This document shows, in pieces, positions 1 to 64,000 of a DNA stretch of 64,000 bases; position 1 is the first letter of the stretch; each line of letters begins with the position of its first letter. The DNA comes from Streptomyces sp. NRRL F-5727 (GTDB lineage: Bacteria > Actinomycetota > Actinomycetes > Streptomycetales > Streptomycetaceae). The notes below the pieces were generated by a model. That model made no database searches. It saw only the letters and a program-made list of their open reading frames with translations, and was not told the DNA's origin. The DNA is taken from NCBI RefSeq assembly GCF_000719555.1, contig NZ_JOGX01000017.1, positions 1 through 64,000 of the forward strand, read 5' to 3'. Position numbers and translations under genes: made by a program.

Positions 1-529
1 GGGTGGAGGTGAGGGGGAGGGTGGTCTGGACGGGCTTGCCGGAGACGGCCCAGACGGTGTGGTCGTCGGCGTGGAGGCGGACGGTGAGGGTGCGGGCGCC
101 GGGCGGGAGGTGGAACCAGGGGCCGTAGGCGCGGGCGGTCTCGCGGCCATCGACGAGGACGCGGGCGTGGCCGCGGCCGGCGAGGGCCGCGCCGCCGGTG
201 GACTCGGGGGTGAAGCGGAACCTCTCCACGGCGAGGTGGACGTTCCAGCCGCCCTCGGTGTCCGGGAGGAGCTCGGCGCGGACGGAGGGCGCGTCGGCGG
301 CGGGGAGTTCGCGGAGGCGGTGGCCGGACTCGTCGCGCGCCGCGAGCAGGGTGCCGCCGGTGCCGGTGGCCTGCTCGTGGCCGGTGCCGGGCTTGTGGTG
401 GGTGGTGGGGCGGCCGCCGCAGCCGGCGGCCAGGAGCACGGCGGCGGCGACCGCGGCCGCCGTGAGCAGCCGGGCCTGGGTAGGACGGGGCGCGGGGCGG
501 GACGCGGGCCGGGGGTCGGGGCCGGTCAT
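1..529 (-). CDS. Putative secreted lipoprotein (C-terminus cut off by window edge)
   Basis: The ATG at 529 overlaps the stop of the upstream gene (ATGA), so the two are translationally coupled. The N-terminus has a basic, proline-rich stretch, a hydrophobic segment and a lipobox (LLAAGCGG), so the product should be a diacylglyceryl-Cys lipoprotein. A His/Gly-rich linker follows, then a beta-rich region containing RFRFTPE, RVLVDGRE and LPPGARTLTVRLHADD, which resembles small extracellular beta-sandwich domains. No enzymatic motif is visible in the 176 codons present. It probably works with the beta-helix membrane protein encoded immediately upstream. The family is not recognised, and the reading frame has no stop before base 1. 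Confidence 0.8.
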   Translation of the reverse strand, partial: MTGPDPRPASRPAPRPTQARLLTAAAVAAAVLLAAGCGGRPTTHHKPGTGHEQATGTGGTLLAARDESGHRLRELPAADAPSVRAELLPDTEGGWNVHLAVERFRFTPESTGGAALAGRGHARVLVDGRETARAYGPWFHLPPGARTLTVRLHADDHTVWAVSGKPVQTTLPLTST

Positions 530-2589
530 GCGGTGGCCTCTTCCGCGGGCTCGGCGGGGTCGGTGGAGTCGGCCGGGGGTTCGGGGGTGGGGCGGGTGCC
601 GGCGGCGATGACGGCCCACAGGACCCAGACGACGCCGAGGAGGAGGCGGAGCCAGGCGGGGCTGAGGGGGATGCCGGGGATCATCAGGACGGCCTTGTCG
701 AAGGCGTCGAGGAGGGTGAGGAGGCCGAGGGCGACCGTCGTCCAGGCGAAGACGGGGCGGGTGGGGCGCAGGAGGAGGCCGGTGATCGTCCACCAGGCGC
801 CGGTGAGGAGGAGGGCGAGGGCGGGGACGTAGGTCGGGGCGAGGGCGAGGGTGGAGCCGGCGACGTCCAGGGCGAGTCCGGCGAGGCCGGTGAGAAGGGC
901 CGCGGCGGCGAGGCGGCGGCCGCGCAGGCGGCGCCACCAGAGGGCGGTGCCGACGAGGGCGAGGAGGAGGGAGGCGGCGAGGGCGATCTGGACCTCGACG
1001 CGCCGCAGACCGCGGGCGCCGTACCAGTCGCAGCCGGCGGGGAGGCGGCGGGCCTGGACGCTGTAGTCGGCGCAGACGAGGAGTTGGGCGAGTTTGACGG
1101 GTTCGCCGATCAGGCGGGCGGTGGCGCCGGACACCTCGCCGCGGGCGGCGCCGCAGGTGGGCAGGGCGCGAGGGCTGGAGGCGCCGGTGTCGGACTGCCA
1201 GCAGTTCGCGCTGCCCTGGCCGTCCCACCAGACGTCGGTGCGGTTGGGGCGGGAGTTGCCGGCCTTGTCGGTGCCGAGGCGGTTGTTCGCGTAGCGGTTG
1301 TGGTGGGAGGTGTCGGTCTGCTTGGACCAGGCGGATTCGCCGCGGATGAAGGCGGGGACGGCGTTGAGGTAGAAGCCGGTGCGTTCGTGGCCGTAGATCC
1401 AGTTGTTCTCGTAGAGGTTCCAGTTGCCGCCGGCGGTGATGATGCCGGAGCCGGGCGGCATGGAGATCTGGGGGCAGACGACGCCGTTCTCGTAGCCGCG
1501 GTCGGCGGGCGGCTTCGCGCAGGTGCCGTCGGCGACGTGCCGGTAGTAGTCCTCGTTGTTGTCGTGGATCACGTTCCGTTCGAACCGGGCGTGGTTCTGC
1601 GGGAGTCCGGGGTGGCCGGGGAAGGCGGAGTCCATGGAGGCGCCGCCCATGTTGTGGTCGAACTCGTTGTCGTGGACCCAGACGGAGTCCCCGGCGGTGC
1701 CGGAGTAGCCGACCATGTTGTGGTGGCTGCGGCAGCCGGTGATCTCGATGGAGTAGCGGGGGACGTCGTAGCCGCGCCCGTCGTTGATGTTCGAGGCCGA
1801 GCCGGGGTAGATGCCGGAGTCGCCGTTGCCGTAGGACTCGCAGTTCTTGTAGAGGCCGTGGTCGGAGGCGAAGGTGAGGAAGCCGTACTCGTCGTTCCAG
1901 CGGGTCAGGACGTCGTCGATGACGAAGCCGTCGGCGGCGAGGACGTACAGCGAGTTGAAGGTGGTGCGCTGGGCGGTGAAGTTGCGGAAGTAGACGCCGT
2001 CGGACCGGTCGGCGCGGATCGCGTTGAGCTTGGTGTACTTCGCGTCGATGACGACGTCGAGGCGGGACGCGCCGGTGCCCTCGATCTGGAGGTCCTTCTT
2101 GCCGAGGATCGCGACGAGGTTCTGGTTGTGCGGGCACCGGGCCTGCTGCTCGTACGACAGGATCTGGTAACCGAAGGAGGACTTCGGGGCGTCCAGGGAG
2201 GCGCAGGCGCCGGTGGGGGCGGGGAGCGAGGGCTCCTCCTCGTACAGGCCGGGCAGGATCGCGATGGTCATGCCGGGCCTGTCGACGGCGTCGACGGCCT
2301 GCTGGAGGTGGCGGAAGCCGGAGCGGCCGCAGCGGGCGAAGAGCTCCAGGTTGCGGGCCTTGAGGGCGGCCGGGAAGGCGGCGATCCGGCGGTCGAAGTC
2401 GGCCCGGTCCGTCTTGCAGACGAGGAGGTCCGGCTCGCCCGTGCGGAGTTCCGGCACGCTGCCGGAGCCGTCGGGGAAGGTGACGGGCCGCTCCTCGTGC
2501 GCCTGGGCGCCGGGGGCGGTGAGCAGGGCCGCGGCGAGCACCGCGAGCACGACCGAGAGCACGGAGAAGAGCCTTCTGGTCCACGACAT
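526..2589 (-). CDS. Secreted right-handed beta-helix protein with C-terminal membrane domain
   Basis: This 687-residue protein begins with a clear signal sequence (MSWTRRLFSVLSVVLAVLAA...AQA). The frame is open upstream to 2796, but the signal peptide fixes the start at 2589. Residues of about 70-480 are rich in Asn/Asp/Gly turns and HN-type repeats (RNFTAQRTTFNSLYVL, ENNWIYGHERTGFYL), as in NosD/pectate-lyase-like parallel beta-helices. From about residue 530 the chain turns strongly hydrophobic with about five predicted membrane spans and ends in a Pro/Glu-rich cytoplasmic tail. A beta-helix fused to a multi-span anchor is unusual; the substrate, probably a surface polysaccharide, is inferred only. 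It is coupled to the lipoprotein gene by an ATGA overlap. Confidence 0.85.
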   Translation of the reverse strand: MSWTRRLFSVLSVVLAVLAAALLTAPGAQAHEERPVTFPDGSGSVPELRTGEPDLLVCKTDRADFDRRIAAFPAALKARNLELFARCGRSGFRHLQQAVDAVDRPGMTIAILPGLYEEEPSLPAPTGACASLDAPKSSFGYQILSYEQQARCPHNQNLVAILGKKDLQIEGTGASRLDVVIDAKYTKLNAIRADRSDGVYFRNFTAQRTTFNSLYVLAADGFVIDDVLTRWNDEYGFLTFASDHGLYKNCESYGNGDSGIYPGSASNINDGRGYDVPRYSIEITGCRSHHNMVGYSGTAGDSVWVHDNEFDHNMGGASMDSAFPGHPGLPQNHARFERNVIHDNNEDYYRHVADGTCAKPPADRGYENGVVCPQISMPPGSGIITAGGNWNLYENNWIYGHERTGFYLNAVPAFIRGESAWSKQTDTSHHNRYANNRLGTDKAGNSRPNRTDVWWDGQGSANCWQSDTGASSPRALPTCGAARGEVSGATARLIGEPVKLAQLLVCADYSVQARRLPAGCDWYGARGLRRVEVQIALAASLLLALVGTALWWRRLRGRRLAAAALLTGLAGLALDVAGSTLALAPTYVPALALLLTGAWWTITGLLLRPTRPVFAWTTVALGLLTLLDAFDKAVLMIPGIPLSPAWLRLLLGVVWVLWAVIAAGTRPTPEPPADSTDPAEPAEEATA

Positions 2590-2680
2590 GGCCGCGAGAG
2601 TAGAGCATTGTTCATCTTTTTGACCCCGCCGTGCACGCAGGGATCGAGGACCGGCCGCACGGGCCCGCCGGTCCGCCCCG

Positions 2681-2709
2681 TTGACGGGAGCGGCGCGGAA
2701 TCCTACGGT
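2681..2709 (+). promoter_or_regulatory. Probable hmgA promoter
   Basis: A TTGACG box at 2681-2686 and a TACGGT box at 2704-2709 are separated by 17 bp, a good match to a Streptomyces housekeeping promoter, and would give a leader of about 40 nt for hmgA. Direct repeats GGAATCC at 2698-2704 and 2718-2724 flank the -10 box and could be a regulator site. This rests on the sequence pattern only. Confidence 0.6.
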
Positions 2710-2755
2710 CATCCATAGGAATCCTTTCAGGACCAGCGCAGGACAGGAGCGGGCG

Positions 2756-4069
2756 ATGACGACCGAGCAGGCCAGGAAGACGGCCGAGGCGCTCACCTAC
2801 AGCACCGGATTCGGCAACGAGCACGGCTCGGAGGCGCTCCCCGGCGCCCTGCCGGAGGGCCGCAACTCGCCGCAGCGCGCCCCGCTCGGGCTCTACGCCG
2901 AGCAGCTCAGCGGCAGCGCGTTCACCGAGCCGCGGGCGCACAACCGCCGCTCGTGGCTGTACCGGATCCGCCCGTCGGCGGCCCACCCGCCGTTCGTCCG
3001 GACGGACAACGGCGCCGTCCGCACCGCGCCCTTCGCGGAGACCGTCGCCGACCCCAACCGGCTGCGCTGGAACCCGCTGCCGGAACCGGCGCCGGGCACC
3101 GACTGGCTGGCCGGCCTGTGGACCCTCGGCGGCAACGGCGACGCGACCCAGCGCACCGGCATGGCCGTGCACCTGTACCACGCCAACGCCTCCATGGAGC
3201 GGGTCTTCGGCGACTCCGACGGCGAGCTGCTGATCGTCCCCGAGCGCGGCGGCCTCCTGCTCCGCACCGAGCTGGGCCTGCTCGCCGCCCGCCCCGGCGA
3301 GGTGGCGCTGATCCCGCGCGGGGTCCGCTTCCGCGTCGAGCTCCTGGACGACACCGCGCGCGGCTACGTCTGCGAGAACTACGGCGCCCCGTTCCAGCTC
3401 CCCGACCTCGGCCCGATCGGCGCCAACGGCCTGGCGAACGCGCGGGACTTCCGGGCCCCCGTCGCCGCCTACGAGGACGTCGAGGGCCCGGTCGAGGTGG
3501 TCAACAAGTTCTGCGGCAACCTCTGGACGGCGACGTACGGCCACTCGCCGCTCGACGTCGTCGCCTGGCACGGCAACCACACCCCGTACGTCTACGACCT
3601 GCGCCGCTTCAACGTCATCGGGACGATCTCCTACGACCACCCCGACCCGTCCATCTTCACCGTCCTCACCTCGCCGTCCGACACCCCCGGCCTGGCCGGC
3701 GTCGACTTCGTCGTCTTCGCCCCGCGCTGGCTGGTCGGCGAGGACACCTTCCGGCCGCCGTACTTCCACCGGAACGTGATGAGCGAGTACATGGGCCTGA
3801 TCGAGGGCGCGTACGACGCCAAGGCGGAGGGCTTCGTGCCCGGCGGCGGCTCGCTGCACAACATGATGTCCGCGCACGGCCCCGACCGGGAGACCTTCGA
3901 CAGGGCGAGCGCGGCCGAGCTGAAGCCGCAGAAGATCGACGACGGCCTGGCCTTCATGTTCGAGACCCGCTGGCCGGTGACGGCGACCGCGCAGGCGGCC
4001 GGGGCCGACCACCTGCAGCGGGGTTACGACGACGTGTGGCAGGGTCTGGAGCGTCATTTCCGGCCGTAG
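2756..4069 (+). CDS. hmgA: Homogentisate 1,2-dioxygenase
   Basis: This Fe(II) enzyme opens the ring of homogentisate to maleylacetoacetate in tyrosine and phenylalanine degradation. The 437-residue product has the usual length and the family N-terminus ([16 protein letters not shown]). The iron ligands known from human HGO are present: His338 and Glu344 in [12 protein letters not shown], and His374 in MMSAHGPD. The ATG at 2756 is preceded by CAGGAGC; the frame is open to 2681, but that extension overlaps the promoter. A GntR/UTRA regulator follows 45 bp downstream on the same strand and may respond to an aromatic intermediate. Losing this enzyme normally produces the brown homogentisate pigment. 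Confidence 0.96.
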
Positions 4070-4114
4070 AGTCCTGCCTCAGCCGCCCCACCCCGTCGTC
4101 GTACGGAGAACGCC

Positions 4115-4864
4115 GTGACCGCCTTCGCTCCCGACTCGCTGGTCCTGAACCGCAAGCTCCCGCTGTGGTACCAGGTCTCGCAGTCCCTGCGCGCCTCCAT
4201 ACTGGGGCGCACGCCCGACGCCTCGCTGCGGCTGCCCACCGAGGAGCAGCTCGCCGCGCACTACGGCGTCAGCGTGCTGACCATGCGGCAGGCGCTGAAG
4301 GAGCTGGAGGAGGAGGGGCTGATCAGCCGGCACCGGCGGCGCGGCACCTTCATCGAGCCGGGCGCCCGGCGCTCCACCCCGCGCCGGCTGCTCGGCTCGA
4401 TCGACGCGATCGTGGCCCAGCAGTCCGGCGAGCGGACCACGGTCCTCGGCCACGGCCCGGAGCCGGTGCCCGGTGAGCTAGCCGAGCACTTCCCGGACCT
4501 GGCCGAGGTCGCCACCTACCGCCGGCTGCGCCGCGACGGCGAGAGCGGCGAGCCGACGAACTGGGCGGAGAACGCGGTCCGGCCGGAGTTCGCCGCCGCC
4601 ATCGACCCGGCGGACCTGGAGCGCTGGCCGATGACGAAGGTGCTCCGGGACGTCGTCGGGGTACGGATCAGCCGGATCACCGACACCGTCGAGGCGCGCC
4701 TCGCCGACCCGGAGACGGCGGAGCTCCTCGAAGTCCCGCTGCTCTCCCCGATCCTGCACTACACCGGCGTCACCTACGACGAGGACGGGCGCGTCGTCGA
4801 CGTGGCCCGCATCCGCTACCGGGGCGACCGCTTCTCCTTCACGGTGACGGTCGAGGCGCACTGA
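4115..4864 (+). CDS. GntR family regulator, HutC/UTRA type
   Basis: Start is GTG, with GGAGAA 8 bases upstream. The first 75 or so residues form a GntR winged helix (LPTEEQLAAHYGVSVLTMRQAL, then GLISRHRRRGTFIEPG). The rest is a UTRA ligand-binding domain ending in VVDVARIRYRGDRFSFTVTVE, the usual UTRA close. Length (249 residues) is typical. UTRA regulators sense small metabolites such as urocanate or sugar phosphates. Lying just behind hmgA on the same strand, this one is a plausible regulator of aromatic amino-acid catabolism, but no operator was identified, so its target is inference. Confidence 0.9.
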   Translation: MTAFAPDSLVLNRKLPLWYQVSQSLRASILGRTPDASLRLPTEEQLAAHYGVSVLTMRQALKELEEEGLISRHRRRGTFIEPGARRSTPRRLLGSIDAIVAQQSGERTTVLGHGPEPVPGELAEHFPDLAEVATYRRLRRDGESGEPTNWAENAVRPEFAAAIDPADLERWPMTKVLRDVVGVRISRITDTVEARLADPETAELLEVPLLSPILHYTGVTYDEDGRVVDVARIRYRGDRFSFTVTVEAH

Positions 4865-4884
4865 CGCGTCCGTTCCGCGCTCGT

Positions 4885-4890
4885 TAGCAT
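4885..4890 (+). promoter_or_regulatory. -10 box (TAGCAT) of a leaderless promoter
   Basis: TAGCAT lies 7 bases before the GTG at 4898. This is the spacing of leaderless transcripts in Streptomyces and favours GTG 4898 over the in-frame ATG at 4889, which overlaps the box. Confidence 0.55.
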
Positions 4891-4897
4891 GCGGGGC

Positions 4898-6115
4898 GTG
4901 ACAGAGGCTTCGCGGCGGCAGGCATCCCCACCGGAGGACGACACGCCCCTGCTCGACGAGCTGATGCCGTGGTCGGTGGCCCCGCTGCGGTTCGGGCGGG
5001 CGTGGATCGTGGCGCCCGACGTCCGCACGCTGCGCGGGCGGTGGGACCGGCTGGTGGCGGCGGAGGGCGGCGAGCGGGAGGCGCTGTTCCGGCCGAGCCG
5101 GGCGCGCACGACGGGCACGGCGGTGGCGGCGCTGCCGGGGCAGCGGACCGGGACCGGGCGGTTCGCCCGCGAGACCGGGCCCTGTCCCGAGCCGGTCCGG
5201 GTGCTGTCCGGGCCGTTCGACGAGGAGTGGCTGCTCCCCGACCACCGGCTGATCGACACCGCCCGTCCCGAGCTGTGGCGGGTGGCGGGCGGCCCGCAGC
5301 TCTTCGCGGTGGAGCAGGGGTACGTGCCGGGGGCGGCCGGGCCTCCGCTGGTGGTGACCGGCGCGCTGCCGGAGGGGCGGTCCCCCGCGGGCCGCCCGGG
5401 CCGGATCCGGCCGCTCTTCCGGCGCCCCGGCGGCGCGGAGCCGAACCTGGTGCCGGGGCTGCCCGGCTTCCTGCGGGAGCGGTACGGGGCGGTGGAGCCG
5501 GTCCAGTGGCTGGCCTGGGTCGTCGCGGCGGCGGTCCCCTCCCCCGCCGGGTGCCGGGTGCCGCTGCCGGCGGACCCGGAGGTGTGGGCGGCGGGGGTGG
5601 CGCTCGGGCGGGAGCTGCTCGACGTCCAGCTGCGGGGCGCGCTGAGCGGGACGCGGCCACGGCTGCCGGGCGGGCGCCGGCCCTATGTGCGGGCGGCGGT
5701 CCCGGCGCGCCCGGAGGCGCTGGCGTACGACCCCGTCGACGAGGTGCTGAGCGTCGGCGAGGGCCGGATCTCCCCAGTGCCGGAGGCGGCCTGGGAGTAC
5801 CGGGCCGGCGGGGTGCGGGTCCTGGAACGGTGGTTCGCCCGCCGGACCGCTCCGGCCGAGCCGGGCTCGCTGGAGGCGATCGGCCCGGCGGCCTGGCCGC
5901 AGGAGTGGACCTCCGAACTGCTCGACCTGGTCACGGTGCTCGCGCTGCTCGGCGGACGGGAGGCGGAGCGCGCCCCGTTCACGGCGGCCGGCGGACCGGG
6001 CCGGTCGGCGCTGCGCGCGGCGGGCGTGCTGCCGGTCCCGGACCGGGCGCGCCGCCCGGCCTCGGTCCTGGACCATCAGGAGGAGGGCCCGGAGGGCCAG
6101 TTCATGCTGGTGTGA
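4898..6115 (+). CDS. Orphan Type ISP restriction-modification C-terminal (specificity) domain protein
   Basis: Type ISP enzymes are single-chain restriction enzymes; the C-terminal part recognises DNA. This 405-residue protein matches only that part: AWEYRAGGVRVLERWFARRT and EWTSELLDLVTVLALLGGREAE correspond to the characteristic Y-x-V-GG-x-x-VL-x-x-W block and the terminal helix. There is no nuclease, helicase or N6-adenine methyltransferase motif (no NPPY) and no partner gene nearby, so restriction activity is not expected. Similar free-standing proteins, often labelled DNA methyltransferase, occur in Streptomyces as far as I recall. Its present function is unknown. Confidence 0.7.
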   Translation: MTEASRRQASPPEDDTPLLDELMPWSVAPLRFGRAWIVAPDVRTLRGRWDRLVAAEGGEREALFRPSRARTTGTAVAALPGQRTGTGRFARETGPCPEPVRVLSGPFDEEWLLPDHRLIDTARPELWRVAGGPQLFAVEQGYVPGAAGPPLVVTGALPEGRSPAGRPGRIRPLFRRPGGAEPNLVPGLPGFLRERYGAVEPVQWLAWVVAAAVPSPAGCRVPLPADPEVWAAGVALGRELLDVQLRGALSGTRPRLPGGRRPYVRAAVPARPEALAYDPVDEVLSVGEGRISPVPEAAWEYRAGGVRVLERWFARRTAPAEPGSLEAIGPAAWPQEWTSELLDLVTVLALLGGREAERAPFTAAGGPGRSALRAAGVLPVPDRARRPASVLDHQEEGPEGQFMLV

Positions 6116-6143
6116 CGGCCCTTCGGCGATCACCCCACGACGG

Positions 6144-6299
6144 GTCACCGGGCCTCCCCACGGCGGGTCACCCTCGGCGGGTCCTCCCACGGCGGTCACC
6201 CTCGGCGGGCCCTCCCACGGCGGTCACCCACAGCGGGCCCTCCCACGGCGGTCACCCACAGCGGGTCACCCTCGGCGAGTCCTCCCACGGCGGGTCACC
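6144..6299. repeat. Tandem repeat with 28-29 bp period in the convergent spacer
   Basis: GTCACC recurs at 6144, 6167, 6195, 6223, 6251, 6265 and 6294, giving steps of 23, 28, 28, 28, 14 and 29. The units share GGTCACC, CAGC or CGGCG, then CCTCCCACGGC. The last unit contains the TetR stop codon (6295-6297), so the array overlaps the 3' end of that gene. Confidence 0.85.
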
Positions 6300-7023
6300 C
6301 CTCGGCCGGTCCCGCCGTCGCGAAGGAGTCGAGCAGCCGCGCGATCGTCATCGCGAAGATCTCGTCCGGGTCGACGGGCGCGGCCGATTCCGCGAGCAGC
6401 GCGGCGAGGTGCGGGTACCGTCCCGTCGCCACCTGGCTCCTGAGGTAGGCGCCGCGCACGGCCTGTTCCTCCTCCTCGGACCAGGGCAGGCCGCGGGCGC
6501 GTTCGGCGATGGCCTGCTCGTTGCGGACGGTCGCCATGACGGTGCCGTTGACCATCGCGATGAGCTGCATCTTGAGGCCGGCGGGCACGTCGAGCGGGGC
6601 GAGGCAGCCGAGGCACCACTCCAGATAGCGCAGGGCGTTCGGGCTGAAGCCGTAGGCGGTGGTCATGACCCGGGTGAGCCAGGGGTGCCGGTACATGATC
6701 GCGCGGGTCTGGCCGGCCAGCTCGGTCATGTCGGCCCGCCAGTCGCCGCTGGGCCGCTCCGGGAACGTGTACTCGGCGCCGGCCGCGTCGACCATCAGCT
6801 CGTAGAGGTCCTCCTTGCGGGGGACGTAGTTGTAGAGCGACATGGTGCCGCAGCCGAGGTCGGCGGCGATCCGCCGCATGGAGACCGCGTCGATGCCGTC
6901 GGCGTCGGCGATGCGGACGGCGGCGTCGACCACGTCCTGCCTGCTGAAGGCGGGCTTGGGGCCGCGGCCCGCGCGCTCGGGGCGCGCCCAGATCACTTCG
7001 GGTTCGGCCGCTCGGCCCGCCAT
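6295..7023 (-). CDS. TetR family repressor of the adjacent exporter
   Basis: The 242-residue protein has a TetR helix-turn-helix near residues 25-70 (SRQDVVDAAVRIADADGIDAVSMRRIAADLGCGTMSLYNYV), with a TetR-type all-alpha C-terminal ligand domain. Start is ATG 7023, preceded by GAGGTG; the open frame upstream runs through operator DNA and is not used. It is transcribed away from the ABC exporter genes at 7085-8796, and two near-identical palindromes sit in and just after the gap. By analogy with TetR/TetA pairs it should repress itself and the exporter until a drug-like ligand binds. Its last codons lie inside a tandem repeat, so the extreme C-terminus may vary between strains. Confidence 0.9.
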   Translation of the reverse strand: MAGRAAEPEVIWARPERAGRGPKPAFSRQDVVDAAVRIADADGIDAVSMRRIAADLGCGTMSLYNYVPRKEDLYELMVDAAGAEYTFPERPSGDWRADMTELAGQTRAIMYRHPWLTRVMTTAYGFSPNALRYLEWCLGCLAPLDVPAGLKMQLIAMVNGTVMATVRNEQAIAERARGLPWSEEEEQAVRGAYLRSQVATGRYPHLAALLAESAAPVDPDEIFAMTIARLLDSFATAGPAEG

Positions 7024-7049
7024 CACATCACCTCGCCCACCATCGTAGT

Positions 7050-7066
7050 TACGTACACCGTACGTA
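7050..7066. promoter_or_regulatory. TetR operator 1
   Basis: TACGTACACCGTACGTA is a 17-bp near-perfect palindrome between the divergent TetR and ABC genes. It overlaps the expected -35 region of the exporter promoter. A second copy lies at 7093-7109, centre to centre 43 bp away (about four helical turns). Confidence 0.75.
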
Positions 7067-7072
7067 GTGCGG

Positions 7073-7078
7073 TACGGT
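7073..7078 (+). promoter_or_regulatory. -10 box (TACGGT) for the exporter operon
   Basis: TACGGT is 6 bases before ATG 7085, indicating a leaderless transcript. It lies between the two TetR operators, so repressor on either site would block it. Confidence 0.55.
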
Positions 7079-7084
7079 CTCCGC

Positions 7085-8019
<935 letters not shown>

Positions 8020-8023
<4 letters not shown>

Positions 8024-8796
8024 ACGCCCTGGCCCTCGAAGGCGCCGCCCTGGTCGGCCGCAACCTCCGGCGGATCCGGCACGCCCCCGCCATCACCGTG
8101 ATGACCCAGACGATGCCGATCGTCTTCCTGCTCTTCTTCGGGTACGTCCTCGGCGGCGCCCTCGCCATGCCCGGCGCCGAGTACCGCTCCTTCCTCGTGC
8201 CCGGGCTGCTGGTCGCGACCGCCGCCGGCGGACTGATGACCGGCATGTTCCAGGCCGCCCAGGACACCCACCGGGGCGTCACGGACCGCTTCCTGACCCT
8301 CCCGGTCGGACGCGCCGCCGTGCCGCTCGGGCAGGCCGTCGCCGACCTCCTCGTCTGCGCCGTCGGCACGGTCCCGATGGTCCTCGTCGGGCTCGCCATG
8401 GGCTGGCGGATCGAGGGGGGCGCGCCGGCGGCGCTGGGCGCCTTCGGCCTGCTGCTGCTCTTCCGCTTCGCGACGACCTGGGCGGGGATCCTGCTCGGCC
8501 TCGCCTCCGAGAGCGAGGAGGCGGCCGGGCAGCTCGGCAGCGCCACCTTCATGCTGCCGCTGCTCTCGAACGCGTACATCCCGACCGACGGCATGCCGGG
8601 CTGGCTGCGCACGGTCGCCGAGTGGAACCCGATCTCCGCCGTCACCACCGCCGTCCGCGCGCTCTTCGGCAACGCCCCCGTGCCGGACGGCGCCGCCTGG
8701 CCGGTGGCCCACCCGGTGGCGGGCTCGCTGCTGTGGTCCCTCGGCCTGATCGCGGTCCTCGCGCCGCTCGCCGTCCGCCGGTACGGACGCCGCTGA
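8020..8796 (+). CDS. ABC-2 type exporter permease, DrrB type
   Basis: The 258-residue membrane protein starts with a GTG that overlaps the ATPase stop (GTGA), so the pair is coupled. It has about six hydrophobic spans and the ABC-2 permease landmarks: FLVPGLLVATAAGG, a central ESEEAAGQLG stretch and the terminal NPISAVTTAVRALF motif. With the upstream ATPase it should form a two-subunit drug or lipid exporter in the plasma membrane, repressed by the divergent TetR protein. No terminator is visible after it; the next gene has its own -10-like box. Confidence 0.92.
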
Positions 8797-8857
8797 ACCG
8801 GCGGTGTGAGCGGGCTCCTGATGACAGGGCCCGGCCGGGCGCGGTAGGCAGGCGGGC

Positions 8858-10054
8858 ATGAGCACTCAGCCACTCCCCCTGGACGGGATCACCGTCGTCT
8901 CCGTCGAGCAGGCCGTCGCCGCGCCCTTCGCCACGAGACAGCTCGCCGACCTCGGCGCCCGGGTGATCAAGGTCGAGCGCCCCGACGGCGGCGACTTCGC
9001 CCGCGGTTACGACACCGCCGCCCGCGGCCTGGCCTCGCACTTCGTCTGGTGCAACCGCGGCAAGGAGTCGGTCGCCGTCGACCTGAAGGAGCCGCGCGGC
9101 CGGGAGCTGGTGGGGCGGCTGGTCGCGGACGCCGACGTCTTCGTGCAGAACCTCGCGCACGGGGCGGCGGCCCGGCTCGGCCTCGACGCGGCCACCCTCT
9201 GTGCCGCGCACCCGCGGCTGGTCGCCGTCGACGTCTCCGGGTACGGACCGGACGGCCCGTACGCCCACCGGAGGGCGTACGACATGCTCGTGCAGTGCGA
9301 GACCGGACTGGTCTCGGTCACCGGCACCCCCGGACAGCCCGTCAAGTCCGGCATCCCGGCCGCCGACATCGCGGCCGGGATGTACGCGTACTCCGGCGTC
9401 CTCGCCGCCCTCGTCCGGCGCGGCAGGACCGGCCTCGGCGGGCCCGTGGAGGTCTCGCTGTTCGACGCGCTGGCCGAGTGGATGGGGCATCCGCTGCACC
9501 ACGGGGCGCACGGAGGTACGGCCCCGGCGCGCACGGGGCTCGCGCATGCGGTGATCGCGCCCTACGACGCCTATCCGACGGCGGACGGCGGGCTGGTGCT
9601 GCTCTCGGTGCAGAACGACCGCGAGTGGCGGCGGCTCGCCGAGCGGGTGCTGGAGCGGCCGGAACTCGCCGGCGATCCGGCCTTCGCCACCAACGCGGCC
9701 CGGGTCGCCGGTCGGGCGGCGACCGACGCCGCGGTCGGGGCGGCGCTCGCCGCGCTGCCGGCGGAGGAGGCGGTACGGCGCCTGGACGCGGCCGGGATCG
9801 CCTGCGCGCGGCTCAACACGGTGGCGGACCTGGTACGCCACCCCCAGCTGGCGGCCCGGGACCGCTGGCGCCCGGTGGACTCGCCGGTCGGCCCGCTGCC
9901 GTCGCTGCTGCCGCCGGTCGGCTTCCCCGGCGCCCCGGAGGCGCCGATGGGCCGCGTCCCGGCCCTCGGCGAGCACACGGACGCGGTCCTCGCGGGGCTG
10001 GGCGTTCCGGCGGCGGAGGTGGCGGAGCTCCGGGCGGCCGGGGTGGTCGCCTGA
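8858..10054 (+). CDS. CaiB/BaiF family III CoA transferase
   Basis: Family III CoA transferases move CoA between carboxylic acids. This 398-residue protein has the usual length and N-terminus (LDGITVVSVEQAVAAPFATRQLADLGARVIKVE), the NRGKESVAVDLK segment, and the likely catalytic Asp in AYDMLVQCETGL, matching Asp169 of formyl-CoA transferase. A TAGGCA hexamer lies 7 bases upstream of the ATG, suggesting leaderless expression. Acyl donor and acceptor cannot be told from sequence; paralogues act on succinyl-, mesaconyl- and carnitine-type substrates. The gene stands alone and ends at a strong bidirectional terminator. Confidence 0.9.
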   Translation: MSTQPLPLDGITVVSVEQAVAAPFATRQLADLGARVIKVERPDGGDFARGYDTAARGLASHFVWCNRGKESVAVDLKEPRGRELVGRLVADADVFVQNLAHGAAARLGLDAATLCAAHPRLVAVDVSGYGPDGPYAHRRAYDMLVQCETGLVSVTGTPGQPVKSGIPAADIAAGMYAYSGVLAALVRRGRTGLGGPVEVSLFDALAEWMGHPLHHGAHGGTAPARTGLAHAVIAPYDAYPTADGGLVLLSVQNDREWRRLAERVLERPELAGDPAFATNAARVAGRAATDAAVGAALAALPAEEAVRRLDAAGIACARLNTVADLVRHPQLAARDRWRPVDSPVGPLPSLLPPVGFPGAPEAPMGRVPALGEHTDAVLAGLGVPAAEVAELRAAGVVA

Positions 10055-10082
10055 CCGGGAGCGGACGCCGAGGGTACGACGA

Positions 10083-10114
10083 AGCGCCGGACGGGCGGGG
10101 ACGCGTCCGGCGCT
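10083..10114. terminator. Bidirectional hairpin terminator
   Basis: Perfect 11-bp arms AGCGCCGGACG (10083-10093) and CGTCCGGCGCT (10104-10114) enclose a 10-nt loop, between the convergent CoA transferase gene and the small gene at 10142. Confidence 0.8.
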
Positions 10115-10141
10115 CTCGGCGTGCGGGTGGGCGGCGGAGGG

Positions 10142-10414
10142 CTAGTGGTGGGCGCCGAACAGGGTGCGGCGCAGGCGGCGGAGCGGGGCGAAGAGCGAGA
10201 CCCGCGTCCGGCCGACGTGCGGGCTCTGGACCGGCGCCTCGTGGCGACGCGTCGTCAGTTCCCGCATCAGCAGGGTCGCCTCGGCCACGTCGCGCTGCGG
10301 CACGGCGGGACCGCCGAGCACCGCGAGATGGCGGTCGAGACGCGAACTGGTCGCGCTGCTCCCGCAGGTGATGGCAGGCACACGCGGCCTGCTGCGCATC
10401 GTTATCTGTTCCAT
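10142..10414 (-). CDS. Small conserved-looking hypothetical protein, 90 residues
   Basis: The ATG at 10414 has a good ribosome site (GGGGAGTGAC), and the product keeps high GC3. It begins MEQITMRSRPRVPAITCGSS, contains a predicted amphipathic middle (QRDVAEATLLMRELTTRR) and ends in a basic stretch (FAPLRRLRRTLFGAHH) that might bind membrane or nucleic acid. It has no signal peptide or membrane span. I do not recognise the family. It is transcribed away from the pseudokinase gene, with 297 bp between them. Confidence 0.65.
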   Translation of the reverse strand: MEQITMRSRPRVPAITCGSSATSSRLDRHLAVLGGPAVPQRDVAEATLLMRELTTRRHEAPVQSPHVGRTRVSLFAPLRRLRRTLFGAHH

Positions 10415-10711
10415 GTCACTCCCCACCCGTACGAGGGCACCCGGCCCGGGCAGGTTAACCCTATCGCCCCACAGTGACACGCGTGTATCCCGCCGACGGG
10501 ATTCACCACACCCGTACGGGGGTTGACGGTCACTCTCCGAATCCATCTGATTCCAGGGCGAGTTGGACAGGGTTCGAACACCTGCCGAACCGTCATGAAC
10601 CATCCTGCACCCCGGCGGCCCGCCGCCGGCCCCGGCGTGTTGTGTGATCTACGACACCGGGGGCCGTTCGGGTGGGTCGCCACCCGGCGGGGGCGCGGCT
10701 ACCGTGGGGCC
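10415..10711. other. Divergent intergenic region
   Basis: About 300 bp without a gene, between the small protein and the pseudokinase. It is lower in GC than its surroundings and holds an inverted repeat ATCCCG-ccga-CGGGAT at 10487-10502 and a TTGACG hexamer near 10523. No open frame here has coding-like composition. Confidence 0.6.
10700..10705 (+). promoter_or_regulatory. -10 box (TACCGT) of a leaderless promoter
   Basis: TACCGT is 6 bases before ATG 10712. It fixes the pseudokinase start and argues against the much longer open frame beginning at 10523. Confidence 0.55.
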
Positions 10712-11728
10712 ATGACGCTGATCGCGGGCCGTTACCGGCTGCTCGACGCCCTCGCGGAGGGCGCGGCGGGGATCGTCTGGCGCGCCCGGGACGAGGCGCT
10801 CGGCCGCGAGGTGGCCGTCAAGGAGGTGCACGCCCCGCCGGGGACGCCGGAGGAGGCGGAGCGCCTGCTGTACGCGCGCGTGGAGCGGGAGGCGCGGGCC
10901 GCGCGGGCGATCTCCGGACCCGGCGTGGCCGAGGTGTACGACGTGGCCGTGGAGCACGGCCGGCCGTGGATCGTGATGGAGCTGGTCCGCGGGCTGACGC
11001 TGGCGGAGACCCTGGAGGCCGGCGGGCCGCTTCCGGACCGGGAGGCGGCGCGGGTCGCGCTCGGCGTGCTGGCGGCGCTGCGGGCCGCCCGGGAGGCCGG
11101 TGTCCCCTATCGCGAACTGGGGCCGGACCGGGTGCTGCTGGCCAACGACGGGCGGGTGGTGGTGACCGGGGTGGCCACCGGGACCTCGGCACGGGACGCC
11201 GCGCCCGACGCGCCGCCGCCCGGGCCCGAGGGGGACCTGCGGCCGCTGGGCGCGCTGCTCGGCGGGATGGTCGCCGATCCGCGGTCGGGGCCGCTGGCGC
11301 CGGTGGCGGCGGGGCTGGCGGACCGGGACGCGGGGGTGCGGGCCGGGGCCGTACGGGAGCTGGAGCGGGTGGCCGGGGCCGGGGAGGCGCCGCGCGGGGA
11401 GGTGCGGGCCGGCCGGGCGCCGGGGCGCGGCCCGGAGCGTCCGGAGGATCGGGAGCACGACGGTCCGGGTGGTGTGCGCGGGGCGCGCACGGAGGAGCGC
11501 GCGGGCGACGGTGCGCGGCGGCGCGGGCCCGGCAGGCGGGCGGTGATCGCCGCCGGGATCGCCGGGCTGCTGGTCATCGTGGCGGCGCTGGTCTGGCAGG
11601 CCGTCAGGGACGGGGATCGGGGCGCCGGTCCGGGCGGGGGCGGGGCGTCGAGCACCGCTCCTGCCGTTCCCGGCGCCGCGGGTACGGGTGCGGAGGACGG
11701 GGGACCCGCCGCTACGCCGCGTTCCTGA
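10712..11728 (+). CDS. Membrane-anchored protein kinase-like protein (probable pseudokinase)
   Basis: The 338-residue protein follows the Hanks-kinase plan: N-lobe with YRLLDALAEGAAGIVWRA, the ATP-binding Lys in VAVKEV, hinge WIVMELVRG, a C-lobe, a long charged juxtamembrane linker and one membrane span (AVIAAGIAGLLVIVAALVW), then a short Gly/Ser/Pro-rich outer tail. The catalytic loop is broken: HRDLKPxN is replaced by YRELGPDR (positions 11110-11133), and no DFG is found (VVVTGVAT instead). The catalytic Asp, Lys, Asn and metal-binding Asp are therefore absent, so phosphotransfer is unlikely and a ligand-sensing or scaffolding role is inferred. Its 3' end overlaps the convergent lipase gene by 17 bp. 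Confidence 0.85.
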   Translation: MTLIAGRYRLLDALAEGAAGIVWRARDEALGREVAVKEVHAPPGTPEEAERLLYARVEREARAARAISGPGVAEVYDVAVEHGRPWIVMELVRGLTLAETLEAGGPLPDREAARVALGVLAALRAAREAGVPYRELGPDRVLLANDGRVVVTGVATGTSARDAAPDAPPPGPEGDLRPLGALLGGMVADPRSGPLAPVAAGLADRDAGVRAGAVRELERVAGAGEAPRGEVRAGRAPGRGPERPEDREHDGPGGVRGARTEERAGDGARRRGPGRRAVIAAGIAGLLVIVAALVWQAVRDGDRGAGPGGGGASSTAPAVPGAAGTGAEDGGPAATPRS

Positions 11729-12518
11729 AGGTGGGCAGGTAGCCGCTCGACTGGCCGGTGGCCGTCGGGTGGTAGGAGTCGCCGATGCTGAGCCAGTTGA
11801 GGCTGTGCAGCCAGGACGAGCCGGAGCAGATCTCGTGGCCGGTGAAGGCCGGGACGACACTGGCGAAGGTGAAGCCGTGGTCGGCGGCGCGCTTGGCGAC
11901 GGCGGCGTTGAGGTAGTCGGAGCCGCTGTTGATGGCGGCGCGCTCGGTCTCGCTGAGGCCGGCGACGCAGCTGCCGTTCAGCTGGTAGAAGCGCGGGTAG
12001 CCGAGGACGACGACCCGGGCGGCCGGGGCCTTGGCGCGGATGGCGTCGTACACGGCGTCGAGGCGGGCGGGCAGGGTGGAGTCCACGTACGCCTTCGCCT
12101 GGTTCACCCGGCTGACGCAGGTGCTCTCCGACTGGAGCACACAGGTCGTCATGACGTCGGCGAATCCGGCGTCGTTGCCGCCGACGGTGATCGAGACGAG
12201 GTCGGTCGCGGAGGAGAGCGGCGCGAGCTGCTTGGTGGTGACGTCGGTGGTGACGGCGCCGGAACAGGCGGTGAAGGCGAAGGAGGAGGGGGCGTTGGCG
12301 TTGGCCCAGAGGCGCGGGTACGCCTTGGTGGAGCGCTTGCAGTCGCCGCTGGCGCTGTCGTAGCTGCCGGCGCCGACGCCGGAGGAGTACGAGTCGCCGA
12401 GGGCCACGTAGTCGAGTCCGGCGCTCTCTGCGGCCTGCGCGGCCCCCGCCCCGGTCAGGGCGAGGACGGAACCGAGCAGGAGCGAGGACGCGAAGGCCGC
12501 GAATCGCGACAGTTTCAT
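11712..12518 (-). CDS. Secreted SGNH/GDSL lipase or esterase
   Basis: The 268-residue product begins with a Sec signal (MKLSRFAAFASS...AQAAES), so it is exported. It carries block I GDSYSSG (nucleophile Ser), block III GGND and the C-terminal block V Asp/His pair in SIGDSYHPT. Six Cys residues probably form three disulfides, as in Streptomyces rimosus and S. coelicolor SGNH lipases of the same size. The ATG has a strong ribosome site (GGGAGGTTCC); the open frame continues upstream but the signal peptide fixes the start. Likely acts on short and medium acyl esters or phospholipids outside the cell. Confidence 0.93.
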   Translation of the reverse strand: MKLSRFAAFASSLLLGSVLALTGAGAAQAAESAGLDYVALGDSYSSGVGAGSYDSASGDCKRSTKAYPRLWANANAPSSFAFTACSGAVTTDVTTKQLAPLSSATDLVSITVGGNDAGFADVMTTCVLQSESTCVSRVNQAKAYVDSTLPARLDAVYDAIRAKAPAARVVVLGYPRFYQLNGSCVAGLSETERAAINSGSDYLNAAVAKRAADHGFTFASVVPAFTGHEICSGSSWLHSLNWLSIGDSYHPTATGQSSGYLPTFRNAA

Positions 12519-13030
12519 GGAACCTCCCTGGAGCAGGATCTCTGCGCTACCAGGAAGTAGCATCGGATCCGCCGCTCCGGAAGTGTTCATGTCAAAACTC
12601 GCTCCGGAAGCACAGGTGAGCACCTCTCAGGAGGCGGCGGTTTTCAGCCACCTGAGGAACCGGACGCTCCCGTCCCGTTTCTCGATCGAACGGGATCACG
12701 GCACAACCGCACGACGCCACCCAGGAGTGCGGCGGATCCCCACCCTCCCCACCAGGAAAACGGATTGATCAAATCCGATCGAGAAGACAGCGCTTCCGGC
12801 CACCGATCGTTCGCCAAAGTGCCAGAAACCGGGCCGTACAAGCGGGACTTGCCATACAGTCCCATTCATCAATACCGTCGTACATCTCACCCGCATCGGT
12901 TCATCGGCAAGGCGCTCAGGGGAGAGCGCGTAAGGCCCGGCGACACCGGAGCGGGGCGCGGTAGGGGGGTGCCGTGCTCGGTGCGCGTCCATGCGCCGAG
13001 TCGCGGGTACCGCGCGGCCAGTCATGCCAA

Positions 13031-13075
13031 CTCGCCGATCCCGCAAGGAGATCGCTTCCGTGCGGGGAGGGCGAG
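13031..13075 (+). promoter_or_regulatory. Long imperfect hairpin in the GT2 leader
   Basis: Nested pairing: CTCGCC (13031-13036) with GGCGAG (13070-13075), an internal loop GAT/GAG, CCCGCA (13040-13045) with TGCGGG (13061-13066), then GGA with TCC and a 7-nt loop. It lies 76 bases before the GT2 start codon. No match to a known riboswitch was recognised. Confidence 0.5.
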
Positions 13076-13104
13076 AACCCCCCTTTCGAACCGGACACAC
13101 GACC

Positions 13105-13128
13105 GGGCCGCCCAGGGGTGGGCGGCCC
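13105..13128 (+). promoter_or_regulatory. Perfect 9-bp hairpin just before the GT2 ribosome site
   Basis: GGGCCGCCC (13105-13113) pairs with GGGCGGCCC (13120-13128) around the loop AGGGGT, ending 23 bases before the start codon. There is no T-tract, so it may be an attenuator or affect translation rather than act as a simple terminator. Confidence 0.5.
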
Positions 13129-13151
13129 ACCGGACGAGAGGGAAACCGACC

Positions 13152-13988
13152 ATGAGCTCGTTCCTGCGCCCGGCCGTCACGGGCCAAGAATTCACCGAGC
13201 CGAGTCGAATAGCGGCCCAGTACCGGGCCATCACGTCCCATCTGGCGATCACTCCACCGGTGAGCGTCGTCATTCCCGCGATGAATGAGGCGGAAAATCT
13301 TCCGTACGTGTTCAAGTCGCTGCCGGAATGGATTCACGAAGTCGTCCTCGTCGACGGAAATTCGACGGACAACACCGTCGAGGTCGCCCGTGAACTGCGC
13401 CCCGACGTGAAGGTCGTCAAACAGGTCGGCAAGGGCAAGGGCGACGCCCTGATCAGTGGCTTCGCCGCCTGCACCGGCGACATCATCGTCATGGTCGACG
13501 CCGACGGCTCGGCCGACGGCCAGGAGATCGTCTCCTACGTCTCCGCCCTGGTCGGCGGCGCCGACTTCGCCAAGGGCTCGCGCTTCGCCAACGGCGGCGG
13601 CACCGACGACATGACCGGGATCCGCCGGCTGGGCAACTGGGCCCTCTGCGCCCTCGTCAACCGGAAGTTCGGCGCCCGCTACACCGACCTCTGCTACGGC
13701 TACAACGCCTTCTGGCGACATTGCCTCGACAAGATCGTCCTCGACTGCACCGGCTTCGAGATCGAGACCCTCATCAACATCCGGGTCGTCAAGGCCGGCC
13801 TGAAGGTGCAGGAGGTCCCGAGCCACGAGTACCTGCGGATCCACGGCGTCAGCAACCTCAACGCGGTCCGCGACGGCATCCGGGTCCTCAAGGTGATCCT
13901 CCGCGAGAAGCGCGTCCCCAGGGCCGCCCGGGCGCTCCGCCGGCCCGCCGCGTTCTCGGTCAACGTCCCCCGGGGAGAGGTGTCTTGA
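13152..13988 (+). CDS. Family 2 glycosyltransferase (polyprenyl-phosphate sugar transferase type)
   Basis: The 278-residue protein has a single GT-A domain: VSVVIPAMNEAENLPYV, VDGNSTDNTVEVA, the metal-binding DxD in MVDADGSADG, and GSRFANGGG. This resembles dolichyl/polyprenyl-phosphate mannose or glucose synthases without their membrane anchor. It likely transfers a sugar from a nucleotide donor at the inner face of the membrane. The early codons (GAA, AAT, ATT) are less GC-biased than the neighbours. It heads a three-gene unit with overlapping ends (second GT2, polysaccharide deacetylase) that looks like a surface or extracellular polysaccharide cassette. A long structured leader precedes it. 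Confidence 0.9.
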   Translation: MSSFLRPAVTGQEFTEPSRIAAQYRAITSHLAITPPVSVVIPAMNEAENLPYVFKSLPEWIHEVVLVDGNSTDNTVEVARELRPDVKVVKQVGKGKGDALISGFAACTGDIIVMVDADGSADGQEIVSYVSALVGGADFAKGSRFANGGGTDDMTGIRRLGNWALCALVNRKFGARYTDLCYGYNAFWRHCLDKIVLDCTGFEIETLINIRVVKAGLKVQEVPSHEYLRIHGVSNLNAVRDGIRVLKVILREKRVPRAARALRRPAAFSVNVPRGEVS

Positions 13989-15046
13989 GCGACCGCCCGG
14001 CCCCGCCCCGCTTCTCGGTGGTGATCTGCGTCTACACGGAGGAGCGGTGGGGGGACATCCTCGCCGCCGTCGACTCCGTCCGGAAACAGTCGCTGGCCCC
14101 GCTGGAGACCCTGCTCGTCGTCGACCACAACGAGCGGCTCCTGGACCGGCTCACCGAGGAGTTCGCGGACGCGCGGCGGACCGGGGAGGTACGGGTGCTC
14201 GCCAACGCGGGCCCCCGCGGCCTCTCCGCCGGCCGCAACACCGGCATCGCCGCCGCCCGCGGCGACGTCGTCGCCTTCCTCGACGACGACGCCGTGGCCG
14301 AGCACGACTGGCTCCACCACCTCGCCGCCGGCTACACGGACCCGGCGGTCGTCGCCGTCGGCGGTCGCACCCTGCCCGCCTGGGCCTCCGGCCGCCGCCC
14401 CGTCTGGTTCCCCGAGGAGTTCGACTGGGTCGTCGGCTGTACGTACCGGGGGCTGCCCCCCGGCCGGGTACGGGTCCGCAACGTGCTCGGCGGCAACGCC
14501 TCCTTCCGGCGCTCCGCCTTCGACGCGGCGGGCGGCTTCGCCACCGGCATCGGACGCGACGGCGACCGGCGGCCGCTCGGCTGCGAGGAGACCGAGCTGT
14601 GCATCCGGCTCGCGAACGCGGTGCCGGGCGCGGTCCTGCTCATCGACGACCGCGCGGTCATCCACCACAAGGTGCCCGCCGTCCGCGAGCGCTTCGCCTA
14701 CTTCCGCACCCGCGTCTACGCCGAGGGCCTCTCCAAGGCGCTCGTCGCCCAGAGCGTCGGCGCGGGCAAGGGCCTGGAGTCCGAGCGGCGCTACACCAGC
14801 CGGGTCCTGCCCGCCGGGGTGCTGCGCGGGGTGCGGGACACCCTGCTCGGCCGGCCGGGCGGCGCCGGCCGGGCCGGGGCCATCGTCACGGGCGTGGCGC
14901 TCGCCGCCGGCGGCTACGCCCTCGGCACCCTCCGCGCCCGCCGCGGCGGCTCCCCCGCCTTCTCCTGGGGCCCGATCACCCCGGAGGGCGTACCCCAGGA
15001 GACCGCCGCCCCGGAGCAGCCGGAGAAGAAGGGGGCGGCGGCGTGA
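13985..15046 (+). CDS. Family 2 glycosyltransferase
   Basis: The likely start is TTG 13985, overlapping the previous stop (TTGA) with GGGGAGAGG upstream; no ATG or GTG fits. The 353-residue chain has GT-A motifs FSVVICVYTEERW, LSAGRNTGIAAARGDVVAFLDDDA (DDD metal site) and the acceptor-side NVLGGNASFRRSAFDAAGGF...GCEETELCIRL. A hydrophobic Ala/Gly segment near residues 295-320 could attach it to the membrane. In family terms it is a processive or single-addition glycan transferase, acting with the upstream GT2 and the downstream deacetylase. Confidence 0.88.
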   Translation: MSDRPAPPRFSVVICVYTEERWGDILAAVDSVRKQSLAPLETLLVVDHNERLLDRLTEEFADARRTGEVRVLANAGPRGLSAGRNTGIAAARGDVVAFLDDDAVAEHDWLHHLAAGYTDPAVVAVGGRTLPAWASGRRPVWFPEEFDWVVGCTYRGLPPGRVRVRNVLGGNASFRRSAFDAAGGFATGIGRDGDRRPLGCEETELCIRLANAVPGAVLLIDDRAVIHHKVPAVRERFAYFRTRVYAEGLSKALVAQSVGAGKGLESERRYTSRVLPAGVLRGVRDTLLGRPGGAGRAGAIVTGVALAAGGYALGTLRARRGGSPAFSWGPITPEGVPQETAAPEQPEKKGAAA

Positions 15047-15876
15047 GCGCCCACCCCGCGCACCCCGCGGCCCTGGGACGGCAGGGGACGCCCGCCCCCG
15101 TGCCGATCCTCATGTACCACGCCGTCGCGCCCGACCCGGCGCCCGCGACGCTCGGGCTGTCCGTGACGCCCGACGCCTTCGCCGCGCAGATGGACCTGGT
15201 GGCGCAGCGGGGCTTCACGCCGGTCACCACCGCCGCGCTCGCCGCCGCGTGGCGGACCGGCGCGGAGCTGCCCGCGCGGCCCGTGCTCGTCACCTTCGAC
15301 GACGGCTACGAGGGCGTGCACCGGTACGCCCTGCCGGTGCTCGCCCGGCACTCCTTCACCTCCACCGTCTTCGTCACCAGCGGCTGGCTGCCCGGCCGGC
15401 ACGCCACCGGCGGCGCCCTCGACACCATGCTCTCCTGGGGACAGGTGCACGAACTGGCCGCCGCCGGAACCGAGATCGGCGGGCACAGCCACAGCCACCC
15501 GCAGCTGGACCAGCTCGACGCGCGGCGGCTGCGCTTCGAGGCGCTGCGCTGCCGGGAGCTGATCGGCGAGGAGCTCGGCACCGCGCCGGACTCCTTCGCC
15601 TACCCGTACGGCTACTCCAGCCGGCGGGTGCGCGCCGCCGTCCGGCAGGCCGGCTTCGGGCAGGCGCTCGCGGTCGGGAACGGGCTCGCGCGCCGCCGCC
15701 AGGGGCCGTACGCCCTGGAGCGGGTGACCGTGCGCCGCTCCACCACCGTCGAGCAGTTCGGCCGGCTCCTCGAAGGGACCGCCCTCGCCCGGGACTTCGC
15801 CGTCGACCGGGCCCTGACGAAGGGGTACGCGCTCGCCCGCCGGGCCCGCGGCGCGGTGCGCGGACACTGGATCTGA
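15043..15876 (+). CDS. Polysaccharide deacetylase (NodB fold, CE4)
   Basis: GTG 15043 overlaps the GT2 stop. The 277-residue protein shows CE4 motif 1 TFDDGY, motif 2 HSHSHPQL (metal His residues) and motif 3 FAYPYGYSSRRVR. The N-terminus VPILMYHAV is the usual family start and there is no signal peptide, so either it acts on lipid-linked precursors inside the cell or export is by another route. With two glycosyltransferases in the same operon, the simplest reading is N-deacetylation of an amino-sugar polymer or glycolipid. There is no strong terminator before the next gene. Confidence 0.92.
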   Translation: MSAHPAHPAALGRQGTPAPVPILMYHAVAPDPAPATLGLSVTPDAFAAQMDLVAQRGFTPVTTAALAAAWRTGAELPARPVLVTFDDGYEGVHRYALPVLARHSFTSTVFVTSGWLPGRHATGGALDTMLSWGQVHELAAAGTEIGGHSHSHPQLDQLDARRLRFEALRCRELIGEELGTAPDSFAYPYGYSSRRVRAAVRQAGFGQALAVGNGLARRRQGPYALERVTVRRSTTVEQFGRLLEGTALARDFAVDRALTKGYALARRARGAVRGHWI

Positions 15877-15926
15877 CCCCGGCAAAACCCGGTGCGCGGC
15901 CCGGCCGGTTGGCGGATCATGGCGGC

Positions 15927-17036
15927 ATGCCAGAGACCCCCGCCGTACCGTCCGGGCCGCACGAGGCGCTGCCGGTCGTGGTCAACCTCGACGACAGCGA
16001 CTCGCCGAGCGACGTGATGGACGCGCTCTTCCTCGACCGGTTCGCCACCGGGGCGCAGCCGCACGCGCACGGCCTCACGCTGGACCGGGCCCGGCCCGAC
16101 GCGACCCTGCTGCCGCCCGGCGCCCGGGTGCTGTGGGGGTCCAAGGAGGAGGACCGCAGCGCGGTGCTGGCCGAGGGCGAGGGGTGGACGATCCTCGCCT
16201 CCCGCTGGAAGCACCGCGCCGACGTCACCGTCACGGCGACCGACGCCGAGCTGGCCGCCCGGGTGCTCGCCGAGGCCACCGACGGCGCCAAGGACGAGCC
16301 CGAGCCGGAGCCCGAGGACGTCACCATGGGCTTCTGGTACCTGGCGCCGCAGCGCGGCCCGCGCCGGACGACCCGCCGGATCAGCGCCGACACCTGGGAC
16401 GAGGCCCGCCCCAACTACACGGCGTCGGTGGCCGACGCGATGGACCGGCTGATGAAGCTGACGCCGGAGGACGTCACCGGACGGCTCCTGCTGCTGCACG
16501 GCCCGCCCGGCACCGGGAAGACCTCCGCGCTGCGCACCCTCGCCCGGTCCTGGCAGGAGTGGTGCCAGGTGGACTGCGTGCTCGACCCCGAGCGGCTCTT
16601 CAACGACATCGGGTATCTGATGGACATCGCCATCGGGGAGGACGACGGCACCGAGAAGGAGCGGTGGCGGCTGCTGCTCCTGGAGGACTGCGACGAGCTG
16701 ATCCGCGGCGGCGCGAAGGAGGCCACCGGCCAGGCGCTGTCGCGGCTGCTCAACCTGACGGACGGTCTGCTCGGGCAGGGCCGCAAGGTGCTGGTGGGGC
16801 TCACCACCAACGAGGACCTGGAGCGGCTGCACCCGGCCATCGTGCGCCCCGGCCGCTGCCTGGCGCGGATCGAGGTCGGGCCGCTCAGCCGGGCCGAGTC
16901 GGTGGCGTGGCTGGGCCGCGAGGACGGGGTGCCGGCGGACGGCGCCACGCTGGCCGAGCTGTACGCGCTGCGGCGCGGCGCCTCCCCCGCCGAGCTCCCG
17001 GACCAGCGCACGCCGGCCGCCGGGCTGTATCTGTGA
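15927..17036 (+). CDS. DUF5925-type protein with AAA ATPase domain
   Basis: The 369-residue protein has an N-terminal region of about 130 residues (VVVNLDDSDSPSDVMDALFLDRF..., matching my memory of DUF5925), then an acidic hinge and a classical AAA module: Walker A GPPGTGKTSALR, Walker B LLLLEDCDE, sensor 1 GLTTNED and an arginine-finger region HPAIVRPGRCLARIE. It has no membrane span. AAA proteins of this class remodel protein complexes; the partner is unknown. The ATG at 15927 follows GATCAT by 6 bases, possibly a weak leaderless promoter. It ends at a hairpin terminator shared with the convergent GntR gene. Confidence 0.88.
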   Translation: MPETPAVPSGPHEALPVVVNLDDSDSPSDVMDALFLDRFATGAQPHAHGLTLDRARPDATLLPPGARVLWGSKEEDRSAVLAEGEGWTILASRWKHRADVTVTATDAELAARVLAEATDGAKDEPEPEPEDVTMGFWYLAPQRGPRRTTRRISADTWDEARPNYTASVADAMDRLMKLTPEDVTGRLLLLHGPPGTGKTSALRTLARSWQEWCQVDCVLDPERLFNDIGYLMDIAIGEDDGTEKERWRLLLLEDCDELIRGGAKEATGQALSRLLNLTDGLLGQGRKVLVGLTTNEDLERLHPAIVRPGRCLARIEVGPLSRAESVAWLGREDGVPADGATLAELYALRRGASPAELPDQRTPAAGLYL

Positions 17037-17040
17037 GGGC

Positions 17041-17075
17041 ACGGTCCGCCGGGGCAGCCGCCGCCGGCGGACCGT
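17041..17075. terminator. Bidirectional hairpin terminator
   Basis: Perfect 12-bp arms ACGGTCCGCCGG (17041-17052) and CCGGCGGACCGT (17064-17075) with an 11-nt loop lie between the convergent AAA and GntR genes. Confidence 0.8.
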
Positions 17076-17081
17076 CCGCCG

Positions 17082-17459
17082 TCACTCGGAGTCGTACGCG
17101 GCCCTCAGCGCGTCGCGTACGGCGGCCTCGGCCTCGTCCCGGGTGAGTCCCAGGCGGTACGCCTCCTCGGCGTACTGTGCGGCCGCGGAGGCGGCCCTGC
17201 GGCTGGCGGCGTCACCGGCCGCCGCGACGAAGGTGCCGTGCCGGCCCCGGGTCTCGATGACCCCGTCGGACTCCAGCGCCTTGTACGCCTTGGCGACCGT
17301 GTTCGCGGCGAGCCCCAGCTGCTCCGCGAGTCCCCGGACCGTGGGCAGCTTGTAGCCGACCGGCAGTCGGCCCGACCGGGCGCGCTCCGAGATCTGGGCA
17401 CGCAGCTGTTCGTAGGGGGCGGTGGTGGACTGGTGGTCCACGGCGAGTGTCAGTGTCAC
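17082..17459 (-). CDS. Short GntR family regulator (YtrA-like)
   Basis: The 125-residue protein consists of a GntR winged helix (YEQLRAQISERARSGRLPVGYKLPTVRGLAEQLGLAANTVAKAY, GVIETRGRHGTFV) followed by only about 45 residues, two short helices (YAEEAYRLGLTRDEAEAAVRDAL). This is the layout of YtrA-type regulators, which usually control ABC transporters encoded nearby; none lies next to it here. The start is GTG 17459. It is divergent from the double-GNAT gene, which it may regulate together with itself. Confidence 0.88.
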   Translation of the reverse strand: MTLTLAVDHQSTTAPYEQLRAQISERARSGRLPVGYKLPTVRGLAEQLGLAANTVAKAYKALESDGVIETRGRHGTFVAAAGDAASRRAASAAAQYAEEAYRLGLTRDEAEAAVRDALRAAYDSE

Positions 17460-17518
17460 CCGCCCGATTCTGCCCCCACCCCGCCGGAAAATGGGAGGCG
17501 GCGGCGCGGCCCCGGCCG

Positions 17519-17524
17519 TAGCGT
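17519..17524 (+). promoter_or_regulatory. -10 box (TAGCGT) before the double-GNAT gene
   Basis: TAGCGT lies 8 bases before ATG 17533 and decides that start over the open frame beginning at 17422. Confidence 0.5.
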
Positions 17525-17532
17525 GCGGCCCC

Positions 17533-18433
17533 ATGACTGTCATCGTCCGTGACGTACGGCCCGAGGACGCCGAGGGCTTCGCCCGCGTCCGGCGCGCGGC
17601 CGTCCCCTTCATGCTGGCCACCGCGGAGCAGGTGGCCTTCGACTGGGCGCACGCCCATCCCGAGGCCCACTCCCGGCCGCTCGTCGCCGTGACGGAGGAC
17701 GGGGAGGTGATCGGGACGGCCCAGGTGGGCATCGCCCACGACGCCCCGCGACCGGGGGTCGGCTACCTCAACGTGTACGTGCACCCGGACCGCCAGGGGC
17801 TCGGCGCGGGGACGCTCCTGGTGCGCACGGCCGAGGAGTACCTGGCCGAGCGGGGCGCGACGGTGCTGTACGGCTGGGCCATGGACGAGCCGTCGAACCG
17901 TGCCTACGCCGAGCGGCGGGGGGACACGGCGAGCCGTACCGCGCACTTCCTGCGACTCGACCTGACGGCGGGGCTGCCGCCGCTCCAGGCGCCGCCGGCC
18001 GGTGTCCGGCTGCTGACGGCCGAGGAGTTCGCGGCCGACCCGCGGCCGCTCTTCGAGCTGGACGCGGTGACCACCGCCGACGAGCCGGGGGACGTGGGGA
18101 CGGAGCTGGACGACTACGACCACTGGCTGGAGACCACCTGGAACCACCCGCTGTTCGACCGGGCGCTGACGATGGTGGCGGTGGTGGACGGGGTGCCGGC
18201 CGCGTTCAGCGCGGCGCGGACCGACGGCCTCGGCCGGTACGCGACGGGGATGACGGGGACGGCCCCGGACTTCCGCGGCCGCGGGCTCGCCAAGCTCGCC
18301 AAGAACGCGTCGCTGCACCGGGCGCGGGCGGCCGGCTGTGTGGAGGCGTTCACCGGGAACGACGCGGGGAACGGGCCGATGCTGGCGATCAACGAGTGGT
18401 TCGGGTACGCGATCGGGGCGACGGAGGTGCGCT

Positions 18434-18453
<20 letters not shown>
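17533..18453 (+). CDS. Two-domain GNAT N-acetyltransferase
   Basis: The 306-residue protein contains two GNAT folds in tandem. The first has VYVHPDRQGLGAGTLLVRTAEEYL, with the acetyl-CoA-binding RxGxG/A loop; the second has GTAPDFRGRGLAKLAKNASLHRA and ends with NEWFGYAIGATEVRYVR. Such double-GNAT proteins include mycothiol synthase (MshD) and aminoglycoside or amino-acid acetyltransferases; I see no MshD-specific signature. The first ATG after a TAGCGT box was taken as the start. The 3' end overlaps the DUF402 gene by 20 bp, implying coupled translation. Confidence 0.9.
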
Positions 18454-19443
<990 letters not shown>

Positions 19444-19505
19444 TCATCGGCGCGTTGGGCCCGACGTCACCCCGATCGTCGTACCGTCGTACGCCCCGGA
19501 ACGGG

Positions 19506-20999
19506 TCAGGCGGCGGTACGGCGGCGGGTCACCGCCTTCCGCAGCAGCGGCCACCCGAGCAGGAGCAGCACGACCGCGTAGACGGTCACCGAGAACGGGG
19601 TGTTCACCAGGCCGGTGACGGAGCCGTCGCTGATCTGCAGGGCGCGGCGGAGCTGCTGCTCGGCGGCCGGGCCGAGGATGACGCCGATGACCGCCGGCAG
19701 CACCGGCAGGCCGTAGCGGCGCATGCCGAGGCCGAGGAGGCCGACCACCAGGAGGACGACCAGGTCGAGGGCCTCGCCGCCGACCGCGTACGCGCCGACG
19801 GCGGCGAAGAACAGGATGCCGGCGTAGAGGTACGGACGCGGGATGCGCAGCAGCTTCGCCCAGACGGGCGCGAGCGGCAGGTTGAGCGCGAGCAGCAGGA
19901 CCATGCCGACGAAGAGCGAGGCGATCAGGCCCCACACCAGCTCGGGCTCCCGCTCGAAGAGCAGCGGTCCCGGCTGGATGCCGTACTGCTGGAAGGCGGC
20001 GAGCATCACCGCGGCGACCGCGGTCGTCGGCAGCCCGAGCGTCAGCATGGAGACGAGGGTGCCGGCGGCGGAGGCGGAGGCGGCCGACTCGGGTCCGGCG
20101 ACGCCCTCGATGGCGCCCTTCCCGAACTGCTCAGGGTGCTTCGAGAGCCGCTTCTCCGTGACGTACGACAGGAAGGTCGGGATCTCGGCGCCGCCGGCCG
20201 GGACGGCGCCGAACGGGAAGCCGATGAACGGGCCGCGCAGCCACGGCTTCCAGGTCCGCCGCACGTCCTCGCGGCCCAGCCAGGGGCGGCCCACCGGGAC
20301 CGGCCGGCCGGCCGTGCGGCGCAGATGGGCGGCGACCCACAGGGCCTCGCCGATGGCGAAGAGGCCGACGGCGACGATGACGACGTCGATGCCGTCGGCG
20401 AGCTGGAGCGAGCCGAAGGTGAGCCGCTGCTGGCCGGTGAGCTGGTCGAGGCCGACCAGGCCGAGGGTGAGGCCGATGAGCAGGGAGGCGATCCCGCGGA
20501 CCCGGGAGGAGCCGAGGACCGAGGTCACCGCGATGAAGGCGAGGACCATCAGGGCGAAGTAGTCGGGCGCGCCGATGCCGACGGCGAGGGCGGCGACCGC
20601 CGGGGCGAGGGCGACCAGCAGGATCGTGCCGATCATGCCGCCGGTGAAGTGGCCGATCGCGGCGGCGGCGAGCGCCTGCGCGCCGCGCCCCGCCCGGGCC
20701 ATCGGATGGCCCTCCAGGGCGGCGACGACGGCCGCGCTCTCGCCCGGGGTGTTCAGCAGGATCGAGGTGGTGGAGCCGCCGAACATGGCGCCGTAGTAGA
20801 TGCCGGCGAACATGATGAACGCGCCGGTCGGTTCGAGGCCGTAGGTCACCGGGAGCAGCAGGGCGACGGCCATGGCGGGGCCGATGCCGGGCAGCACGCC
20901 GATCGCGGTGCCGAGGAGCACGCCGACGGCGGCCCACAGCAGGTTGACCGGGGTGAGGGCGGTCCCGAAGCCGTCCATCAGGGAGGTCAGGGATTCCAT
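19506..20999 (-). CDS. tctA: Tripartite tricarboxylate transporter, large membrane subunit
   Basis: The 497-residue polytopic protein shows the TctA family profile: [24 protein letters not shown], the [15 protein letters not shown] motif, and the repeated half motif [36 protein letters not shown]. It has about twelve membrane spans. TctA forms the channel of a secondary transporter fed by the periplasmic-type binding protein TctC; typical substrates are citrate and other di- or tricarboxylates. It is the last gene of tctC-tctB-tctA, 3 bp after tctB. It ends 143 bp before the secreted DUF6299 gene, and no strong terminator was seen. Confidence 0.93.
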
Positions 21000-21002
21000 G
21001 GG

Positions 21003-21509
21003 TCAGAGCACTCCCATCAGCGGCCCGCCGGGCAGCGGAACGCCCAGCAGGCGGTCGAAGACGCCGTAGGTGAGGAGGGAGAGGACGGCCGCGATCAGCG
21101 GGTCGCGGGCGGGGTGGCGGCTGCCGAGGGCGTAGGCCGCGCCCCAGAAGAGGAGGGCGCCGGAGACCGGGAAGCCCAGCGGGCCGATGAGGACGGCGAA
21201 GCCGAGGAAGACGCCGACGAGCAGCAGGACGGTGCGCCAGTCGGCCGGGGCGTCGAGGTCGATGTCCTCGCCGCCCTCGGCCTCGCCGCGGCCGCCGCGG
21301 AGCACGTCGAGGGCGAGCAGGACGGCGACGACGAGGAGGCCGCAGCCGACCACGAGGGGGACGGTGGCGGGGCCGACGGGGCCGCGGGCGGTGACGTCGA
21401 CGTCGAGGGTGAGGGCGTCGGTGAGGACGAGGACGCCGAGGAGGAGCAGCAGGGCGCTGACGCCGAGTTCGGAGCGGTCGCGCAGCCGGGAGGAGGTGGG
21501 GGTGGTCAC
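21003..21509 (-). CDS. tctB: Tripartite tricarboxylate transporter, small membrane subunit
   Basis: GTG 21509 overlaps the tctC stop (GTGA). The 168-residue protein has four predicted membrane spans (ELGVSALLLLLGVLVLTDAL; VGPATVPLVVGCGLLVVAVLLAL; TVLLLVGVFLGFAVLIGPLG; RDPLIAAVLSLLTYGVFDRLL) with a short acidic loop in between, the TctB layout. It associates with TctA. Sequence conservation in this family is low, so the call rests on size, topology and its position between tctC and tctA. Confidence 0.88.
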   Translation of the reverse strand: MTTPTSSRLRDRSELGVSALLLLLGVLVLTDALTLDVDVTARGPVGPATVPLVVGCGLLVVAVLLALDVLRGGRGEAEGGEDIDLDAPADWRTVLLLVGVFLGFAVLIGPLGFPVSGALLFWGAAYALGSRHPARDPLIAAVLSLLTYGVFDRLLGVPLPGGPLMGVL

Positions 21510-22489
21510 AGTCCGAGCTCCTTCAGCACCGTGTCGACGCGGGTGTTCTGCGCGGTCAGGAAGGCGCCGAACTCCTCGCCGGGCAGGAAGGCGTCGGTCC
21601 AGCCGTGGGTCTTCAGGGACTCGCGCCACTGGGGCGAGTCGTGCAGCTTCGTGACGAGGGTGACCAGCCGGTCCCGCTCGGCGTCGGTGAGCCCGGGCGG
21701 GGCGACGATGCCGCGCCAGTTGGTGAACTCGGTGTCGAGGCCGGCCTCGCGCAGGGTGGGGGCGTCGAGGCCGGGGACCCGCTCGGCGCCGGTGACGGCG
21801 AGCAGCCGCAGCTCGCCGGCCTTGATCTGGTCGAGGTACTCGCCGACGCCGGAGACGCCGAAGGCGACCTTGGAGCCGAGGATGGAGGCGAGGAGTTCGC
21901 CGCCGCCGTCGAAGGGGATGTAGTTGACGTCCTTCGGCGGGATGCCGGCGGCCTGGGCCATCAGCATCGGCGCGAGGTGGTCGGGGCCGCCGGGCGAGGA
22001 GCCGCCGCCGACGGGCAGTTTGCCGGGGTCCTTCTTCCAGGCCGCGAGCAGCTCCTGGAGGGTGGTGTACGGGGAGTCCTTGGAGACCACGACGATGTCC
22101 TGCTCCTCGGTGAGCCGGGCGATCGGGGTGGTGTCGGCGAGGGTGCGGGGGGTCTTGTTGGTGTGGACGGCGCCGACGACGCCGAGCCCCATCGACATGG
22201 CGACGCGGCCGTCGCCGCGTTCGCCGACGAGCCGGGTGAGGCCGACGGTGCCGCCCGCGCCGGGCAGGTTGAAGACCTCGATGTCGCCGGTGAGACCGGC
22301 TTCCTCGGCGTTCTTCGCCGCCGTGCGGGCGGTGATGTCGTAGCCGCCGCCGGGCGTGTTGGGGACCATGAACCGCAGGCCGGGTATGTCGGTGCCGGTG
22401 CCGGAGCCGCTGCCCGGGGTGAGCAGCGGCGGCCCCACGAGCACCAGCAGCGCCGCCCCGAGCAGGGCGAAGGGGGTGCGAAGACGCAC
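21506..22489 (-). CDS. tctC: Tripartite tricarboxylate transporter solute-binding protein
   Basis: The 327-residue protein starts at GTG 22489 (GAGAGGCGG upstream) with an export signal (LRTPFALLGAALLVLVGPPLL). The mature part follows the TctC/Bug fold: FMVPNTPGGGYDITARTAAKNAEE, FNLPGAGGTVGLTRLV, the ligand loop SSPGGPDHLAPMLMAQAAGI and VNYIPFDGGGELLASILG. No lipobox Cys was seen, so it may be held by an uncleaved signal. It captures a carboxylate outside the membrane. The gene is divergent from a CitB-type response regulator, its likely controller. Confidence 0.92.
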   Translation of the reverse strand: MRLRTPFALLGAALLVLVGPPLLTPGSGSGTGTDIPGLRFMVPNTPGGGYDITARTAAKNAEEAGLTGDIEVFNLPGAGGTVGLTRLVGERGDGRVAMSMGLGVVGAVHTNKTPRTLADTTPIARLTEEQDIVVVSKDSPYTTLQELLAAWKKDPGKLPVGGGSSPGGPDHLAPMLMAQAAGIPPKDVNYIPFDGGGELLASILGSKVAFGVSGVGEYLDQIKAGELRLLAVTGAERVPGLDAPTLREAGLDTEFTNWRGIVAPPGLTDAERDRLVTLVTKLHDSPQWRESLKTHGWTDAFLPGEEFGAFLTAQNTRVDTVLKELGL

Positions 22490-22603
22490 GAGGCCGCCTC
22501 TCGGTGGTTGGGGGTGGGTTCCCGGGCGGGCCCGGGACGGGTGAAGTGGGCCACATGTTGCCCGCGCGTGAGGAAGCTGTCGCGCTTCCGCAACCAACGG
22601 ACG

Positions 22604-22620
22604 TTGTGGTCCTTGTGGTC
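22604..22620. promoter_or_regulatory. Tandem 9-bp repeat and palindrome in the tct control region
   Basis: TTGTGGTC occurs at 22604-22611 and again at 22613-22620, next to CAACGGACGTTG just upstream. The first copy also occupies the -35 position of the response-regulator promoter. It is a candidate binding site for the adjacent regulator. Confidence 0.45.
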
Positions 22621-22626
22621 GCGACC

Positions 22627-22632
22627 TACCGT
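22627..22632 (+). promoter_or_regulatory. -10 box (TACCGT) before the response regulator
   Basis: TACCGT lies 7 bases before GTG 22640 and 17 bp after TTGTGG (22604-22609), giving a complete leaderless promoter. Confidence 0.6.
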
Positions 22633-22639
22633 GTCCGGC

Positions 22640-23308
22640 GTGACGAAGGTGCTGGTGGTCGACGACGACTTCATGGTGGCCAAGCTGCACAGCCGCTATG
22701 TGTCGGCCGTGCCGGGCTTCTCCGTCGTCGGTGTCGCGCACACCGGCGCGGAGGCGCTGCGCGCCGCCCACCGGCTCCGTCCCGACCTGCTGCTGCTCGA
22801 CATCTTCCTGCCGGACATGGACGGCATCGGGGTGCTGCGCGAGCTGCGGGGGGCCGGTCTGGCGACGGACGCGCTCTTCATCACGGCGGCGCGGGACGCG
22901 GGCATGGTCCGGGCGGCGCTGCGGGCCGGGGCCCTGCACTATCTGATCAAGCCCTTCAACCAGGCGGCGCTCCACGAGCAGCTGCGGCACGTGGCCTCGC
23001 TGCGGAGCCGGCTGGACGGTCTGGACGAGGCGCGGCAGGAGGACGTGGACCAGATCTTCGGCACCCGTCCGCGCGGCTCCCGCGAGCTGCCGAAGGGGCT
23101 CGCGGCGCACACGGCGGAGCTGGTGGAGGGCATCCTGCGCGCCCATCCCGAGGGCCTGTCGGCGACGGAGTGCGCGGAGGCGGGCTCGCTCTCCCGGGTC
23201 AGCGCCCGGCGCTATCTGGAGCACTTCGCGGCCACGGGCCGCGCCGAGGTGACCCTCCGCTACGGGGGCACGGGCCGGCCGGAGCGGCGGTACCGGCCGG
23301 CGGGCTGA
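22640..23308 (+). CDS. CitB/DcuR-type response regulator
   Basis: The 222-residue protein has an N-terminal receiver (TKVLVVDDDFMVAKLHSRYV; phospho-acceptor Asp in LLLLDIFLPDMDGIGVL; conserved Lys in LIKPF) and a C-terminal helix-turn-helix of the CitT/DcuR kind (GLSATECAEAGSLSRVSARRYLEHFAATGRAEV). Relatives activate carboxylate transporter genes after phosphorylation by a DcuS/CitA-type kinase, which fits its position divergent from tctCBA. No histidine kinase gene lies beside it; the downstream neighbour is an unrelated LPMO gene. The kinase must lie elsewhere, or control is non-canonical. Confidence 0.92.
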   Translation: MTKVLVVDDDFMVAKLHSRYVSAVPGFSVVGVAHTGAEALRAAHRLRPDLLLLDIFLPDMDGIGVLRELRGAGLATDALFITAARDAGMVRAALRAGALHYLIKPFNQAALHEQLRHVASLRSRLDGLDEARQEDVDQIFGTRPRGSRELPKGLAAHTAELVEGILRAHPEGLSATECAEAGSLSRVSARRYLEHFAATGRAEVTLRYGGTGRPERRYRPAG

Positions 23309-23414
23309 GGCGGGCCGGCTCCGCTTCCTGAGGCGGCTCTTTCGTGCGCCTTAAAGCGGCCCTAAGAATCGCCTTCTCCCCTTCTCCGGGGCCTTCCTGG
23401 GCGATTCCGGGGGC

Positions 23415-23420
23415 TAGCGT
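23415..23420 (+). promoter_or_regulatory. Probable -10 box (TAGCGT) of the LPMO gene
   Basis: TAGCGT is 46 bases before ATG 23467, giving a leader of about 40 nt that contains the ribosome site AGGAGTG. No clear -35 box was seen. Confidence 0.4.
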
Positions 23421-23466
23421 GCGGGTCACCCCCCACACCCCACCCTCGTCCCAGGAGTGTCCCCCC

Positions 23467-24423
23467 ATGACGTCTCGTCGTACGGCCGCGGTCGCCGGCA
23501 CCGCTCTGGTCCTCGCCGGGTTCGCCGGCGCGCCCGCCTTCGCGCACGGTTCGATGACGGACCCGGTGAGCCGGGTCGCGGCCTGTTACGCGGAGGGGCC
23601 CGAGTCGCCGTCGTCGGCGGCGTGCCGGGCGGCGGTGGCGGCGAGCGGGCCGCAGGCGTTCTACGACTGGAACGCGGTGAACATCGCGGACGCGGCCGGC
23701 CGGCACCGGGACCTGATCCCGGACGGGAAGCTGTGCAGCGCGGGCAACGACAAGTACCGCGGCCTGGACCTGCCCCGGGCGGACTGGCCGTCGTCGCCGC
23801 TGACGCCCGGGAAGCACATCTTCCGCTACCAGGGGACGGCGCCGCACAGGGGCACGTTCGCGCTGTACGTGACGAAGGACGGCTACGACCCGTCCGCGCC
23901 GCTGAGGTGGTCGGACCTGGAGGAGCGGCCGTTCCTGACGGTGACCGACCCGGGGATGCGGGGCGGCGACTACGTCTTCGAGGGGACGGTGCCGGAGAAG
24001 TCGGGCCGCCACCTGATCTACTCGATCTGGCAGCGGTCCGACTCCCCCGAGGCGTTCTACACCTGCTCCGACGTGGTCTTCGGCGGGGAGCGGGAGAACC
24101 AGGAGCAGACGGGCGGGGGCACGACGGCCCCGGCGCCCACGGCCGCGCCGGCGCCCACGGCCGCGTCGACGCCCACGGCCGCGCCTGCCCACACGCACGC
24201 GCACACGGCTACGGCCTCCGCGGCGCCGAGCACCGCGGCCCCCGTCCCGGCCGCCCCCGCGTCCGACGCCCCGGCTCCGGCCCCCGCCCCCGCCGGTGCG
24301 GCCGTCGAGCTGGCCGAGACCGGTGGGGGCGGGGCCACGCCGTACCTCGCGCTGGGCGGTGCCGGTGTGCTGGCGGCCGGCGCGGCGGTGCTGTTCCGGG
24401 CGACCCGGCGGCGTACCCGCTAG
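23467..24423 (+). CDS. Cell-wall-anchored AA10 lytic polysaccharide monooxygenase
   Basis: The 318-residue preprotein has a signal peptide ending APAFA, so the mature chain starts with His (HGSMTDPVSR), the first ligand of the copper histidine brace. The second brace His is in YQGTAPHRG. The end of the AA10 domain, EAFYTCSDVVF, carries the axial Phe. Residues of about 215-280 are an Ala/Pro/Thr linker with imperfect CCCACGGCCGCG repeats and a His-rich THAHT patch. The C-terminus is a sorting signal: LAETGG, a hydrophobic span and RRRTR. The enzyme should oxidatively cleave chitin or cellulose while bound to peptidoglycan by a class E sortase. No carbohydrate-binding module is present. Confidence 0.92.
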   Translation: MTSRRTAAVAGTALVLAGFAGAPAFAHGSMTDPVSRVAACYAEGPESPSSAACRAAVAASGPQAFYDWNAVNIADAAGRHRDLIPDGKLCSAGNDKYRGLDLPRADWPSSPLTPGKHIFRYQGTAPHRGTFALYVTKDGYDPSAPLRWSDLEERPFLTVTDPGMRGGDYVFEGTVPEKSGRHLIYSIWQRSDSPEAFYTCSDVVFGGERENQEQTGGGTTAPAPTAAPAPTAASTPTAAPAHTHAHTATASAAPSTAAPVPAAPASDAPAPAPAPAGAAVELAETGGGGATPYLALGGAGVLAAGAAVLFRATRRRTR

Positions 24424-24434
24424 CGGGTGCCGGG

Positions 24435-25292
24435 CTAGCCGATCACCGACAGGCAGGTGGTCGGGGTGGCGTGGGCCGGGTCGAGGGCGTTGGCCACCTC
24501 GTGGAAGGCGATCCGGTCCACCGTGCCGATGGTCACGTGCTCGGAGAGGTCGAGGGCGCACTTGTCCTGGAGCAGGACGTTGGTGACGTTCGGCCCCGAG
24601 AGGAACTGCGAGCGGTACGGGGTGACGACCTGGTCGTACTGGGTCGCGATGACGTGGTAGCGGACGCCGGGCACGGTGTCGCCGCCCTCGTTGAGCCTGG
24701 TCAGGAAGGCGGAGCCGGCGATCTGGTCGGCGAGGCCCGGGGTGTTCGCCTTGATGAGGTCCTCGGCGCCGGGGAAGTACGGCAGCAGCTTCGTGAGGCC
24801 GAGCAGGGTGGTGCCGTGGTTGTCGGGGGCGATGCCGACGAGCGCGTTCACCTTCTCGGCCCCGCCGAGGAACTTGAGGTACCAGCGGGGCATCATGCCG
24901 CCCTGCGAGTGGCCGACGAGGTCGGCCTCGGGGGCGCCGGTGGCGGCGAGGACCCGGTCGACGAAGGCGTCGAGCTGGCCGGCGGACCGCTCGATGGGGC
25001 CGAGGCCGTGGAAGAAGGGCACGTTCGGCAGCTGCCCGTAGTCGAGCGAGTAGACGCAGTAGCCCCGGTTCACCAGGTAGGGGGCGAGGGCGAGCCAGTT
25101 GTCGATCGAGTTCCCGAGGGTTCCGTGGACGAGGACGACCGGGCGGGGGTGGGCGGCGGAGGGCTTGCAGCTCCAGTCGTTCCAGCCACGGTTCGGCTCG
25201 GCGGCCTGGGCGGCGGCGGTGGGGGCGAGCACGGCGGCGACCGTCAGGAGCAGGACGGACAGCGCTCTGGCGAGGTGTTTCCAGGGCAGCAT
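24435..25292 (-). CDS. Secreted alpha/beta-hydrolase lipase
   Basis: The 285-residue product begins with a Sec signal (MLPWKHLARALSVLLLTVAAVLA...AQA) after a good ribosome site (AAGGAG). The fold is shown by VVLVHGTLGNSIDNW (oxyanion loop), nucleophile elbow GHSQGG and a likely catalytic His near SEHVTIGTVDRIAFHEVANAL. Mature Cys residues probably form disulfides. It resembles Streptomyces and Propionibacterium extracellular triacylglycerol lipases. It converges with the LPMO gene; a 14-bp palindrome, ACCCGCTAGCGGGT (24415-24428), spans the LPMO stop. Confidence 0.9.
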   Translation of the reverse strand: MLPWKHLARALSVLLLTVAAVLAPTAAAQAAEPNRGWNDWSCKPSAAHPRPVVLVHGTLGNSIDNWLALAPYLVNRGYCVYSLDYGQLPNVPFFHGLGPIERSAGQLDAFVDRVLAATGAPEADLVGHSQGGMMPRWYLKFLGGAEKVNALVGIAPDNHGTTLLGLTKLLPYFPGAEDLIKANTPGLADQIAGSAFLTRLNEGGDTVPGVRYHVIATQYDQVVTPYRSQFLSGPNVTNVLLQDKCALDLSEHVTIGTVDRIAFHEVANALDPAHATPTTCLSVIG

Positions 25293-25376
25293 CGGGCGAT
25301 CTCCTTGCGGCTCAAGGGAGGTGGGGGTGGTGTGCCCTGCGGTCCGGACCACAAGTGGGGATGCTCTTCCGGCCAC

Positions 25377-25410
25377 GTTACGCACGGGTGTTACCGGCTG
25401 GGAAGTTACG
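25377..25410. promoter_or_regulatory. Repeated GTTAC motifs upstream of the lipase gene
   Basis: GTTAC occurs at 25377, 25390 and 25405, and TTACCG (25391-25396) pairs with a downstream CGGTAA. These lie 85-120 bp upstream of the lipase start and could be a regulator site; the regulator is unknown. Confidence 0.3.
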
Positions 25411-25459
25411 CGTCGGTAAAACCTGTCGCGCCGTCAGCGGTCGCCCGTACGGCGGAGGT

Positions 25460-26416
25460 TCAGGCCGCCAGGGAGCCCGGCAGGATCGCCCGCGGCCCGA
25501 ACTTCGCGCGGGCCCGGTCGGCCACCGCCTCGATCCGCCGGGCCTTCTCGTCCGCCGGGTCGAAGGTGAGCTGGTGCGCGGCCCGTTCGGCGGGTCCCAG
25601 GCCCTCGGCGCGCAGCGCGACGCCCCGCACCCGGGCCCGCTGGAGGCCGAGGGAGTCGTGGAGCGCGTAGGCGAGGGCGGTGAGCGCCGCGCCGTGGGCG
25701 GTCGGTTCGGGCAGGGTGCGGCTCCGGCTGGTGGTGCTCCGGTCGGCGTACCGCACGGTGAGCGCGAGGGACCGGCAGACCTGGGAGTCGGCGCGCAGCC
25801 GGGTGCCCAGCTCGGTGGCGAGCGAGAGCAGGGCGCGGCGCTGTTCCGCGCGGTCGAGTTCGTCGTACGGGAAGGAGCGCTCGGCGGCCAGCGACCGGGC
25901 GGCGGCGTTCGGGACGACGGGGGTGCGGTCGATGCCCCGGGCCCGCTCCCACAGCTCGCGGCCGGCCTTGGCGCCGACGAGCCGCTGGAGCACGGCGAGC
26001 GGGGCGTCGGCGACCCGGCCCACGGAGTCGAGCCCGTAGCCGCAGAGGGTGCGGGCGGTGGTGCGGCCGACGCCGTCGAGCGCGACGACGGGGCGGTCGC
26101 GCAGGAAGGCCGCCGGGTCGTCGACGGTGAGGGTGAGGCCGGGGCGGGCCTCGCGGGCGGCCATCCGGGCCAGCATCGGGTTGGGCCCGGCGCCGATGAC
26201 GCAGTCGGCGCCGTACAGGGCGAGGGCCCGGACGCGGATCACGGCGGCGAGTTCGGCGGGGGTGCGGTCGAAGTAGCGCAGCGCGCCGCGCACGTCGGCG
26301 AGCGCCTCGTGCGGCGGGGCGGCCTCCACGACGGGGGTGAACTCGCCGAGCAGGTCGACCAGTCGGGGGAAGAGCGGTTCCGGCGTCTCCTGGCGGAACC
26401 GTACGCAGAGGATCAT
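25460..26416 (-). CDS. ImuB-like, probably inactive Y-family DNA polymerase protein
   Basis: The 318-residue protein keeps the Y-family palm-to-little-finger order: the fold core around EALADVRG, then VIGAGPNPMLARMAA, the helix-hairpin-helix (VVALDGVGRTTARTLCGYGLDSVGRVA), and a little-finger-like C-terminus. The metal ligands are missing: the start reads MILCVRFRQE with no D-x-D-x-F-F, and the second motif reads PPHEALADV instead of S-x-D-E-x-x-L-D. This is how ImuB proteins look; they act as adaptors between the beta clamp and DnaE2 in mutagenic repair. The start overlaps the dnaE2 stop (ATGA), so they are co-translated. It is shorter than most ImuB proteins, and no imuA-like gene is adjacent. 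Confidence 0.85.
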   Translation of the reverse strand: MILCVRFRQETPEPLFPRLVDLLGEFTPVVEAAPPHEALADVRGALRYFDRTPAELAAVIRVRALALYGADCVIGAGPNPMLARMAAREARPGLTLTVDDPAAFLRDRPVVALDGVGRTTARTLCGYGLDSVGRVADAPLAVLQRLVGAKAGRELWERARGIDRTPVVPNAAARSLAAERSFPYDELDRAEQRRALLSLATELGTRLRADSQVCRSLALTVRYADRSTTSRSRTLPEPTAHGAALTALAYALHDSLGLQRARVRGVALRAEGLGPAERAAHQLTFDPADEKARRIEAVADRARAKFGPRAILPGSLAA

Positions 26417-29400
26417 CCGGCGCTCCCCGGGCTGCTGTGCCAGAGCTTCCGCGCCGGGGTGGCGGCGCCCTCCCCGGCGGGCTTGAGGTCGGCCCAGGGG
26501 TTCATCTCGTAGCCGGTCCCCATCCGGATGCGGCGGCCGCTGTCGGTGCTCTCCGCGGGGACGGCCGCCTCCTCCGCGAGCCGCTCCCCCACCGCGTCCA
26601 GGCCGCCGGAGGCCCGGAGTTCGGCGAGGTCGGCGAGGTTCCAGGCGGCGGAGCCGACGACGCTGACGCTGCGCGGGCCGCGCCGCTGCACCACGCCCCT
26701 GACCAGGAGCAGCCAGGAGTGGAAGACGGTGTGGGCGCAGCGCTCGTGGGCGTCGTCGAAGAAGGCGAGGTCGACCAGGCCGGTGCCGTCGTCGAGGGTG
26801 GTGAAGATGACGCGTTTCCCGGAGCGGATCGGCGGGGTCTGGGTGGCGGCCTTGGCGCCCGCGACCAGGACGGTCTGGCCGTGGACGGCGGAGCGCAGCC
26901 GCTCGGCGGAGACGGCGCCGAGTTCGCGGAGGAAGGCGTGGTGGTCGCCCATGAGGTGGCGGGAGGCGTCCATGCCGAGGACGCCGAGTTCGGCGCTGAG
27001 GCGCTCCGACTCGTCGAGGTCCGGCAGGCCGACGGGCGCGGTCTTGCGGCCCTGGGCGAGCGGGAGCTGTCCGCCGTAGGAGGCGGCGCCGCGCTGGGTG
27101 CGGTGGAGTTCGGTGAGGTGCAGGAGGAGGTCGCGGCGGTTGGCGCCGAAGGCGTCGAGGGCGCCGACCTGGGCGAGGCGTTCGGCGACGGGTTTGCCGG
27201 GGCGGGCCCGTTCCCAGAAGTCGAGGAGGGAGGCGTAGGGCTGTCCGGTGGCGATGCGGGCGGACTCGGCCGCGCTGATGCCGTGGACGTCGGTGAGGCC
27301 GAGCCGGAGCCCCCACACCGGAGGCTCGTCGGACACCAGTTCGATACGGTGGGCGACCGCCGACCGGTTCACGTCCAGCGGCAGCACCGGCACCCCGCGC
27401 CGCCGGGCGTCGGCGAGCAGCAGCCGCTTGGGGTACATGCCGGGGTCGTGGGTGAGCAGCCCGGCGTAGAAGGCGGCCGGGTGGTGGGCCTTGAGCCAGG
27501 CCGACTGGTAGGTGGGCACGGCGAAGGCCACCGCGTGCGCCTTGCAGAAGCCGTACGAGCCGAACGCCTCGACGATCTCCCAGGTGCGGGCGACGACCTC
27601 GTCCGCGTACCCCCGGCGCTTCGCCAGCTCGGCGAACCACGCCCTGATCCGGCCCTGCGACTCGGGGTGCGAGAGCCCGCGCCGCACCTGGTCGGCCTCG
27701 GCCCGGTCGCAGCCGGTCATGATCCGGACGATCTCGATGATCTGCTCGTGGAAGACGACCACGCCGTACGTCTCCTTCAGGGACTCCTCCAGGTCGGGGT
27801 GGGGGTAGCGGACGGGGGCGCGGCCGTGCCGGGCCTCGATGAAGGGGCGGACCATGTCGGCGGCGACCGGGCCCGGGCGGAAGAGCGAGATGTCCACGAC
27901 GAGGTCGTGGAAGGTCGCGGGCTGGAGCCGGCCGACCAGGTCGCGCTGGCCCGGGGACTCGATCTGGAAGCAGCCGAGGGTCTCGGTGGAGCGGATCAGC
28001 GCGTACGTGTCGGGGTCGCCGGCCGGGACCGCGTCGAGGTCCGGGCGGGTGCCGGTGGCCCGTTCGACCTCGGCGACGGCGTGGGCCATCGCGGACTGCA
28101 TGCGCACGCCGAGGACGTCGAGCTTGAGCAGCCCGAGCTCCTCCACGTCGTCCTTGTCGAACTGGGACATCGGGAAGCCCTCGCCGCTGGTGGGCATCAC
28201 GGGGGTGCGGGTGAGCAGCGAGGCGTCCGAGAGGAGCACGCCGCAGGGGTGCATGGCGATGCCGCGCGGGAGCGCGTCGAGCGCTTCGACCAGTTCCCAG
28301 AGGCGGCCGAACTTCTCGCGTTCGCCCGCGAGTTCGCGCAGTTCGGGGAGTTCGTCGAGGGCGGCGAGGGCGTCCCGGGCGCGGATGTGCGGGAACGCCT
28401 TGGCGATCCGGTCGGTCTCGGCCGGGTCCAGGGAGAGGGCGGCGCCGACGTCCCGGACGGCGTGGCGGACCCGGTAGGTCTCGGGCATGGAGACGGTGGC
28501 GACCCGTTCGGCGCCGAAGCGGCCGATGATCGCCCGGTAGACCTCCAGGCGGCGGGCGGACTCGACGTCGATGTCGATGTCGGGCAGGGCGGTGCGGCGC
28601 TTGGAGAGGAAGCGCTCCATGAGCAGGCCGTGCTCGACGGGGTCGGCGTGGGCGATGCCGAGGAGGTGGTTGACGAGGGAGCCGGCGCCGGAGCCGCGGG
28701 CGGCCACCCGGATCCCCATCCCCTTCACGTCGTCGACGACCTGGGCGACCGTCAGGAAGTAGGTGGCGAAGCCGTGGTGGGCGATGATGTCGAGCTCGCG
28801 GTGCATCCGGTCCCAGTAGGCGCCCCGCCGCTCGTACCCCTTGAGGACCATGCCGGCGGCGGCCCGGGAGGCGAGGACGCGCTGGGCGGTGCGGTGCGCG
28901 GCGCCGACGAGGTGCGGCTCGGGGAAGTGGGCGGACCCGATGCCGAGGTCGTCCTCGGGGTCGACCAGGCAGGCGGCGGCGGTCTCGGCGGTCCGGTCGA
29001 GCAGTCGGCGGGCGGCGTCGGGGCGGAAGCCGGCGGCCTCGACGATCCGCTCGGCGGCGGCGGTCATCGCGGCGGCGTCCTTGAGCCACGCCTCACCGCT
29101 GTCGAGGCCCTTGCGGGGGTCGACGGGGACGAGCCGGCGGGCGGCGTCGAGGACGTCGGCGACCGGGCCCTGGCCGGGGTCGGCGTAGCGGACGGCGTTG
29201 GTGAGGACGGGCGGGACTCCCTGCTCGGCGGCGAAGCCGACGGTCCGGGCGGCGAGCCGCAGGGAGCCGGGGCCGGTGCCGGGGCGCCCGTGGTCGACGG
29301 CGGCGAGGCGGAGCGCGTCGCCGTACCGCTCGCGCCAGGGGGCGAGCAGCCGGGCGGCCCGGTCGGGGCGGCCGGCGGCGAGGGCGCGGCCGACGTCGGA

Positions 29401-29856
29401 GTCGGGGCCGAGCAGGACGAAGAGGCCGGTGCCGGGGTCGGCGGAGGCGGGCAGCACGGGCCGGCCCTCCCCGGCGCGGGCGTGGGCGGCGGTGACGAGG
29501 GCGCAGAGGGAGGCCCAGCCGGCCCGGGAGCGGGCGAGGAAGACGGCCCGGGGCGCGGACTCGTCGACGAAGGCGCCGCCGCGCACGGGCACCCGGCGGG
29601 CGGAGGAGGGTCCGTCCGCGGAGCCGGCCGGGGCGGTCAGGGGTTCGTGGGCGAGGTCCACGCCGAAGAGCGGGCGGACGCCCTGCTTCTCGCACGCCCT
29701 GGCGAAGCGGACGGCGCCGCCGAGGCTGTCGCGGTCGGTCAGCGCGAGGGCGTCCATGCCCCGCTCGGCGGCGCGGGCGGCGAGGTCGCCGGGGTGGGAG
29801 GCGCCGTACCGCAGGGAGTGGCCCGAGGCGGTGTGCAGATGGGTGAAGCCCGTCAT
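26413..29856 (-). CDS. dnaE2: Error-prone DNA polymerase III alpha subunit DnaE2
   Basis: This 1147-residue C-family polymerase starts with a PHP domain (FTHLHTASGHSLRYGASHPGDL). The polymerase core has RGSGAGSLVNHLLGI and the catalytic Asp residues in ALPDIDIDVES, then a finger region ending YGFCKAHAVAFAVPTYQSAWLKAHHP and an OB-fold C-terminus. Length and its partnership with an ImuB-like gene mark it as DnaE2, the SOS-induced translesion polymerase, rather than the replicative DnaE1. Start ATG 29856 follows GGGAGG; the frame is open to 29931. A LexA box 92-107 bp upstream supports damage induction. Confidence 0.93.
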   Translation of the reverse strand: MTGFTHLHTASGHSLRYGASHPGDLAARAAERGMDALALTDRDSLGGAVRFARACEKQGVRPLFGVDLAHEPLTAPAGSADGPSSARRVPVRGGAFVDESAPRAVFLARSRAGWASLCALVTAAHARAGEGRPVLPASADPGTGLFVLLGPDSDVGRALAAGRPDRAARLLAPWRERYGDALRLAAVDHGRPGTGPGSLRLAARTVGFAAEQGVPPVLTNAVRYADPGQGPVADVLDAARRLVPVDPRKGLDSGEAWLKDAAAMTAAAERIVEAAGFRPDAARRLLDRTAETAAACLVDPEDDLGIGSAHFPEPHLVGAAHRTAQRVLASRAAAGMVLKGYERRGAYWDRMHRELDIIAHHGFATYFLTVAQVVDDVKGMGIRVAARGSGAGSLVNHLLGIAHADPVEHGLLMERFLSKRRTALPDIDIDVESARRLEVYRAIIGRFGAERVATVSMPETYRVRHAVRDVGAALSLDPAETDRIAKAFPHIRARDALAALDELPELRELAGEREKFGRLWELVEALDALPRGIAMHPCGVLLSDASLLTRTPVMPTSGEGFPMSQFDKDDVEELGLLKLDVLGVRMQSAMAHAVAEVERATGTRPDLDAVPAGDPDTYALIRSTETLGCFQIESPGQRDLVGRLQPATFHDLVVDISLFRPGPVAADMVRPFIEARHGRAPVRYPHPDLEESLKETYGVVVFHEQIIEIVRIMTGCDRAEADQVRRGLSHPESQGRIRAWFAELAKRRGYADEVVARTWEIVEAFGSYGFCKAHAVAFAVPTYQSAWLKAHHPAAFYAGLLTHDPGMYPKRLLLADARRRGVPVLPLDVNRSAVAHRIELVSDEPPVWGLRLGLTDVHGISAAESARIATGQPYASLLDFWERARPGKPVAERLAQVGALDAFGANRRDLLLHLTELHRTQRGAASYGGQLPLAQGRKTAPVGLPDLDESERLSAELGVLGMDASRHLMGDHHAFLRELGAVSAERLRSAVHGQTVLVAGAKAATQTPPIRSGKRVIFTTLDDGTGLVDLAFFDDAHERCAHTVFHSWLLLVRGVVQRRGPRSVSVVGSAAWNLADLAELRASGGLDAVGERLAEEAAVPAESTDSGRRIRMGTGYEMNPWADLKPAGEGAATPARKLWHSSPGSAG

Positions 29857-29905
29857 GGCGCACCTCCCGCGTTCCTGCTCCGGCGGTGCTTCCGCGCACC
29901 GGTAT

Positions 29906-29921
29906 TCGTACAGACGTTCCC
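29906..29921. promoter_or_regulatory. Weaker second LexA-like box
   Basis: TCGTACAGACGTTCCC matches the actinobacterial SOS consensus TCGAAC-N4-GTTCGA with three mismatches. It is 42 bp from the better box, inside the likely dnaE2 leader. Confidence 0.35.
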
Positions 29922-29947
29922 ACCCCCGCACACCACCCTAGCTCATT

Positions 29948-29963
29948 TCGAACGCGCGTACGA
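29948..29963. promoter_or_regulatory. LexA (SOS) box of dnaE2
   Basis: TCGAACGCGCGTACGA matches TCGAAC-N4-GTTCGA with one mismatch. It overlaps the -35 region of a promoter whose -10 is TAGGGT (minus strand, 29935-29940), upstream of dnaE2. Confidence 0.75.
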
Positions 29964-30046
29964 TAAGCGGCGCACGCCTGACCTCCGTCAGCCGTTCGGC
30001 CCCTTCCCACCTGCGGAAACACCCCCTCCCCCGGAGCCTGGGGGGC

Positions 30047-31084
30047 ATGAGTCTCGTCGACGAACTGAAAAGCGCCGTCACCCCCCGAGCCGCCCTGCTC
30101 GTCCTGGGGGTCTTCGCCCTCCAGCTCCTCTTCATCACCTCGTACGTCGGGGCCCTGCACAACCCGAAGCCCTCGGACGTGCCGTTCGGCGTGGTCGCGC
30201 CCTCCCAGGTGTCCGCCACCCTCATGGGCGAGCTGGAGAAGCTGCCCGGCGACCCGCTCGACCCGCGGACGGTCGCCGACGCGGACGAGGCCCGGGACCA
30301 GATCCTGAACCGGGAGATCGACGGGGCCCTGATCGTGAACCCCGCGGGCCGCACCGACACCCTGCTCGTCGCCTCCGGCGGCGGCACCGTGCTCTCCTCC
30401 GCCCTGGAGAAGATCTTCACCCAGGTCGAGGCGGCGCAGCGGCGGGAGGTGCGGACGGTCGACGTGGCCCCCGCCTCGCCGCAGGACTTCGACGGGCTCT
30501 CCGCCTTCTACCTGGTGGTCGGCTGGTGCGTCGGCGGCTACATCTGCGCCGCGATCCTCGCCATCAGCGCCGGCTCCCGGCCGGCCAACCCCGAGCGGGC
30601 GATCATCCGGCTCGGCGTCCTCGCCCTCTACTCCGTCCTCGGCGGGCTCGGCGGCGCGGTCATCGTCGGCCCCGTCCTGGGCGCCCTGCCGGGCTCCGTC
30701 GCCGCCCTGTGGGGGCTCGGCACCCTGGTCGTCTTCGCCGTCGGCGCCGCCACCCTCGCGCTCCAGTCGGTCTTCGGGATCGTCGGCATCGGCCTGGCGA
30801 TCCTGCTGGTGGTGGTGCTGGGCAACCCGAGCGCCGGCGGCGCCTTCCCCGCGCCGATGCTGCCGCCGTTCTGGAAGGCGATCGGCCCGGCCCTGCCGCC
30901 GGGCGCCGGCACCTGGGCGGCGCGCTCGATCGCGTACTTCAAGGGCAACGACATGACCGCCTCCATGCTGGTGCTCTCCGCCTGGGCGGTGGTCGGCTCG
31001 GCGGTCACGCTGGTGCTGGCCTCGCTGAAGCGGAAGCCGGAGGGCGAGCCGGTCGCCGCGGGGCCGGCCGAGGTCAGGAGCTGA
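30047..31084 (+). CDS. DUF3533/ABC-2-like membrane protein
   Basis: The 345-residue protein has one N-terminal membrane span (AALLVLGVFALQLLFITSYVG), an external domain of about 120 residues (VPFGVVAPSQVSATL..., DARDQILNREIDGALIVNP-like block), and five or six C-terminal spans. This is the YhgE/Pip and DUF3533 layout, related to ABC-2 permeases but without an ATPase gene nearby. Relatives are phage-infection proteins and putative exporters; the function here is unknown. Start ATG 30047 follows GGGGGG. It is divergent from dnaE2 and shares the LexA-box gap, so damage control is possible but unproven. Confidence 0.82.
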   Translation: MSLVDELKSAVTPRAALLVLGVFALQLLFITSYVGALHNPKPSDVPFGVVAPSQVSATLMGELEKLPGDPLDPRTVADADEARDQILNREIDGALIVNPAGRTDTLLVASGGGTVLSSALEKIFTQVEAAQRREVRTVDVAPASPQDFDGLSAFYLVVGWCVGGYICAAILAISAGSRPANPERAIIRLGVLALYSVLGGLGGAVIVGPVLGALPGSVAALWGLGTLVVFAVGAATLALQSVFGIVGIGLAILLVVVLGNPSAGGAFPAPMLPPFWKAIGPALPPGAGTWAARSIAYFKGNDMTASMLVLSAWAVVGSAVTLVLASLKRKPEGEPVAAGPAEVRS

Positions 31085-31099
31085 CGCCCCGGAGACGCG

Positions 31100-31129
31100 A
31101 GGAGGCCCCCGCCGCGGCGGGGGCCTCCT
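31100..31129. terminator. Perfect 15-bp bidirectional terminator
   Basis: AGGAGGCCCCCGCCG (31100-31114) is followed directly by its reverse complement (31115-31129), between the convergent membrane-protein gene and adhE. Confidence 0.85.
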
Positions 31130-31144
31130 GCGTACCGTCCGGGT

Positions 31145-33739
31145 CTACGCGCCGTAGTACGCCCGGGTCATCAGCTCCTTCATCTCGTCGATCATCGGCA
31201 TCCGCGGGTTGGCCGGGGCGCACTGGTCGGCGTAGGCGTTCATCGCCTGCTGCGGCAGGGCCGCCAGGAAGGCCGCCTCGTCGACGCCCTCCTCCCGGAA
31301 GGAGGCCGGGATGCCGCAGCGGTCGCGCAGCTCCTCCACGGCCCGGGCGTAGGACTCCACGCCCTCCTCCGGGGTCGCGGCCGGCAGGCCGAGCATCCGC
31401 GCGATCTCCTGGTAGCGCTCGGGAGCCCGGTAGGTCTCGGCCTTGGGCCACGGCACGGCCTTGTGGGTCACGGTGCCGTTGTGCCGGATGACGTGCGGCA
31501 GGAGCAGCGCGTTGGTGCGGCCGTGGGCGACGTGGAAGGTGTTGCCGAGGGTGTGGGCCATGGCGTGGACCAGGCCGAGGAAGGCGTTGGCGAAGGCCAT
31601 GCCGGCGATGGTGGACGCGTTGTGCATCCGCTCGCGGGCCTCGGGCGCCTTCGCGCCCCGCGTCACACAGGTCTCCAGGTTCTCGAAGACCAGCCGGATG
31701 GCCTGGAGGCACTGGCCGTCGGTGAAGTCGTTGGCGTAGGCCGAGACGTACGCCTCGGTGGCGTGGGTCAGGGCGTCGAAGCCGGAGTCGGCGGTGACGG
31801 TCGGCGGGAGGTGCAGCGGGAGCACCGGGTCGACGATGGCCACGTCCGGGGTGAGGGCGTAGTCGGCGAGCGGGTACTTCTGCGCGGCCTCCGGGTCGGA
31901 GATGACGGCGAAGGGGGTGACCTCGCTGCCGGTGCCGGAGGTGGTCGGGATCGCGACCAGCTTCGCCTTCTCGCCGAGCTTCGGGAACCGGTAGGCCCGC
32001 TTGCGGATGTCGAAGAACTTCTCCCTGGTGTCCGCGAACTCGACCTCGGGCCGCTCGTACATCAGCCACATGATCTTCGCCGCGTCCATCGGGGAGCCGC
32101 CGCCGAGCGCGACGATGGTGTCCGGCCGGAAGTCGCGCATGGCGGCGGCGCCGGCCCGGACGGTGGCGAGCGCGGGGTTGGGCTCGACGTCGTCGACGAC
32201 CTGGATCGCGACCGGCTCGGGGCGGCCGTTCAGGATGTCGGTGACCTTCTGGACGAGGCCGATCTCGCCCATGGTCCGGTCGGTGACGATCGTGACCCGC
32301 TTCAGGCCCTCCATCTCGCCGAGGTAGCGGATGGCGCCCCGCTCGAAGTAGATCTTCGGCGGGATCTTGTACCACTGCATGTTGGTGGTGCGCCGTCCGA
32401 TCCGCTTGACGTTGATCAGGTCGACCGCGGTGACGTTGTTCGAGACGGAGTTGTGCCCGTAGGAGCCGCAGCCGAGGGTGAGGGAGGGGAGGAAGGCGTT
32501 GTAGACGTCGCCGATGCCGCCGAAGGTGGAGGGGGCGTTGACGATGACCCGGATCGCCTTGACCCGCCGGCCGAACTCCTCGGCGAGCGCCTCGTCCTCG
32601 GTGTGGACGGCGGCGCTGTGTCCGAGGCCGTGGAACTCGACCATGGCGGCGGCCAGTTCGATGCCCTGCTCGGTGGAGCCGGCCTTGAGGGCGGCGAGGA
32701 CCGGGGAGAGCTTCTCGCGGGTGAGCGGTTCGTTCTCGCCGACCTCGGCGCACTCGGCGAGGAGGATCGAGGTGCCCTCGGGGACCTCGAAGCCGGCCTG
32801 TTCGGCGATCCAGACCGGGGACCTGCCGACGACGGCCGCGTTGAGCTTCGCGCCGCCGCAGTTCGTGCCGTGGGCGGTGACGCCGAAGAGGAACTCCTCC
32901 AGCTTGGCCTTCTCGGCGGCGGTGACGACGTGGGCGCCGAGCCGCCGGAACTCGGCGACGCCCTCCTCGTAGATCTCCTCGTCGAGGATGACGGCCTGTT
33001 CGGAGGCGCAGATCATGCCGTGGTCGAACGCCTTGGAGAGGACGATGTCGTGGATCGCCCGCCGGAGCTTCGCGTCCTTGGCGACATAGGCGGGGACGTT
33101 GCCGGCGCCGACGCCGAGGGCGGGCTTGCCGCAGGAGTAGGCGGCCTCGACCATCGCGTTGCCGCCGGTGGCGAGGATGGTGGAGACGCCCTCGTGGCGC
33201 ATGAGGAGGCCGGTGGCCTCCATGGAGGGCTCCTCGATCCACTGGACGCAGTCGGCGGGCGCGCCGGCGGCGACGGCCGCGTCGCGGACGATCCGGGCGG
33301 CCTCGGCCGAGCAGTTCTGGGCGGAGGGGTGGAAGGCGAAGACGATCGGGTTGCGGGTCTTGAGGGCGATCAGCGCCTTGAAGACGGTCGTCGAGGTGGG
33401 GTTGGTGACCGGGGTCATCGCGCAGACGACGCCGACGGGTTCGGCGATCTCGGTGATGCCGCTCAGCTCGTCGCGGCGGATCACTCCGGCGGTCTTCAGT
33501 CCGGCCATCGAGTTCGTGACGTGCTCGCAGGCGAAGAGGTTCTTGACGGCCTTGTCCTCGAACAGGCCGCGGCCGGTCTCCTCGACGGCGAGGCGGGCCA
33601 GTTCGCCGTGGGCGGCCAGCGCGGCGAGCGACGCCTTCTTCACGATGTGGTCGACCTGGTCCTGGTCGAGGGTCTCGAACTCCGCGAGCGCGCCGAGCGC
33701 TCGGCCCACGAGTCCTTCCACCGTCTCCTTGGCCTCCAT
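31145..33739 (-). CDS. adhE: Bifunctional acetaldehyde-CoA/alcohol dehydrogenase
   Basis: The 864-residue fusion has an N-terminal CoA-acylating aldehyde dehydrogenase (GAGNVPAYV NAD-binding region; catalytic Cys in FDHGMICASEQAV) and a C-terminal iron alcohol dehydrogenase (GGGSPMDAAKIMW; metal His in LVHAMAHTLGNTFHVAHG). It reduces acetyl-CoA to ethanol via acetaldehyde, using two NADH. Length is that of AdhE, which forms spirosomes. Start ATG 33739 follows AAGGAGG. A perfect Rex operator lies 109-126 bp upstream, so expression should rise when NADH builds up, as at low oxygen. AdhE is unusual for an aerobic filamentous actinomycete. Confidence 0.95.
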   Translation of the reverse strand: MEAKETVEGLVGRALGALAEFETLDQDQVDHIVKKASLAALAAHGELARLAVEETGRGLFEDKAVKNLFACEHVTNSMAGLKTAGVIRRDELSGITEIAEPVGVVCAMTPVTNPTSTTVFKALIALKTRNPIVFAFHPSAQNCSAEAARIVRDAAVAAGAPADCVQWIEEPSMEATGLLMRHEGVSTILATGGNAMVEAAYSCGKPALGVGAGNVPAYVAKDAKLRRAIHDIVLSKAFDHGMICASEQAVILDEEIYEEGVAEFRRLGAHVVTAAEKAKLEEFLFGVTAHGTNCGGAKLNAAVVGRSPVWIAEQAGFEVPEGTSILLAECAEVGENEPLTREKLSPVLAALKAGSTEQGIELAAAMVEFHGLGHSAAVHTEDEALAEEFGRRVKAIRVIVNAPSTFGGIGDVYNAFLPSLTLGCGSYGHNSVSNNVTAVDLINVKRIGRRTTNMQWYKIPPKIYFERGAIRYLGEMEGLKRVTIVTDRTMGEIGLVQKVTDILNGRPEPVAIQVVDDVEPNPALATVRAGAAAMRDFRPDTIVALGGGSPMDAAKIMWLMYERPEVEFADTREKFFDIRKRAYRFPKLGEKAKLVAIPTTSGTGSEVTPFAVISDPEAAQKYPLADYALTPDVAIVDPVLPLHLPPTVTADSGFDALTHATEAYVSAYANDFTDGQCLQAIRLVFENLETCVTRGAKAPEARERMHNASTIAGMAFANAFLGLVHAMAHTLGNTFHVAHGRTNALLLPHVIRHNGTVTHKAVPWPKAETYRAPERYQEIARMLGLPAATPEEGVESYARAVEELRDRCGIPASFREEGVDEAAFLAALPQQAMNAYADQCAPANPRMPMIDEMKELMTRAYYGA

Positions 33740-33847
33740 GACGGGCCTCCTTCACCGGTCCCTGATGTCTTCGTCTCCTCCATTCGACACCCGCCGGCCC
33801 GGGAGAAGGGGCGCGGAAAGGCCCTCGTGAGGGGGCCGGAAGTCCCT

Positions 33848-33865
33848 TTGTGAAGTGATTCACAA
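33848..33865. promoter_or_regulatory. Rex operator upstream of adhE
   Basis: TTGTGAAGTGATTCACAA matches the Rex consensus TTGTGAA-N4-TTCACAA at every defined position. Rex represses NADH-oxidising and respiratory genes when NAD+ is high. A palindrome CAAGATCTTG adjoins it. A leader hairpin (about 33820-33837) lies between it and adhE. Confidence 0.85.
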
Positions 33866-33918
33866 GATCTTGGGAGGGGATGCCCCCGGCCGCACCGGCC
33901 GGGGGCGATCCGGGCGGG

Positions 33919-34773
33919 TCAGTAGAGGCTGACCCCGTACTTGGCCAGCGCCTCCGGCACCGGCTGGTAGAACGTGGTGCCGCCGGTCGAGCAGTTGCCG
34001 CTGCCGCCGGAGGTGAGGCCGAGCGCCTTGGTGCCGTCGTACAGCGCGCCGCCGGAGTCGCCGGGCTCGGCGCAGACGTTGGTCTGGATCATGCCCTTCA
34101 CCGTGCCGCCGCCCGAGTAGCGGACGGTGACGTTGAGGCCGGTGACGGTGCCGCTGCGGGTGCCGGTGGTGGAGCCGGACCGCTTGACGGACTCGCCGAC
34201 GTAGGCGTCGGCGGCGGTGAAGCCGCCGGTGTGGGCGAGCGAGGTGTTGTCGTAGCGCACCAGGGCGTAGTCGTTGCCCGGGAAGCTGGAGCCGACGGTG
34301 GCGCCGATCAGGGTGGTCTGGGCGGACGAGGTGTACCAGGTCTTCACCACGTTGCCGCAGTGGCCGGCGGTCAGGAAGTAGTACGTGCTGCCGCTGCGGA
34401 CGTTGAAGCCGAGCGAACAGCGGTAGCCGCTGCCGTAGATGGCGTCGCCCGCGCCGAGGAGGGGCTTGAAGACGCCGGGGTCGCGCTCGACGCGCAGGGC
34501 TCCGGCGTCGCTTCCGGCCGCCGCCCGGAGCTTCGCGAGACCCGCGTCGCCGACGGTCGAGTCGGCGGTGACGACGACCCGACCGGCGGCCCGGTCGACG
34601 TACCAGGCCGTGCCGCCGACCCCGGCGGCGTCGACGGCGCGCTCGGCGCGGGCCAGCTGGGCGGCGGAGGCCGGGCCGGGGGCGGGCGCGGCCTGGGCTC
34701 CGGGGAGCCCGAGGGCGGTGACGGCCGCGAGTCCGGCGGCGACGGCGAGCAGACGGGTGCGCTTGATCCTCAC
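33919..34773 (-). CDS. Secreted chymotrypsin-like protease, streptogrisin type (S1E)
   Basis: The 284-residue preproprotein has a signal peptide ([24 protein letters not shown]) and a propeptide of about 85 residues with alpha-lytic-protease-type features ([25 protein letters not shown]). The mature protease shows the catalytic triad: His in LTAGHCG, Asp in GNDYALVRY and Ser in [10 protein letters not shown]. Cys pairs surround the His and Ser as in streptogrisins. Start GTG 34773 is chosen because AGGAG lies between it and another in-frame GTG. The product is a secreted, self-processing endopeptidase. Confidence 0.93.
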
Positions 34774-34919
34774 TGTGCTCCTCACATCCTTCTGGGAAAA
34801 GCGGAGGGGGCCCGGGGGGTGAGAGGCCCGTGAGGCGCCGTCAGATGATGTGTCCCTGACATGCACCGCCAGCGATGGTGCCGCCTCCCGGCCCGGCGCA
34901 CAAGACCGCCGCACCCACC

Positions 34920-34949
34920 GGTGCCCCGGACACACCGGTCCGGGGCACC
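34920..34949. terminator. Hairpin terminator of the eight-gene monooxygenase/ABC operon
   Basis: GGTGCCCCGGAC (34920-34931) pairs perfectly with GTCCGGGGCACC (34938-34949) around a 6-nt loop, 28 bp past the stop of the last operon gene. Confidence 0.8.
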
Positions 34950-34977
34950 CGTCGTCCGGATTGCGGAAGACGGAAGG

Positions 34978-35790
34978 TCAGGCGGTCAGCACCCGCCGCT
35001 CCCCCGCCTCCACGGCGATGTCCAGCGTGTTCCCGGGCGGCGGGAACGGGCAGATGAAGTGGTCCACGAAGGCGCACGGCGGCAGCAGCGCGCGGTTGAG
35101 GTCCACCGTCACCGAGCCGTCCTCCGCCGGCGCCGGCGGGCGCAGGAAGCGGAAGCGGAAGGTGGACCGCCCACTGGTGGCGTCCGCGAAGACCGCCCAC
35201 AGCGTGCCGTCGTCCTCCACCGCCACCTGGAGCGCGTGCACCCGCCCGTCGAGCTCGAAGACCAGCTCGCCGGAGAGCCCGAGCCCGCGCTCCCTGCCGT
35301 CCGCGTTCCGCACCCGGACGCTGCGCGCCTCCTCGTACGGCCGGTAGATCCCCGCCACCACCCAGCGCGGGTCGTACGGTGTCGCCTCGATGCCCCGGAA
35401 GGCCCGCCGCGCCGCCGAACCGGGGTCGAAGTCCCGTACCGCCCACAGCCCTTCGCGGTGCAGCACCATGATCCGGCGGCCCGCCGCCTCGACCCGGGAC
35501 TCGTGGATCGGCGCGTGGTCGGCGCCGAGCCGGACGGTGCCCGCGAAGGGCTTGCCGTCGACGGTGAGCCCGTCCTCGGCCACCGCCGTCAGGACCACCG
35601 CGTCGCCGTCCTCGCGCCACTCCCCCGGCAGGTCCGGCAGCCGGCCGTCGGGGAAGTCCGCGAGCCAGTGGGTGCCGGTGAGGGAGAGCGGGCCGTACGA
35701 GGAGGCCACCGCCGCCTCGCGCTGCTCGTGCCAGTGCCGCCACTCCCCGGCGGCGTCGGTGGTGTCGGTGCTGCTCGTGGGGTCGCTCAT
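34978..35790 (-). CDS. DUF1684 family protein
   Basis: The 270-residue soluble protein follows the DUF1684 pattern: WRHWHEQREAAVASSYGPLSLTGTHWL at the start, the middle FDPGSAARRAFRGIEATPYDPRW, and the close VDLNRALLPPCAFVDHFICPFPPPGNTL, which holds conserved Asn, Pro, Cys and His residues. The family's biochemical role is not established; the conserved residues suggest an enzyme or ligand-binding fold. It is the last gene of the operon that begins at 43574 and overlaps the monooxygenase stop (ATGA), so it probably acts on a product of the monooxygenases. Confidence 0.87.
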   Translation of the reverse strand: MSDPTSSTDTTDAAGEWRHWHEQREAAVASSYGPLSLTGTHWLADFPDGRLPDLPGEWREDGDAVVLTAVAEDGLTVDGKPFAGTVRLGADHAPIHESRVEAAGRRIMVLHREGLWAVRDFDPGSAARRAFRGIEATPYDPRWVVAGIYRPYEEARSVRVRNADGRERGLGLSGELVFELDGRVHALQVAVEDDGTLWAVFADATSGRSTFRFRFLRPPAPAEDGSVTVDLNRALLPPCAFVDHFICPFPPPGNTLDIAVEAGERRVLTA

Positions 35791-37106
35791 GGTGTTCCAC
35801 CCTTCCACACCGGCGCCGGAAGCCCGAGGTGCGACCGGAGCGTCGTGCCCGTGTACTCCGTACGGAAGACCCCGCGCTCCTGGAGCAGCGGCACCACCCG
35901 GTCGACGAAGTCGTCCAGGCCGCCCGGGGTGAGGTGCGGGATCAGGATGAAGCCGTCGGCGGCGTCCGTCGCCACGTGCTCCGCCAGGGCGGCGGCGACC
36001 GACTCCGGGGTGCCGACGAAGGAGTGCCGGGCGGTGGCCTCGATGACCGTCTCCCGGAGCGAGAGCCCCTTGGCCTCGGACAGCGCCCGCCAGCGGGCCG
36101 CCACCGCGAACGGGTCGGCGATCCGCACCCGGCCCTGGACCAGCGTCGACTCCGGGTCCGGGTCGACGTCCGGGAGCGGCCCGTCCGGGTCGTGGGAGGA
36201 CAGGTCCCGGCCCCAGACCTGCTCCGCGGCGAGCAGGGCGTTCTGCGGGGAGATCTGCTGCCGGCTGACCAGCGCGGCCTTCTCCCGCGCCTCGGCCTCG
36301 GTGTCGCCGAGGACGTAGGTGACCCCCGGCATGATCTTCAGGTCCTCCGGCCGCCGCCCGTACCGGGCGAGCCGCCGCTTGACGTCGGCGTGGAAGGCCC
36401 GCCCGGCCTCCGGGGTGGAGTGCCGGGAGAAGACCACGTCGGCGGCGGAGGCGGCGAACTCCCGCCCCTCGTCCGAGTCGCCGGCCTGGATGACGACCGG
36501 ATGCCCCTGCGGGGGCCGCTCCACCGTGACCTCGCCCTCGATCCGGAAGTGCGTGCCCGCGTGCGCGAAGCGGCGCCGCTCGCCGCCCCCGGGCCAGGAG
36601 TCCCACAGCTCGCGGACGGTGGCGACCGCCTCGGCGGCCCGGGTGTACCGGTCGGCCCGGTCCAGGAAGCCGCCGCGCCGGAAGTTCTCGCCGGTGAAGG
36701 CGTCCGAGGAGGTGACCACGTTCCAGGCGGCCCGGCCGCCGCTGAGGTGGTCCAGGGAGGCGAGCCGGCGGGCCAGCTCGTAGGGCTCGTTGAAGGTGGC
36801 GCTGACCGTGGCGGCCAGGCCGAGCCGGTCGGTGACGGCGGCGAGCGCGTTGAGGACGGTGATCGACTCGGGGCGGCCGACCACGTCGAGGTCGTGGATG
36901 CGGCCGCCGTACTCGCGCAGCCGCAGCCCCTCGGCGAGGAAGAAGAAGTCGAAGAGCCCCCGCTCGGCGGTCCGCGCGAGGTGCTCGAAGGAGGAGAAGT
37001 CGATCTGCGAGCCGGAGCGCGGATCGGACCACACGGTGGTGGAGTTGACGCCGGGGAAGTGCGCGGCGAGGTGGATCTGCTTCCTGGCCGGCCGGGACTC
37101 GGTCAC
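35787..37106 (-). CDS. FMN-dependent monooxygenase, NtaA/SnaA/DszA family (LLM class)
   Basis: The 439-residue protein has the family hallmarks: KQIHLAAHFPGVNSTTVW at the N-terminus, FEHLARTAERGLFDFFFLAEG, then LDHLSGGRAAWNVVTS and QAGDSDEGREFAA. Members use reduced FMN and oxygen to cleave C-N or C-S bonds in chelators, sulfones or sulfonates. GTG 37106 overlaps the upstream monooxygenase stop (GTGA). No flavin reductase is in the operon, so reduced flavin must come from elsewhere. Because the operon also encodes amino-acid-type importers and faces a cysteine-type leader ORF, an organosulfur substrate is inferred. Confidence 0.9.
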   Translation of the reverse strand: MTESRPARKQIHLAAHFPGVNSTTVWSDPRSGSQIDFSSFEHLARTAERGLFDFFFLAEGLRLREYGGRIHDLDVVGRPESITVLNALAAVTDRLGLAATVSATFNEPYELARRLASLDHLSGGRAAWNVVTSSDAFTGENFRRGGFLDRADRYTRAAEAVATVRELWDSWPGGGERRRFAHAGTHFRIEGEVTVERPPQGHPVVIQAGDSDEGREFAASAADVVFSRHSTPEAGRAFHADVKRRLARYGRRPEDLKIMPGVTYVLGDTEAEAREKAALVSRQQISPQNALLAAEQVWGRDLSSHDPDGPLPDVDPDPESTLVQGRVRIADPFAVAARWRALSEAKGLSLRETVIEATARHSFVGTPESVAAALAEHVATDAADGFILIPHLTPGGLDDFVDRVVPLLQERGVFRTEYTGTTLRSHLGLPAPVWKGGTP

Positions 37107-38119
37107 GCGTCGGCTCCCTTCGGTGCGTACTGGCTGGCGGGCCGCGGCAGCCCGAGGCGGTCGCGGAGGGTGGTGCCCTCGTAGGCGGTACGGAACAGGC
37201 CCCGGTCCCGCAGCGCGCCGGCCGTCTCCGCGGCGAACCGGGGCAGGTCGCGCCCGGGGACGGCGGGCACGAGGTGGAGGCCGTCGACGGCGCCGCCGCC
37301 GTGCCAGTCGGCGGCCTGCCGGGCCAGCGCGGCCGGCCCGCCCGGGTGGGCGTCGAGGTCGGCGGTGACGGTCAGCAGCACCCGCAGCAGCCCCGGGTCG
37401 CGGCCGTGCGCCCGGGCGGACCGGTGGAGTTCGGCCCGGAGCGCGGCCGCCTCCTCGGGCGAGGAGGCCCGGATCAGCGCCACGTCGGCGTGGCGGGCGG
37501 CGGTCTCCCGGGCGGCGGGGCGGGTGGCGTCGACCACCACGACCGGGTTGCCCTGCGGCGGGCGGGGCACGATCGAGGGGCCCTTGACGGAGAAGGTGGC
37601 GCCCTCGAAGCCGACGTGGTGCAGCTTGCGGCGGTCGATGAAGCGGCCGGTGGCCACGTCCCGTATCTCCGCGTCGTCCTCCCAGCTGTCCCACAGCAGC
37701 CGGGACACCTCGGCGGTCTCGCTCGCCTCCTGCCAGAGCGCGGCGGTCGGCGGGGCCGGCCGGCGGCCGAAGAGCCGGGCCTCGGCCTCGCCGGGCGAGA
37801 CGGCGATCCGCCAGCCGGCCCGGCCCCGGCTCACCCAGTCGAGGGTGGCGACCGCGGCCTGGACGTGGAAGGGCTCGGTGTGGGTGGTGGTGACGGTCGG
37901 CACCAGGCCGACGGAGCGGGTCTCGGGCGCGATCCGGGCGAGCACGGCGAGCGCGTCGAGCCCCGGCCGGGCGAAGGAGTCGTCGTGGGTGAGGAAGTCG
38001 AGCCCGGCGTCCTCGGCGAGCCGGGCGAGCGCCACGGTGTCGGCGAGGGTCCGTGACCCCCCGTCGGGGGGCGCGGGGGCGAGCTCGGCGGCCAGATGGA
38101 GCGGTCGTACTCCGGTCAT
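37103..38119 (-). CDS. LLM class flavin-dependent monooxygenase
   Basis: The 338-residue TIM-barrel protein shows bacterial-luciferase-family features: LARLAEDAGLDFLTHDDSF, LVPTVTTTHTEPFHVQAAVATLDWVSRGRAGWRIAVSPG and PQGNPVVVVDATRPAARETAARHADVA. It is shorter than and clearly different from the next gene's product, so the operon supplies two distinct oxygenases. It lies 52 bp after the solute-binding protein gene and overlaps the second monooxygenase. Either FMN or F420 could be the cofactor; sequence alone does not settle this. Confidence 0.87.
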   Translation of the reverse strand: MTGVRPLHLAAELAPAPPDGGSRTLADTVALARLAEDAGLDFLTHDDSFARPGLDALAVLARIAPETRSVGLVPTVTTTHTEPFHVQAAVATLDWVSRGRAGWRIAVSPGEAEARLFGRRPAPPTAALWQEASETAEVSRLLWDSWEDDAEIRDVATGRFIDRRKLHHVGFEGATFSVKGPSIVPRPPQGNPVVVVDATRPAARETAARHADVALIRASSPEEAAALRAELHRSARAHGRDPGLLRVLLTVTADLDAHPGGPAALARQAADWHGGGAVDGLHLVPAVPGRDLPRFAAETAGALRDRGLFRTAYEGTTLRDRLGLPRPASQYAPKGADA

Positions 38120-38171
38120 GCGGGGTCCTCGATGCGGTGGTGGCGGTGGTGGTGGCGTCGGTGACGGGCGG

Positions 38172-39143
38172 TCAGCCGGCGGTCCGGGGCAGGCCCGGCG
38201 GGTTGATCTCGGACTTCTGCACGGCCTCGGAGGACAGCCCCCAGCGGTCCAGGACCTTCGCGTAGCTGCCGTTCGCGATGACGTGGTCGAGCGCGGCGGC
38301 GTACGCCTCGACGAGGCCGCTGCCCTTCTTCGTGGTGGCGGCGATCTTGCCCTGGAGCCCGGCGCCCGCCCCGGAGAACGTCCCGGCCACCTCGGTCTGC
38401 CCGGCGGCGGCCACATGGTGGGCGACGGACGGGTTGGGGCCCAGATAGCCGTCGATGCGGCCGGACTGGAGGGCGAGGTAGTAGTCGGTGGGGTTCTGGA
38501 AGTACACGATGTCGACGCCCGCCCGGCCGGCCTGCTCGTTCTCCTTCGACCAGTCGACGAGGATCTTCTCCTGGTTGGTGCCGGAGCCGACCGCGATCTT
38601 CTTCCCCGCCACGTCCGCCGGGCCCTTCACGGTCCAGCCGGAGCCCTTCTTCGCCTCGAAGGCGAGGTCGTCACGGCGGTAGGTGGCGAAGTCGTACTTG
38701 TCCTTGCGCTCCTCGGTCACCGTGACGTTGGAGAAGACGGCGTCGAACTTGCCGCTGTCGAGGCCGACGAAGAGGTTCTCCCAGGAGACCGCCTGGAAGT
38801 CCGGCTTCAGCCCGAGGGTGTCGGCGACCAGGGTGGCGAGGTCGGTCTCGACACCGATGAGGGTCTTGTCGTCGGTGGCGTAGAAGTTGAGCGGCGGCTG
38901 CCCGCCGGCGCTCACCCCGATGACGAGGGTGCCTCTCGCCCGGACGGCCTCGGGCACCTTGGCGGCGGCGGCGTCGGCCTTGCCGGTGCGGATCCGGTTC
39001 TGGTCCGGGCCGAGGTTCACGCCCCGGCCCTGCTTCCCCTCCGGCTTGATCTCGGTGGCGGGGTCGCCGGTGCCGCAGGCGGTGAGGGCCCCGAGGGCGG
39101 TGAGCGCGACGACGGCGGCGAGCAGGTGACGGCGGGTACGCAT
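38172..39143 (-). CDS. ABC transporter solute-binding lipoprotein, polar amino acid type
   Basis: The 323-residue product has a lipoprotein signal with lipobox LTACG. The mature protein is a type II binding protein: RGTLVIGVSAGGQPPLNFYATDDKTLIGVETDLATLVADTLGL, then FDAVFSNVTVTEERKDKYDFATY, GKKIAVGSGTNQEKIL and a final DHVIANGSYAKVLDRWGL. These mark amino-acid or opine-type ligands, including cystine in other systems. The ATG follows AAGGAG. It sits between the ATPase and monooxygenase genes of the operon. Confidence 0.9.
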   Translation of the reverse strand: MRTRRHLLAAVVALTALGALTACGTGDPATEIKPEGKQGRGVNLGPDQNRIRTGKADAAAAKVPEAVRARGTLVIGVSAGGQPPLNFYATDDKTLIGVETDLATLVADTLGLKPDFQAVSWENLFVGLDSGKFDAVFSNVTVTEERKDKYDFATYRRDDLAFEAKKGSGWTVKGPADVAGKKIAVGSGTNQEKILVDWSKENEQAGRAGVDIVYFQNPTDYYLALQSGRIDGYLGPNPSVAHHVAAAGQTEVAGTFSGAGAGLQGKIAATTKKGSGLVEAYAAALDHVIANGSYAKVLDRWGLSSEAVQKSEINPPGLPRTAG

Positions 39144-39174
39144 GACGGACTCCTTGGGTGCTGGGGGGAAAGGG

Positions 39175-39963
39175 TCAGAGGACCTTGGAGAGGAAGGCGC
39201 GGGTGCGCTCGTGCGCGGGGTTGTCGAGGACCTCGGCGGGGGTGCCCCGCTCGACGATCCGGCCCTCGTCCATGAAGACGACGGTGTCGGCGACCTCGCG
39301 GGCGAAGCCGATCTCATGGGTGACGACGATCATGGTGGTGCCGGCGGCGGCGAGGTCCCGGATGACGTCGAGGACCTCCCCGACCAGCTCGGGGTCGAGC
39401 GCCGAGGTCGGCTCGTCGAAGAGGAGCAGGCCCGGTTCGAGGGCGAGCGCGCGGGCGATGGCGACCCGCTGCTGCTGCCCGCCGGAGAGCTGCCGGGGGT
39501 ACGCCTCCGCCTTGTCGGCGAGCCCGACCCGGGCGAGCAGCTTCCGGGCCGCCTCCTCGGCCGCCCGGCGGGGGCGGCCGAGCGCGGAGACCGGCGCCTC
39601 GGTGATGTTCTCCAGCACGGTGAGGTGCGGGAAGAGGTGGAAGTTCTGGAAGACGAAGCCGATGGCGGTGCGCTGCCGCAGGATCTCCCGCTCGCGCAGC
39701 TCGTACAGCCTGTTCCCGGAGCGGCGGTAGCCGACGAGGACGCCGTCGACGCTGACCGAGCCGCCGTCCACCTTCTCCAGGTGGTTGATGGTGCGCAGCA
39801 GCGTGGACTTGCCCGAGCCGGACGGACCGAGGACGACGGCGACCTCGCCGTGGGCGACGTCGAGGTCGACGCCGCGCAGGACCTCGGTGGTGCCGAAGCT
39901 CTTGCGGACGCCGCGGAGTTCGACCTTGGGGGCGGCGGCGGGCGGGGCGGTGCGGGTGCTCAT
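39175..39963 (-). CDS. ABC importer ATPase, polar amino acid type (GlnQ-like)
   Basis: The 262-residue ATPase has Walker A GPSGSGKST, Q-loop VFQNFHLFPHLTVLEN, signature LSGGQQQRVAIARAL, Walker B LLLFDEPTSALDPE and switch His in VVTHEIGFAREVAD. The sequence is typical of amino-acid importers. It is the only ATPase in a locus with two permease genes, so it probably energises both. Start ATG 39963 overlaps the stop of permease 1 (ATGA). Confidence 0.94.
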   Translation of the reverse strand: MSTRTAPPAAAPKVELRGVRKSFGTTEVLRGVDLDVAHGEVAVVLGPSGSGKSTLLRTINHLEKVDGGSVSVDGVLVGYRRSGNRLYELREREILRQRTAIGFVFQNFHLFPHLTVLENITEAPVSALGRPRRAAEEAARKLLARVGLADKAEAYPRQLSGGQQQRVAIARALALEPGLLLFDEPTSALDPELVGEVLDVIRDLAAAGTTMIVVTHEIGFAREVADTVVFMDEGRIVERGTPAEVLDNPAHERTRAFLSKVL

Positions 39964-40847
39964 CGGGTGCTCCCCTTGGCGTAGTGGCGTTCGACGTAGT
40001 GCTGGACGACGGAGAGCGCGGTGGTCAGCAGCACGTACCAGACGGTGGCGACCATCAGCAGGGGCACCACCCGGCCGGTGCGGCCATAGACGACCTGGAC
40101 CTGGTAGAAGAGCTCGCCGATGGCCATGACGGAGACGATCGAGGTGCCCTTGAAGAGCGAGACGATCTCGTTGGCGGCGTTGGGCAGGATGGACCGCATG
40201 GCCTGCGGCAGCACGATCCGGCGCAGCCGGCGCAGCCGCGGGATGCCCAGGGAGGCGGCGGCCTCCAGCTGTCCCGGGTCGACGGCGAGGATCCCGCCGC
40301 GGACGATCTCGGCGGCGTAGGCGGCCTGGTGGAGGGCGAGGCCGAGGACGGCCGCGCTCATGGCGCCGACCAGGCCCACGGTGTCGAAGGAGTAGAAGCC
40401 GGGCCCGAACGGGATGCCGATGCTCAGCTCCTCGTACAGGTAGGCGAGGTTGAACCAGAAGAGGAGCTGGACGATGAGCGGGATGGAGCGGAAGGCCCAG
40501 ACGTAGCCGAAGGCGACGGCCCGCAGGAAGGGGCTGTCCGAGAGGCGCATGAAGGCGAGCACCACGCCGAGGGCGAAGCCGAGCACGGTGCCGTGGAAGG
40601 TCAGCTGGAGGGTGACCCAGACGGCGCGGAGGATCGCGTCGGTGGCGAAGTACCGGGCGAAGACGTCCCATTCCCAGCCGGGGTTGGTGACGAGGCCGTG
40701 GCCGAACTGGACGAGCACGACGGCGGTGGCGGCGACGGCGGCCCAGCGCCAGGGGCGGCGGACGGGGACGACGGTCAGGGCGGTGCCGTCGTCGCCGGGC
40801 GGAGGGGGCGCGGTCTTCTCGACCGGTGGGTCACTGGTGAGGGCCAT
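39960..40847 (-). CDS. ABC importer permease 1, polar amino acid (HisM/ArtQ) type
   Basis: The 295-residue protein has a Pro-rich cytoplasmic N-terminus, a first span (RWAAVAATAVVLVQFGHGLV), and the His/Glu/Gln-type permease core: AFRSIPLIVQLLFWFNLAYLY and the EAA loop EAAASLGIPRLRRLRRIVLPQAMRSILPN. It is similar to permease 2 (42699-43574), so the two may pair as a heterodimer. Its start lies 17 bases inside the FAD protein gene, which implies coupled translation. Confidence 0.92.
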   Translation of the reverse strand: MALTSDPPVEKTAPPPPGDDGTALTVVPVRRPWRWAAVAATAVVLVQFGHGLVTNPGWEWDVFARYFATDAILRAVWVTLQLTFHGTVLGFALGVVLAFMRLSDSPFLRAVAFGYVWAFRSIPLIVQLLFWFNLAYLYEELSIGIPFGPGFYSFDTVGLVGAMSAAVLGLALHQAAYAAEIVRGGILAVDPGQLEAAASLGIPRLRRLRRIVLPQAMRSILPNAANEIVSLFKGTSIVSVMAIGELFYQVQVVYGRTGRVVPLLMVATVWYVLLTTALSVVQHYVERHYAKGSTR

Positions 40848-42702
40848 GGTGTTCCTCGGTCCTTCGCTGGGGGGCGGGTACGGGCACGAGCGTGCGGGCG
40901 GGGGCGGCCGGGCGGCGGGCGTGGTCCCGCAGGAAAGCGAGCGCGGCGCGGGCGGCGGCGTCGTTCTGCGCGAAGGCGAGCCCGCCGGTCCTGGGCCGGG
41001 TGAAGCCGCCGCCGGCGCGGGCGGTGGTGTGCGGGCCGAGGGCGATCCGGCGCGGGTGCGGGCGGCCGTCCCGCTGGAGGATCCGCCCGTCGGCGGGGTC
41101 GACGGCGAGCAGCCCGCCGGGGGTGGCGCGGGCGCCGTCCTCGTACAGGCCGCGCAGCAGCGGGCTGGCGGTGCCGGTGACGGTGGGGGCGGGCAGCCGG
41201 GCCTCGACGAGGGCGCGGGCCTCGGTGACCGCGCCGGGCACGGCGGGCGAGGAGGCCCGGAAGACGCCGTGCCGTTCGTCGGCCTCGACGGTGAGGCGCG
41301 GGCCGAGGAAGCGGACGGTGCCGGCCTCGGAGAGGGCGAGCAGCCGGCGCAGCCGGGGGCCGGGCGGGCCGGAGGCGAGGTAGCTGAAGAAGCCGTGCCA
41401 CCAGCCGTCGGTGTCGATCCGGTCGCCGAGCCGCACGAGCTGCCCGTAGACGGAGAGGACGGCGGCGAAGACGGCGGCGTCGGGGCTGTGGGCGGGGTCG
41501 TGGCGGCGCCGCAGGTCGGCGGTGACGTAGTCGCGCAGCACGTCCTGGAGGGCGTCGGCGTCGGGGACGCGGAGGCCGTCGAGGGGGTGGTCGAGGGCGT
41601 CGGGGTCGAAGCGGTCGGCCGGGTCGGGGACGGCGGCGGCGACGAGTCCGGCGAGGTCGTGGGCGCCCGGTCCGCCGGGCGCGGCGGCGGCCCAGGCGGC
41701 GGCGAAGCCGGCCCAGTCACCGGTGGTGCGTTCGGGGTGGGCGGTGAAGAGGCGGTGGTAGTGGGCCCAGCCGAGCTCGTGGGAGACGTGCGGCCACACG
41801 TCGCGCCGGAAGTCGAGCGGCCCGTCCCGGCCGAGCAGGGCGGCGACCCGGTCGGGGCCGAAGAAGCGGGGCAGCGGGGGCCGTTCGCCGTCGAGGGCGT
41901 AGCCGAGCTTGGAGTGGTACGGGACGCCCCGGCGGGAGCCGACGTACAGCACCGGCTCCTTCCCGGAGGGCACGTAGACGGGCGCGTCCGCGGTCCCCTC
42001 GTAGCGGCCGCCGCGGCCCTCGGTGAGCAGCACCATCAGGTCGACGAAGGCGAGGCCGAAGCCCCGGACGAGGACGGGCTCGCCGGCCGGGAGGGCGGAC
42101 AGGTCGAGGTCGGCGGTGTGGCCGGGCGGCACGTGGACGAGGCCGTGGCGCTCGGCGAAGCCGGCCAGTTCCCGCTGTTCGGCGTCGGGTTCGGCGTCGA
42201 GGTGGCCGAGGGTGAGGACGACGAGGTCGGCGGGGAGCGGGGCGGCGCGGTCGGCGAGCCACACCCGCTGCCGGCCCTCCCGGGGGCCGTCCACCCGCAG
42301 GGCGGTGGTGCGGTGTTCGTGGAGGGTGACGGTGGCGGGCAGCGCGTCCCTGGCCCGTTCGTACGCCCAGCGCAGATAGGCGCCCTGCTCGGGGCGGGGG
42401 GCGAAGCGGCGGCCGTCCGTGCCGGACCACGCGGCGAGGGTGGGCCCGGGGCGGACCGGTCCTTCGAGGCGCACGGTGTCGTCGGTGAAGACGGTGACGT
42501 CCTCGGCCATCGAGTTCATCCAGAGCAGCGGGGACTGGGCGGTGCGCCAGATCCGGCCGGGGCCGGGCGGGTACGGGTCGACCAGGTGGAGGTCGAGCGG
42601 CCGGTCGCCGTACAGCTCGGGCAGGGCGGCGGCGAGCCGCTCCAGGAAGCCGGTGCCGCGCGGTCCGGCGCCGACGATCACCAGCGAGGCGGTGCCGCTC
42701 AT
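40831..42702 (-). CDS. FAD/NAD(P)-binding protein (NAD_binding_9 type)
   Basis: The 623-residue protein begins with a Rossmann motif (LVIVGAGPRGTGFLERLA) and continues with LVDPYPPGPGRIWRTAQSPLLWMNSMAEDVTVF, characteristic of the FAD-NAD(P)-binding family seen in MSMEG- and HI-type hypothetical proteins. Other sites are LTLGHLDAEP and FGLAFVDLMVLLTEGRGG, and a C-terminal part near GGLAFAQNDAAARAAL. It probably oxidises or hydroxylates a small molecule. It sits between the two permease genes and overlaps both (4 and 17 bases), so its product works with import. Substrate unknown. It could also feed reduced flavin to the monooxygenases; that is speculation. Confidence 0.85.
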   Translation of the reverse strand: MSGTASLVIVGAGPRGTGFLERLAAALPELYGDRPLDLHLVDPYPPGPGRIWRTAQSPLLWMNSMAEDVTVFTDDTVRLEGPVRPGPTLAAWSGTDGRRFAPRPEQGAYLRWAYERARDALPATVTLHEHRTTALRVDGPREGRQRVWLADRAAPLPADLVVLTLGHLDAEPDAEQRELAGFAERHGLVHVPPGHTADLDLSALPAGEPVLVRGFGLAFVDLMVLLTEGRGGRYEGTADAPVYVPSGKEPVLYVGSRRGVPYHSKLGYALDGERPPLPRFFGPDRVAALLGRDGPLDFRRDVWPHVSHELGWAHYHRLFTAHPERTTGDWAGFAAAWAAAAPGGPGAHDLAGLVAAAVPDPADRFDPDALDHPLDGLRVPDADALQDVLRDYVTADLRRRHDPAHSPDAAVFAAVLSVYGQLVRLGDRIDTDGWWHGFFSYLASGPPGPRLRRLLALSEAGTVRFLGPRLTVEADERHGVFRASSPAVPGAVTEARALVEARLPAPTVTGTASPLLRGLYEDGARATPGGLLAVDPADGRILQRDGRPHPRRIALGPHTTARAGGGFTRPRTGGLAFAQNDAAARAALAFLRDHARRPAAPARTLVPVPAPQRRTEEHHGPHQ

Positions 42703-43574
42703 CGGCCGGTCCCGGTGCCGCGCGCGTACCGCTTCTCCACGTAGTGCTGGCCGACGCCGAGGACGGAGGTGACGGCGACGTACCAGAGGGTGGCGACCAG
42801 GAGGAGCGGGATGACCTCGTAGGTGCGGTGGTAGACGAGCTGGGTGGAGTAGAGCAGGTCCTGCACGGCGATGACGGAGACGATCGAGGTGCCCTTGAGG
42901 GTGCCGATGAGCATGTTCCCGGCGGGCGGGACGATGGCGCGCATGGCCTGCGGGAGCACGATCCGGGTGAAGCGCCGGCGGCGGCCGAGGCCGAGCGCCT
43001 GGGCGGCCTCGATCTGGCCGCGGTCGACGGAGAGGATGCCGCCGCGCACCACTTCGGCGGCGTAGGCGGCCTCGTGGAGGGTGAGGCCGAGGACGGCGAC
43101 GGCGACCGGGCCGAGGAGGTCGACGGTGGAGACGCCGAGGATCCTCGGGTAGAGCATCCCGATGTTGAACCAGAAGAGCAGCTGGACCAGGATCGGGGTG
43201 GAGCGGAAGAACCAGACGTAGCCCCAGGCGACCGCGCGCAGCACCGGGTTGGCGGAGAGCCGCAGGGCGGCCAGCAGGGTGCCGAGGGCGAAGCCGAGGA
43301 CCATGACGGCGGCGGTCAGCCACAGGGTGAGGCCGAGGCCGCGCAGCACGGACGCCGAGGTGAAGTAGCGGGCGACGACGTCCCATTGGAAGGCGTCGTT
43401 GCGGACGACCGAGACGAGGCCGAGGCCGAGCAGGACGAGGACGACGGCGGCGGCGGTCCACTGGCCGGTCCTGCGGGCGGGGACGACGACCGGGGCGGCC
43501 GGATCGGTCTTCGCCGGGGCGGCGGCCGGTTTCGGGCCGGGGGCTTCGAGGGTGTCGAGGGGTACGGAAGACAT
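42699..43574 (-). CDS. ABC importer permease 2, polar amino acid type
   Basis: The 291-residue protein is first in the operon. It has the same organisation as permease 1: a cytoplasmic N-terminus rich in Pro/Ala, a first span (WTAAAVVLVLLGLGLVSVV), FFRSTPILVQLLFWFNIGMLY and the EAA loop EAAQALGLGRRRRFTRIVLPQAM. The end (LGVGQHYVEKRYARG) parallels permease 1 (LSVVQHYVERHYAKG). Start ATG 43574 has GGAGCC upstream; the frame is open to 43634. Confidence 0.92.
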   Translation of the reverse strand: MSSVPLDTLEAPGPKPAAAPAKTDPAAPVVVPARRTGQWTAAAVVLVLLGLGLVSVVRNDAFQWDVVARYFTSASVLRGLGLTLWLTAAVMVLGFALGTLLAALRLSANPVLRAVAWGYVWFFRSTPILVQLLFWFNIGMLYPRILGVSTVDLLGPVAVAVLGLTLHEAAYAAEVVRGGILSVDRGQIEAAQALGLGRRRRFTRIVLPQAMRAIVPPAGNMLIGTLKGTSIVSVIAVQDLLYSTQLVYHRTYEVIPLLLVATLWYVAVTSVLGVGQHYVEKRYARGTGTGR

Positions 43575-43683
43575 GCGAAGGCTCCGTGACTGCCAGAGGC
43601 GGCGGGTCGTTCGGGAGTGCGCCTTCACACGCACGGCGATGGAGAACGCGGGCCGGGCCCCTCAGCCCGGTGTCCGCCCTGTG

Positions 43684-43714
43684 AGGCTACGGGGCGATGG
43701 CGCGCGGCTGTCAA
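43684..43714 (-). promoter_or_regulatory. Promoter of the monooxygenase/ABC operon
   Basis: On the minus strand, TTGACA (43714-43709) is followed after 19 bp by TAGCCT (43689-43684). It would give a leader of about 100 nt before ATG 43574, containing a CCGGGC/GCCCGG hairpin. Spacing is 1-2 bp longer than ideal. Confidence 0.5.
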
Positions 43715-43762
43715 GTCCGTCCGCGATGCGGGCGGTTGAGTGAGGCGTACGTCTCCTACCGG

Positions 43763-43791
43763 TTGACTGGGGAACGGATGCCTGTTCCACT
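43763..43791 (+). promoter_or_regulatory. Leaderless promoter of the Cys-type leader ORF
   Basis: TTGACT (43763-43768), 17 bp, then TCCACT (43786-43791), with the ATG 6 bases later. An inverted repeat GGAAC-N8-GTTCC (43771-43788) lies between the boxes and may bind a regulator. Confidence 0.55.
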
Positions 43792-43797
43792 GAGGCC

Positions 43798-43866
43798 ATG
43801 CATCCGCAGCAGCTCGTCACGCGCTCCCACATCGACCTCGGTCGTGTGTGGTCCTCTTCCTGTTGA
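43798..43866 (+). CDS. 22-residue leader peptide ending in Cys (sulfur-type leader ORF)
   Basis: This small ORF is below normal gene-calling size. It reads MHPQQLVT, then RSHIDLGRV, and ends WSSSC directly before TGA. The R-[ST]-H-[IV]-D-L-x-R-V core with terminal Cys is the hallmark of a family of putative leader peptides found upstream of sulfur-assimilation and transport genes in Streptomyces, as I recall them. Related polycysteine leader ORFs act as cysteine-responsive attenuators in mycobacteria. The ATG is 6 bases from a -10 box, so it should be leaderless. Weak hairpins follow at 43887-43902 and 43908-43927, before the GNAT start. Slow translation of the final Cys codon when cysteine is scarce could control downstream expression. 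Confidence 0.8.
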   Translation: MHPQQLVTRSHIDLGRVWSSSC

Positions 43867-43994
43867 GCCGTCCCGCTGCGTTTCCCCAGGTCGTCGTACC
43901 TGTCCTCCGGCGCTTTCGCTGACGCCGTCCCCCGCGCCTTCACGCACCCCTCCCCTCGCCCCGCCCTGTCTCTCCTCCCGCCCGAGGCCGACGC

Positions 43995-44492
43995 ATGTCC
44001 TTTCCGCCCGGTCGGGTGTCCGCGCTCTCGCTGCGCGCGACGACGCCCGACGATCCGCTGGCGCGCCCGCTCCTCGACGAGCTGGCGCACGAGTACCTGA
44101 CCCGCTACGGCGACTCCTCCGACCTGACCCGTTTCCCGGCCGGGGAGTTCGCCCCGCCGCACGGCACGTTCCTGCTCCTCCTCGACGGGGACGCGGCCGT
44201 CGCCGGCGGCGCGTACCGCCGCCACGGCCCCGGCACCGCCGAACTGAAACGGATCTGGACCCACTCGGCGCACCGCCGGCGCGGGCTGGCCCGCCGGGTG
44301 CTCGCCGCGCTCGAAGCCGACGCCGCCGCCCGCGGCTACACCCGCGTGTACCTCACCACCGGTCCGCGCCAGCCGGAGGCCAGGGGCCTCTACCTGGCGA
44401 CCGGCTACCGTCCGCTCTTCGACGTCACCGCCGATCCCGAGTCGATCGGTCCGCTGCCGTTCGAGAAACACCTGGAGACCCCGGAGTCATGA
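43995..44492 (+). CDS. GNAT N-acetyltransferase
   Basis: The 165-residue single-domain acetyltransferase has ELKRIWTHSAHRRRGLARRVLAALEADAAARG (motif A with RRxGLA) and LTTGPRQPEARGLYLATGYRP (motif B). It follows the Cys leader ORF by 128 bp and overlaps the solute-binding protein gene (ATGA). In other bacteria N-acetyltransferases are coupled to cystine or S-alkyl-cysteine import and protect or tag the imported thiol amino acid; this is offered here as inference. A weak ribosome site (GAGG) precedes ATG 43995. Confidence 0.88.
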   Translation: MSFPPGRVSALSLRATTPDDPLARPLLDELAHEYLTRYGDSSDLTRFPAGEFAPPHGTFLLLLDGDAAVAGGAYRRHGPGTAELKRIWTHSAHRRRGLARRVLAALEADAAARGYTRVYLTTGPRQPEARGLYLATGYRPLFDVTADPESIGPLPFEKHLETPES

Positions 44493-45439
44493 GCACCCAC
44501 AGGCGTACCCGTACCACCGCCCTCGTCCTGACCGCCGCCACGGCGCTGGCACTCACCGCCTGCTCCGGCGGCGATCCCGCGGCGACCGACCCGGCCGGAG
44601 CGGCGCGGGACGCGCTGCCCACGCAGGACGTGGTGGCGGCGGTCGGCCGGAACGAGGCGGCGGTGCGGCTGCTGCCCGCGGAGGTCCGCGAGCGGGGCAC
44701 GCTGACGCTCGCCGCCTCGGTCGGCACCCCGCCCAGCTCGGCGTACCTCCCCGACGGGAAGACCGTCGTCGGCCTGGACGCCGACTTCGCGGCCGCCGTC
44801 GCGCGGGCGCTCGGTCTGGAACTGAAGCGCGAGGCGGCCGGGTTCGAGGTGATCCTGCCGGCGCTGGGCAGCGGGAAGTACGACGTCGGCACCGGCAACT
44901 TCGGGGTCACCGAGGAGCGCCGGAAGACGATCGACTTCGTGACCTACATCAACGACGGGCAGGGCTTCGCGGTCCGCGCGGACAGTCCGCTGAAGTCGGT
45001 CACCGATCTGACGCAGCTGTGCGGGCTGAAGGTGGCGACCGGCGCCGGCACCACCTTCGAGCAGACCCTGGAGAAGAACCGGGGGCGCTGCGCGGCGGCG
45101 GGGAAGGAGCCGTACGAGGTGAACGTCTTCAACGAGGGCGGGGCGCCCTGGCTGGCGCTCCGGCAGGGCCGCAGCGACGTGGTGATGAGCACCATCAACG
45201 GCATCCGGTACGCGGTGGACCGGCAGCCCGGCACGCGCTTCCTCAACGAGTACCGGCGGCTCGACGTCGGCTTCGCCTTCAGGAAGGGGTCCGCGCTGAC
45301 GCCCGCCTTCCGGGCGGCGGTGAACGGGCTGAAGGCGGACGGCACCTACGACCGGATCCTGCGGAAGTGGGGGGTGACCGCCTCGGGCATCGCCGAGTCG
45401 CGGATCTCCCCGCCGGAGCTGCCCGCCCCGGCGAGGTGA
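44489..45439 (+). CDS. Second ABC solute-binding lipoprotein, polar amino acid type
   Basis: The 316-residue product has lipobox LTACSGG. Its mature sequence resembles the binding protein at 38172: RERGTLTLAASVGTPPSSAYLPDGKTVVGLDADFAAAVARALGL, then NFGVTEERRKTIDFVTY and GLKVATGAGTTFEQTL, ending GTYDRILRKWGV. Two mature Cys residues (QLCGLKV and GRCAAAGK) may form a disulfide. No permease or ATPase gene accompanies it, so it probably docks on the importer encoded by the divergent operon, widening its ligand range. It is co-translated with the GNAT gene. Confidence 0.9.
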   Translation: MSTHRRTRTTALVLTAATALALTACSGGDPAATDPAGAARDALPTQDVVAAVGRNEAAVRLLPAEVRERGTLTLAASVGTPPSSAYLPDGKTVVGLDADFAAAVARALGLELKREAAGFEVILPALGSGKYDVGTGNFGVTEERRKTIDFVTYINDGQGFAVRADSPLKSVTDLTQLCGLKVATGAGTTFEQTLEKNRGRCAAAGKEPYEVNVFNEGGAPWLALRQGRSDVVMSTINGIRYAVDRQPGTRFLNEYRRLDVGFAFRKGSALTPAFRAAVNGLKADGTYDRILRKWGVTASGIAESRISPPELPAPAR

Positions 45440-45455
45440 CCCGCGCGACGGCCCG

Positions 45456-46763
45456 TCAGCAGCTGCAGTCGCAGCCGCAGCCGTCGCAGCAGCCGCAGCC
45501 GTCCTCTCCGCAGCAGTTGGAGCAGCACTCGCAGCCGTCGCAGCAGCTGCCGCAGTCGCACTGCTGGCACAGGCCGTCCTTGCGCTCCCGGCTCCACGGG
45601 TCCTCGTAGCTGCCGCAGCACATCTGGCACGTGCAGGCGAGGCCGGCCCAGACCGCGCAACCGGCGATCAGGCCGCGCCGGTTGCGGTGCGGCGGGCCGG
45701 GCGGGAAGCCGCCGCCGCCCCCGCCGCCGCCCGGTCCGGGGTTCCAGGGCCCGCCCGGTCCGGCGGGACCGCCGGGGCCGGGGGCGTACGGGGTGCCGGG
45801 GCCGTAAGGGCTGCCGGTCCCGGGGCCGTTCGGCGCGTAGGGGTTGCCGGGCACCGGGCCGTGGGCGCCCGCCGGGGCGCCGCCGCCGACGTGGGAGCAG
45901 GTCGTGGTGCCGAAGGCGCGGTCGACCGAGACCCGCAGTTCGTGCGCGAGGAGCTGGTGGACGAGCTTGTGGTCGGTGAACTCGGCGTCGCGCAGCGCCA
46001 GCCGGATGCCGTGCAGGGCGTCGTCGGCGAGCCGGCGGGCCTCCTCGCGGGAGGTGCCGGTGGCGGTGAGCGGGTTCCAGGCGCCGGCCTCGGCGTCGGC
46101 GGCCTGGTCCTCGACGGCGTCGAGGAGGTGGGCGAGGCGGCCGAAGAGCCGGCCCGCCTCGGCGAGCGGTTCGGCGTTCCCGGGCCGGCCGGCGAGGAGC
46201 GCGGTGTGGGCGAAGGCGGCGGCGGTGGCGGTCTCGGTGGGTTCGGTGACGACGAGGAGCGGGGTGCCGGGGCCGGCGAGGGACTCGATGCCGGTCTGGC
46301 GGTCCACGGCGTCGACGAGCACGGCGGTGTCGAAGCCGACCGCGTGGCCCGCCCGGGCGCCGGCCCTGTCCCAGGAGCGGGCGACCCGGCGGGCCGCGGC
46401 GGCGACCGGCCGGCGGGCCAGCAGGCCGTCCCGGTCGGCGACGTGGTCGCGCACCTTGGCCGAGGCGAGGACGAGCGAGACGGCGGCGGCGAGCCGGGCG
46501 CCCTCGCCGCGGGCGACGGGCGCGGTGCGCATCGCGCGCAGCGGGCAGGGGCCCGCGGTGCGCCGGCCGGTCTCCGTGACGCCGGTCTGAGCCTCCGTCA
46601 GGACCGAGACGATGAGCCCGTCGTAGTTGGTCACGACCCGGGCGAACTGGCCGTGGTCGGCACGCAGGGCCAGACACAGTCCGCACAGGTGCGCCATCCA
46701 CTGGGTCTTCAGGTGGTCGGTGAGCCGATGGGTGCAGGGCCTGACTATTCCGAACAATTCCAT
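45456..46763 (-). CDS. DUF5685 protein with a cysteine-rich C-terminal tail
   Basis: The 435-residue protein has an all-helical N-terminal domain of about 300 residues starting MELFGIVRPCTHRLTDHLKTQWMAHLCGLCLALR, with FDTAVLVDAVDRQ and an acidic AEAGAWNPL region, matching DUF5685 as I remember it. A low-complexity Gly/Pro/Asn/Tyr linker follows. The last 59 residues (45459-45635) hold 21 Cys, arranged as CTC, CC, CDC, CC, CECC and similar groups, which should bind metal or form clustered disulfides. No signal peptide is present. Older annotations call relatives putative regulators; the function is not established. Start ATG 46763 follows GGGGG. Confidence 0.82.
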   Translation of the reverse strand: MELFGIVRPCTHRLTDHLKTQWMAHLCGLCLALRADHGQFARVVTNYDGLIVSVLTEAQTGVTETGRRTAGPCPLRAMRTAPVARGEGARLAAAVSLVLASAKVRDHVADRDGLLARRPVAAAARRVARSWDRAGARAGHAVGFDTAVLVDAVDRQTGIESLAGPGTPLLVVTEPTETATAAAFAHTALLAGRPGNAEPLAEAGRLFGRLAHLLDAVEDQAADAEAGAWNPLTATGTSREEARRLADDALHGIRLALRDAEFTDHKLVHQLLAHELRVSVDRAFGTTTCSHVGGGAPAGAHGPVPGNPYAPNGPGTGSPYGPGTPYAPGPGGPAGPGGPWNPGPGGGGGGGGFPPGPPHRNRRGLIAGCAVWAGLACTCQMCCGSYEDPWSRERKDGLCQQCDCGSCCDGCECCSNCCGEDGCGCCDGCGCDCSC

Positions 46764-47090
46764 CCCCCGTGGTGCGGTGCGCGAGCGTGCCGGGCGCGGA
46801 GCGCGGACGGCCTCGCGGCATCGTAGCGAGGGGCGGCGTTCACCCGTACGCGCCCGACGTCACCCTTCTGGACCGACTTTCATATTTTCAGCAGCATGGC
46901 CCTCCGTCAGACCCCGCATACCCCAAGTTTCCTGACGAATCGCCAGGAAACGGGCCTCACGTTCTGCACCAGTACCGTCACGAATCCCCTGCGCGGCGCC
47001 TATCCACTTGGCGCGCGATCCGCATCATGGACGACGATAGGGATTGCGGAACCACAAGTGACCGCAGTGACCGCGTGAAAGGAGGCGTCC
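46764..47090. other. 327-bp intergenic region between DUF5685 and sflA
   Basis: No gene is supported. The stretch around 46880-46960 is AT-richer than its surroundings and holds a perfect inverted repeat TTTCCTG-N9-CAGGAAA (46928-46950). A TAGGGA hexamer at 47038-47043 is a possible -10 for sflA. Confidence 0.55.
47057..47074 (+). repeat. Tandem AGTGACCGC repeat before sflA
   Basis: AGTGACCGC occurs twice in succession and is followed by GTGA, immediately upstream of the sflA ribosome site. AGTGA half-sites occur in BldD boxes, but here they are direct repeats rather than inverted ones, so a BldD site is only a possibility. Confidence 0.4.
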
Positions 47091-47525
47091 ATGGGATCGG
47101 TGCGCAAGGCGAGCGCCTGGCTGGGACTCGTCGAGGACAACGACGAGCGTTACTACGACGACGAGTACGCCGACGGTGCCGAGAGCGGCGACGCCTGGGT
47201 GACGGACCCCCGGGTCCGGGTCGCCTCGGACACCGCCGAGGACCGGGGCCGCCGGATCGCCACCGTCTCGCCCGACAGCTTCCGGGACGCCCGGGCCATC
47301 GGCGAGCTCTTCCGGGACGGTGTCCCGGTGATCGTGAACCTGACCGCCATGGAGCCGAACGACGCCAAGCGGGTCGTCGACTTCGCCGCGGGCCTCGCCT
47401 TCGGCCTGCGCGGCTCGATCGAGCGCGTGGCGACCCGGGTCTTCCTGCTCACCCCCGCCGACACCGAGATCGTCAGCGGCGAGTCCGGCCGCCGTCAGCA
47501 GGACGGTTTCTTCAATCAGAGCTGA
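47091..47525 (+). CDS. sflA: SepF-like cell division protein
   Basis: The 144-residue protein has a SepF layout: an N-terminal amphipathic start ([13 protein letters not shown]), an acidic Tyr-rich linker ([15 protein letters not shown]) and the C-terminal SepF fold ([46 protein letters not shown], then [12 protein letters not shown]). SepF proteins tether and bundle FtsZ at the membrane. Streptomyces carry SepF in the dcw cluster plus the paralogues SflA and SflB. This solitary copy, in the hmgA-der block, fits SflA; the paralogue choice rests on recalled synteny. The ribosome site AAAGGAGG is very strong. It ends at a long hairpin terminator. Confidence 0.85.
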
Positions 47526-47594
47526 CGCGCCCCGACCGCCCGGCGCCGCACCGCGCCGCCCCCGGATCGCCCCGCGATCCCGACCGACGCCACC

Positions 47595-47627
47595 CCGGCC
47601 CGGACCCGCCCCGCGGGACCGGGCCGG
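47595..47627. terminator. Bidirectional hairpin terminator
   Basis: CCGGCCCGG (47595-47603) pairs with CCGGGCCGG (47619-47627), with an inner CCCGC/GCGGG stem and a 3-nt loop, between convergent sflA and the MFS gene. Confidence 0.8.
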
Positions 47628-47632
47628 TCGCG

Positions 47633-49387
47633 TCAGCGGGCCCGGCCGGCCGCGCCGCTCATCGTCTCCGCGGGGCCGGAGCCCGGCAGCGGCCGGGGCT
47701 CGGCCGCCGCCCCGGTGTCGCCCGGGGAGGCCACCGGCTGACCGGGCACCATCGTCGGACCGGCGCACCCGTCGCGCTCCCCCGCCGCCGGCGCGCCCGC
47801 GGCCCGCGCGGCCTCGGCCGCCGCCTCCTCCAGCGCCGCCTCGACGTCCACCGGGCACTCCATCACCCGGGGCAGCCGGACGGCCATCACGGCACCGGCG
47901 AGGAGCAGGCCCGCGCTCACCAGGAGGGTGAGGTGCAGTCCGTCGACGAAGGCGTGGCGCGCGGCGGCGTGCAGGGCCGCGCCGGCCGCTCCGCCGAGCC
48001 GGTCGGCGACCTGGTACGCCTCGCCGAGCGAGTTCGCCGCGGCGTCGCTCGCCTCCGCCGGCACCCCGGGGACGCCGGTCAGGCCGGGGGCGTACGCCGC
48101 GTTCATGACGCTGCCGAGCAGGGCGATGCCCATGCCCGCGCCGAGCTGGTACGAGGTCTCGCCGATCGCGGCGGCCCCGCCGGCGCTCCGCGGCGGCGCC
48201 TCGCTGAGCATCGACTCGTACGCCGAGAAGAGGGTGGTCTGGAGGCCGAAGCCGAGCAGGACGAAACCGGCGGTGAGCAGCAGCGGCCGGTCGTGCTGGC
48301 CCATGAGCGTGAGCAGCAGCACCGCTCCGGCGGTGAGCAGGAAGCCCCAGCCGACCATCCGGCGGGGTCCGAGCCGGCGCAGGGTGTACGAACCGGTGGC
48401 GCCGGCCGCCATGGCGGCGAAGGTGAGCGGGAGGAGCCGCAGCCCGGTCTCCAGGGGGCTGAGTCCGAGGACCAGCTGGAGGTACTGGACGGCGATGAGC
48501 TCCAGGCCGACCAGGGCCAGCATGGCGAGGACGATGCAGCCGACGGAGGTGGTGAAGGCGGGCCGGGAGAAGAGCCGCATGTCGATCAGCGGGTGCGGCC
48601 TGCGCCGCTGGCGCCGGACGAAGAGGACCAGGAGCAGCACGCCGGCGAGCAGGGGTCCGGCGGTGAGCGGGGAGAACAGCGGCTCTCCGGCGCCGGCCCG
48701 CTTCACGCCGAGGACGCAGCCGAGGACGCCGGCCGCGGCCATCAGCGCGCCGAGGACGTCCCAGGGGCCCTCCGCGCTCCCCCGCGACTCGGGCAGGAGC
48801 CGGCGGGCGAGCGGCAGGATCAGCGCCATCAGCGGGATGTTGATGAGGAAGACGGAGCCCCACCAGTAGTGCTCGACGAGGAAGCCGCCGAGCACCGGAC
48901 CGGCGGCCGCGCCGATCGCGGCGACCGCCGTCCAGATGCCGATGGCGGTGGCGCGCTCGCGGCGGTCGGGGAAGACCGTCCGGATGATGGAGAGGGTCGC
49001 CGGCATGATCATGGCGCCGCCGACGCCGAGCAGGGCGCGGGCCGCGATGAGGACCCAGGGCTCGGTGGCGAGGGCGGCGACGGCCGAGGCGACGCCGAAG
49101 AGTCCGTAGCCGAGGAGGAGGACCCGCCGCCGGCCGATCCGGTCACCGAGGGTGCCGAAGAGGATCAGCAGCGAGGCGCAGACCAGCGGGTAGGCGTCGA
49201 CGATCCAGAGCAGCTCGGTGGAGCCGGGGCGCAGGTTCTCGGTCAGCGAGGGGACGGCGACGTGGAGGATGGTCGCGTCGAGGGCGACCAGGAGCAGGCT
49301 GACGCAGAGGACGACGAGGACGGCCCAGCGGTTCGCGTCGCCGACGGCCGCACGCCGTCCTGCTCGGGCCGTGATCGTCCGCGACAT
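47633..49387 (-). CDS. MFS multidrug exporter, EmrB/QacA (DHA2, 14-span) type
   Basis: The 584-residue protein has about fourteen spans and DHA2 motifs: LLLVALDATILHVAVPSL (motif D1), GTLGDRIGRRRVLLLG (motif A), ARALLGVGGAMIMPATLSII and TAVAAIGAAAGPVLGGFLVEHYWW (motif C). The C-terminal tail of about 80 residues is cytoplasmic and Ala/Pro rich. Such exporters expel cationic drugs or the cell's own antibiotics using the proton gradient. ATG 49387 follows GGAGG. No regulator gene adjoins it, but a perfect 16-bp palindrome lies in its upstream region. Confidence 0.92.
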   Translation of the reverse strand: MSRTITARAGRRAAVGDANRWAVLVVLCVSLLLVALDATILHVAVPSLTENLRPGSTELLWIVDAYPLVCASLLILFGTLGDRIGRRRVLLLGYGLFGVASAVAALATEPWVLIAARALLGVGGAMIMPATLSIIRTVFPDRRERATAIGIWTAVAAIGAAAGPVLGGFLVEHYWWGSVFLINIPLMALILPLARRLLPESRGSAEGPWDVLGALMAAAGVLGCVLGVKRAGAGEPLFSPLTAGPLLAGVLLLVLFVRRQRRRPHPLIDMRLFSRPAFTTSVGCIVLAMLALVGLELIAVQYLQLVLGLSPLETGLRLLPLTFAAMAAGATGSYTLRRLGPRRMVGWGFLLTAGAVLLLTLMGQHDRPLLLTAGFVLLGFGLQTTLFSAYESMLSEAPPRSAGGAAAIGETSYQLGAGMGIALLGSVMNAAYAPGLTGVPGVPAEASDAAANSLGEAYQVADRLGGAAGAALHAAARHAFVDGLHLTLLVSAGLLLAGAVMAVRLPRVMECPVDVEAALEEAAAEAARAAGAPAAGERDGCAGPTMVPGQPVASPGDTGAAAEPRPLPGSGPAETMSGAAGRAR

Positions 49388-49547
49388 GTACGTACCTCCA
49401 AGTGACGCTCTCGCGCTCGGCATGGCGCCGCCGACCAGGGCTGATGTGCGTGCGGCGGCGCGGCGATGAGGGGCGAGTGAGCCGTCAGCGTACGCGAGGA
49501 CGGGCCCGGGGAGGGTGGCGCACCTCTCACCCCGGCGAGGCTCCCGG

Positions 49548-49563
49548 TGTGGCGTACGCCACA
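49548..49563. promoter_or_regulatory. Perfect 16-bp palindrome, candidate operator
   Basis: TGTGGCGTACGCCACA is fully self-complementary and lies about 160 bp upstream of the MFS exporter. Its size suits a TetR- or MarR-type dimer. No regulator gene is adjacent. Confidence 0.5.
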
Positions 49564-49784
49564 GGGTGCGCCCCGCGCGTCGCATGGAATTCCGCACGGA
49601 CGGGTGTTTGAAGTAATTCCGTGCCGTACAAACAGGCTTCCGGAATCAGCACCGGCGGCAATAGGGCGGAAGGTCATCGGATTTTCCGACGGGAGTCCGG
49701 AATTGCCGGGCCACTGAGACCTACTCCACATCACATCGTCATCACGAAGGGAGCGGATCGCCCGGGTCGTCTGCTCACCCCCTG

Positions 49785-49790
49785 TAACGT
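49785..49790 (+). promoter_or_regulatory. -10 box (TAACGT) before the PAP2 gene
   Basis: TAACGT is 7 bases before GTG 49798, indicating a leaderless transcript and fixing the start. Confidence 0.6.
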
Positions 49791-49797
49791 CGATTGG

Positions 49798-50697
49798 GTG
49801 CGTACCGACATCTTTGCCCGGCTGGACCGGGAGCCGGTCCCGCCGAAGATAGAGGTCCCGCGGATGACCCGGACGCGTCTCGCCCTCTTCGGCGGGACGT
49901 CGGCGTTCTACCTCGCGGTCGTGGTGGCGGTGCTGTTGTCCACCTGGCTGGTGACCCTCGACTGGAAGATCATGCTCTTCCGTCCCTACCAGCAGTGGCC
50001 GGAGCTGCACGCCTTCCTGGACTACTACGTCGTCCTCGGACAGCGCGGCCCGACGGCGGTGATGGTGGCGGCCTGGCTGGGCTGGCGCTCCTGGCGCCAG
50101 CACACCCTGCGGCCGCTCCTCTCGCTCGGCGCGGCGCTGCTGCTCCTCAACGTCACCGTCGGCGCGGTGAAGCTCGGACTCGGCCGGCTCGGCCCCCACT
50201 ACGCGACACAGATCGGCTCGGCCGAGCTGTTCGCGGGCGGCGACATATTCCCCTCCGGTCACACCGCGAACGCGGTGGTGACCTGGGGCATCCTGGCCTA
50301 CCTCGCCACCACCCCGCGGGCCCGGCGCTATCTGTCGGCGCTCTCCGCCGTGGTCGCGCTCGGCGTCGGCCTCACGACCGTCTACCTCGGCACGCACTGG
50401 CTGAGCGACGTGCTGCTGGGCTGGGCCGCCGGCCTGCTGATCCTGCTGGCGCTGCCCTGGTGCGAGCCGGTCATCGCCGTGGTGGAGGCGTGGCTCCTGG
50501 ACCGGCGCGACCGGATCAGGGCGCGGCTGCGGGCCCGTCGCCGGCTGGTGCCCTCGCTGCCGGTGGCGTCCGGCGGGCCGCGGCTCTTCCCGGCACCGGT
50601 GGCCGCCGAGGAGCCGTCCCGGGAGACCGTGGGGGCGGCGGCGAGCCACGCCAGGGCGGCCCGGAGCCGGCCGTCGTCGGACCGCCTCACCGCCTGA
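49798..50697 (+). CDS. PAP2-family membrane phosphatase
   Basis: The 299-residue protein has about five or six spans and the phosphatidic-acid-phosphatase motifs: KLGLGRLGP (C1, slightly divergent), FPSGHTANAV (C2, with catalytic His) and TTVYLGTHWLSDVLLGW (C3, nucleophile His and Asp; the usual Arg of SRxxxxxHxxxD is Thr here). It should dephosphorylate a lipid phosphate, such as undecaprenyl pyrophosphate or phosphatidate, at the outer face of the membrane. A basic, Ala-rich tail of about 70 residues is cytoplasmic. GTG 49798 is chosen from the TAACGT box; the open frame continues to 49621. Confidence 0.9.
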   Translation: MRTDIFARLDREPVPPKIEVPRMTRTRLALFGGTSAFYLAVVVAVLLSTWLVTLDWKIMLFRPYQQWPELHAFLDYYVVLGQRGPTAVMVAAWLGWRSWRQHTLRPLLSLGAALLLLNVTVGAVKLGLGRLGPHYATQIGSAELFAGGDIFPSGHTANAVVTWGILAYLATTPRARRYLSALSAVVALGVGLTTVYLGTHWLSDVLLGWAAGLLILLALPWCEPVIAVVEAWLLDRRDRIRARLRARRRLVPSLPVASGGPRLFPAPVAAEEPSRETVGAAASHARAARSRPSSDRLTA

Positions 50698-50714
50698 CCC
50701 ACCGCCCCGTCCGT

Positions 50715-50756
50715 ACGCGAGAGGGCCCCGGCCACCCGGCCGGGGCCCTCTCGCGT
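50715..50756. terminator. Perfect 19-bp bidirectional terminator
   Basis: ACGCGAGAGGGCCCCGGCC (50715-50733) pairs with its exact complement (50738-50756) around a 4-nt loop, between the convergent PAP2 and I78-like genes. Confidence 0.88.
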
Positions 50757-50764
50757 GTCCGGCC

Positions 50765-50980
50765 TCAGCCGATCCAGCAGCGGGTGACGGTGTCGTCCGC
50801 GACCTCGAGGTTGAGGCGTCCGGCGACGTACTCCATGGTGACGATCGCGCCGGGCGGGAGGGTCCGGACGGTGCGCCAGCCACGGGTCCTGGCGAGCCGG
50901 GCGGCGCCGTCCGCGTCGAGGCCCACATAGGACTCGGGCGCGTCTCGGGGCGGTTCGGGGATGCGCGGTATGGGTGCCAT
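50765..50980 (-). CDS. Small I78-like peptidase inhibitor family protein
   Basis: The 71-residue protein reads YVGLDADGAARLARTRGWRT, VRTLPPGAIVTMEYVAGRLNLEVAD and ends CWIG. This matches the I78 inhibitor pattern (G-x-D-A-x-x-A, then V-R-x-x-x-P-G-x-x-x-T-x-D/E-Y-x-x-x-R-L-N), known from Aspergillus elastase inhibitor and bacterial homologues. No signal peptide is present, so it would act inside the cell unless exported otherwise. ATG 50980 was chosen over 50989 because TAACGT lies 7 bases before it. Confidence 0.8.
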   Translation of the reverse strand: MAPIPRIPEPPRDAPESYVGLDADGAARLARTRGWRTVRTLPPGAIVTMEYVAGRLNLEVADDTVTRCWIG

Positions 50981-51288
50981 GGGGTTCACGTTAGTCCCCT
51001 CGCGGTCACGCTTGCGTCACAACTTCCCGACAGCCGCGGCGGCGGCCGGGCCGCTGCCGGAGACGGTGTTCCCGGCCGTTTCTCCGGTAATTCGAATAGG
51101 CGGCCGGAGGTTCGCACGAGCTGTTCGGGGTGTTTTCCCGCCCCGCCGGACCCGGCCTGGCCGAATTCCCGCCCCGGGGCCAACCGGCGAAATATGCGGA
51201 GGCCCGCGCGCGGCTCCCTCACCGTTCCCTTACAAGATGCCTACTCTGGCCGGACGCCGGAGAACCGGAACACGGGGCGGAGGCACCG
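50981..51288. other. 308-bp divergent region between the I78-like gene and ctaD
   Basis: No gene is supported. It holds the -10 box of the I78-like gene at one end and, near ctaD, a TACTCT hexamer (51242-51247) that could be its -10. GTGAC half-sites repeat near 51004-51020 (minus strand). Confidence 0.5.
50988..50993 (-). promoter_or_regulatory. -10 box (TAACGT) before the I78-like gene
   Basis: On the minus strand TAACGT is 7 bases before ATG 50980, the leaderless arrangement. Confidence 0.55.
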
Positions 51289-52986
51289 ATGAGCACCGAG
51301 GCGGCGACCACCACGGCCGAATCGGCACGGCAGCGGCACGGCCGGATCCTGGTCGACTGGCTGACCACCACCGACCACAAGAAGATCGGTCACCTCTATC
51401 TGGTGACCTCGTTCGTCTTCTTCCTCTTCGGCGGTCTGCTGGCGATGGCGATGCGGGCGGAGCTGGCCCGCCCCGGCCTCCAGTACCTCTCCAACGAGCA
51501 GTTCAACCAGGCGTTCACCCAGCACGGCACGATCATGCTGCTGCTCTTCGCCACCCCGACCTTCGCCGGCTTCGCCAACGAGCTGGTGCCGCTCCAGATC
51601 GGCGCGCCCGACGTCGCCTTCCCGCGCCTCAACATGTTCTCGTACTGGCTGTTCCTGCTCGGCGGGCTGATGGTGGTCGGCTCCTTCCTCACCCCGAGCG
51701 GGCCGCCCGACTTCGGCTGGACCGCCTACGCGCCGCTGAACAGCGCCGAACGCTCCCCCGGGATCGGCGCCGACCTGTGGATCATGGGGCTGGCGCTCTC
51801 CGGCTTCGGCACGATCCTCGCCTCGGTCAACTTCCTCGCCACCATCGTGGTGATGCGGGCCCCCGGCATGACCATGTTCCGGATGCCGATCTTCACCTGG
51901 AACGTCCTCTTCACCGCGATCCTGGTGCTCGTCGCCTTCCCCGTCCTCGCGGCGGCGCTGCTCTGCCTGGAGGCCGACCGGCGCTTCGGCGCGCTGGTCT
52001 TCGCCCCCGGCAACGGCGGGGCGCTGCTCTGGCAGCACCTCTTCTGGTTCTTCGGCCACCCCGAGGTCTACATCATCGCCCTGCCGTTCTTCGGCATCGT
52101 CAGCGAGATCATCCCGGTCTTCGCCCGCAAGCCGATCTTCGGCTACCTGAGCCTGGTCGCCGCCACCATGACGATCACCGGACTGTCGGTGGTGGTCTGG
52201 GCGCACCACATGTTCGCGACCGGGGCGGTGCTGCTGCCGTTCTTCTCCTTCCTCTCCTTCCTGATCGCGGTGCCGACCGGGGTGAAGTTCTTCAACTGGA
52301 CGGGGACCATGCTGCGGGGCTCGCTCTCCTTCGAGACCCCGATGCTGTGGGCGACCGGCTTCCTGGTGTCCTTCCTCTTCGGCGGGCTGACCGGGGTGAT
52401 CCTGGCCTCGCCGCCGATGGACTTCCACGTCACCGACTCGTACTTCGTCGTCGCCCACTTCCACTACACGGTCTTCGGCACGGTCGTCTTCGCGACCTTC
52501 GCCGGCTTCCACTTCTGGTGGCCGAAGTTCACCGGCAAGCTGCTCGACGAACGGCTCGGCAAGATCCACTTCTGGACCCTCTTCACCGGCTTCCACCTGA
52601 CGTTCCTCGTCCAGCACTGGCTCGGCGCGGAGGGCATGCCGCGGCGGTACGCCGACTACCTGGCCGCGGACGGCTTCACCGCGCTCAACACCCTCTCGTC
52701 GATCGGCGCCTTCCTGCTGGGCGTCTCCACCCTGCCGTTCCTGTACAACGTGTGGCGGACCTGGCGGTACGCGCCGCGGGTGGACGTGGACGACCCGTGG
52801 GGCCACGGGCGTTCCCTGGAGTGGGCCACCTCCTGCCCGCCGCCCCGGCACAACTTCGTGGAGGTGCCCCGGATCCGCTCCGAGTCCCCCGCCTTCGACC
52901 TGCACCACCCGGAGTTCGCCGACTACGAGCGGATCCGGGTGACGAGCCCGCGGCCGGCCCGGCGGGACCGGCGGGAACTCCCCTAG
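51289..52986 (+). CDS. ctaD: Cytochrome c oxidase subunit I (solitary paralogue)
   Basis: The 565-residue protein is a twelve-span haem-copper oxidase subunit I. It begins [15 protein letters not shown], carries the low-spin haem His in [10 protein letters not shown], the CuB His and cross-linked Tyr in [16 protein letters not shown], the CuB His pair in WAHHMF, and the haem ligands in [11 protein letters not shown]. It is full length and should be functional. No ctaC, ctaE, ctaF or qcr genes adjoin it, so this is a second ctaD outside the respiratory cluster, presumably using subunits encoded elsewhere. ATG 51289 follows GGAGG. Confidence 0.94.
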
Positions 52987-52995
52987 ACCCCGTCG

Positions 52996-54279
52996 TCAGC
53001 GCAGGCCGAGGCGGCGCAGGGTGCGGCCCGCCGCCGCCTTGGCGGTGTACGCGGCGTCGATCGCACGGCCCGCCCAGACGTGCCGGGCGACGGCCGCCGG
53101 GGAGTGGGCGCGGCGGGGGGCGCGGCCCGCCAGGAGCCCGGTCCACAGCTCCTCGTGGCGGGCGGCGATCCGCGCCGGGTCGAAGCGTTCCGCCGCCGCG
53201 AGGGCCGCCCGGCCGGCCTTGGCCCGCAGCTCCTCGTCGTCCATCAGCTCGCGCAGCGCCCGGGCGACCGCGCCGGGGTCGCCGACGGGGACGAGCCGCC
53301 CGTCCACGCCGTCCTCGACGATCTCGCGCGGCCCGTGGGGGCAGTCCGCGGCGACCACCGGAAGCCCGCACCGCATGGCCTCCACGATCGTCATGCCGAA
53401 CGCCTCCCGCTCGGAGGTCACGGCCGCGATGGAGCCCTTCGCCCACTCCGGCTCCATGGGGTGGACCTGGCCCATCAGCCGGACCTGCCCGCCGAGCCCG
53501 CGGGCCTCGATCTGCCGGGCCAGCGGGCCCCGCAGGTCCTGCGCGGCGTCCCCGCTGCCGTAGATCCGCAGGCTCCAGTCGGGGTGGTCGGCGGCGACCT
53601 CGGCGAAGGCGTCGACGAGGATGTCGTACCGCTTCACCCGGGTGAGCCGGCCGGCCGCGACGACCACCCGGGCGGACGGGTCGGCGGGCGGGACGGCGGG
53701 CGCGGGCACGCTGTTGGGCACGGACTCGACCCGGACGGAGTCCGGCAGCCGGAGCCGCCGGTAGGCGCGGGCGTCGGCCTCGGTGACGGTGGTGACGAGG
53801 TCGAGCAGCGCGTACTCGTGGGCGATGTCCCGGCGCAGCCGGCGGCTGTGCCCGTCGAGGATCAGGTGCTCCTGGGCGACGAGCACGGGCCCGGGCCCGG
53901 CCTGCCGGGCCAGGTGGACGTTGAGTCCCGGCCGGGTGCCGACGAGGACGTCGGCCTCCACCCCGCGCAGATGCTCCCCGATCCGCGCGTCGGTCAGCGC
54001 GCTGTACTGCTTCCAGCGTCCGTCGCCGCGCGGGAAGACCCGGGCGGGGCGGTGGAAGTCGGGGTGGTCGCCGTCGTAGTCCGGCCCGTCCGCCCGCAGG
54101 TCGACGAGGTGACGGAGGGTCACCCCGGCCGGGAGGCCGAGGCGGGGGCGGTCGCGGTGGCGGAAGACCGAGACGATCTCCACCTCGTGACGTTCCGCCA
54201 GTTGTTCGGCGAGGGTGAAGGTGGTCCGGATGGTGCCGCCGTAGTGGTAGCCGTTGTGGAGCAGGAAGGAGATGCGCAT
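52996..54279 (-). CDS. Family 4 glycosyltransferase (GT-B fold)
   Basis: The 427-residue protein starts MRISFLLHNGYHYGGTIRTTFTLAEQLAERHEVEIVSV, the acceptor domain, and has the donor-side motifs VVVAAGRLTRVKRYDILVDAFAEV and SEREAFGMTIVEAMRCGLPVVAADCPHGPREIV, with the E-x7-E pair typical of GT4 retaining transferases. No membrane span is present. It probably adds a sugar to a teichoic-acid-like or other cell-wall glycan; the substrate is unknown. It converges closely with ctaD. A ribosome site GGGGGG precedes ATG 54279. Confidence 0.91.
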   Translation of the reverse strand: MRISFLLHNGYHYGGTIRTTFTLAEQLAERHEVEIVSVFRHRDRPRLGLPAGVTLRHLVDLRADGPDYDGDHPDFHRPARVFPRGDGRWKQYSALTDARIGEHLRGVEADVLVGTRPGLNVHLARQAGPGPVLVAQEHLILDGHSRRLRRDIAHEYALLDLVTTVTEADARAYRRLRLPDSVRVESVPNSVPAPAVPPADPSARVVVAAGRLTRVKRYDILVDAFAEVAADHPDWSLRIYGSGDAAQDLRGPLARQIEARGLGGQVRLMGQVHPMEPEWAKGSIAAVTSEREAFGMTIVEAMRCGLPVVAADCPHGPREIVEDGVDGRLVPVGDPGAVARALRELMDDEELRAKAGRAALAAAERFDPARIAARHEELWTGLLAGRAPRRAHSPAAVARHVWAGRAIDAAYTAKAAAGRTLRRLGLR

Positions 54280-54343
54280 CTGCCGGTTCCCCCCGGTCAG
54301 TTGGTCGGTCGGGGCGACTGTACTGCTCCGGCGGCGCCCGCCC

Positions 54344-55657
54344 TCACGGCCGGTAACCGAGCTGGGGGACGGTGGCGCAGTTCCGGGTCATCTCGCCCTG
54401 GCTCCGCCAGCCCTGCCCGTCCCGCCAGCGGGCCACCGAGAGGCAGGTCTCACGGGTGGCGGGCGGCCGCTCCAGGTGCTCGAAGCGGACGGGCAGCAGC
54501 AGCCCCCGGGCGGTGTACGGCTCGGGGCGCTCCAGGTACGCCTCGACGCACGTCCGGGTGAGTCCGCCCCGGTCGGGGCGGGCGAGGCAGGAGCGGGCCG
54601 CGTCGGTGAACCACATGGCGGCCGCCCAGCCCTCCAGCTGCCACTGGGAGAGCTCCCGGTCCCCCATGGCGGCGCGGAAGGCCCGGACCTCCGGGTGTCC
54701 GGTGTCGTCGAAGTTGCGGCTGGACCCGGTCACCCAGAGGGAGTCGCGGCAGCCCGGCGCGCGGGCGTAGGCGCGGGGCACGTCGGAGGACCAGTTCTGC
54801 ACGTTCGTCACCTTGGCGTCGACCCGGACGCCGAGCGCCTCCATCGCCTCGCACAGCCGGGTGTTGCCGTGCGCGTCCAGCGCATCGAACACCAGGTCCA
54901 CCCGGCGTTCGCGCAGATCGGCGGCGACGGCCCGGAAGTCGGGCAGGACGAAGTCGACGCGTTCGGTCACCACCCGGTACCCCTCGGCGCGCAGCCCCCG
55001 CTCGACGAGCCGGGCGTAGGCGGCGGAGGCGGGCTGGTCGTACGCGACGACGGCGGCGGTCCGCGCCCCGCGTTCGCGCGCGAACCACCGGTAGACCTCG
55101 GTCCCGCCGTACAGGGTGCCGTCCCAGCCGGGCGAGGCGCCGGTGCGCGGGGCGGAGCTGCCGTACAGGGAGTAGAGGTGGGGATGGGTCTCGTAGGCGG
55201 GGGTGAGGGGCTGGCCGCCGATGTCGGGCACCCCGGCGCGGGAGACGAGCGGGGCGCCCGCGTAGTCGAGGGCGGTGGTGGCGACGAGGGCGAAGACCTT
55301 CCGCTCGTCGAGGAGTTCGTGGACGCAGGCGGTGTTGCCGACGCCGCTGCCGCCGTCGTCGCAGGTCTCGACCTCGATCCGGCGCCCGTCGAGGCCGCCG
55401 GCGGCGTTCAGGGCGTCGAAGAAGGCGAGGGCGCCGTCGCGCGGGCCGGTGAGGGCCGCGCCGCCGACGGGGCTGGTGGCGCTGGTGATGATGCCGACGC
55501 GGAGCGGCTCACCGCCGGAGGGGTGGGCGGTGGGCCGCGTCTCGAAGGCGCGTTCCGGGAGCCGGCTGCCGCAGCCCGCGAGGAGGGCGAGGAGGAGGGC
55601 GAGCAGCAGGGCCGGGAGCCGCGCCGCGACCGCCTCAGCAGCCTTCGACGGTGACAC
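54344..55657 (-). CDS. Branched-chain amino acid-type ABC solute-binding lipoprotein
   Basis: The 437-residue protein has a lipoprotein signal (LLLALLLALLAGCGS). The mature protein is a type I periplasmic-binding fold: LRVGIITSATSPVGGAALTGPRDGALAFFDALNAAGGLDGRRIEVETCDDGG, then ALVATTALDYAGAPLVSRAGVPDIGGQPLTPAYE. The C-terminal part has several Cys, unusual for this family. The GTG start at 55657 lies 23 bases inside the upstream lipoprotein gene. It probably serves the fused Liv-type importer encoded divergently at 56682-59839. Confidence 0.88.
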   Translation of the reverse strand: MSPSKAAEAVAARLPALLLALLLALLAGCGSRLPERAFETRPTAHPSGGEPLRVGIITSATSPVGGAALTGPRDGALAFFDALNAAGGLDGRRIEVETCDDGGSGVGNTACVHELLDERKVFALVATTALDYAGAPLVSRAGVPDIGGQPLTPAYETHPHLYSLYGSSAPRTGASPGWDGTLYGGTEVYRWFARERGARTAAVVAYDQPASAAYARLVERGLRAEGYRVVTERVDFVLPDFRAVAADLRERRVDLVFDALDAHGNTRLCEAMEALGVRVDAKVTNVQNWSSDVPRAYARAPGCRDSLWVTGSSRNFDDTGHPEVRAFRAAMGDRELSQWQLEGWAAAMWFTDAARSCLARPDRGGLTRTCVEAYLERPEPYTARGLLLPVRFEHLERPPATRETCLSVARWRDGQGWRSQGEMTRNCATVPQLGYRP

Positions 55658-56150
55658 CGCTGAGCTTCACCAGGCCGCACAGGGTCTTCACGGAGACCTT
55701 CCAGGTGTCGTCCTGGAGCACCGAGGTGCCCCGGGAGTCGGGCAGCAGCGGGTTGCCGCCGACCAGCAGGTCGTAGGTGACGTCGGCGCCGCTCGCGGAG
55801 GTGAACGCGACGCCGGTGACCTTCGCGGTGGTCGCGGCGGCCTGCGGGTTGCCGGCGAAGGCGGCGAGGACGTCCTTCATCTGCTCGCCGTTCTCCAGCA
55901 GCTTCACCCGCTCGGCGGCCGGGGTGTCGGCGTCGAAGAAGGCCGTCCAGTTCCGGGTGATCTCCGCCCGGGCGGCGGCCGGGTCGTCCGGTTCGCCGGC
56001 GCCGGGCGGCCGGGCCGTCATGCCGGGCGGCGTGGTGGAGGTGACCTGGTTGCCGGTCGCGGGCTCGTCGTCGGAGCAGGCCGCGACGGCGGGGGTGAGG
56101 AGGAGCACCGCCGTGGCCGCGAGGGCGGCCGCTCGTCGCCTGAGGACCAT
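55635..56150 (-). CDS. Lipoprotein with Mtb12-like domain
   Basis: The 171-residue product has a lipobox (AVAACSDD) after a hydrophobic signal. The mature domain reads ITRNWTAFFDADTPAAERVKLLENGEQMKDVLAAFAGNP, VTGVAFTSASGADVTYDLLVGGNPLLPDSRGTSVLQDDTWKVS and ends in a two-Cys segment (LCGLVKLSGVTVEGC). This follows the low-molecular-weight antigen Mtb12 pattern known from actinobacterial secreted proteins, a cystatin-like fold of unknown role. It overlaps the binding-protein gene that follows, so the pair is co-translated. ATG 56150 is used; an in-frame GTG lies 12 bases upstream. Confidence 0.8.
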   Translation of the reverse strand: MVLRRRAAALAATAVLLLTPAVAACSDDEPATGNQVTSTTPPGMTARPPGAGEPDDPAAARAEITRNWTAFFDADTPAAERVKLLENGEQMKDVLAAFAGNPQAAATTAKVTGVAFTSASGADVTYDLLVGGNPLLPDSRGTSVLQDDTWKVSVKTLCGLVKLSGVTVEGC

Positions 56151-56283
56151 CTGGCTCACCACCGGATGTGCGTGCGGGCCGTACGTCCTGACCGTTCCAG
56201 GGTCGGACGATACGGGGCGGAGCGCAAGAATACGGGGCATAGTCGAGGAAAGGACCGAAGGAGCGTGGCGAGGGAGGTCCCTC

Positions 56284-56694
56284 GTGCCGACGGCGCGGTT
56301 CCTGCTGTGGGGCGGCCTGGCGGCCGCCGCCGGGGGCGCGCTGCTGTGCGTCCTCGGCTGGTACGGGATCTCCGGCGAGCGCTTCGCCGAACGCCAGCTG
56401 CCCTATCTGGCCTCCTGCACGGTGCCGGGCGCGGCGCTCGTGGTGGCGGGCGCGGTGCTGGTAGCGGCGGCGGTCCGGGCCGGCCCGGCCCCCGCCGACC
56501 CCGGACCGGAACCGGCCCCGGACACGGCGCTCCCTCCCCCGCCCTCCTCCGACGGCCCGCCGCTGCGGGTCCCCGGCGGCACCCTGGCGCACCGCCCGGA
56601 CTGCCCGCTGGTGGCGGACCGGCCGGACGCGGTGCCGGCCGCCGGGGACCCCGGCCTCGCGCCCTGCCCGGTGTGTGAGCCGTGGCCTCCCTGA
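56284..56694 (+). CDS. Small membrane protein with C-terminal Cys/His motif
   Basis: The 136-residue protein starts at GTG 56284 (GGGAGG upstream). It has two spans (ARFLLWGGLAAAAGGALLCVLGWYGI and LPYLASCTVPGAALVVAGAVLVAAAV), a Pro-rich linker, and a tail that reads HRPDCPLV followed by LAPCPVCEP, a possible zinc-binding H-x3-C...C-x2-C site. Its 3' end overlaps the fused Liv permease gene by 13 bases, which implies translational coupling and a role as an accessory of that transporter. I do not recognise the family. Confidence 0.75.
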   Translation: MPTARFLLWGGLAAAAGGALLCVLGWYGISGERFAERQLPYLASCTVPGAALVVAGAVLVAAAVRAGPAPADPGPEPAPDTALPPPPSSDGPPLRVPGGTLAHRPDCPLVADRPDAVPAAGDPGLAPCPVCEPWPP

Positions 56695-59180
56695 CGTACG
56701 AGCTGACGCTGGCCGGCCTCGCGGTCGGCAGCGCGGCGGCGCTCACCGGCATCGGCCTGGTCGTCACCCACCGGGCGACCGGGGTGCTGAACCTGGCGCA
56801 CGGCGCGGAGGCCATGGTCTGCGCGTACGTCCTCCGGCAGCTGGTGGTCGTGTGGGGGTGGCCGCTGTGGCCGGCCGCCCTGGTCACCCTGCTGGCCGTC
56901 GCCCCCGCCCTCGGCCTCCTCCTCGACCGGGCCGTCTTCCGCCCGCTCGCCCGCTCCGGCACCGACCCGGCCCGCGCGCTGGTCGCCTCGACCGGCGCCT
57001 TCGTCCTCCTCGTCGGCGCGGCGGTCCTGCTCTGGGGGCCGGGGGCCCGCGACGACGCGCCGGTGCTGCTCGGCGACGACCCGTGGCTCCAGCTCGCCGC
57101 GGTGGCGGCGGTGGCCTGCCTGGTGACGGCGGTGACCCGGTGGACCCGCTTCGGGCGGGAGCTGCGGGCCGTGGTCGACAACCGGCGGCTGGCGGTCCTC
57201 TCCGGGGTGGACGCGGACCGGATCGCGGCGGCCGGCTGGGCGTTCGGCGCGTGCACCGCCGGTCTGACGGGCGTGCTCCTCGCCCCGTACGTCCGGCTCG
57301 ACCCGTACGGGCTGCCGCTGCTCGTGGTGGAGGTGATGGCGGTCGCGGTCATCGCCCGGATGCGGTCGCTGCCGGTCGCGATCGGCGCGGCGCTGCTCAT
57401 CGGGGTGACCCAGGCGCAGCTGACCCGCTTCCACCCGGAGGGCTGGGCGGAGCCGCTGGTCCGGGCGGTGGGCGCGAACCTGTTCGTGATCGCGCTGCTG
57501 GTCGCCGCGCTGGTCCTGCCGGGCATCGGCGGCAAGGGGCACGACGCGCTGCCGCCGGCGCCGCGCGCGGGCCGCACCCCGCCCGCCGTGTGGGCGGTCG
57601 CCGCCGGCTGCCTGCTGCTCCCCCTGGCCGTCGCCGGTCCCGACCTGCGCACGGCGGTACAGGTCCCGGCCCTGGCGATCGTCCTCCTCTCGCTGGTCGT
57701 GGTCACCGGCCGCGCGGGCCAGATCGCCCTGGGCCAGGCCGCGTACGCGGGCCTCGGCGCCCTGTTCACCGCCCTCCTGTCGGCGGCCGGGCTCCCGGCC
57801 CTGGCGGCGCTGGCCCTCGCGGTGCCGCTGACCGGCGCGGCGGGGCTGCTGACCGCCGGCCCGGCGATCCGCCGCCACGGGCTGGCGCTGGCGCTGGCGA
57901 CCCTCGCGGTCGGCGTGGCGGTGAGCCGCTTCGTCCTCACCCAGCCGTACGCCACGGCGGGCCTCCCGGCCCCGTCCCGCCCGGCGCCCTTCACCACGGA
58001 CCGCGCCTACTACGTCCTGGAACTCCTGCTCCTCACGGCCGCCCTGCTCCTGGTCGCGGGCCTCCGCCGGGGCCGCACCGGCCGGGCGCTGGCGGCCCTC
58101 CGCGACCACGAGCGGGCAGCGGAGGCGGCCGGGGTCGCGTCGACGCGCCTGAAGCTCCTCGCCTTCGCCCTGGCCGCGGCCCTGGCGGCGCTGGGCGGCG
58201 GCCTCCTGGCACTGGGCGCGCAAGCCTTCGACCCCACGGCCTACGACCCCCTCCGCGGCCTCCTCTGGTTCGCCGCGGTCGTGACCCTCGGCGCGGACCA
58301 CCTCCTCACCCCCCTCCTGGCGGCCCCCCTCCTCCTCACCCTCGACACGGCGGGCCCCGCAGGCGCCGCGGCCCTCCTGATCGGCCTCCTGGCCACCCGC
58401 ACCACCCGCCTCCCACCCCTGACGGCCTTCCTCACGTCCCCAGGCGGACCGCGCCCCCGGACCCACCCGCCGGCCGCCGACGGCGCGGCGCCGCCCACGG
58501 GAGGACCCGCACCGGTCGTCCCGCCCACCCGCACGGGGACCCGGCTCCGTGCCGAGGGGCTGTGGTTCGCGCACCGCGGCGGGGTGACCGCCCTCCGTGG
58601 CGCCGGGATCGTGCTGCCGGCCGCCCAGGTCACCGCCGTGGTCGGGCCGAACGGGGCCGGGAAGAGCACGCTCTTCGACTGTCTGTCCGGCGCGCTGCGC
58701 CCCCGCCGCGGCCGGGTCCTGCTGGACGGCGAGGACATCACGGGCCGGCCCGCGCACGCCCGGGCCCGGCGCGGCATCGCCCGGACGTTCCAGCAGCCGG
58801 CCGTCTTCCCGTCCCTGTCCGTGGAGGAGAACGTCCGCGTCGGCGCCGACCACACCCGCCGGCCCGCCGCCGCGACCGAGCGCGCCCTGCTCCTGACCGG
58901 TCTGGCCGGCCCGGTGCGCGCGCTGCCCGCCGCGGACCTGCCGACCGGCGTGCTGCGCCGGGTCGAGCTGGCCCGGGCGCTGGCGGGCCGCCCGCACACG
59001 CTGCTCCTGGACGAGCCGGCCGCGGGCCTGGACGCGGCCGAGACGGAGGCCCTGTCCCGGCTGCTGGCCGCGCTCGCCGCCGACGGCCTGACCGTCCTGG
59101 TGGTGGAGCACGACCGGGACGTCGTCGCGGCCGTGGCCCGTACCGTCCACACGATGGAGGGCGGGAGGCTCGACCCGTGA
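56682..59180 (+). CDS. Fused branched-chain-type ABC importer: LivH-LivM-LivG in one chain
   Basis: The 832-residue protein joins three subunits normally encoded apart. Residues of about 1-285 are a LivH-type permease (GIGLVVTHRATGVLNLAHGAEAM; EAA-like GRELRAVVDNRRLAVLSGVD). Residues of about 300-590 are a LivM-type permease (VVTGRAGQIALGQAAYAGLGALF; GRALAALRDHERAAEAAGV). After a Pro/Thr-rich linker, residues of about 615-832 form a LivG ATPase with Walker A GPNGAGKST, Q-loop RTFQQPAVFPSLSVEEN, a degenerate signature LPTGVLRRVELARAL, Walker B TLLLDEPAAGLD and VVEHDRDVV. The likely ligand class is branched-chain amino acids, amides or urea. It overlaps both neighbours. Confidence 0.9.
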   Translation: MASLTYELTLAGLAVGSAAALTGIGLVVTHRATGVLNLAHGAEAMVCAYVLRQLVVVWGWPLWPAALVTLLAVAPALGLLLDRAVFRPLARSGTDPARALVASTGAFVLLVGAAVLLWGPGARDDAPVLLGDDPWLQLAAVAAVACLVTAVTRWTRFGRELRAVVDNRRLAVLSGVDADRIAAAGWAFGACTAGLTGVLLAPYVRLDPYGLPLLVVEVMAVAVIARMRSLPVAIGAALLIGVTQAQLTRFHPEGWAEPLVRAVGANLFVIALLVAALVLPGIGGKGHDALPPAPRAGRTPPAVWAVAAGCLLLPLAVAGPDLRTAVQVPALAIVLLSLVVVTGRAGQIALGQAAYAGLGALFTALLSAAGLPALAALALAVPLTGAAGLLTAGPAIRRHGLALALATLAVGVAVSRFVLTQPYATAGLPAPSRPAPFTTDRAYYVLELLLLTAALLLVAGLRRGRTGRALAALRDHERAAEAAGVASTRLKLLAFALAAALAALGGGLLALGAQAFDPTAYDPLRGLLWFAAVVTLGADHLLTPLLAAPLLLTLDTAGPAGAAALLIGLLATRTTRLPPLTAFLTSPGGPRPRTHPPAADGAAPPTGGPAPVVPPTRTGTRLRAEGLWFAHRGGVTALRGAGIVLPAAQVTAVVGPNGAGKSTLFDCLSGALRPRRGRVLLDGEDITGRPAHARARRGIARTFQQPAVFPSLSVEENVRVGADHTRRPAAATERALLLTGLAGPVRALPAADLPTGVLRRVELARALAGRPHTLLLDEPAAGLDAAETEALSRLLAALAADGLTVLVVEHDRDVVAAVARTVHTMEGGRLDP

Positions 59181-59839
59181 GCGTCGAGATGGAGCTGCGC
59201 GGCGCCCGGGTGCGCTACGGCCCCCTGGAGGCCCTGCACGGCCTGGACCTGCCGGTCCCGGCCGCCACGGTGACGGTCCTGACCGGCCGGAACGGCGCCG
59301 GCCGCAGCACGGCGCTGCGCGCGCTCGCCGGGACGGTACGGCTCGCCGCGGGCCGGGTCGTGTGGCGCGGCGAGGACGTGACCGCGCTGCCGCCGCACGA
59401 CCGCTCCCGCCGCGGCCTCTGCTTCGTACCGGACCGGGAGGCGGTGTTCGAGGGCCTGACGGTCGCCGAGAACCTGGCCCTGGCGGCGCCGGGCGACGCC
59501 CCGGACGGCGCCCCGCCCCCGTATCCCGCGCTCGTCCCGCTGCTGTCCCGGACGGCGGGGACGCTGTCCGGCGGGGAGCGGCGGATGCTGGCGGTCTCCC
59601 GGGCGCTGCTGCGGCCGGCCCGGGTGGTGCTGGTGGACGAGCCGTCCCTGGGCATGGCGCCGCCGGTCGCGGCCGCCACGTACGCGCTGCTCGCGGCGCT
59701 CGCCGTGCGGGACGGCGCCGCGGTGGTGCTGGCCGAACAGCGGGTGCCGGACGGGCTGCCGCCCGGCACCCTGGTGCACGAGCTCCGCCGCGGCGCCCGC
59801 GTGTTCAGCGGCGAGGCGGCGGAGCGGCGGGCCCGCTGA
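59177..59839 (+). CDS. LivF-type ABC ATPase with Arg in the Walker A Lys position
   Basis: The 220-residue ATPase is the partner of the fused LivH-M-G protein and overlaps its stop (GTGA). It has the LivF pattern: LEALHGLDLPVPAATVTVLTG, GLCFVPDREAVFEGLTVAENL, signature LSGGERRMLAVSRAL and Walker B VVLVDEPSLGMAP. The P-loop reads GRNGAGRST, so the Lys that holds the ATP phosphates is Arg (codon CGC, 59311-59313). The H-loop region reads VVLAEQR, as is usual for LivF. One ATP site of the importer may therefore be weak, with the fused LivG domain doing most hydrolysis. Confidence 0.9.
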   Translation: MSVEMELRGARVRYGPLEALHGLDLPVPAATVTVLTGRNGAGRSTALRALAGTVRLAAGRVVWRGEDVTALPPHDRSRRGLCFVPDREAVFEGLTVAENLALAAPGDAPDGAPPPYPALVPLLSRTAGTLSGGERRMLAVSRALLRPARVVLVDEPSLGMAPPVAAATYALLAALAVRDGAAVVLAEQRVPDGLPPGTLVHELRRGARVFSGEAAERRAR

Positions 59840-59843
59840 CGGC

Positions 59844-60611
<768 letters not shown>

Positions 60612-60837
60612 GGGCGGGCTCCCGCGCTCCGGCGCCGTGCCGCGCGGAACACTGTTCACTTCCCACCCGGTCGGAGTCACGGGGCGCCGGTCGCGCCCCG
60701 GCCGCCCCTCCGCACGCGCCAGGGGCAAGTTGCCCGGCTTCCGCGCGTGACCCCGCCCGCGCCTGGCCCGTTGAACTCGGCATGAGACGCCCGGGAAAGG
60801 CCCGGGGTCCGTCCGTACCGACTCCAGGGAGCCCCCC

Positions 60838-61620
60838 GTGCCGCGCATGCTCGACGTCAGCGAGGACGTACGCGCCGAGATCGGCGACGAAGAAGCCGAC
60901 CGGCTGCTCGCCGGCGACAACGCCCCGGGCAGCTACGACTGCACCTCCTGCCGCACGCCGGGCGACTCCGAGCAGGAGCGCACCAGCACGGTGCTGTTCG
61001 TCGGCGAGGAGACCGCCGTCCTCGCGTTCGCCCACGCCAGCTGCATCCCGTCGCAGGTCGTCCGGGTCGCCGAGGACCAGCTCCAGGGCGCCGTCGCCTC
61101 CATCACGGCCGCCGACGCCGCCGACGCGCTCACGGCCGCCCACCCCGAGCAGGCCGTGCTCGGCGTCACCAGCGGTCTGGTCCTGATCGACGGCGAGCTG
61201 CACCCGGCGCTGGTCGTGGAGCCGACCGCGCCGGTCGCCCGGCCCGGTTCCGACCGGCTCACCGACGAGTTCCTGCCGCTCCTCGTCGAGCAGGGCTTCC
61301 ACCCGGTCGCCGACCTGAACACCAAGCCGGCCGCGCTGCCCGGCTGGTCGGTCCTGGTCGCCATGGGCCAGCTGCACTCGGTGCTCCAGCCCGGCACCGG
61401 CGGCGCGGGCCAGACGGCCTGGTGGCAGGCGCACCAGCCGCTCCAGGTCACCGAGGGCTGGCGCGCGGCGGCCAACAAGTCGCACACGGTGCTGGTCTTC
61501 GCGGCGCCGGTCGGCTCCATCGGCCAGCAGCCGCGCGAGGACCTGCTGCGGGACGCCCTGGAGAAGGCCGCGGTGAACGGGCGCCTGGTCGCCGCCGCGA
61601 TGCCGCTGGCCGGTACCTGA
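60838..61620 (+). CDS. Conserved-looking hypothetical protein with CxxC
   Basis: The 260-residue cytoplasmic protein has no recognised domain. A CxxC pair (YDCTSCRTPGD) near residue 37 and a third Cys (FAHASC) near residue 76 suggest a metal or redox site. The C-terminal half (GFHPVADLNTKPAALPGWSVLVAMGQLHSVLQPG, VLVFAAPVGSIG) looks like a mixed alpha/beta domain. Start GTG 60838 has GGGAG upstream; ATG 60847 is an alternative. I recall similar unnamed genes beside der in other Streptomyces but cannot verify this. Confidence 0.8.
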   Translation: MPRMLDVSEDVRAEIGDEEADRLLAGDNAPGSYDCTSCRTPGDSEQERTSTVLFVGEETAVLAFAHASCIPSQVVRVAEDQLQGAVASITAADAADALTAAHPEQAVLGVTSGLVLIDGELHPALVVEPTAPVARPGSDRLTDEFLPLLVEQGFHPVADLNTKPAALPGWSVLVAMGQLHSVLQPGTGGAGQTAWWQAHQPLQVTEGWRAAANKSHTVLVFAAPVGSIGQQPREDLLRDALEKAAVNGRLVAAAMPLAGT

Positions 61621-61748
61621 TGGACGACGGGCGTCCGGGGATAGGGCCGGTGCGTCCGCGGGGCGTCCCGACCGTGCCGCGTCCCCGGCGGGCCCCTCTT
61701 TCGGAGAGCCGCCCGCATCCGACGGTCGGCGGGGTCGTTGGCACCTAC

Positions 61749-62102
61749 GTGCACGCATACGACCCCTTCCCCCAGCCGTATCCGAGTCCGATCCCCGGCA
61801 TGCGCCCGGCGCAGGACGTCCCGGCCGGATACTCGGCGACGCCGATCTTCGATGCCCTGTACTCGGAGTACCGCCGGTCGTTCCGCACGCTTCCGGGTGA
61901 CCGCAGCGGCGAGGAGGAGCTGGCGTTCCGGGCCTTCGGCACGGCGCTGAGCACGGGCCTGTCGGGCTTCTCGGGCCTGTCGGGCCTCCCGGGCTTCTCG
62001 GGGCTCCACGGCCAGCAGCAGGCGGCGCATCCGCCGGCCTGGTCGGCACAGCAGCATCCCCCGCAGGCGGCGCTGCCGCCGGGGCCGCGCAGAGGCTTCT
62101 GA
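61749..62102 (+). CDS. Hypothetical Pro/Tyr- and Gly/Phe-rich protein
   Basis: The 117-residue protein begins HAYDPFPQPYPSPIPGMRP, then TPIFDALYSEYRRSFRTLPGDRSGEEELAFRAF, a well-ordered middle, and ends in GLSGFSGLSGLPGFSGLHG repeats and a Gln/Pro-rich tail. The frame is open to ATG 61620, which overlaps the preceding stop, but codons 61620-61748 have many A/T third positions (ATA, CGT, CTT, GTT), so GTG 61749 looks the better start. Function unknown; the TPIFDALY motif recalls other small Streptomyces proteins. It ends just before a long terminator. Confidence 0.65.
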   Translation: MHAYDPFPQPYPSPIPGMRPAQDVPAGYSATPIFDALYSEYRRSFRTLPGDRSGEEELAFRAFGTALSTGLSGFSGLSGLPGFSGLHGQQQAAHPPAWSAQQHPPQAALPPGPRRGF

Positions 62103-62114
62103 GCGGATCCGGGA

Positions 62115-62163
62115 AACGGCCGAGGGCCGGAGTCGTACGGTACGACTCCGGCCCTCGGCCGTT
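62115..62163. terminator. Long perfect bidirectional terminator
   Basis: A 23-bp arm at 62115-62137 (AACGGCC...GTCGTA) pairs exactly with 62141-62163; only CGG separates them. It lies between the convergent hypothetical gene and der. Confidence 0.88.
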
Positions 62164-62171
62164 GTGCGTGG

Positions 62172-62230
62172 CGCGGGTGCTTCTTCCCGCCGCGGGTTAC
62201 TTCTTCTTGCCGCGGGTTACTTCTTCTTGC
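62172..62230. repeat. Three tandem copies of a 20-bp unit at the 3' end of der
   Basis: CGCGGGTTACTTCTTCTTGC occurs at 62191-62210 and 62211-62230, with a degenerate 19-base copy at 62172-62190. The first der-proximal copy contains the real stop (62217-62219). The unit is not a multiple of three, so the second copy places a Lys-Lys-Lys-stop in another frame. Confidence 0.88.
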
Positions 62231-63665
62231 CGCGCTTCTCGCGGACGCGCACCGAGATGTGGATCGGGGTGCCCTCGAAGCCGAACTCCTCGCGCAGCCG
62301 GCGCTCGATGAAGCGGCGGTAGCCGGCCTCCAGGAAGCCCGAGGCGAAGAGCACGAAGCGCGGCGGCTTGGTGCCGGCCTGGGTGCCGAAGAGGATGCGG
62401 GGCTGCTTGCCGCCGCGGATCGGGTGCGGGTGGGCGGCGACGAGCTCGCCGAGGAAGGCGTTGAGCCGGCCGGTGGGGACGCGGGTCTCCCAGCCGGCGA
62501 GGGCGGTCTCGATCGCCGGGACCAGCTTCTCCATGTGGCGGCCGGTCTTCGCGGAGACGTTGACCCGGGGCGCCCAGGAGACCTGCTGCATCTCGGTCTC
62601 GATCTCGCGCTCCAGGTAGTAGCGGCGCTCCTCGTCGAGCTCGTCCCACTTGTTGTAGGCGATGACGATGGCGCGGCCGGACTCGACGGCCATCGTGATG
62701 ATCCGCTGGTCCTGGACCGAGATCTGGTCGGTGGTGTCGATGAGGATGACCGCGACCTCGGCCTTCTCGACGGCGGCGGCCGTGCGGAGGGAGGCGTAGT
62801 AGTCGGCGCCGGCCTGGAGGTGGACCTTCTTGCGGATGCCGGCGGTGTCGACGAACTTCCACGTGGTGCCGCCGAGCTCGATCAGCTCGTCGACCGGGTC
62901 GCGGGTGGTGCCGGCCAGCTCGTTGACGACCACGCGGTCCTCGCCGGCGACCTTGTTGAGCAGGGAGGACTTGCCGACGTTGGGGCGGCCGATGAGGGCG
63001 ATGCGGCGGGGGCCGCCGACGGCCTTGCCGAAGGTCTGCTCGGGGGCCTCGGGCAGCTTCCGCAGCACCTCGTCGAGGAGGTCGCCGGTGCCCCGGCCGT
63101 GCAGCGAGGAGACCGGGAACGGCTCGCCGAGGCCCAGCGACCAGAGCATGGCCGCGTCGGCCTCGCCGGACTGGCCGTCGACCTTGTTGGCGGCCAGCAC
63201 GACCGGCTTGCCGGCGCGGCGGAGCAGCTTGACGACGGCCTCGTCGGTGTCGGTGGCGCCGACGGTGGCGTCCACGACGAAGAGGCAGGCGTCGGCGGCC
63301 TCGATGGCGTACTCGGCCTGGGTGGCGACGGAGGCGTCGATGCCGAGGACGTCCTGCTCCCAGCCGCCGGTGTCGACGACCTTGAAGCGGCGGCCGGCCC
63401 ACTCGGCCTCGTAGGTGACGCGGTCGCGGGTGACGCCCGGCTTGTCCTCGACGACGGCCTCGCGGCGGCCGATGATGCGGTTCACCAGGGTCGACTTGCC
63501 GACGTTCGGACGGCCGACGACGGCGAGGACGGGGAGCGGGCCGTGGCCGGCCTCCTCGATCGCCTCCTCGACGTCCTCGATGTCGAAGCCTTCTTCCGCG
63601 GCGAGCTCCATGAACTCCGCGTACTCGGCGTCGCCAAGTGCCCCGTGGTCGTGCTGGTCGTTCAT
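62217..63665 (-). CDS. der: Ribosome assembly GTPase Der (EngA)
   Basis: The 482-residue protein carries two tandem GTPase domains. G1 motifs are GRPNVGKST and [13 protein letters not shown] and DTAG are the G3 motifs, NKVD and NKWD the G4 motifs. A KH-like C-terminal domain follows and ends in [10 protein letters not shown]. Der is needed for 50S subunit maturation. The N-terminus has an acidic extension of about 40 residues ([26 protein letters not shown]), common in actinobacteria. It lies 76 bp after a plsC-like gene, the usual cmk-plsC-der order as I recall it. Its stop lies in a tandem repeat. Confidence 0.97.
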
Positions 63666-63741
63666 GAAGTCCGTTCCTTGATCATTCGTGGTCGGTGGGA
63701 TCCGACGGCGGAGCCGTGGGGCCCACTACTGAGAGTGTCGC

Positions 63742-64000
63742 TCAGCGCCCGGTGAGGCGCCTGGCGTTTTTCAGGTGGTCGGTGAGGTGCTCCTGGATCC
63801 GGAGCGTGGCCTCGTCCAGCGCCTTGCGGGTACGCCGCCCGCTGCCGTCGCCGGCCTCGAAGGGCTCCCCGAAGACGACGTCCACCCGGCTGCGCAGGGC
63901 GGGCAGCCCCTTCACCAGCCGGCCGGGCCGCTCGGTGCTTCCCAGCACCGCGACCGGCACGATCGGGGCGCCGGAGCGGACGGCGAAGTAGGCGAGGCCG
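63742..64000 (-). CDS. plsC: Lysophospholipid acyltransferase, PlsC type (N-terminus beyond window)
   Basis: Only the last 86 codons are present. The sequence GLAYFAVRSGAPIVPVAVLGSTERPGRLVKGLP matches the C-terminal half of 1-acyl-glycerol-3-phosphate acyltransferases, where V-P-V-A-[VI]-x-G-S/T is block IV of the family. The catalytic HxxxxD block would lie upstream, outside the window. Its end, EATLRIQEHLTDHL, is the usual terminal helix. It is on the same strand as der and probably cotranscribed with it. Confidence 0.85.
   Translation of the reverse strand, partial: GLAYFAVRSGAPIVPVAVLGSTERPGRLVKGLPALRSRVDVVFGEPFEAGDGSGRRTRKALDEATLRIQEHLTDHLKNARRLTGR

Follow-up and report, generated by a model that had tools for sequence, protein, structure and literature searches.

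Positions 34,978 to 45,439 of the window (the whole 64,000-nucleotide stretch of Streptomyces sp. NRRL F-5727 DNA that was analysed) hold eight tightly packed minus-strand genes, which diverge from a plus-strand arm consisting of a leader, a GNAT and a second binding protein, SBP2. This layout had been described with the same coordinates in a sequence-only reading and is confirmed here, and the gene names given there agree with the Pfam assignments (Table 1). In the order of transcription the minus-strand genes are permease 1, FAD protein, permease 2, ATPase, SBP1, LLM2, LLM1 and DUF1684, with gaps of -4, -17, -4, +31, +52, -4 and -4 nt between them. Neither a deacetylase nor a flavin reductase was found with Pfam among the ten genes of the locus.

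Table 1. Features of the locus, with positions in the window.
Feature	Position	Strand	Basis
Permease 1	42699-43574	minus	PF00528
FAD protein, akin to L-aspartate N-hydroxylase (class-B flavin monooxygenase)	40831-42702	minus	8CP2/8CP5 match
Permease 2	39960-40847	minus	PF00528
ATPase, common to both importer modules	39175-39963	minus	best NCBIfam model TcyN
Binding protein 1 (SBP1), family 3	38172-39143	minus	PF00497
LLM2, probable non-catalytic partner subunit	37103-38119	minus	flavin-site check; NtfO1 chain match
LLM1, NtaA/DmoA-type monooxygenase, predicted catalytic	35787-37106	minus	TIGR03860; YtnJ closest solved chain
DUF1684 protein with Cx7C (C239, C247)	34978-35790	minus	PF07920
Probable minus-operon promoter	43684-43714	minus	TTGACA 43714-43709, 19 nt, TAGCCT 43689-43684, read from sequence
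Probable leader promoter	43763-43791	plus	TTGACT 43763-43768, 17 nt, TCCACT 43786-43791, read from sequence
Cysteine-type leader sORF, 22 aa, MHPQQLVTRSHIDLGRVWSSSC	43798-43866	plus	ORF and conserved core
C-rich, G-poor spacer, possible Rho-loading tract	43867-43994	plus	C-G skew
GNAT acetyltransferase	43995-44492	plus	PF00583
Binding protein 2 (SBP2), family 3	44489-45439	plus	PF00497

A search for relatives of the FAD protein gave 167 loci, of which the best 80 were kept (the named loci). Given enough flank, these 80 share neighbouring genes, in clusters of 65 to 78 members, and the locus is therefore more than a chance assembly. Co-occurrence was counted in 67 loci, the other 13 of the 80 being left out for a short flank or, in L067, for want of a FAD gene call; as species and loci are related by kinship, the counts are of non-independent events. 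Gene calls came from our own script, so that start positions may be off, and many survey loci are only 3 kb long and thus miss the operon content past the first genes. That the two arms belong together, as had been proposed, is borne out by the plus-strand SBP2 gene co-occurring with minus-strand permease 1 at 37 of the 38 permease 1 loci among the 67. The gene set is not obligatory, since LLM1 is missing at 12 of the 67 loci (L071 is counted without an LLM1 gene call, yet an LLM1 fragment is present there by tblastn), DUF1684 at 17, and both SBP1/permease 2 and permease 1 at 21, which speaks against import being obligatory as well. L011, L013 and L038 retain FAD and DUF1684 genes, and no leader, LLM or transporter was found there. 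The FAD protein is fused to DUF1684 in L013 and L038 and to an LLM in L126.

The pattern of the minus-operon promoter, TTGAC-N16..20-TAnnnT, occurs on this side of 46 of 74 named loci, whereas only 4 of 1480 shuffles have it; a plain sigma-70 scan, which permits spacers of 16-18 nt only, missed this promoter with its spacer of 19 nt. The scan gave no site anywhere within 43560-44000. In all 74 named loci the TTGAC of the leader promoter is located at position -68, -69 or -65 relative to the leader core, and as the ATG of the sORF follows only 6 nt past TCCACT, the sORF is probably leaderless. The spacer behind it has a C-G skew of 0.40 (window background mean -0.06, sd 0.15) and no terminator-like site was found in it; within 120 nt past the leader stop, C exceeds G in all 84 survey copies.

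The leader core was found at 75 of the 80 named loci, in 74 distinct sequences with invariant codons. It was not found in L011, L013, L032, L038 and L061 among these 80, and was absent from 7 of 16 distant FAD loci of the family and from all 12 further FAD neighbourhoods. With the nearest NCBIfam model, NF042936, the leader scores 22.5 bits, under the cut-off of 45. A Cys lies within the last six residues in 81 of the 84 copies, the remaining three having none at the end. The copies precede SsuD-like LLMs (a label set by a BLAST threshold against one reference), LLM2-LLM1, DUF1684, a DUF4395-thioredoxin pair (n=10, Pfam having been run on L118 only; the other nine match its DUF4395 by BLAST, eight also its thioredoxin), SsuE, GNAT/SBP2, or no gene; the sulfur and thiol genes among these are in keeping with the earlier claim that this type of leader goes with sulfur genes. 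Three copies are set apart by their next gene, which we take to be SepF-like, at a distance of at least 475 nt. The same genome has four other general-type leaders before or beside sulfur-type genes (ssu, nitrite/sulfite-reductase-family and sulfatase-family). One nearly invariant cysteine-type leader thus precedes a set of genes in Streptomycetaceae.

Least explained of all are the orphan leaders, which raise the question of what role a leader has with nothing to lead. At 26 of 74 named loci (of the 75 bearing a leader, 74 entered the split into arm and orphan types) there is no close same-strand gene behind the leader, which is as conserved there as elsewhere. The next gene at 22 of these 26 loci is DUF5685, pointing toward the leader at 128 to 937 nt from the core and encoding a tail with 17 to 25 cysteines in the last 75 residues. 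We hold it to be distinctly improbable, if worth stating, that promoter, leaderless sORF and C-rich tract together form an autonomous control unit, one that needs no co-directional gene: ribosomes pausing on the sORF at low cysteine would let antisense transcription run into the Cys-rich tail of DUF5685 and stop the spending of cysteine there, or the sORF RNA or peptide would act in trans. As 38 loci that do possess an arm gene have a DUF5685 call too, the pairing of DUF5685 with the leader may be a leftover of position.

Two LLM monooxygenases had been named at the locus, and this stands for LLM1, which is probably catalytic; LLM2, with its flavin-site positions changed, is probably a non-catalytic subunit. 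LLM1 scores 395.3 bits with TIGR03860 (cut-off 279.7) and has YtnJ as its closest solved chain, with DszA also among the matches. Judged by the NtfO2 flavin-site residues, identified by docking and mutagenesis, LLM1 retains six of seven positions, with Arg replacing H151, and has the lid, whereas LLM2 has six of the seven changed, misses a lid-sized stretch and matches the NtfO1 chain 7E36_A end to end. LLM1 never occurs without LLM2 (55 of 55 loci in the 67-locus set), and the two look like one heterodimer. In the DUF1684 protein, whose predicted structure has a pLDDT of 91.5, the Cx7C motif is invariant (both Cys in 30/30), and in an archaeal member this pair has been read as a thiol relay (PMC9426492).

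Judging by its sequence, the FAD protein is a member of the class-B aspartate N-hydroxylase family. It matches 8CP2/8CP5 over residues 6-589 (E 9e-90), with about 39% identity to L-aspartate N-hydroxylase over 569 aligned positions. The FAD/NADPH motifs are kept in the protein. All 75 near and all 14 distant relatives have the class-B catalytic residue N62, and every one of them departs from the hydroxylase at the aspartate contacts R276, N413 and R416. The relatives with known activity work on nitrogen. The locus might serve nitrogen chemistry, the FAD protein N-hydroxylating an imported amino acid in the way of its aspartate-hydroxylating relatives and the LLM pair oxidising or cleaving the product, for nitrogen release or for a metabolite. 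This would fit the only solved relative being an N-hydroxylase, the retention in near relatives of R13 and R577, two of the five aspartate contacts, and the ability of NtaA-type LLMs to split C-N bonds. We consider it unlikely, given that the enzyme nearest to LLM1 cleaves C-S bonds and that the leader keeps company with SsuD-like, SsuE and thioredoxin genes.

The two binding-protein/permease pairs, SBP1 with permease 2 and SBP2 with permease 1, are separable modules, and permease 2 is always accompanied by SBP1 (34 of 34 in the 67-locus set). For the ATPase, the permeases and SBP1, cystine-transport models rank best or second best, all below cut-off (for the ATPase TcyN, 319.9 bits against 406). 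This ranking, and the keeping or loss of the transport modules independently of the LLM pair, would suit a locus that simply imports cystine or cysteine, controlled by cysteine, while its oxygenases serve another purpose, either redox work or detoxification (S-conjugate removal, for instance), rather than nutrition. Such a division, too, has in our view a small chance of being right, as enzymes and importers are clustered together at 46 of the 67 loci and the leader stands before both alike. Scavenging of sulfonates or sulfones in the manner of Ssu/Dsz, at which the leader common to SsuD-like and SsuE genes and the DszA match of LLM1 could hint, is highly improbable, since both importers belong to the polar-amino-acid type rather than to SsuA/TauA (NCBIfam, Pfam) and the genome carries a separate ssu operon with a leader of its own.

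We favour, at about an even chance, a Streptomyces variant of S-substituted-cysteine salvage, in which an S-substituted cysteine-like compound is imported and oxidatively dismantled for reuse of its sulfur. The two amino-acid-type ABC modules, paired by co-occurrence and with one common ATPase, would take up the compound, and the FAD protein would oxygenate it, most probably on the sulfur atom to give a sulfoxide, like CmoO in B. subtilis. LLM1, with non-catalytic LLM2, would then use FMNH2 and O2 to cleave the C-S bond, like CmoJ, and the Cx7C thiols of DUF1684 may reduce the resulting sulfenic acid. By analogy, the leaderless sORF would tell the GNAT/SBP2 arm how much cysteine is available, the probable mechanism being a pause of the ribosome combined with Rho-dependent termination within the C-rich tract. 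The salvage reading draws support from the kinship of LLM1 to YtnJ (CmoJ splits N-acetyl-S-alkylcysteine sulfoxide, after which the sulfenic acid undergoes reduction), the pairing of the modules, the lost flavin site of LLM2 and its co-occurrence with LLM1, the changed pocket and the fusions of the FAD protein, the invariant Cx7C with its thiol-relay interpretation, and the sulfur and thiol company of this leader and of others in the genome. Counting against it are the non-obligatory gene set, the lack of a deacetylase and flavin reductase among the ten genes, the nitrogen chemistry of known FAD relatives, the three Cys-less leader ends and the absence of the leader core from some of the distant and all of the further FAD loci.

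The earlier idea of a sulfur function is thereby strengthened; the substrate and the chemistry we infer. N-acetylation, suggested before as a possible trait of the compound, is not core, the GNAT gene being present in only 10 of the 67 loci, although a related type of locus often has it. Actinomycetes produce mercapturates on cleavage of mycothiol conjugates, and these N-acetyl-S-substituted cysteines are a plausible substrate class, with which the GNAT would be dispensable. If correct, the salvage reading gives mycothiol-making soil bacteria a route to regain cysteine from S-conjugates. It also makes roles testable for three kinds of protein without an assigned function in this setting, the class-B flavin enzyme, the LLM subunit lacking a flavin site and DUF1684.

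Two permeases and two binding proteins with one ATPase had been called a non-standard layout, but a comparable one is known from B. subtilis snaA-tcyJKLMN-cmoOIJ, where one amino-acid ABC importer lies beside GNAT and LLM genes. TcyJ and TcyK are the binding proteins there and TcyL and TcyM the permeases (roles that the source also gives in part). Both loci have a GNAT, a five-subunit cystine-type importer, LLM enzymes including a YtnJ/CmoJ type (predicted for LLM1) and, as the leader suggests here, sulfur control. Unlike the B. subtilis locus, the Streptomyces one has a FAD monooxygenase and DUF1684, probably no second active CmoO-like LLM, as LLM2 has lost its flavin site, and a leader sORF where CymR control is known in B. 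subtilis. Its ten genes also include neither an M20 deacetylase nor RibR nor a redoxin.

The FAD protein shares full-length homology, N62 and the FAD/NADPH motifs with the L-aspartate N-hydroxylases (8CP2/8CP5; FzmM, CreE) and differs in the three changed contacts. LLM1-LLM2 resembles the heterodimeric NtfO1-NtfO2 and StmO1-StmO2 in its adjoining, overlapping genes and in having flavin-site residues and lid in one partner only; those enzymes hydroxylate a polyketide, whereas C-S cleavage is proposed here. Haloarchaeal DUF1684 proteins (HVO_1043; Q9HRE7, 4DLH/4FJ4) have the same fold and Cx7C, the differences being an extra N-terminal part and the genomic setting. Like the mycobacterial leaderless cysteine-rich sORF attenuators, the leader has a probable leaderless start, Cys near its end, sulfur genes downstream and no conserved terminator; unlike them, it scores under the NF042936 cut-off and has a single or paired Cys, orphan copies and a nearly invariant HIDFGRVWS core.

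The gene inventory of the sequence-only reading, ten genes and a leader, was recovered in full, each element at its coordinates, on contig C17 of the 7.95 Mb genome. Neighbours among the eight minus-strand genes overlap or are at most 52 nt apart. A search of a species-level genome collection with the FAD protein gave 167 encoding loci (handles of the form L027), of which the best 80 of 167 were retained. These are labelled Streptomyces, Kitasatospora and Actinacidiphila, with one labelled Microtetraspora glauca, and they have common neighbour genes wherever the flank is long enough. The M. glauca record (L027, NRRL B-3735), which may be misnamed, has all ten genes, 90–96% identical to those of the window and in the same order. 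Of 297 genomes drawn separately from the family, 218 contain a FAD relative with an E value of 1e-60 or lower, a count that includes distant paralogues. Co-occurrence was counted in the 67 of 80 loci that had a called FAD gene and sufficient flank: LLM2 60, LLM1 55, DUF1684 50, ATPase 45, permease 1 38, binding protein 2 (SBP2) 37, permease 2 34, binding protein 1 (SBP1) 34 and GNAT 10.

The leader core HID[FL]GRVWS.SC is present in 75 of the 80 loci. Among 74 distinct leader sequences the codons CAC, ATC, GAC, GTG, TGG and TGT are invariant and GGT shows a single variation; the Arg codon that lies among them uses all four third bases. Such invariant codons beside a freely varying third base point to a translated frame with an extra constraint at the nucleotide level. 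In 74/74 the position of TTGAC relative to the core is -68, -69 or -65; in the window the motif is followed by 17 nt and a TCCACT element, with the leader ATG 6 nt beyond. A plain sigma-70 scan did not detect this putative leader promoter. Conservation is lost within about 15 nt 3' of the stop codon, and C exceeds G across the next 120 nt in all 84 copies of the survey described below. Leaderless cysteine-rich sORFs of mycobacteria are known cysteine-responsive attenuators (PMC9094748, citing Canestrari 2020; PMC4633059), and candidate actinobacterial cys leader peptides without obvious terminators, possibly Rho-dependent, were proposed in 2005 (PMC1262725).

The survey covered 101 family genomes, of which 64 matched the leader (84 copies; one match in a reversed-sequence control). 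The first co-directional gene is an SsuD-like LLM (28), DUF4395 with thioredoxin (10), LLM2-LLM1 (7), SBP2 (7), DUF1684 (5), GNAT (4), a SepF-like gene (3, at least 475 nt away) or SsuE (1), with none in 19. After DUF4395 (L118, L144, L171, L181, L185, L188, L190, L192, L194 and L195) a thioredoxin-like gene follows in 9/10, and the pair looks like a thiol-redox component among the genes that this leader precedes. Another set comprised 42 genomes that have the FAD gene and 20 that lack it; the leader occurs somewhere in 40 and 5 of them, respectively. In L186, L187 and L191 the leader precedes DUF1684 and ends in SHRR with no Cys; the sensor residue seems to have been lost. A second locus type (L102, L107, L121-L123, L125-L127) has the leader, then in most cases SsuD-like LLM, GNAT, SBP2, permease 2, ATPase and SBP1, with permease 1 divergent. 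SsuE scores above its curated cut-off in L102 and L108; the SsuD-like protein of L102 stays below its own.

In the window's own genome, four further short ORFs resemble the leader in general type. Three precede an ssu operon, a nitrite/sulfite-reductase-family gene and a sulfatase-family gene, and the fourth adjoins an Rrf2 regulator and an SfnB/DszC-like gene. Of the family scores, those of SsuA and Rrf2 exceed curated cut-offs and the rest fall short, one of them for a protein cut by the locus end.

At 26 of 74 named loci the leader has no close same-strand gene downstream, and its sORF and promoter are conserved equally to those of the 48 loci that have such a gene (arm loci). Beyond 22 of these orphan leaders the next gene is DUF5685, oppositely oriented, and 17 to 25 of the last 75 residues of its product are Cys. 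DUF5685 was called in 38 arm loci as well, and its pairing with orphan leaders may reflect function or leftover synteny. The window's DUF5685 protein is metallothionein-like in look, and its gene's 3' end lies 17 nt from that of SBP2.

Coordinates of the leader, the DUF5685 gene and an ssu operon of the same genome
Feature	Position	Strand	Remarks
Leader sORF, window	43798-43866	plus	
DUF5685 protein, window	45456-46763	minus	PF18937; 22 cysteines in last 75 residues
ssu operon, own genome (L215)	G000:C34:8-4018		complete-looking (SsuC, SsuB, SsuA, SsuD types); downstream of another leader of Cys type

Among the 67 loci, SBP2 is always accompanied by permease 1 (one permease 1 lacks SBP2), and permease 2 and SBP1 each occur only with the other. 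SBP2 is found without permease 2 at 11 loci and permease 2 without SBP2 at 8; neither SBP1 nor permease 1 is present at 21. We therefore read the two-permease layout as a pair of separable importers that have one ATPase in common. In the B. subtilis operon snaA-tcyJKLMN-cmoOIJ, TcyJ and TcyK are the binding proteins and TcyL and TcyM the permeases. The binding-protein role of TcyK and the ATPase role of TcyN have been stated (PMC9239247).

The FAD protein matches PF13454, with no match in an NCBIfam search. Its sole solved relative is L-aspartate N-hydroxylase (8CP2/8CP5; residues 6-589, E 9e-90), a class-B monooxygenase in which N62 lies over the flavin and R13, R276, R416, R577 and N413 hold aspartate (PMC10404684). 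Aligning 75 near relatives with 14 distant ones shows N62 conserved in 89/89, R13 in 73/75 near (two gaps) and 8/14 distant, and R577 in 75/75 and 12/14; R276, N413 and R416 differ in all 75 and all 14. With N62 kept and these three changed, the FAD protein is by homology a class-B oxygenase, with a predicted pocket no longer made for aspartate. A relative at E 1e-70 occurs in 32 of 296 genomes of a class sample. Of the twelve neighbourhoods examined, ten lie outside the family and two belong to paralogues in the own genus. An LLM1 relative lies near the FAD gene in four (L234, L235, L236, L238), three of which also have SsuD-like, GNAT, ABC or DUF1684-like genes, and was not found nearby in the other eight. 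Our pattern for leader-like ORFs matched in 0/12, and the leader core is missing at 7 of 16 distant FAD loci within the family (L128-L134).

The best solved-chain match of LLM1 is B. subtilis YtnJ, which we take to be CmoJ. LLM1 scores above the NtaA/DmoA model cut-off and LLM2 below. Among the LLM2 matches NtfO1, aligned end to end, ranks sixth by score; NtfO2 ranks fifth among those of LLM1. In the NtfO1-NtfO2 heterodimer the FMN site was placed in NtfO2 by docking, supported by mutants, and NtfO1 is without a lid (PMC8027225). LLM1 retains six of the seven residues tested in NtfO2, with Arg replacing H151; LLM2 retains one and a lid-sized stretch is absent. LLM2 adjoins LLM1 in all 55 loci with LLM1, overlapping by 4 nt in 32 of 58 called pairs. 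At five loci where no LLM1 gene was called, the remaining LLM2 is only 38–48% identical to that of the window. The two LLM monooxygenases previously proposed from the sequence would thus, in the simplest reading, be one heterodimeric enzyme, LLM2 being without six of the seven flavin-site residues.

In the DUF1684 protein C239 and C247 (Cx7C) are invariant (30/30), and a Haloferax DUF1684 protein was assigned to a thiol-relay group by its Cx7C motif (PMC9426492). For the predicted structure (pLDDT 91.5), the structure search gave DUF1684 entries, one of them with mercury, and no convincing match beyond these. FAD is fused to DUF1684 in L013 and L038, and to an LLM in L126. The close relatives L011, L013 and L038 retain FAD and DUF1684, fused in two of three; no leader, LLM pair or transporter was found there.

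A sulfur role for the locus is probable. Import with oxidative C-S cleavage has about an even chance of being its overall function, and that FMO, LLM pair and DUF1684 act in exactly this order is put forward tentatively. Three B. subtilis gene clusters combine acetyltransferase, monooxygenase and deacetylase for S-modified cysteines (PMC12757645). CmoO makes the N-acetyl-S-alkylcysteine sulfoxide, CmoJ then cleaves the C-S bond, and the sulfenic acid released is reduced and deacetylated (PMC10863075). The locus would work like the B. subtilis S-alkylcysteine operon (snaA-tcyJKLMN-cmoOIJ), yet neither a second active LLM (CmoO) nor an M20 deacetylase was found among its ten genes, and we therefore class it as a variant of that operon rather than a member.
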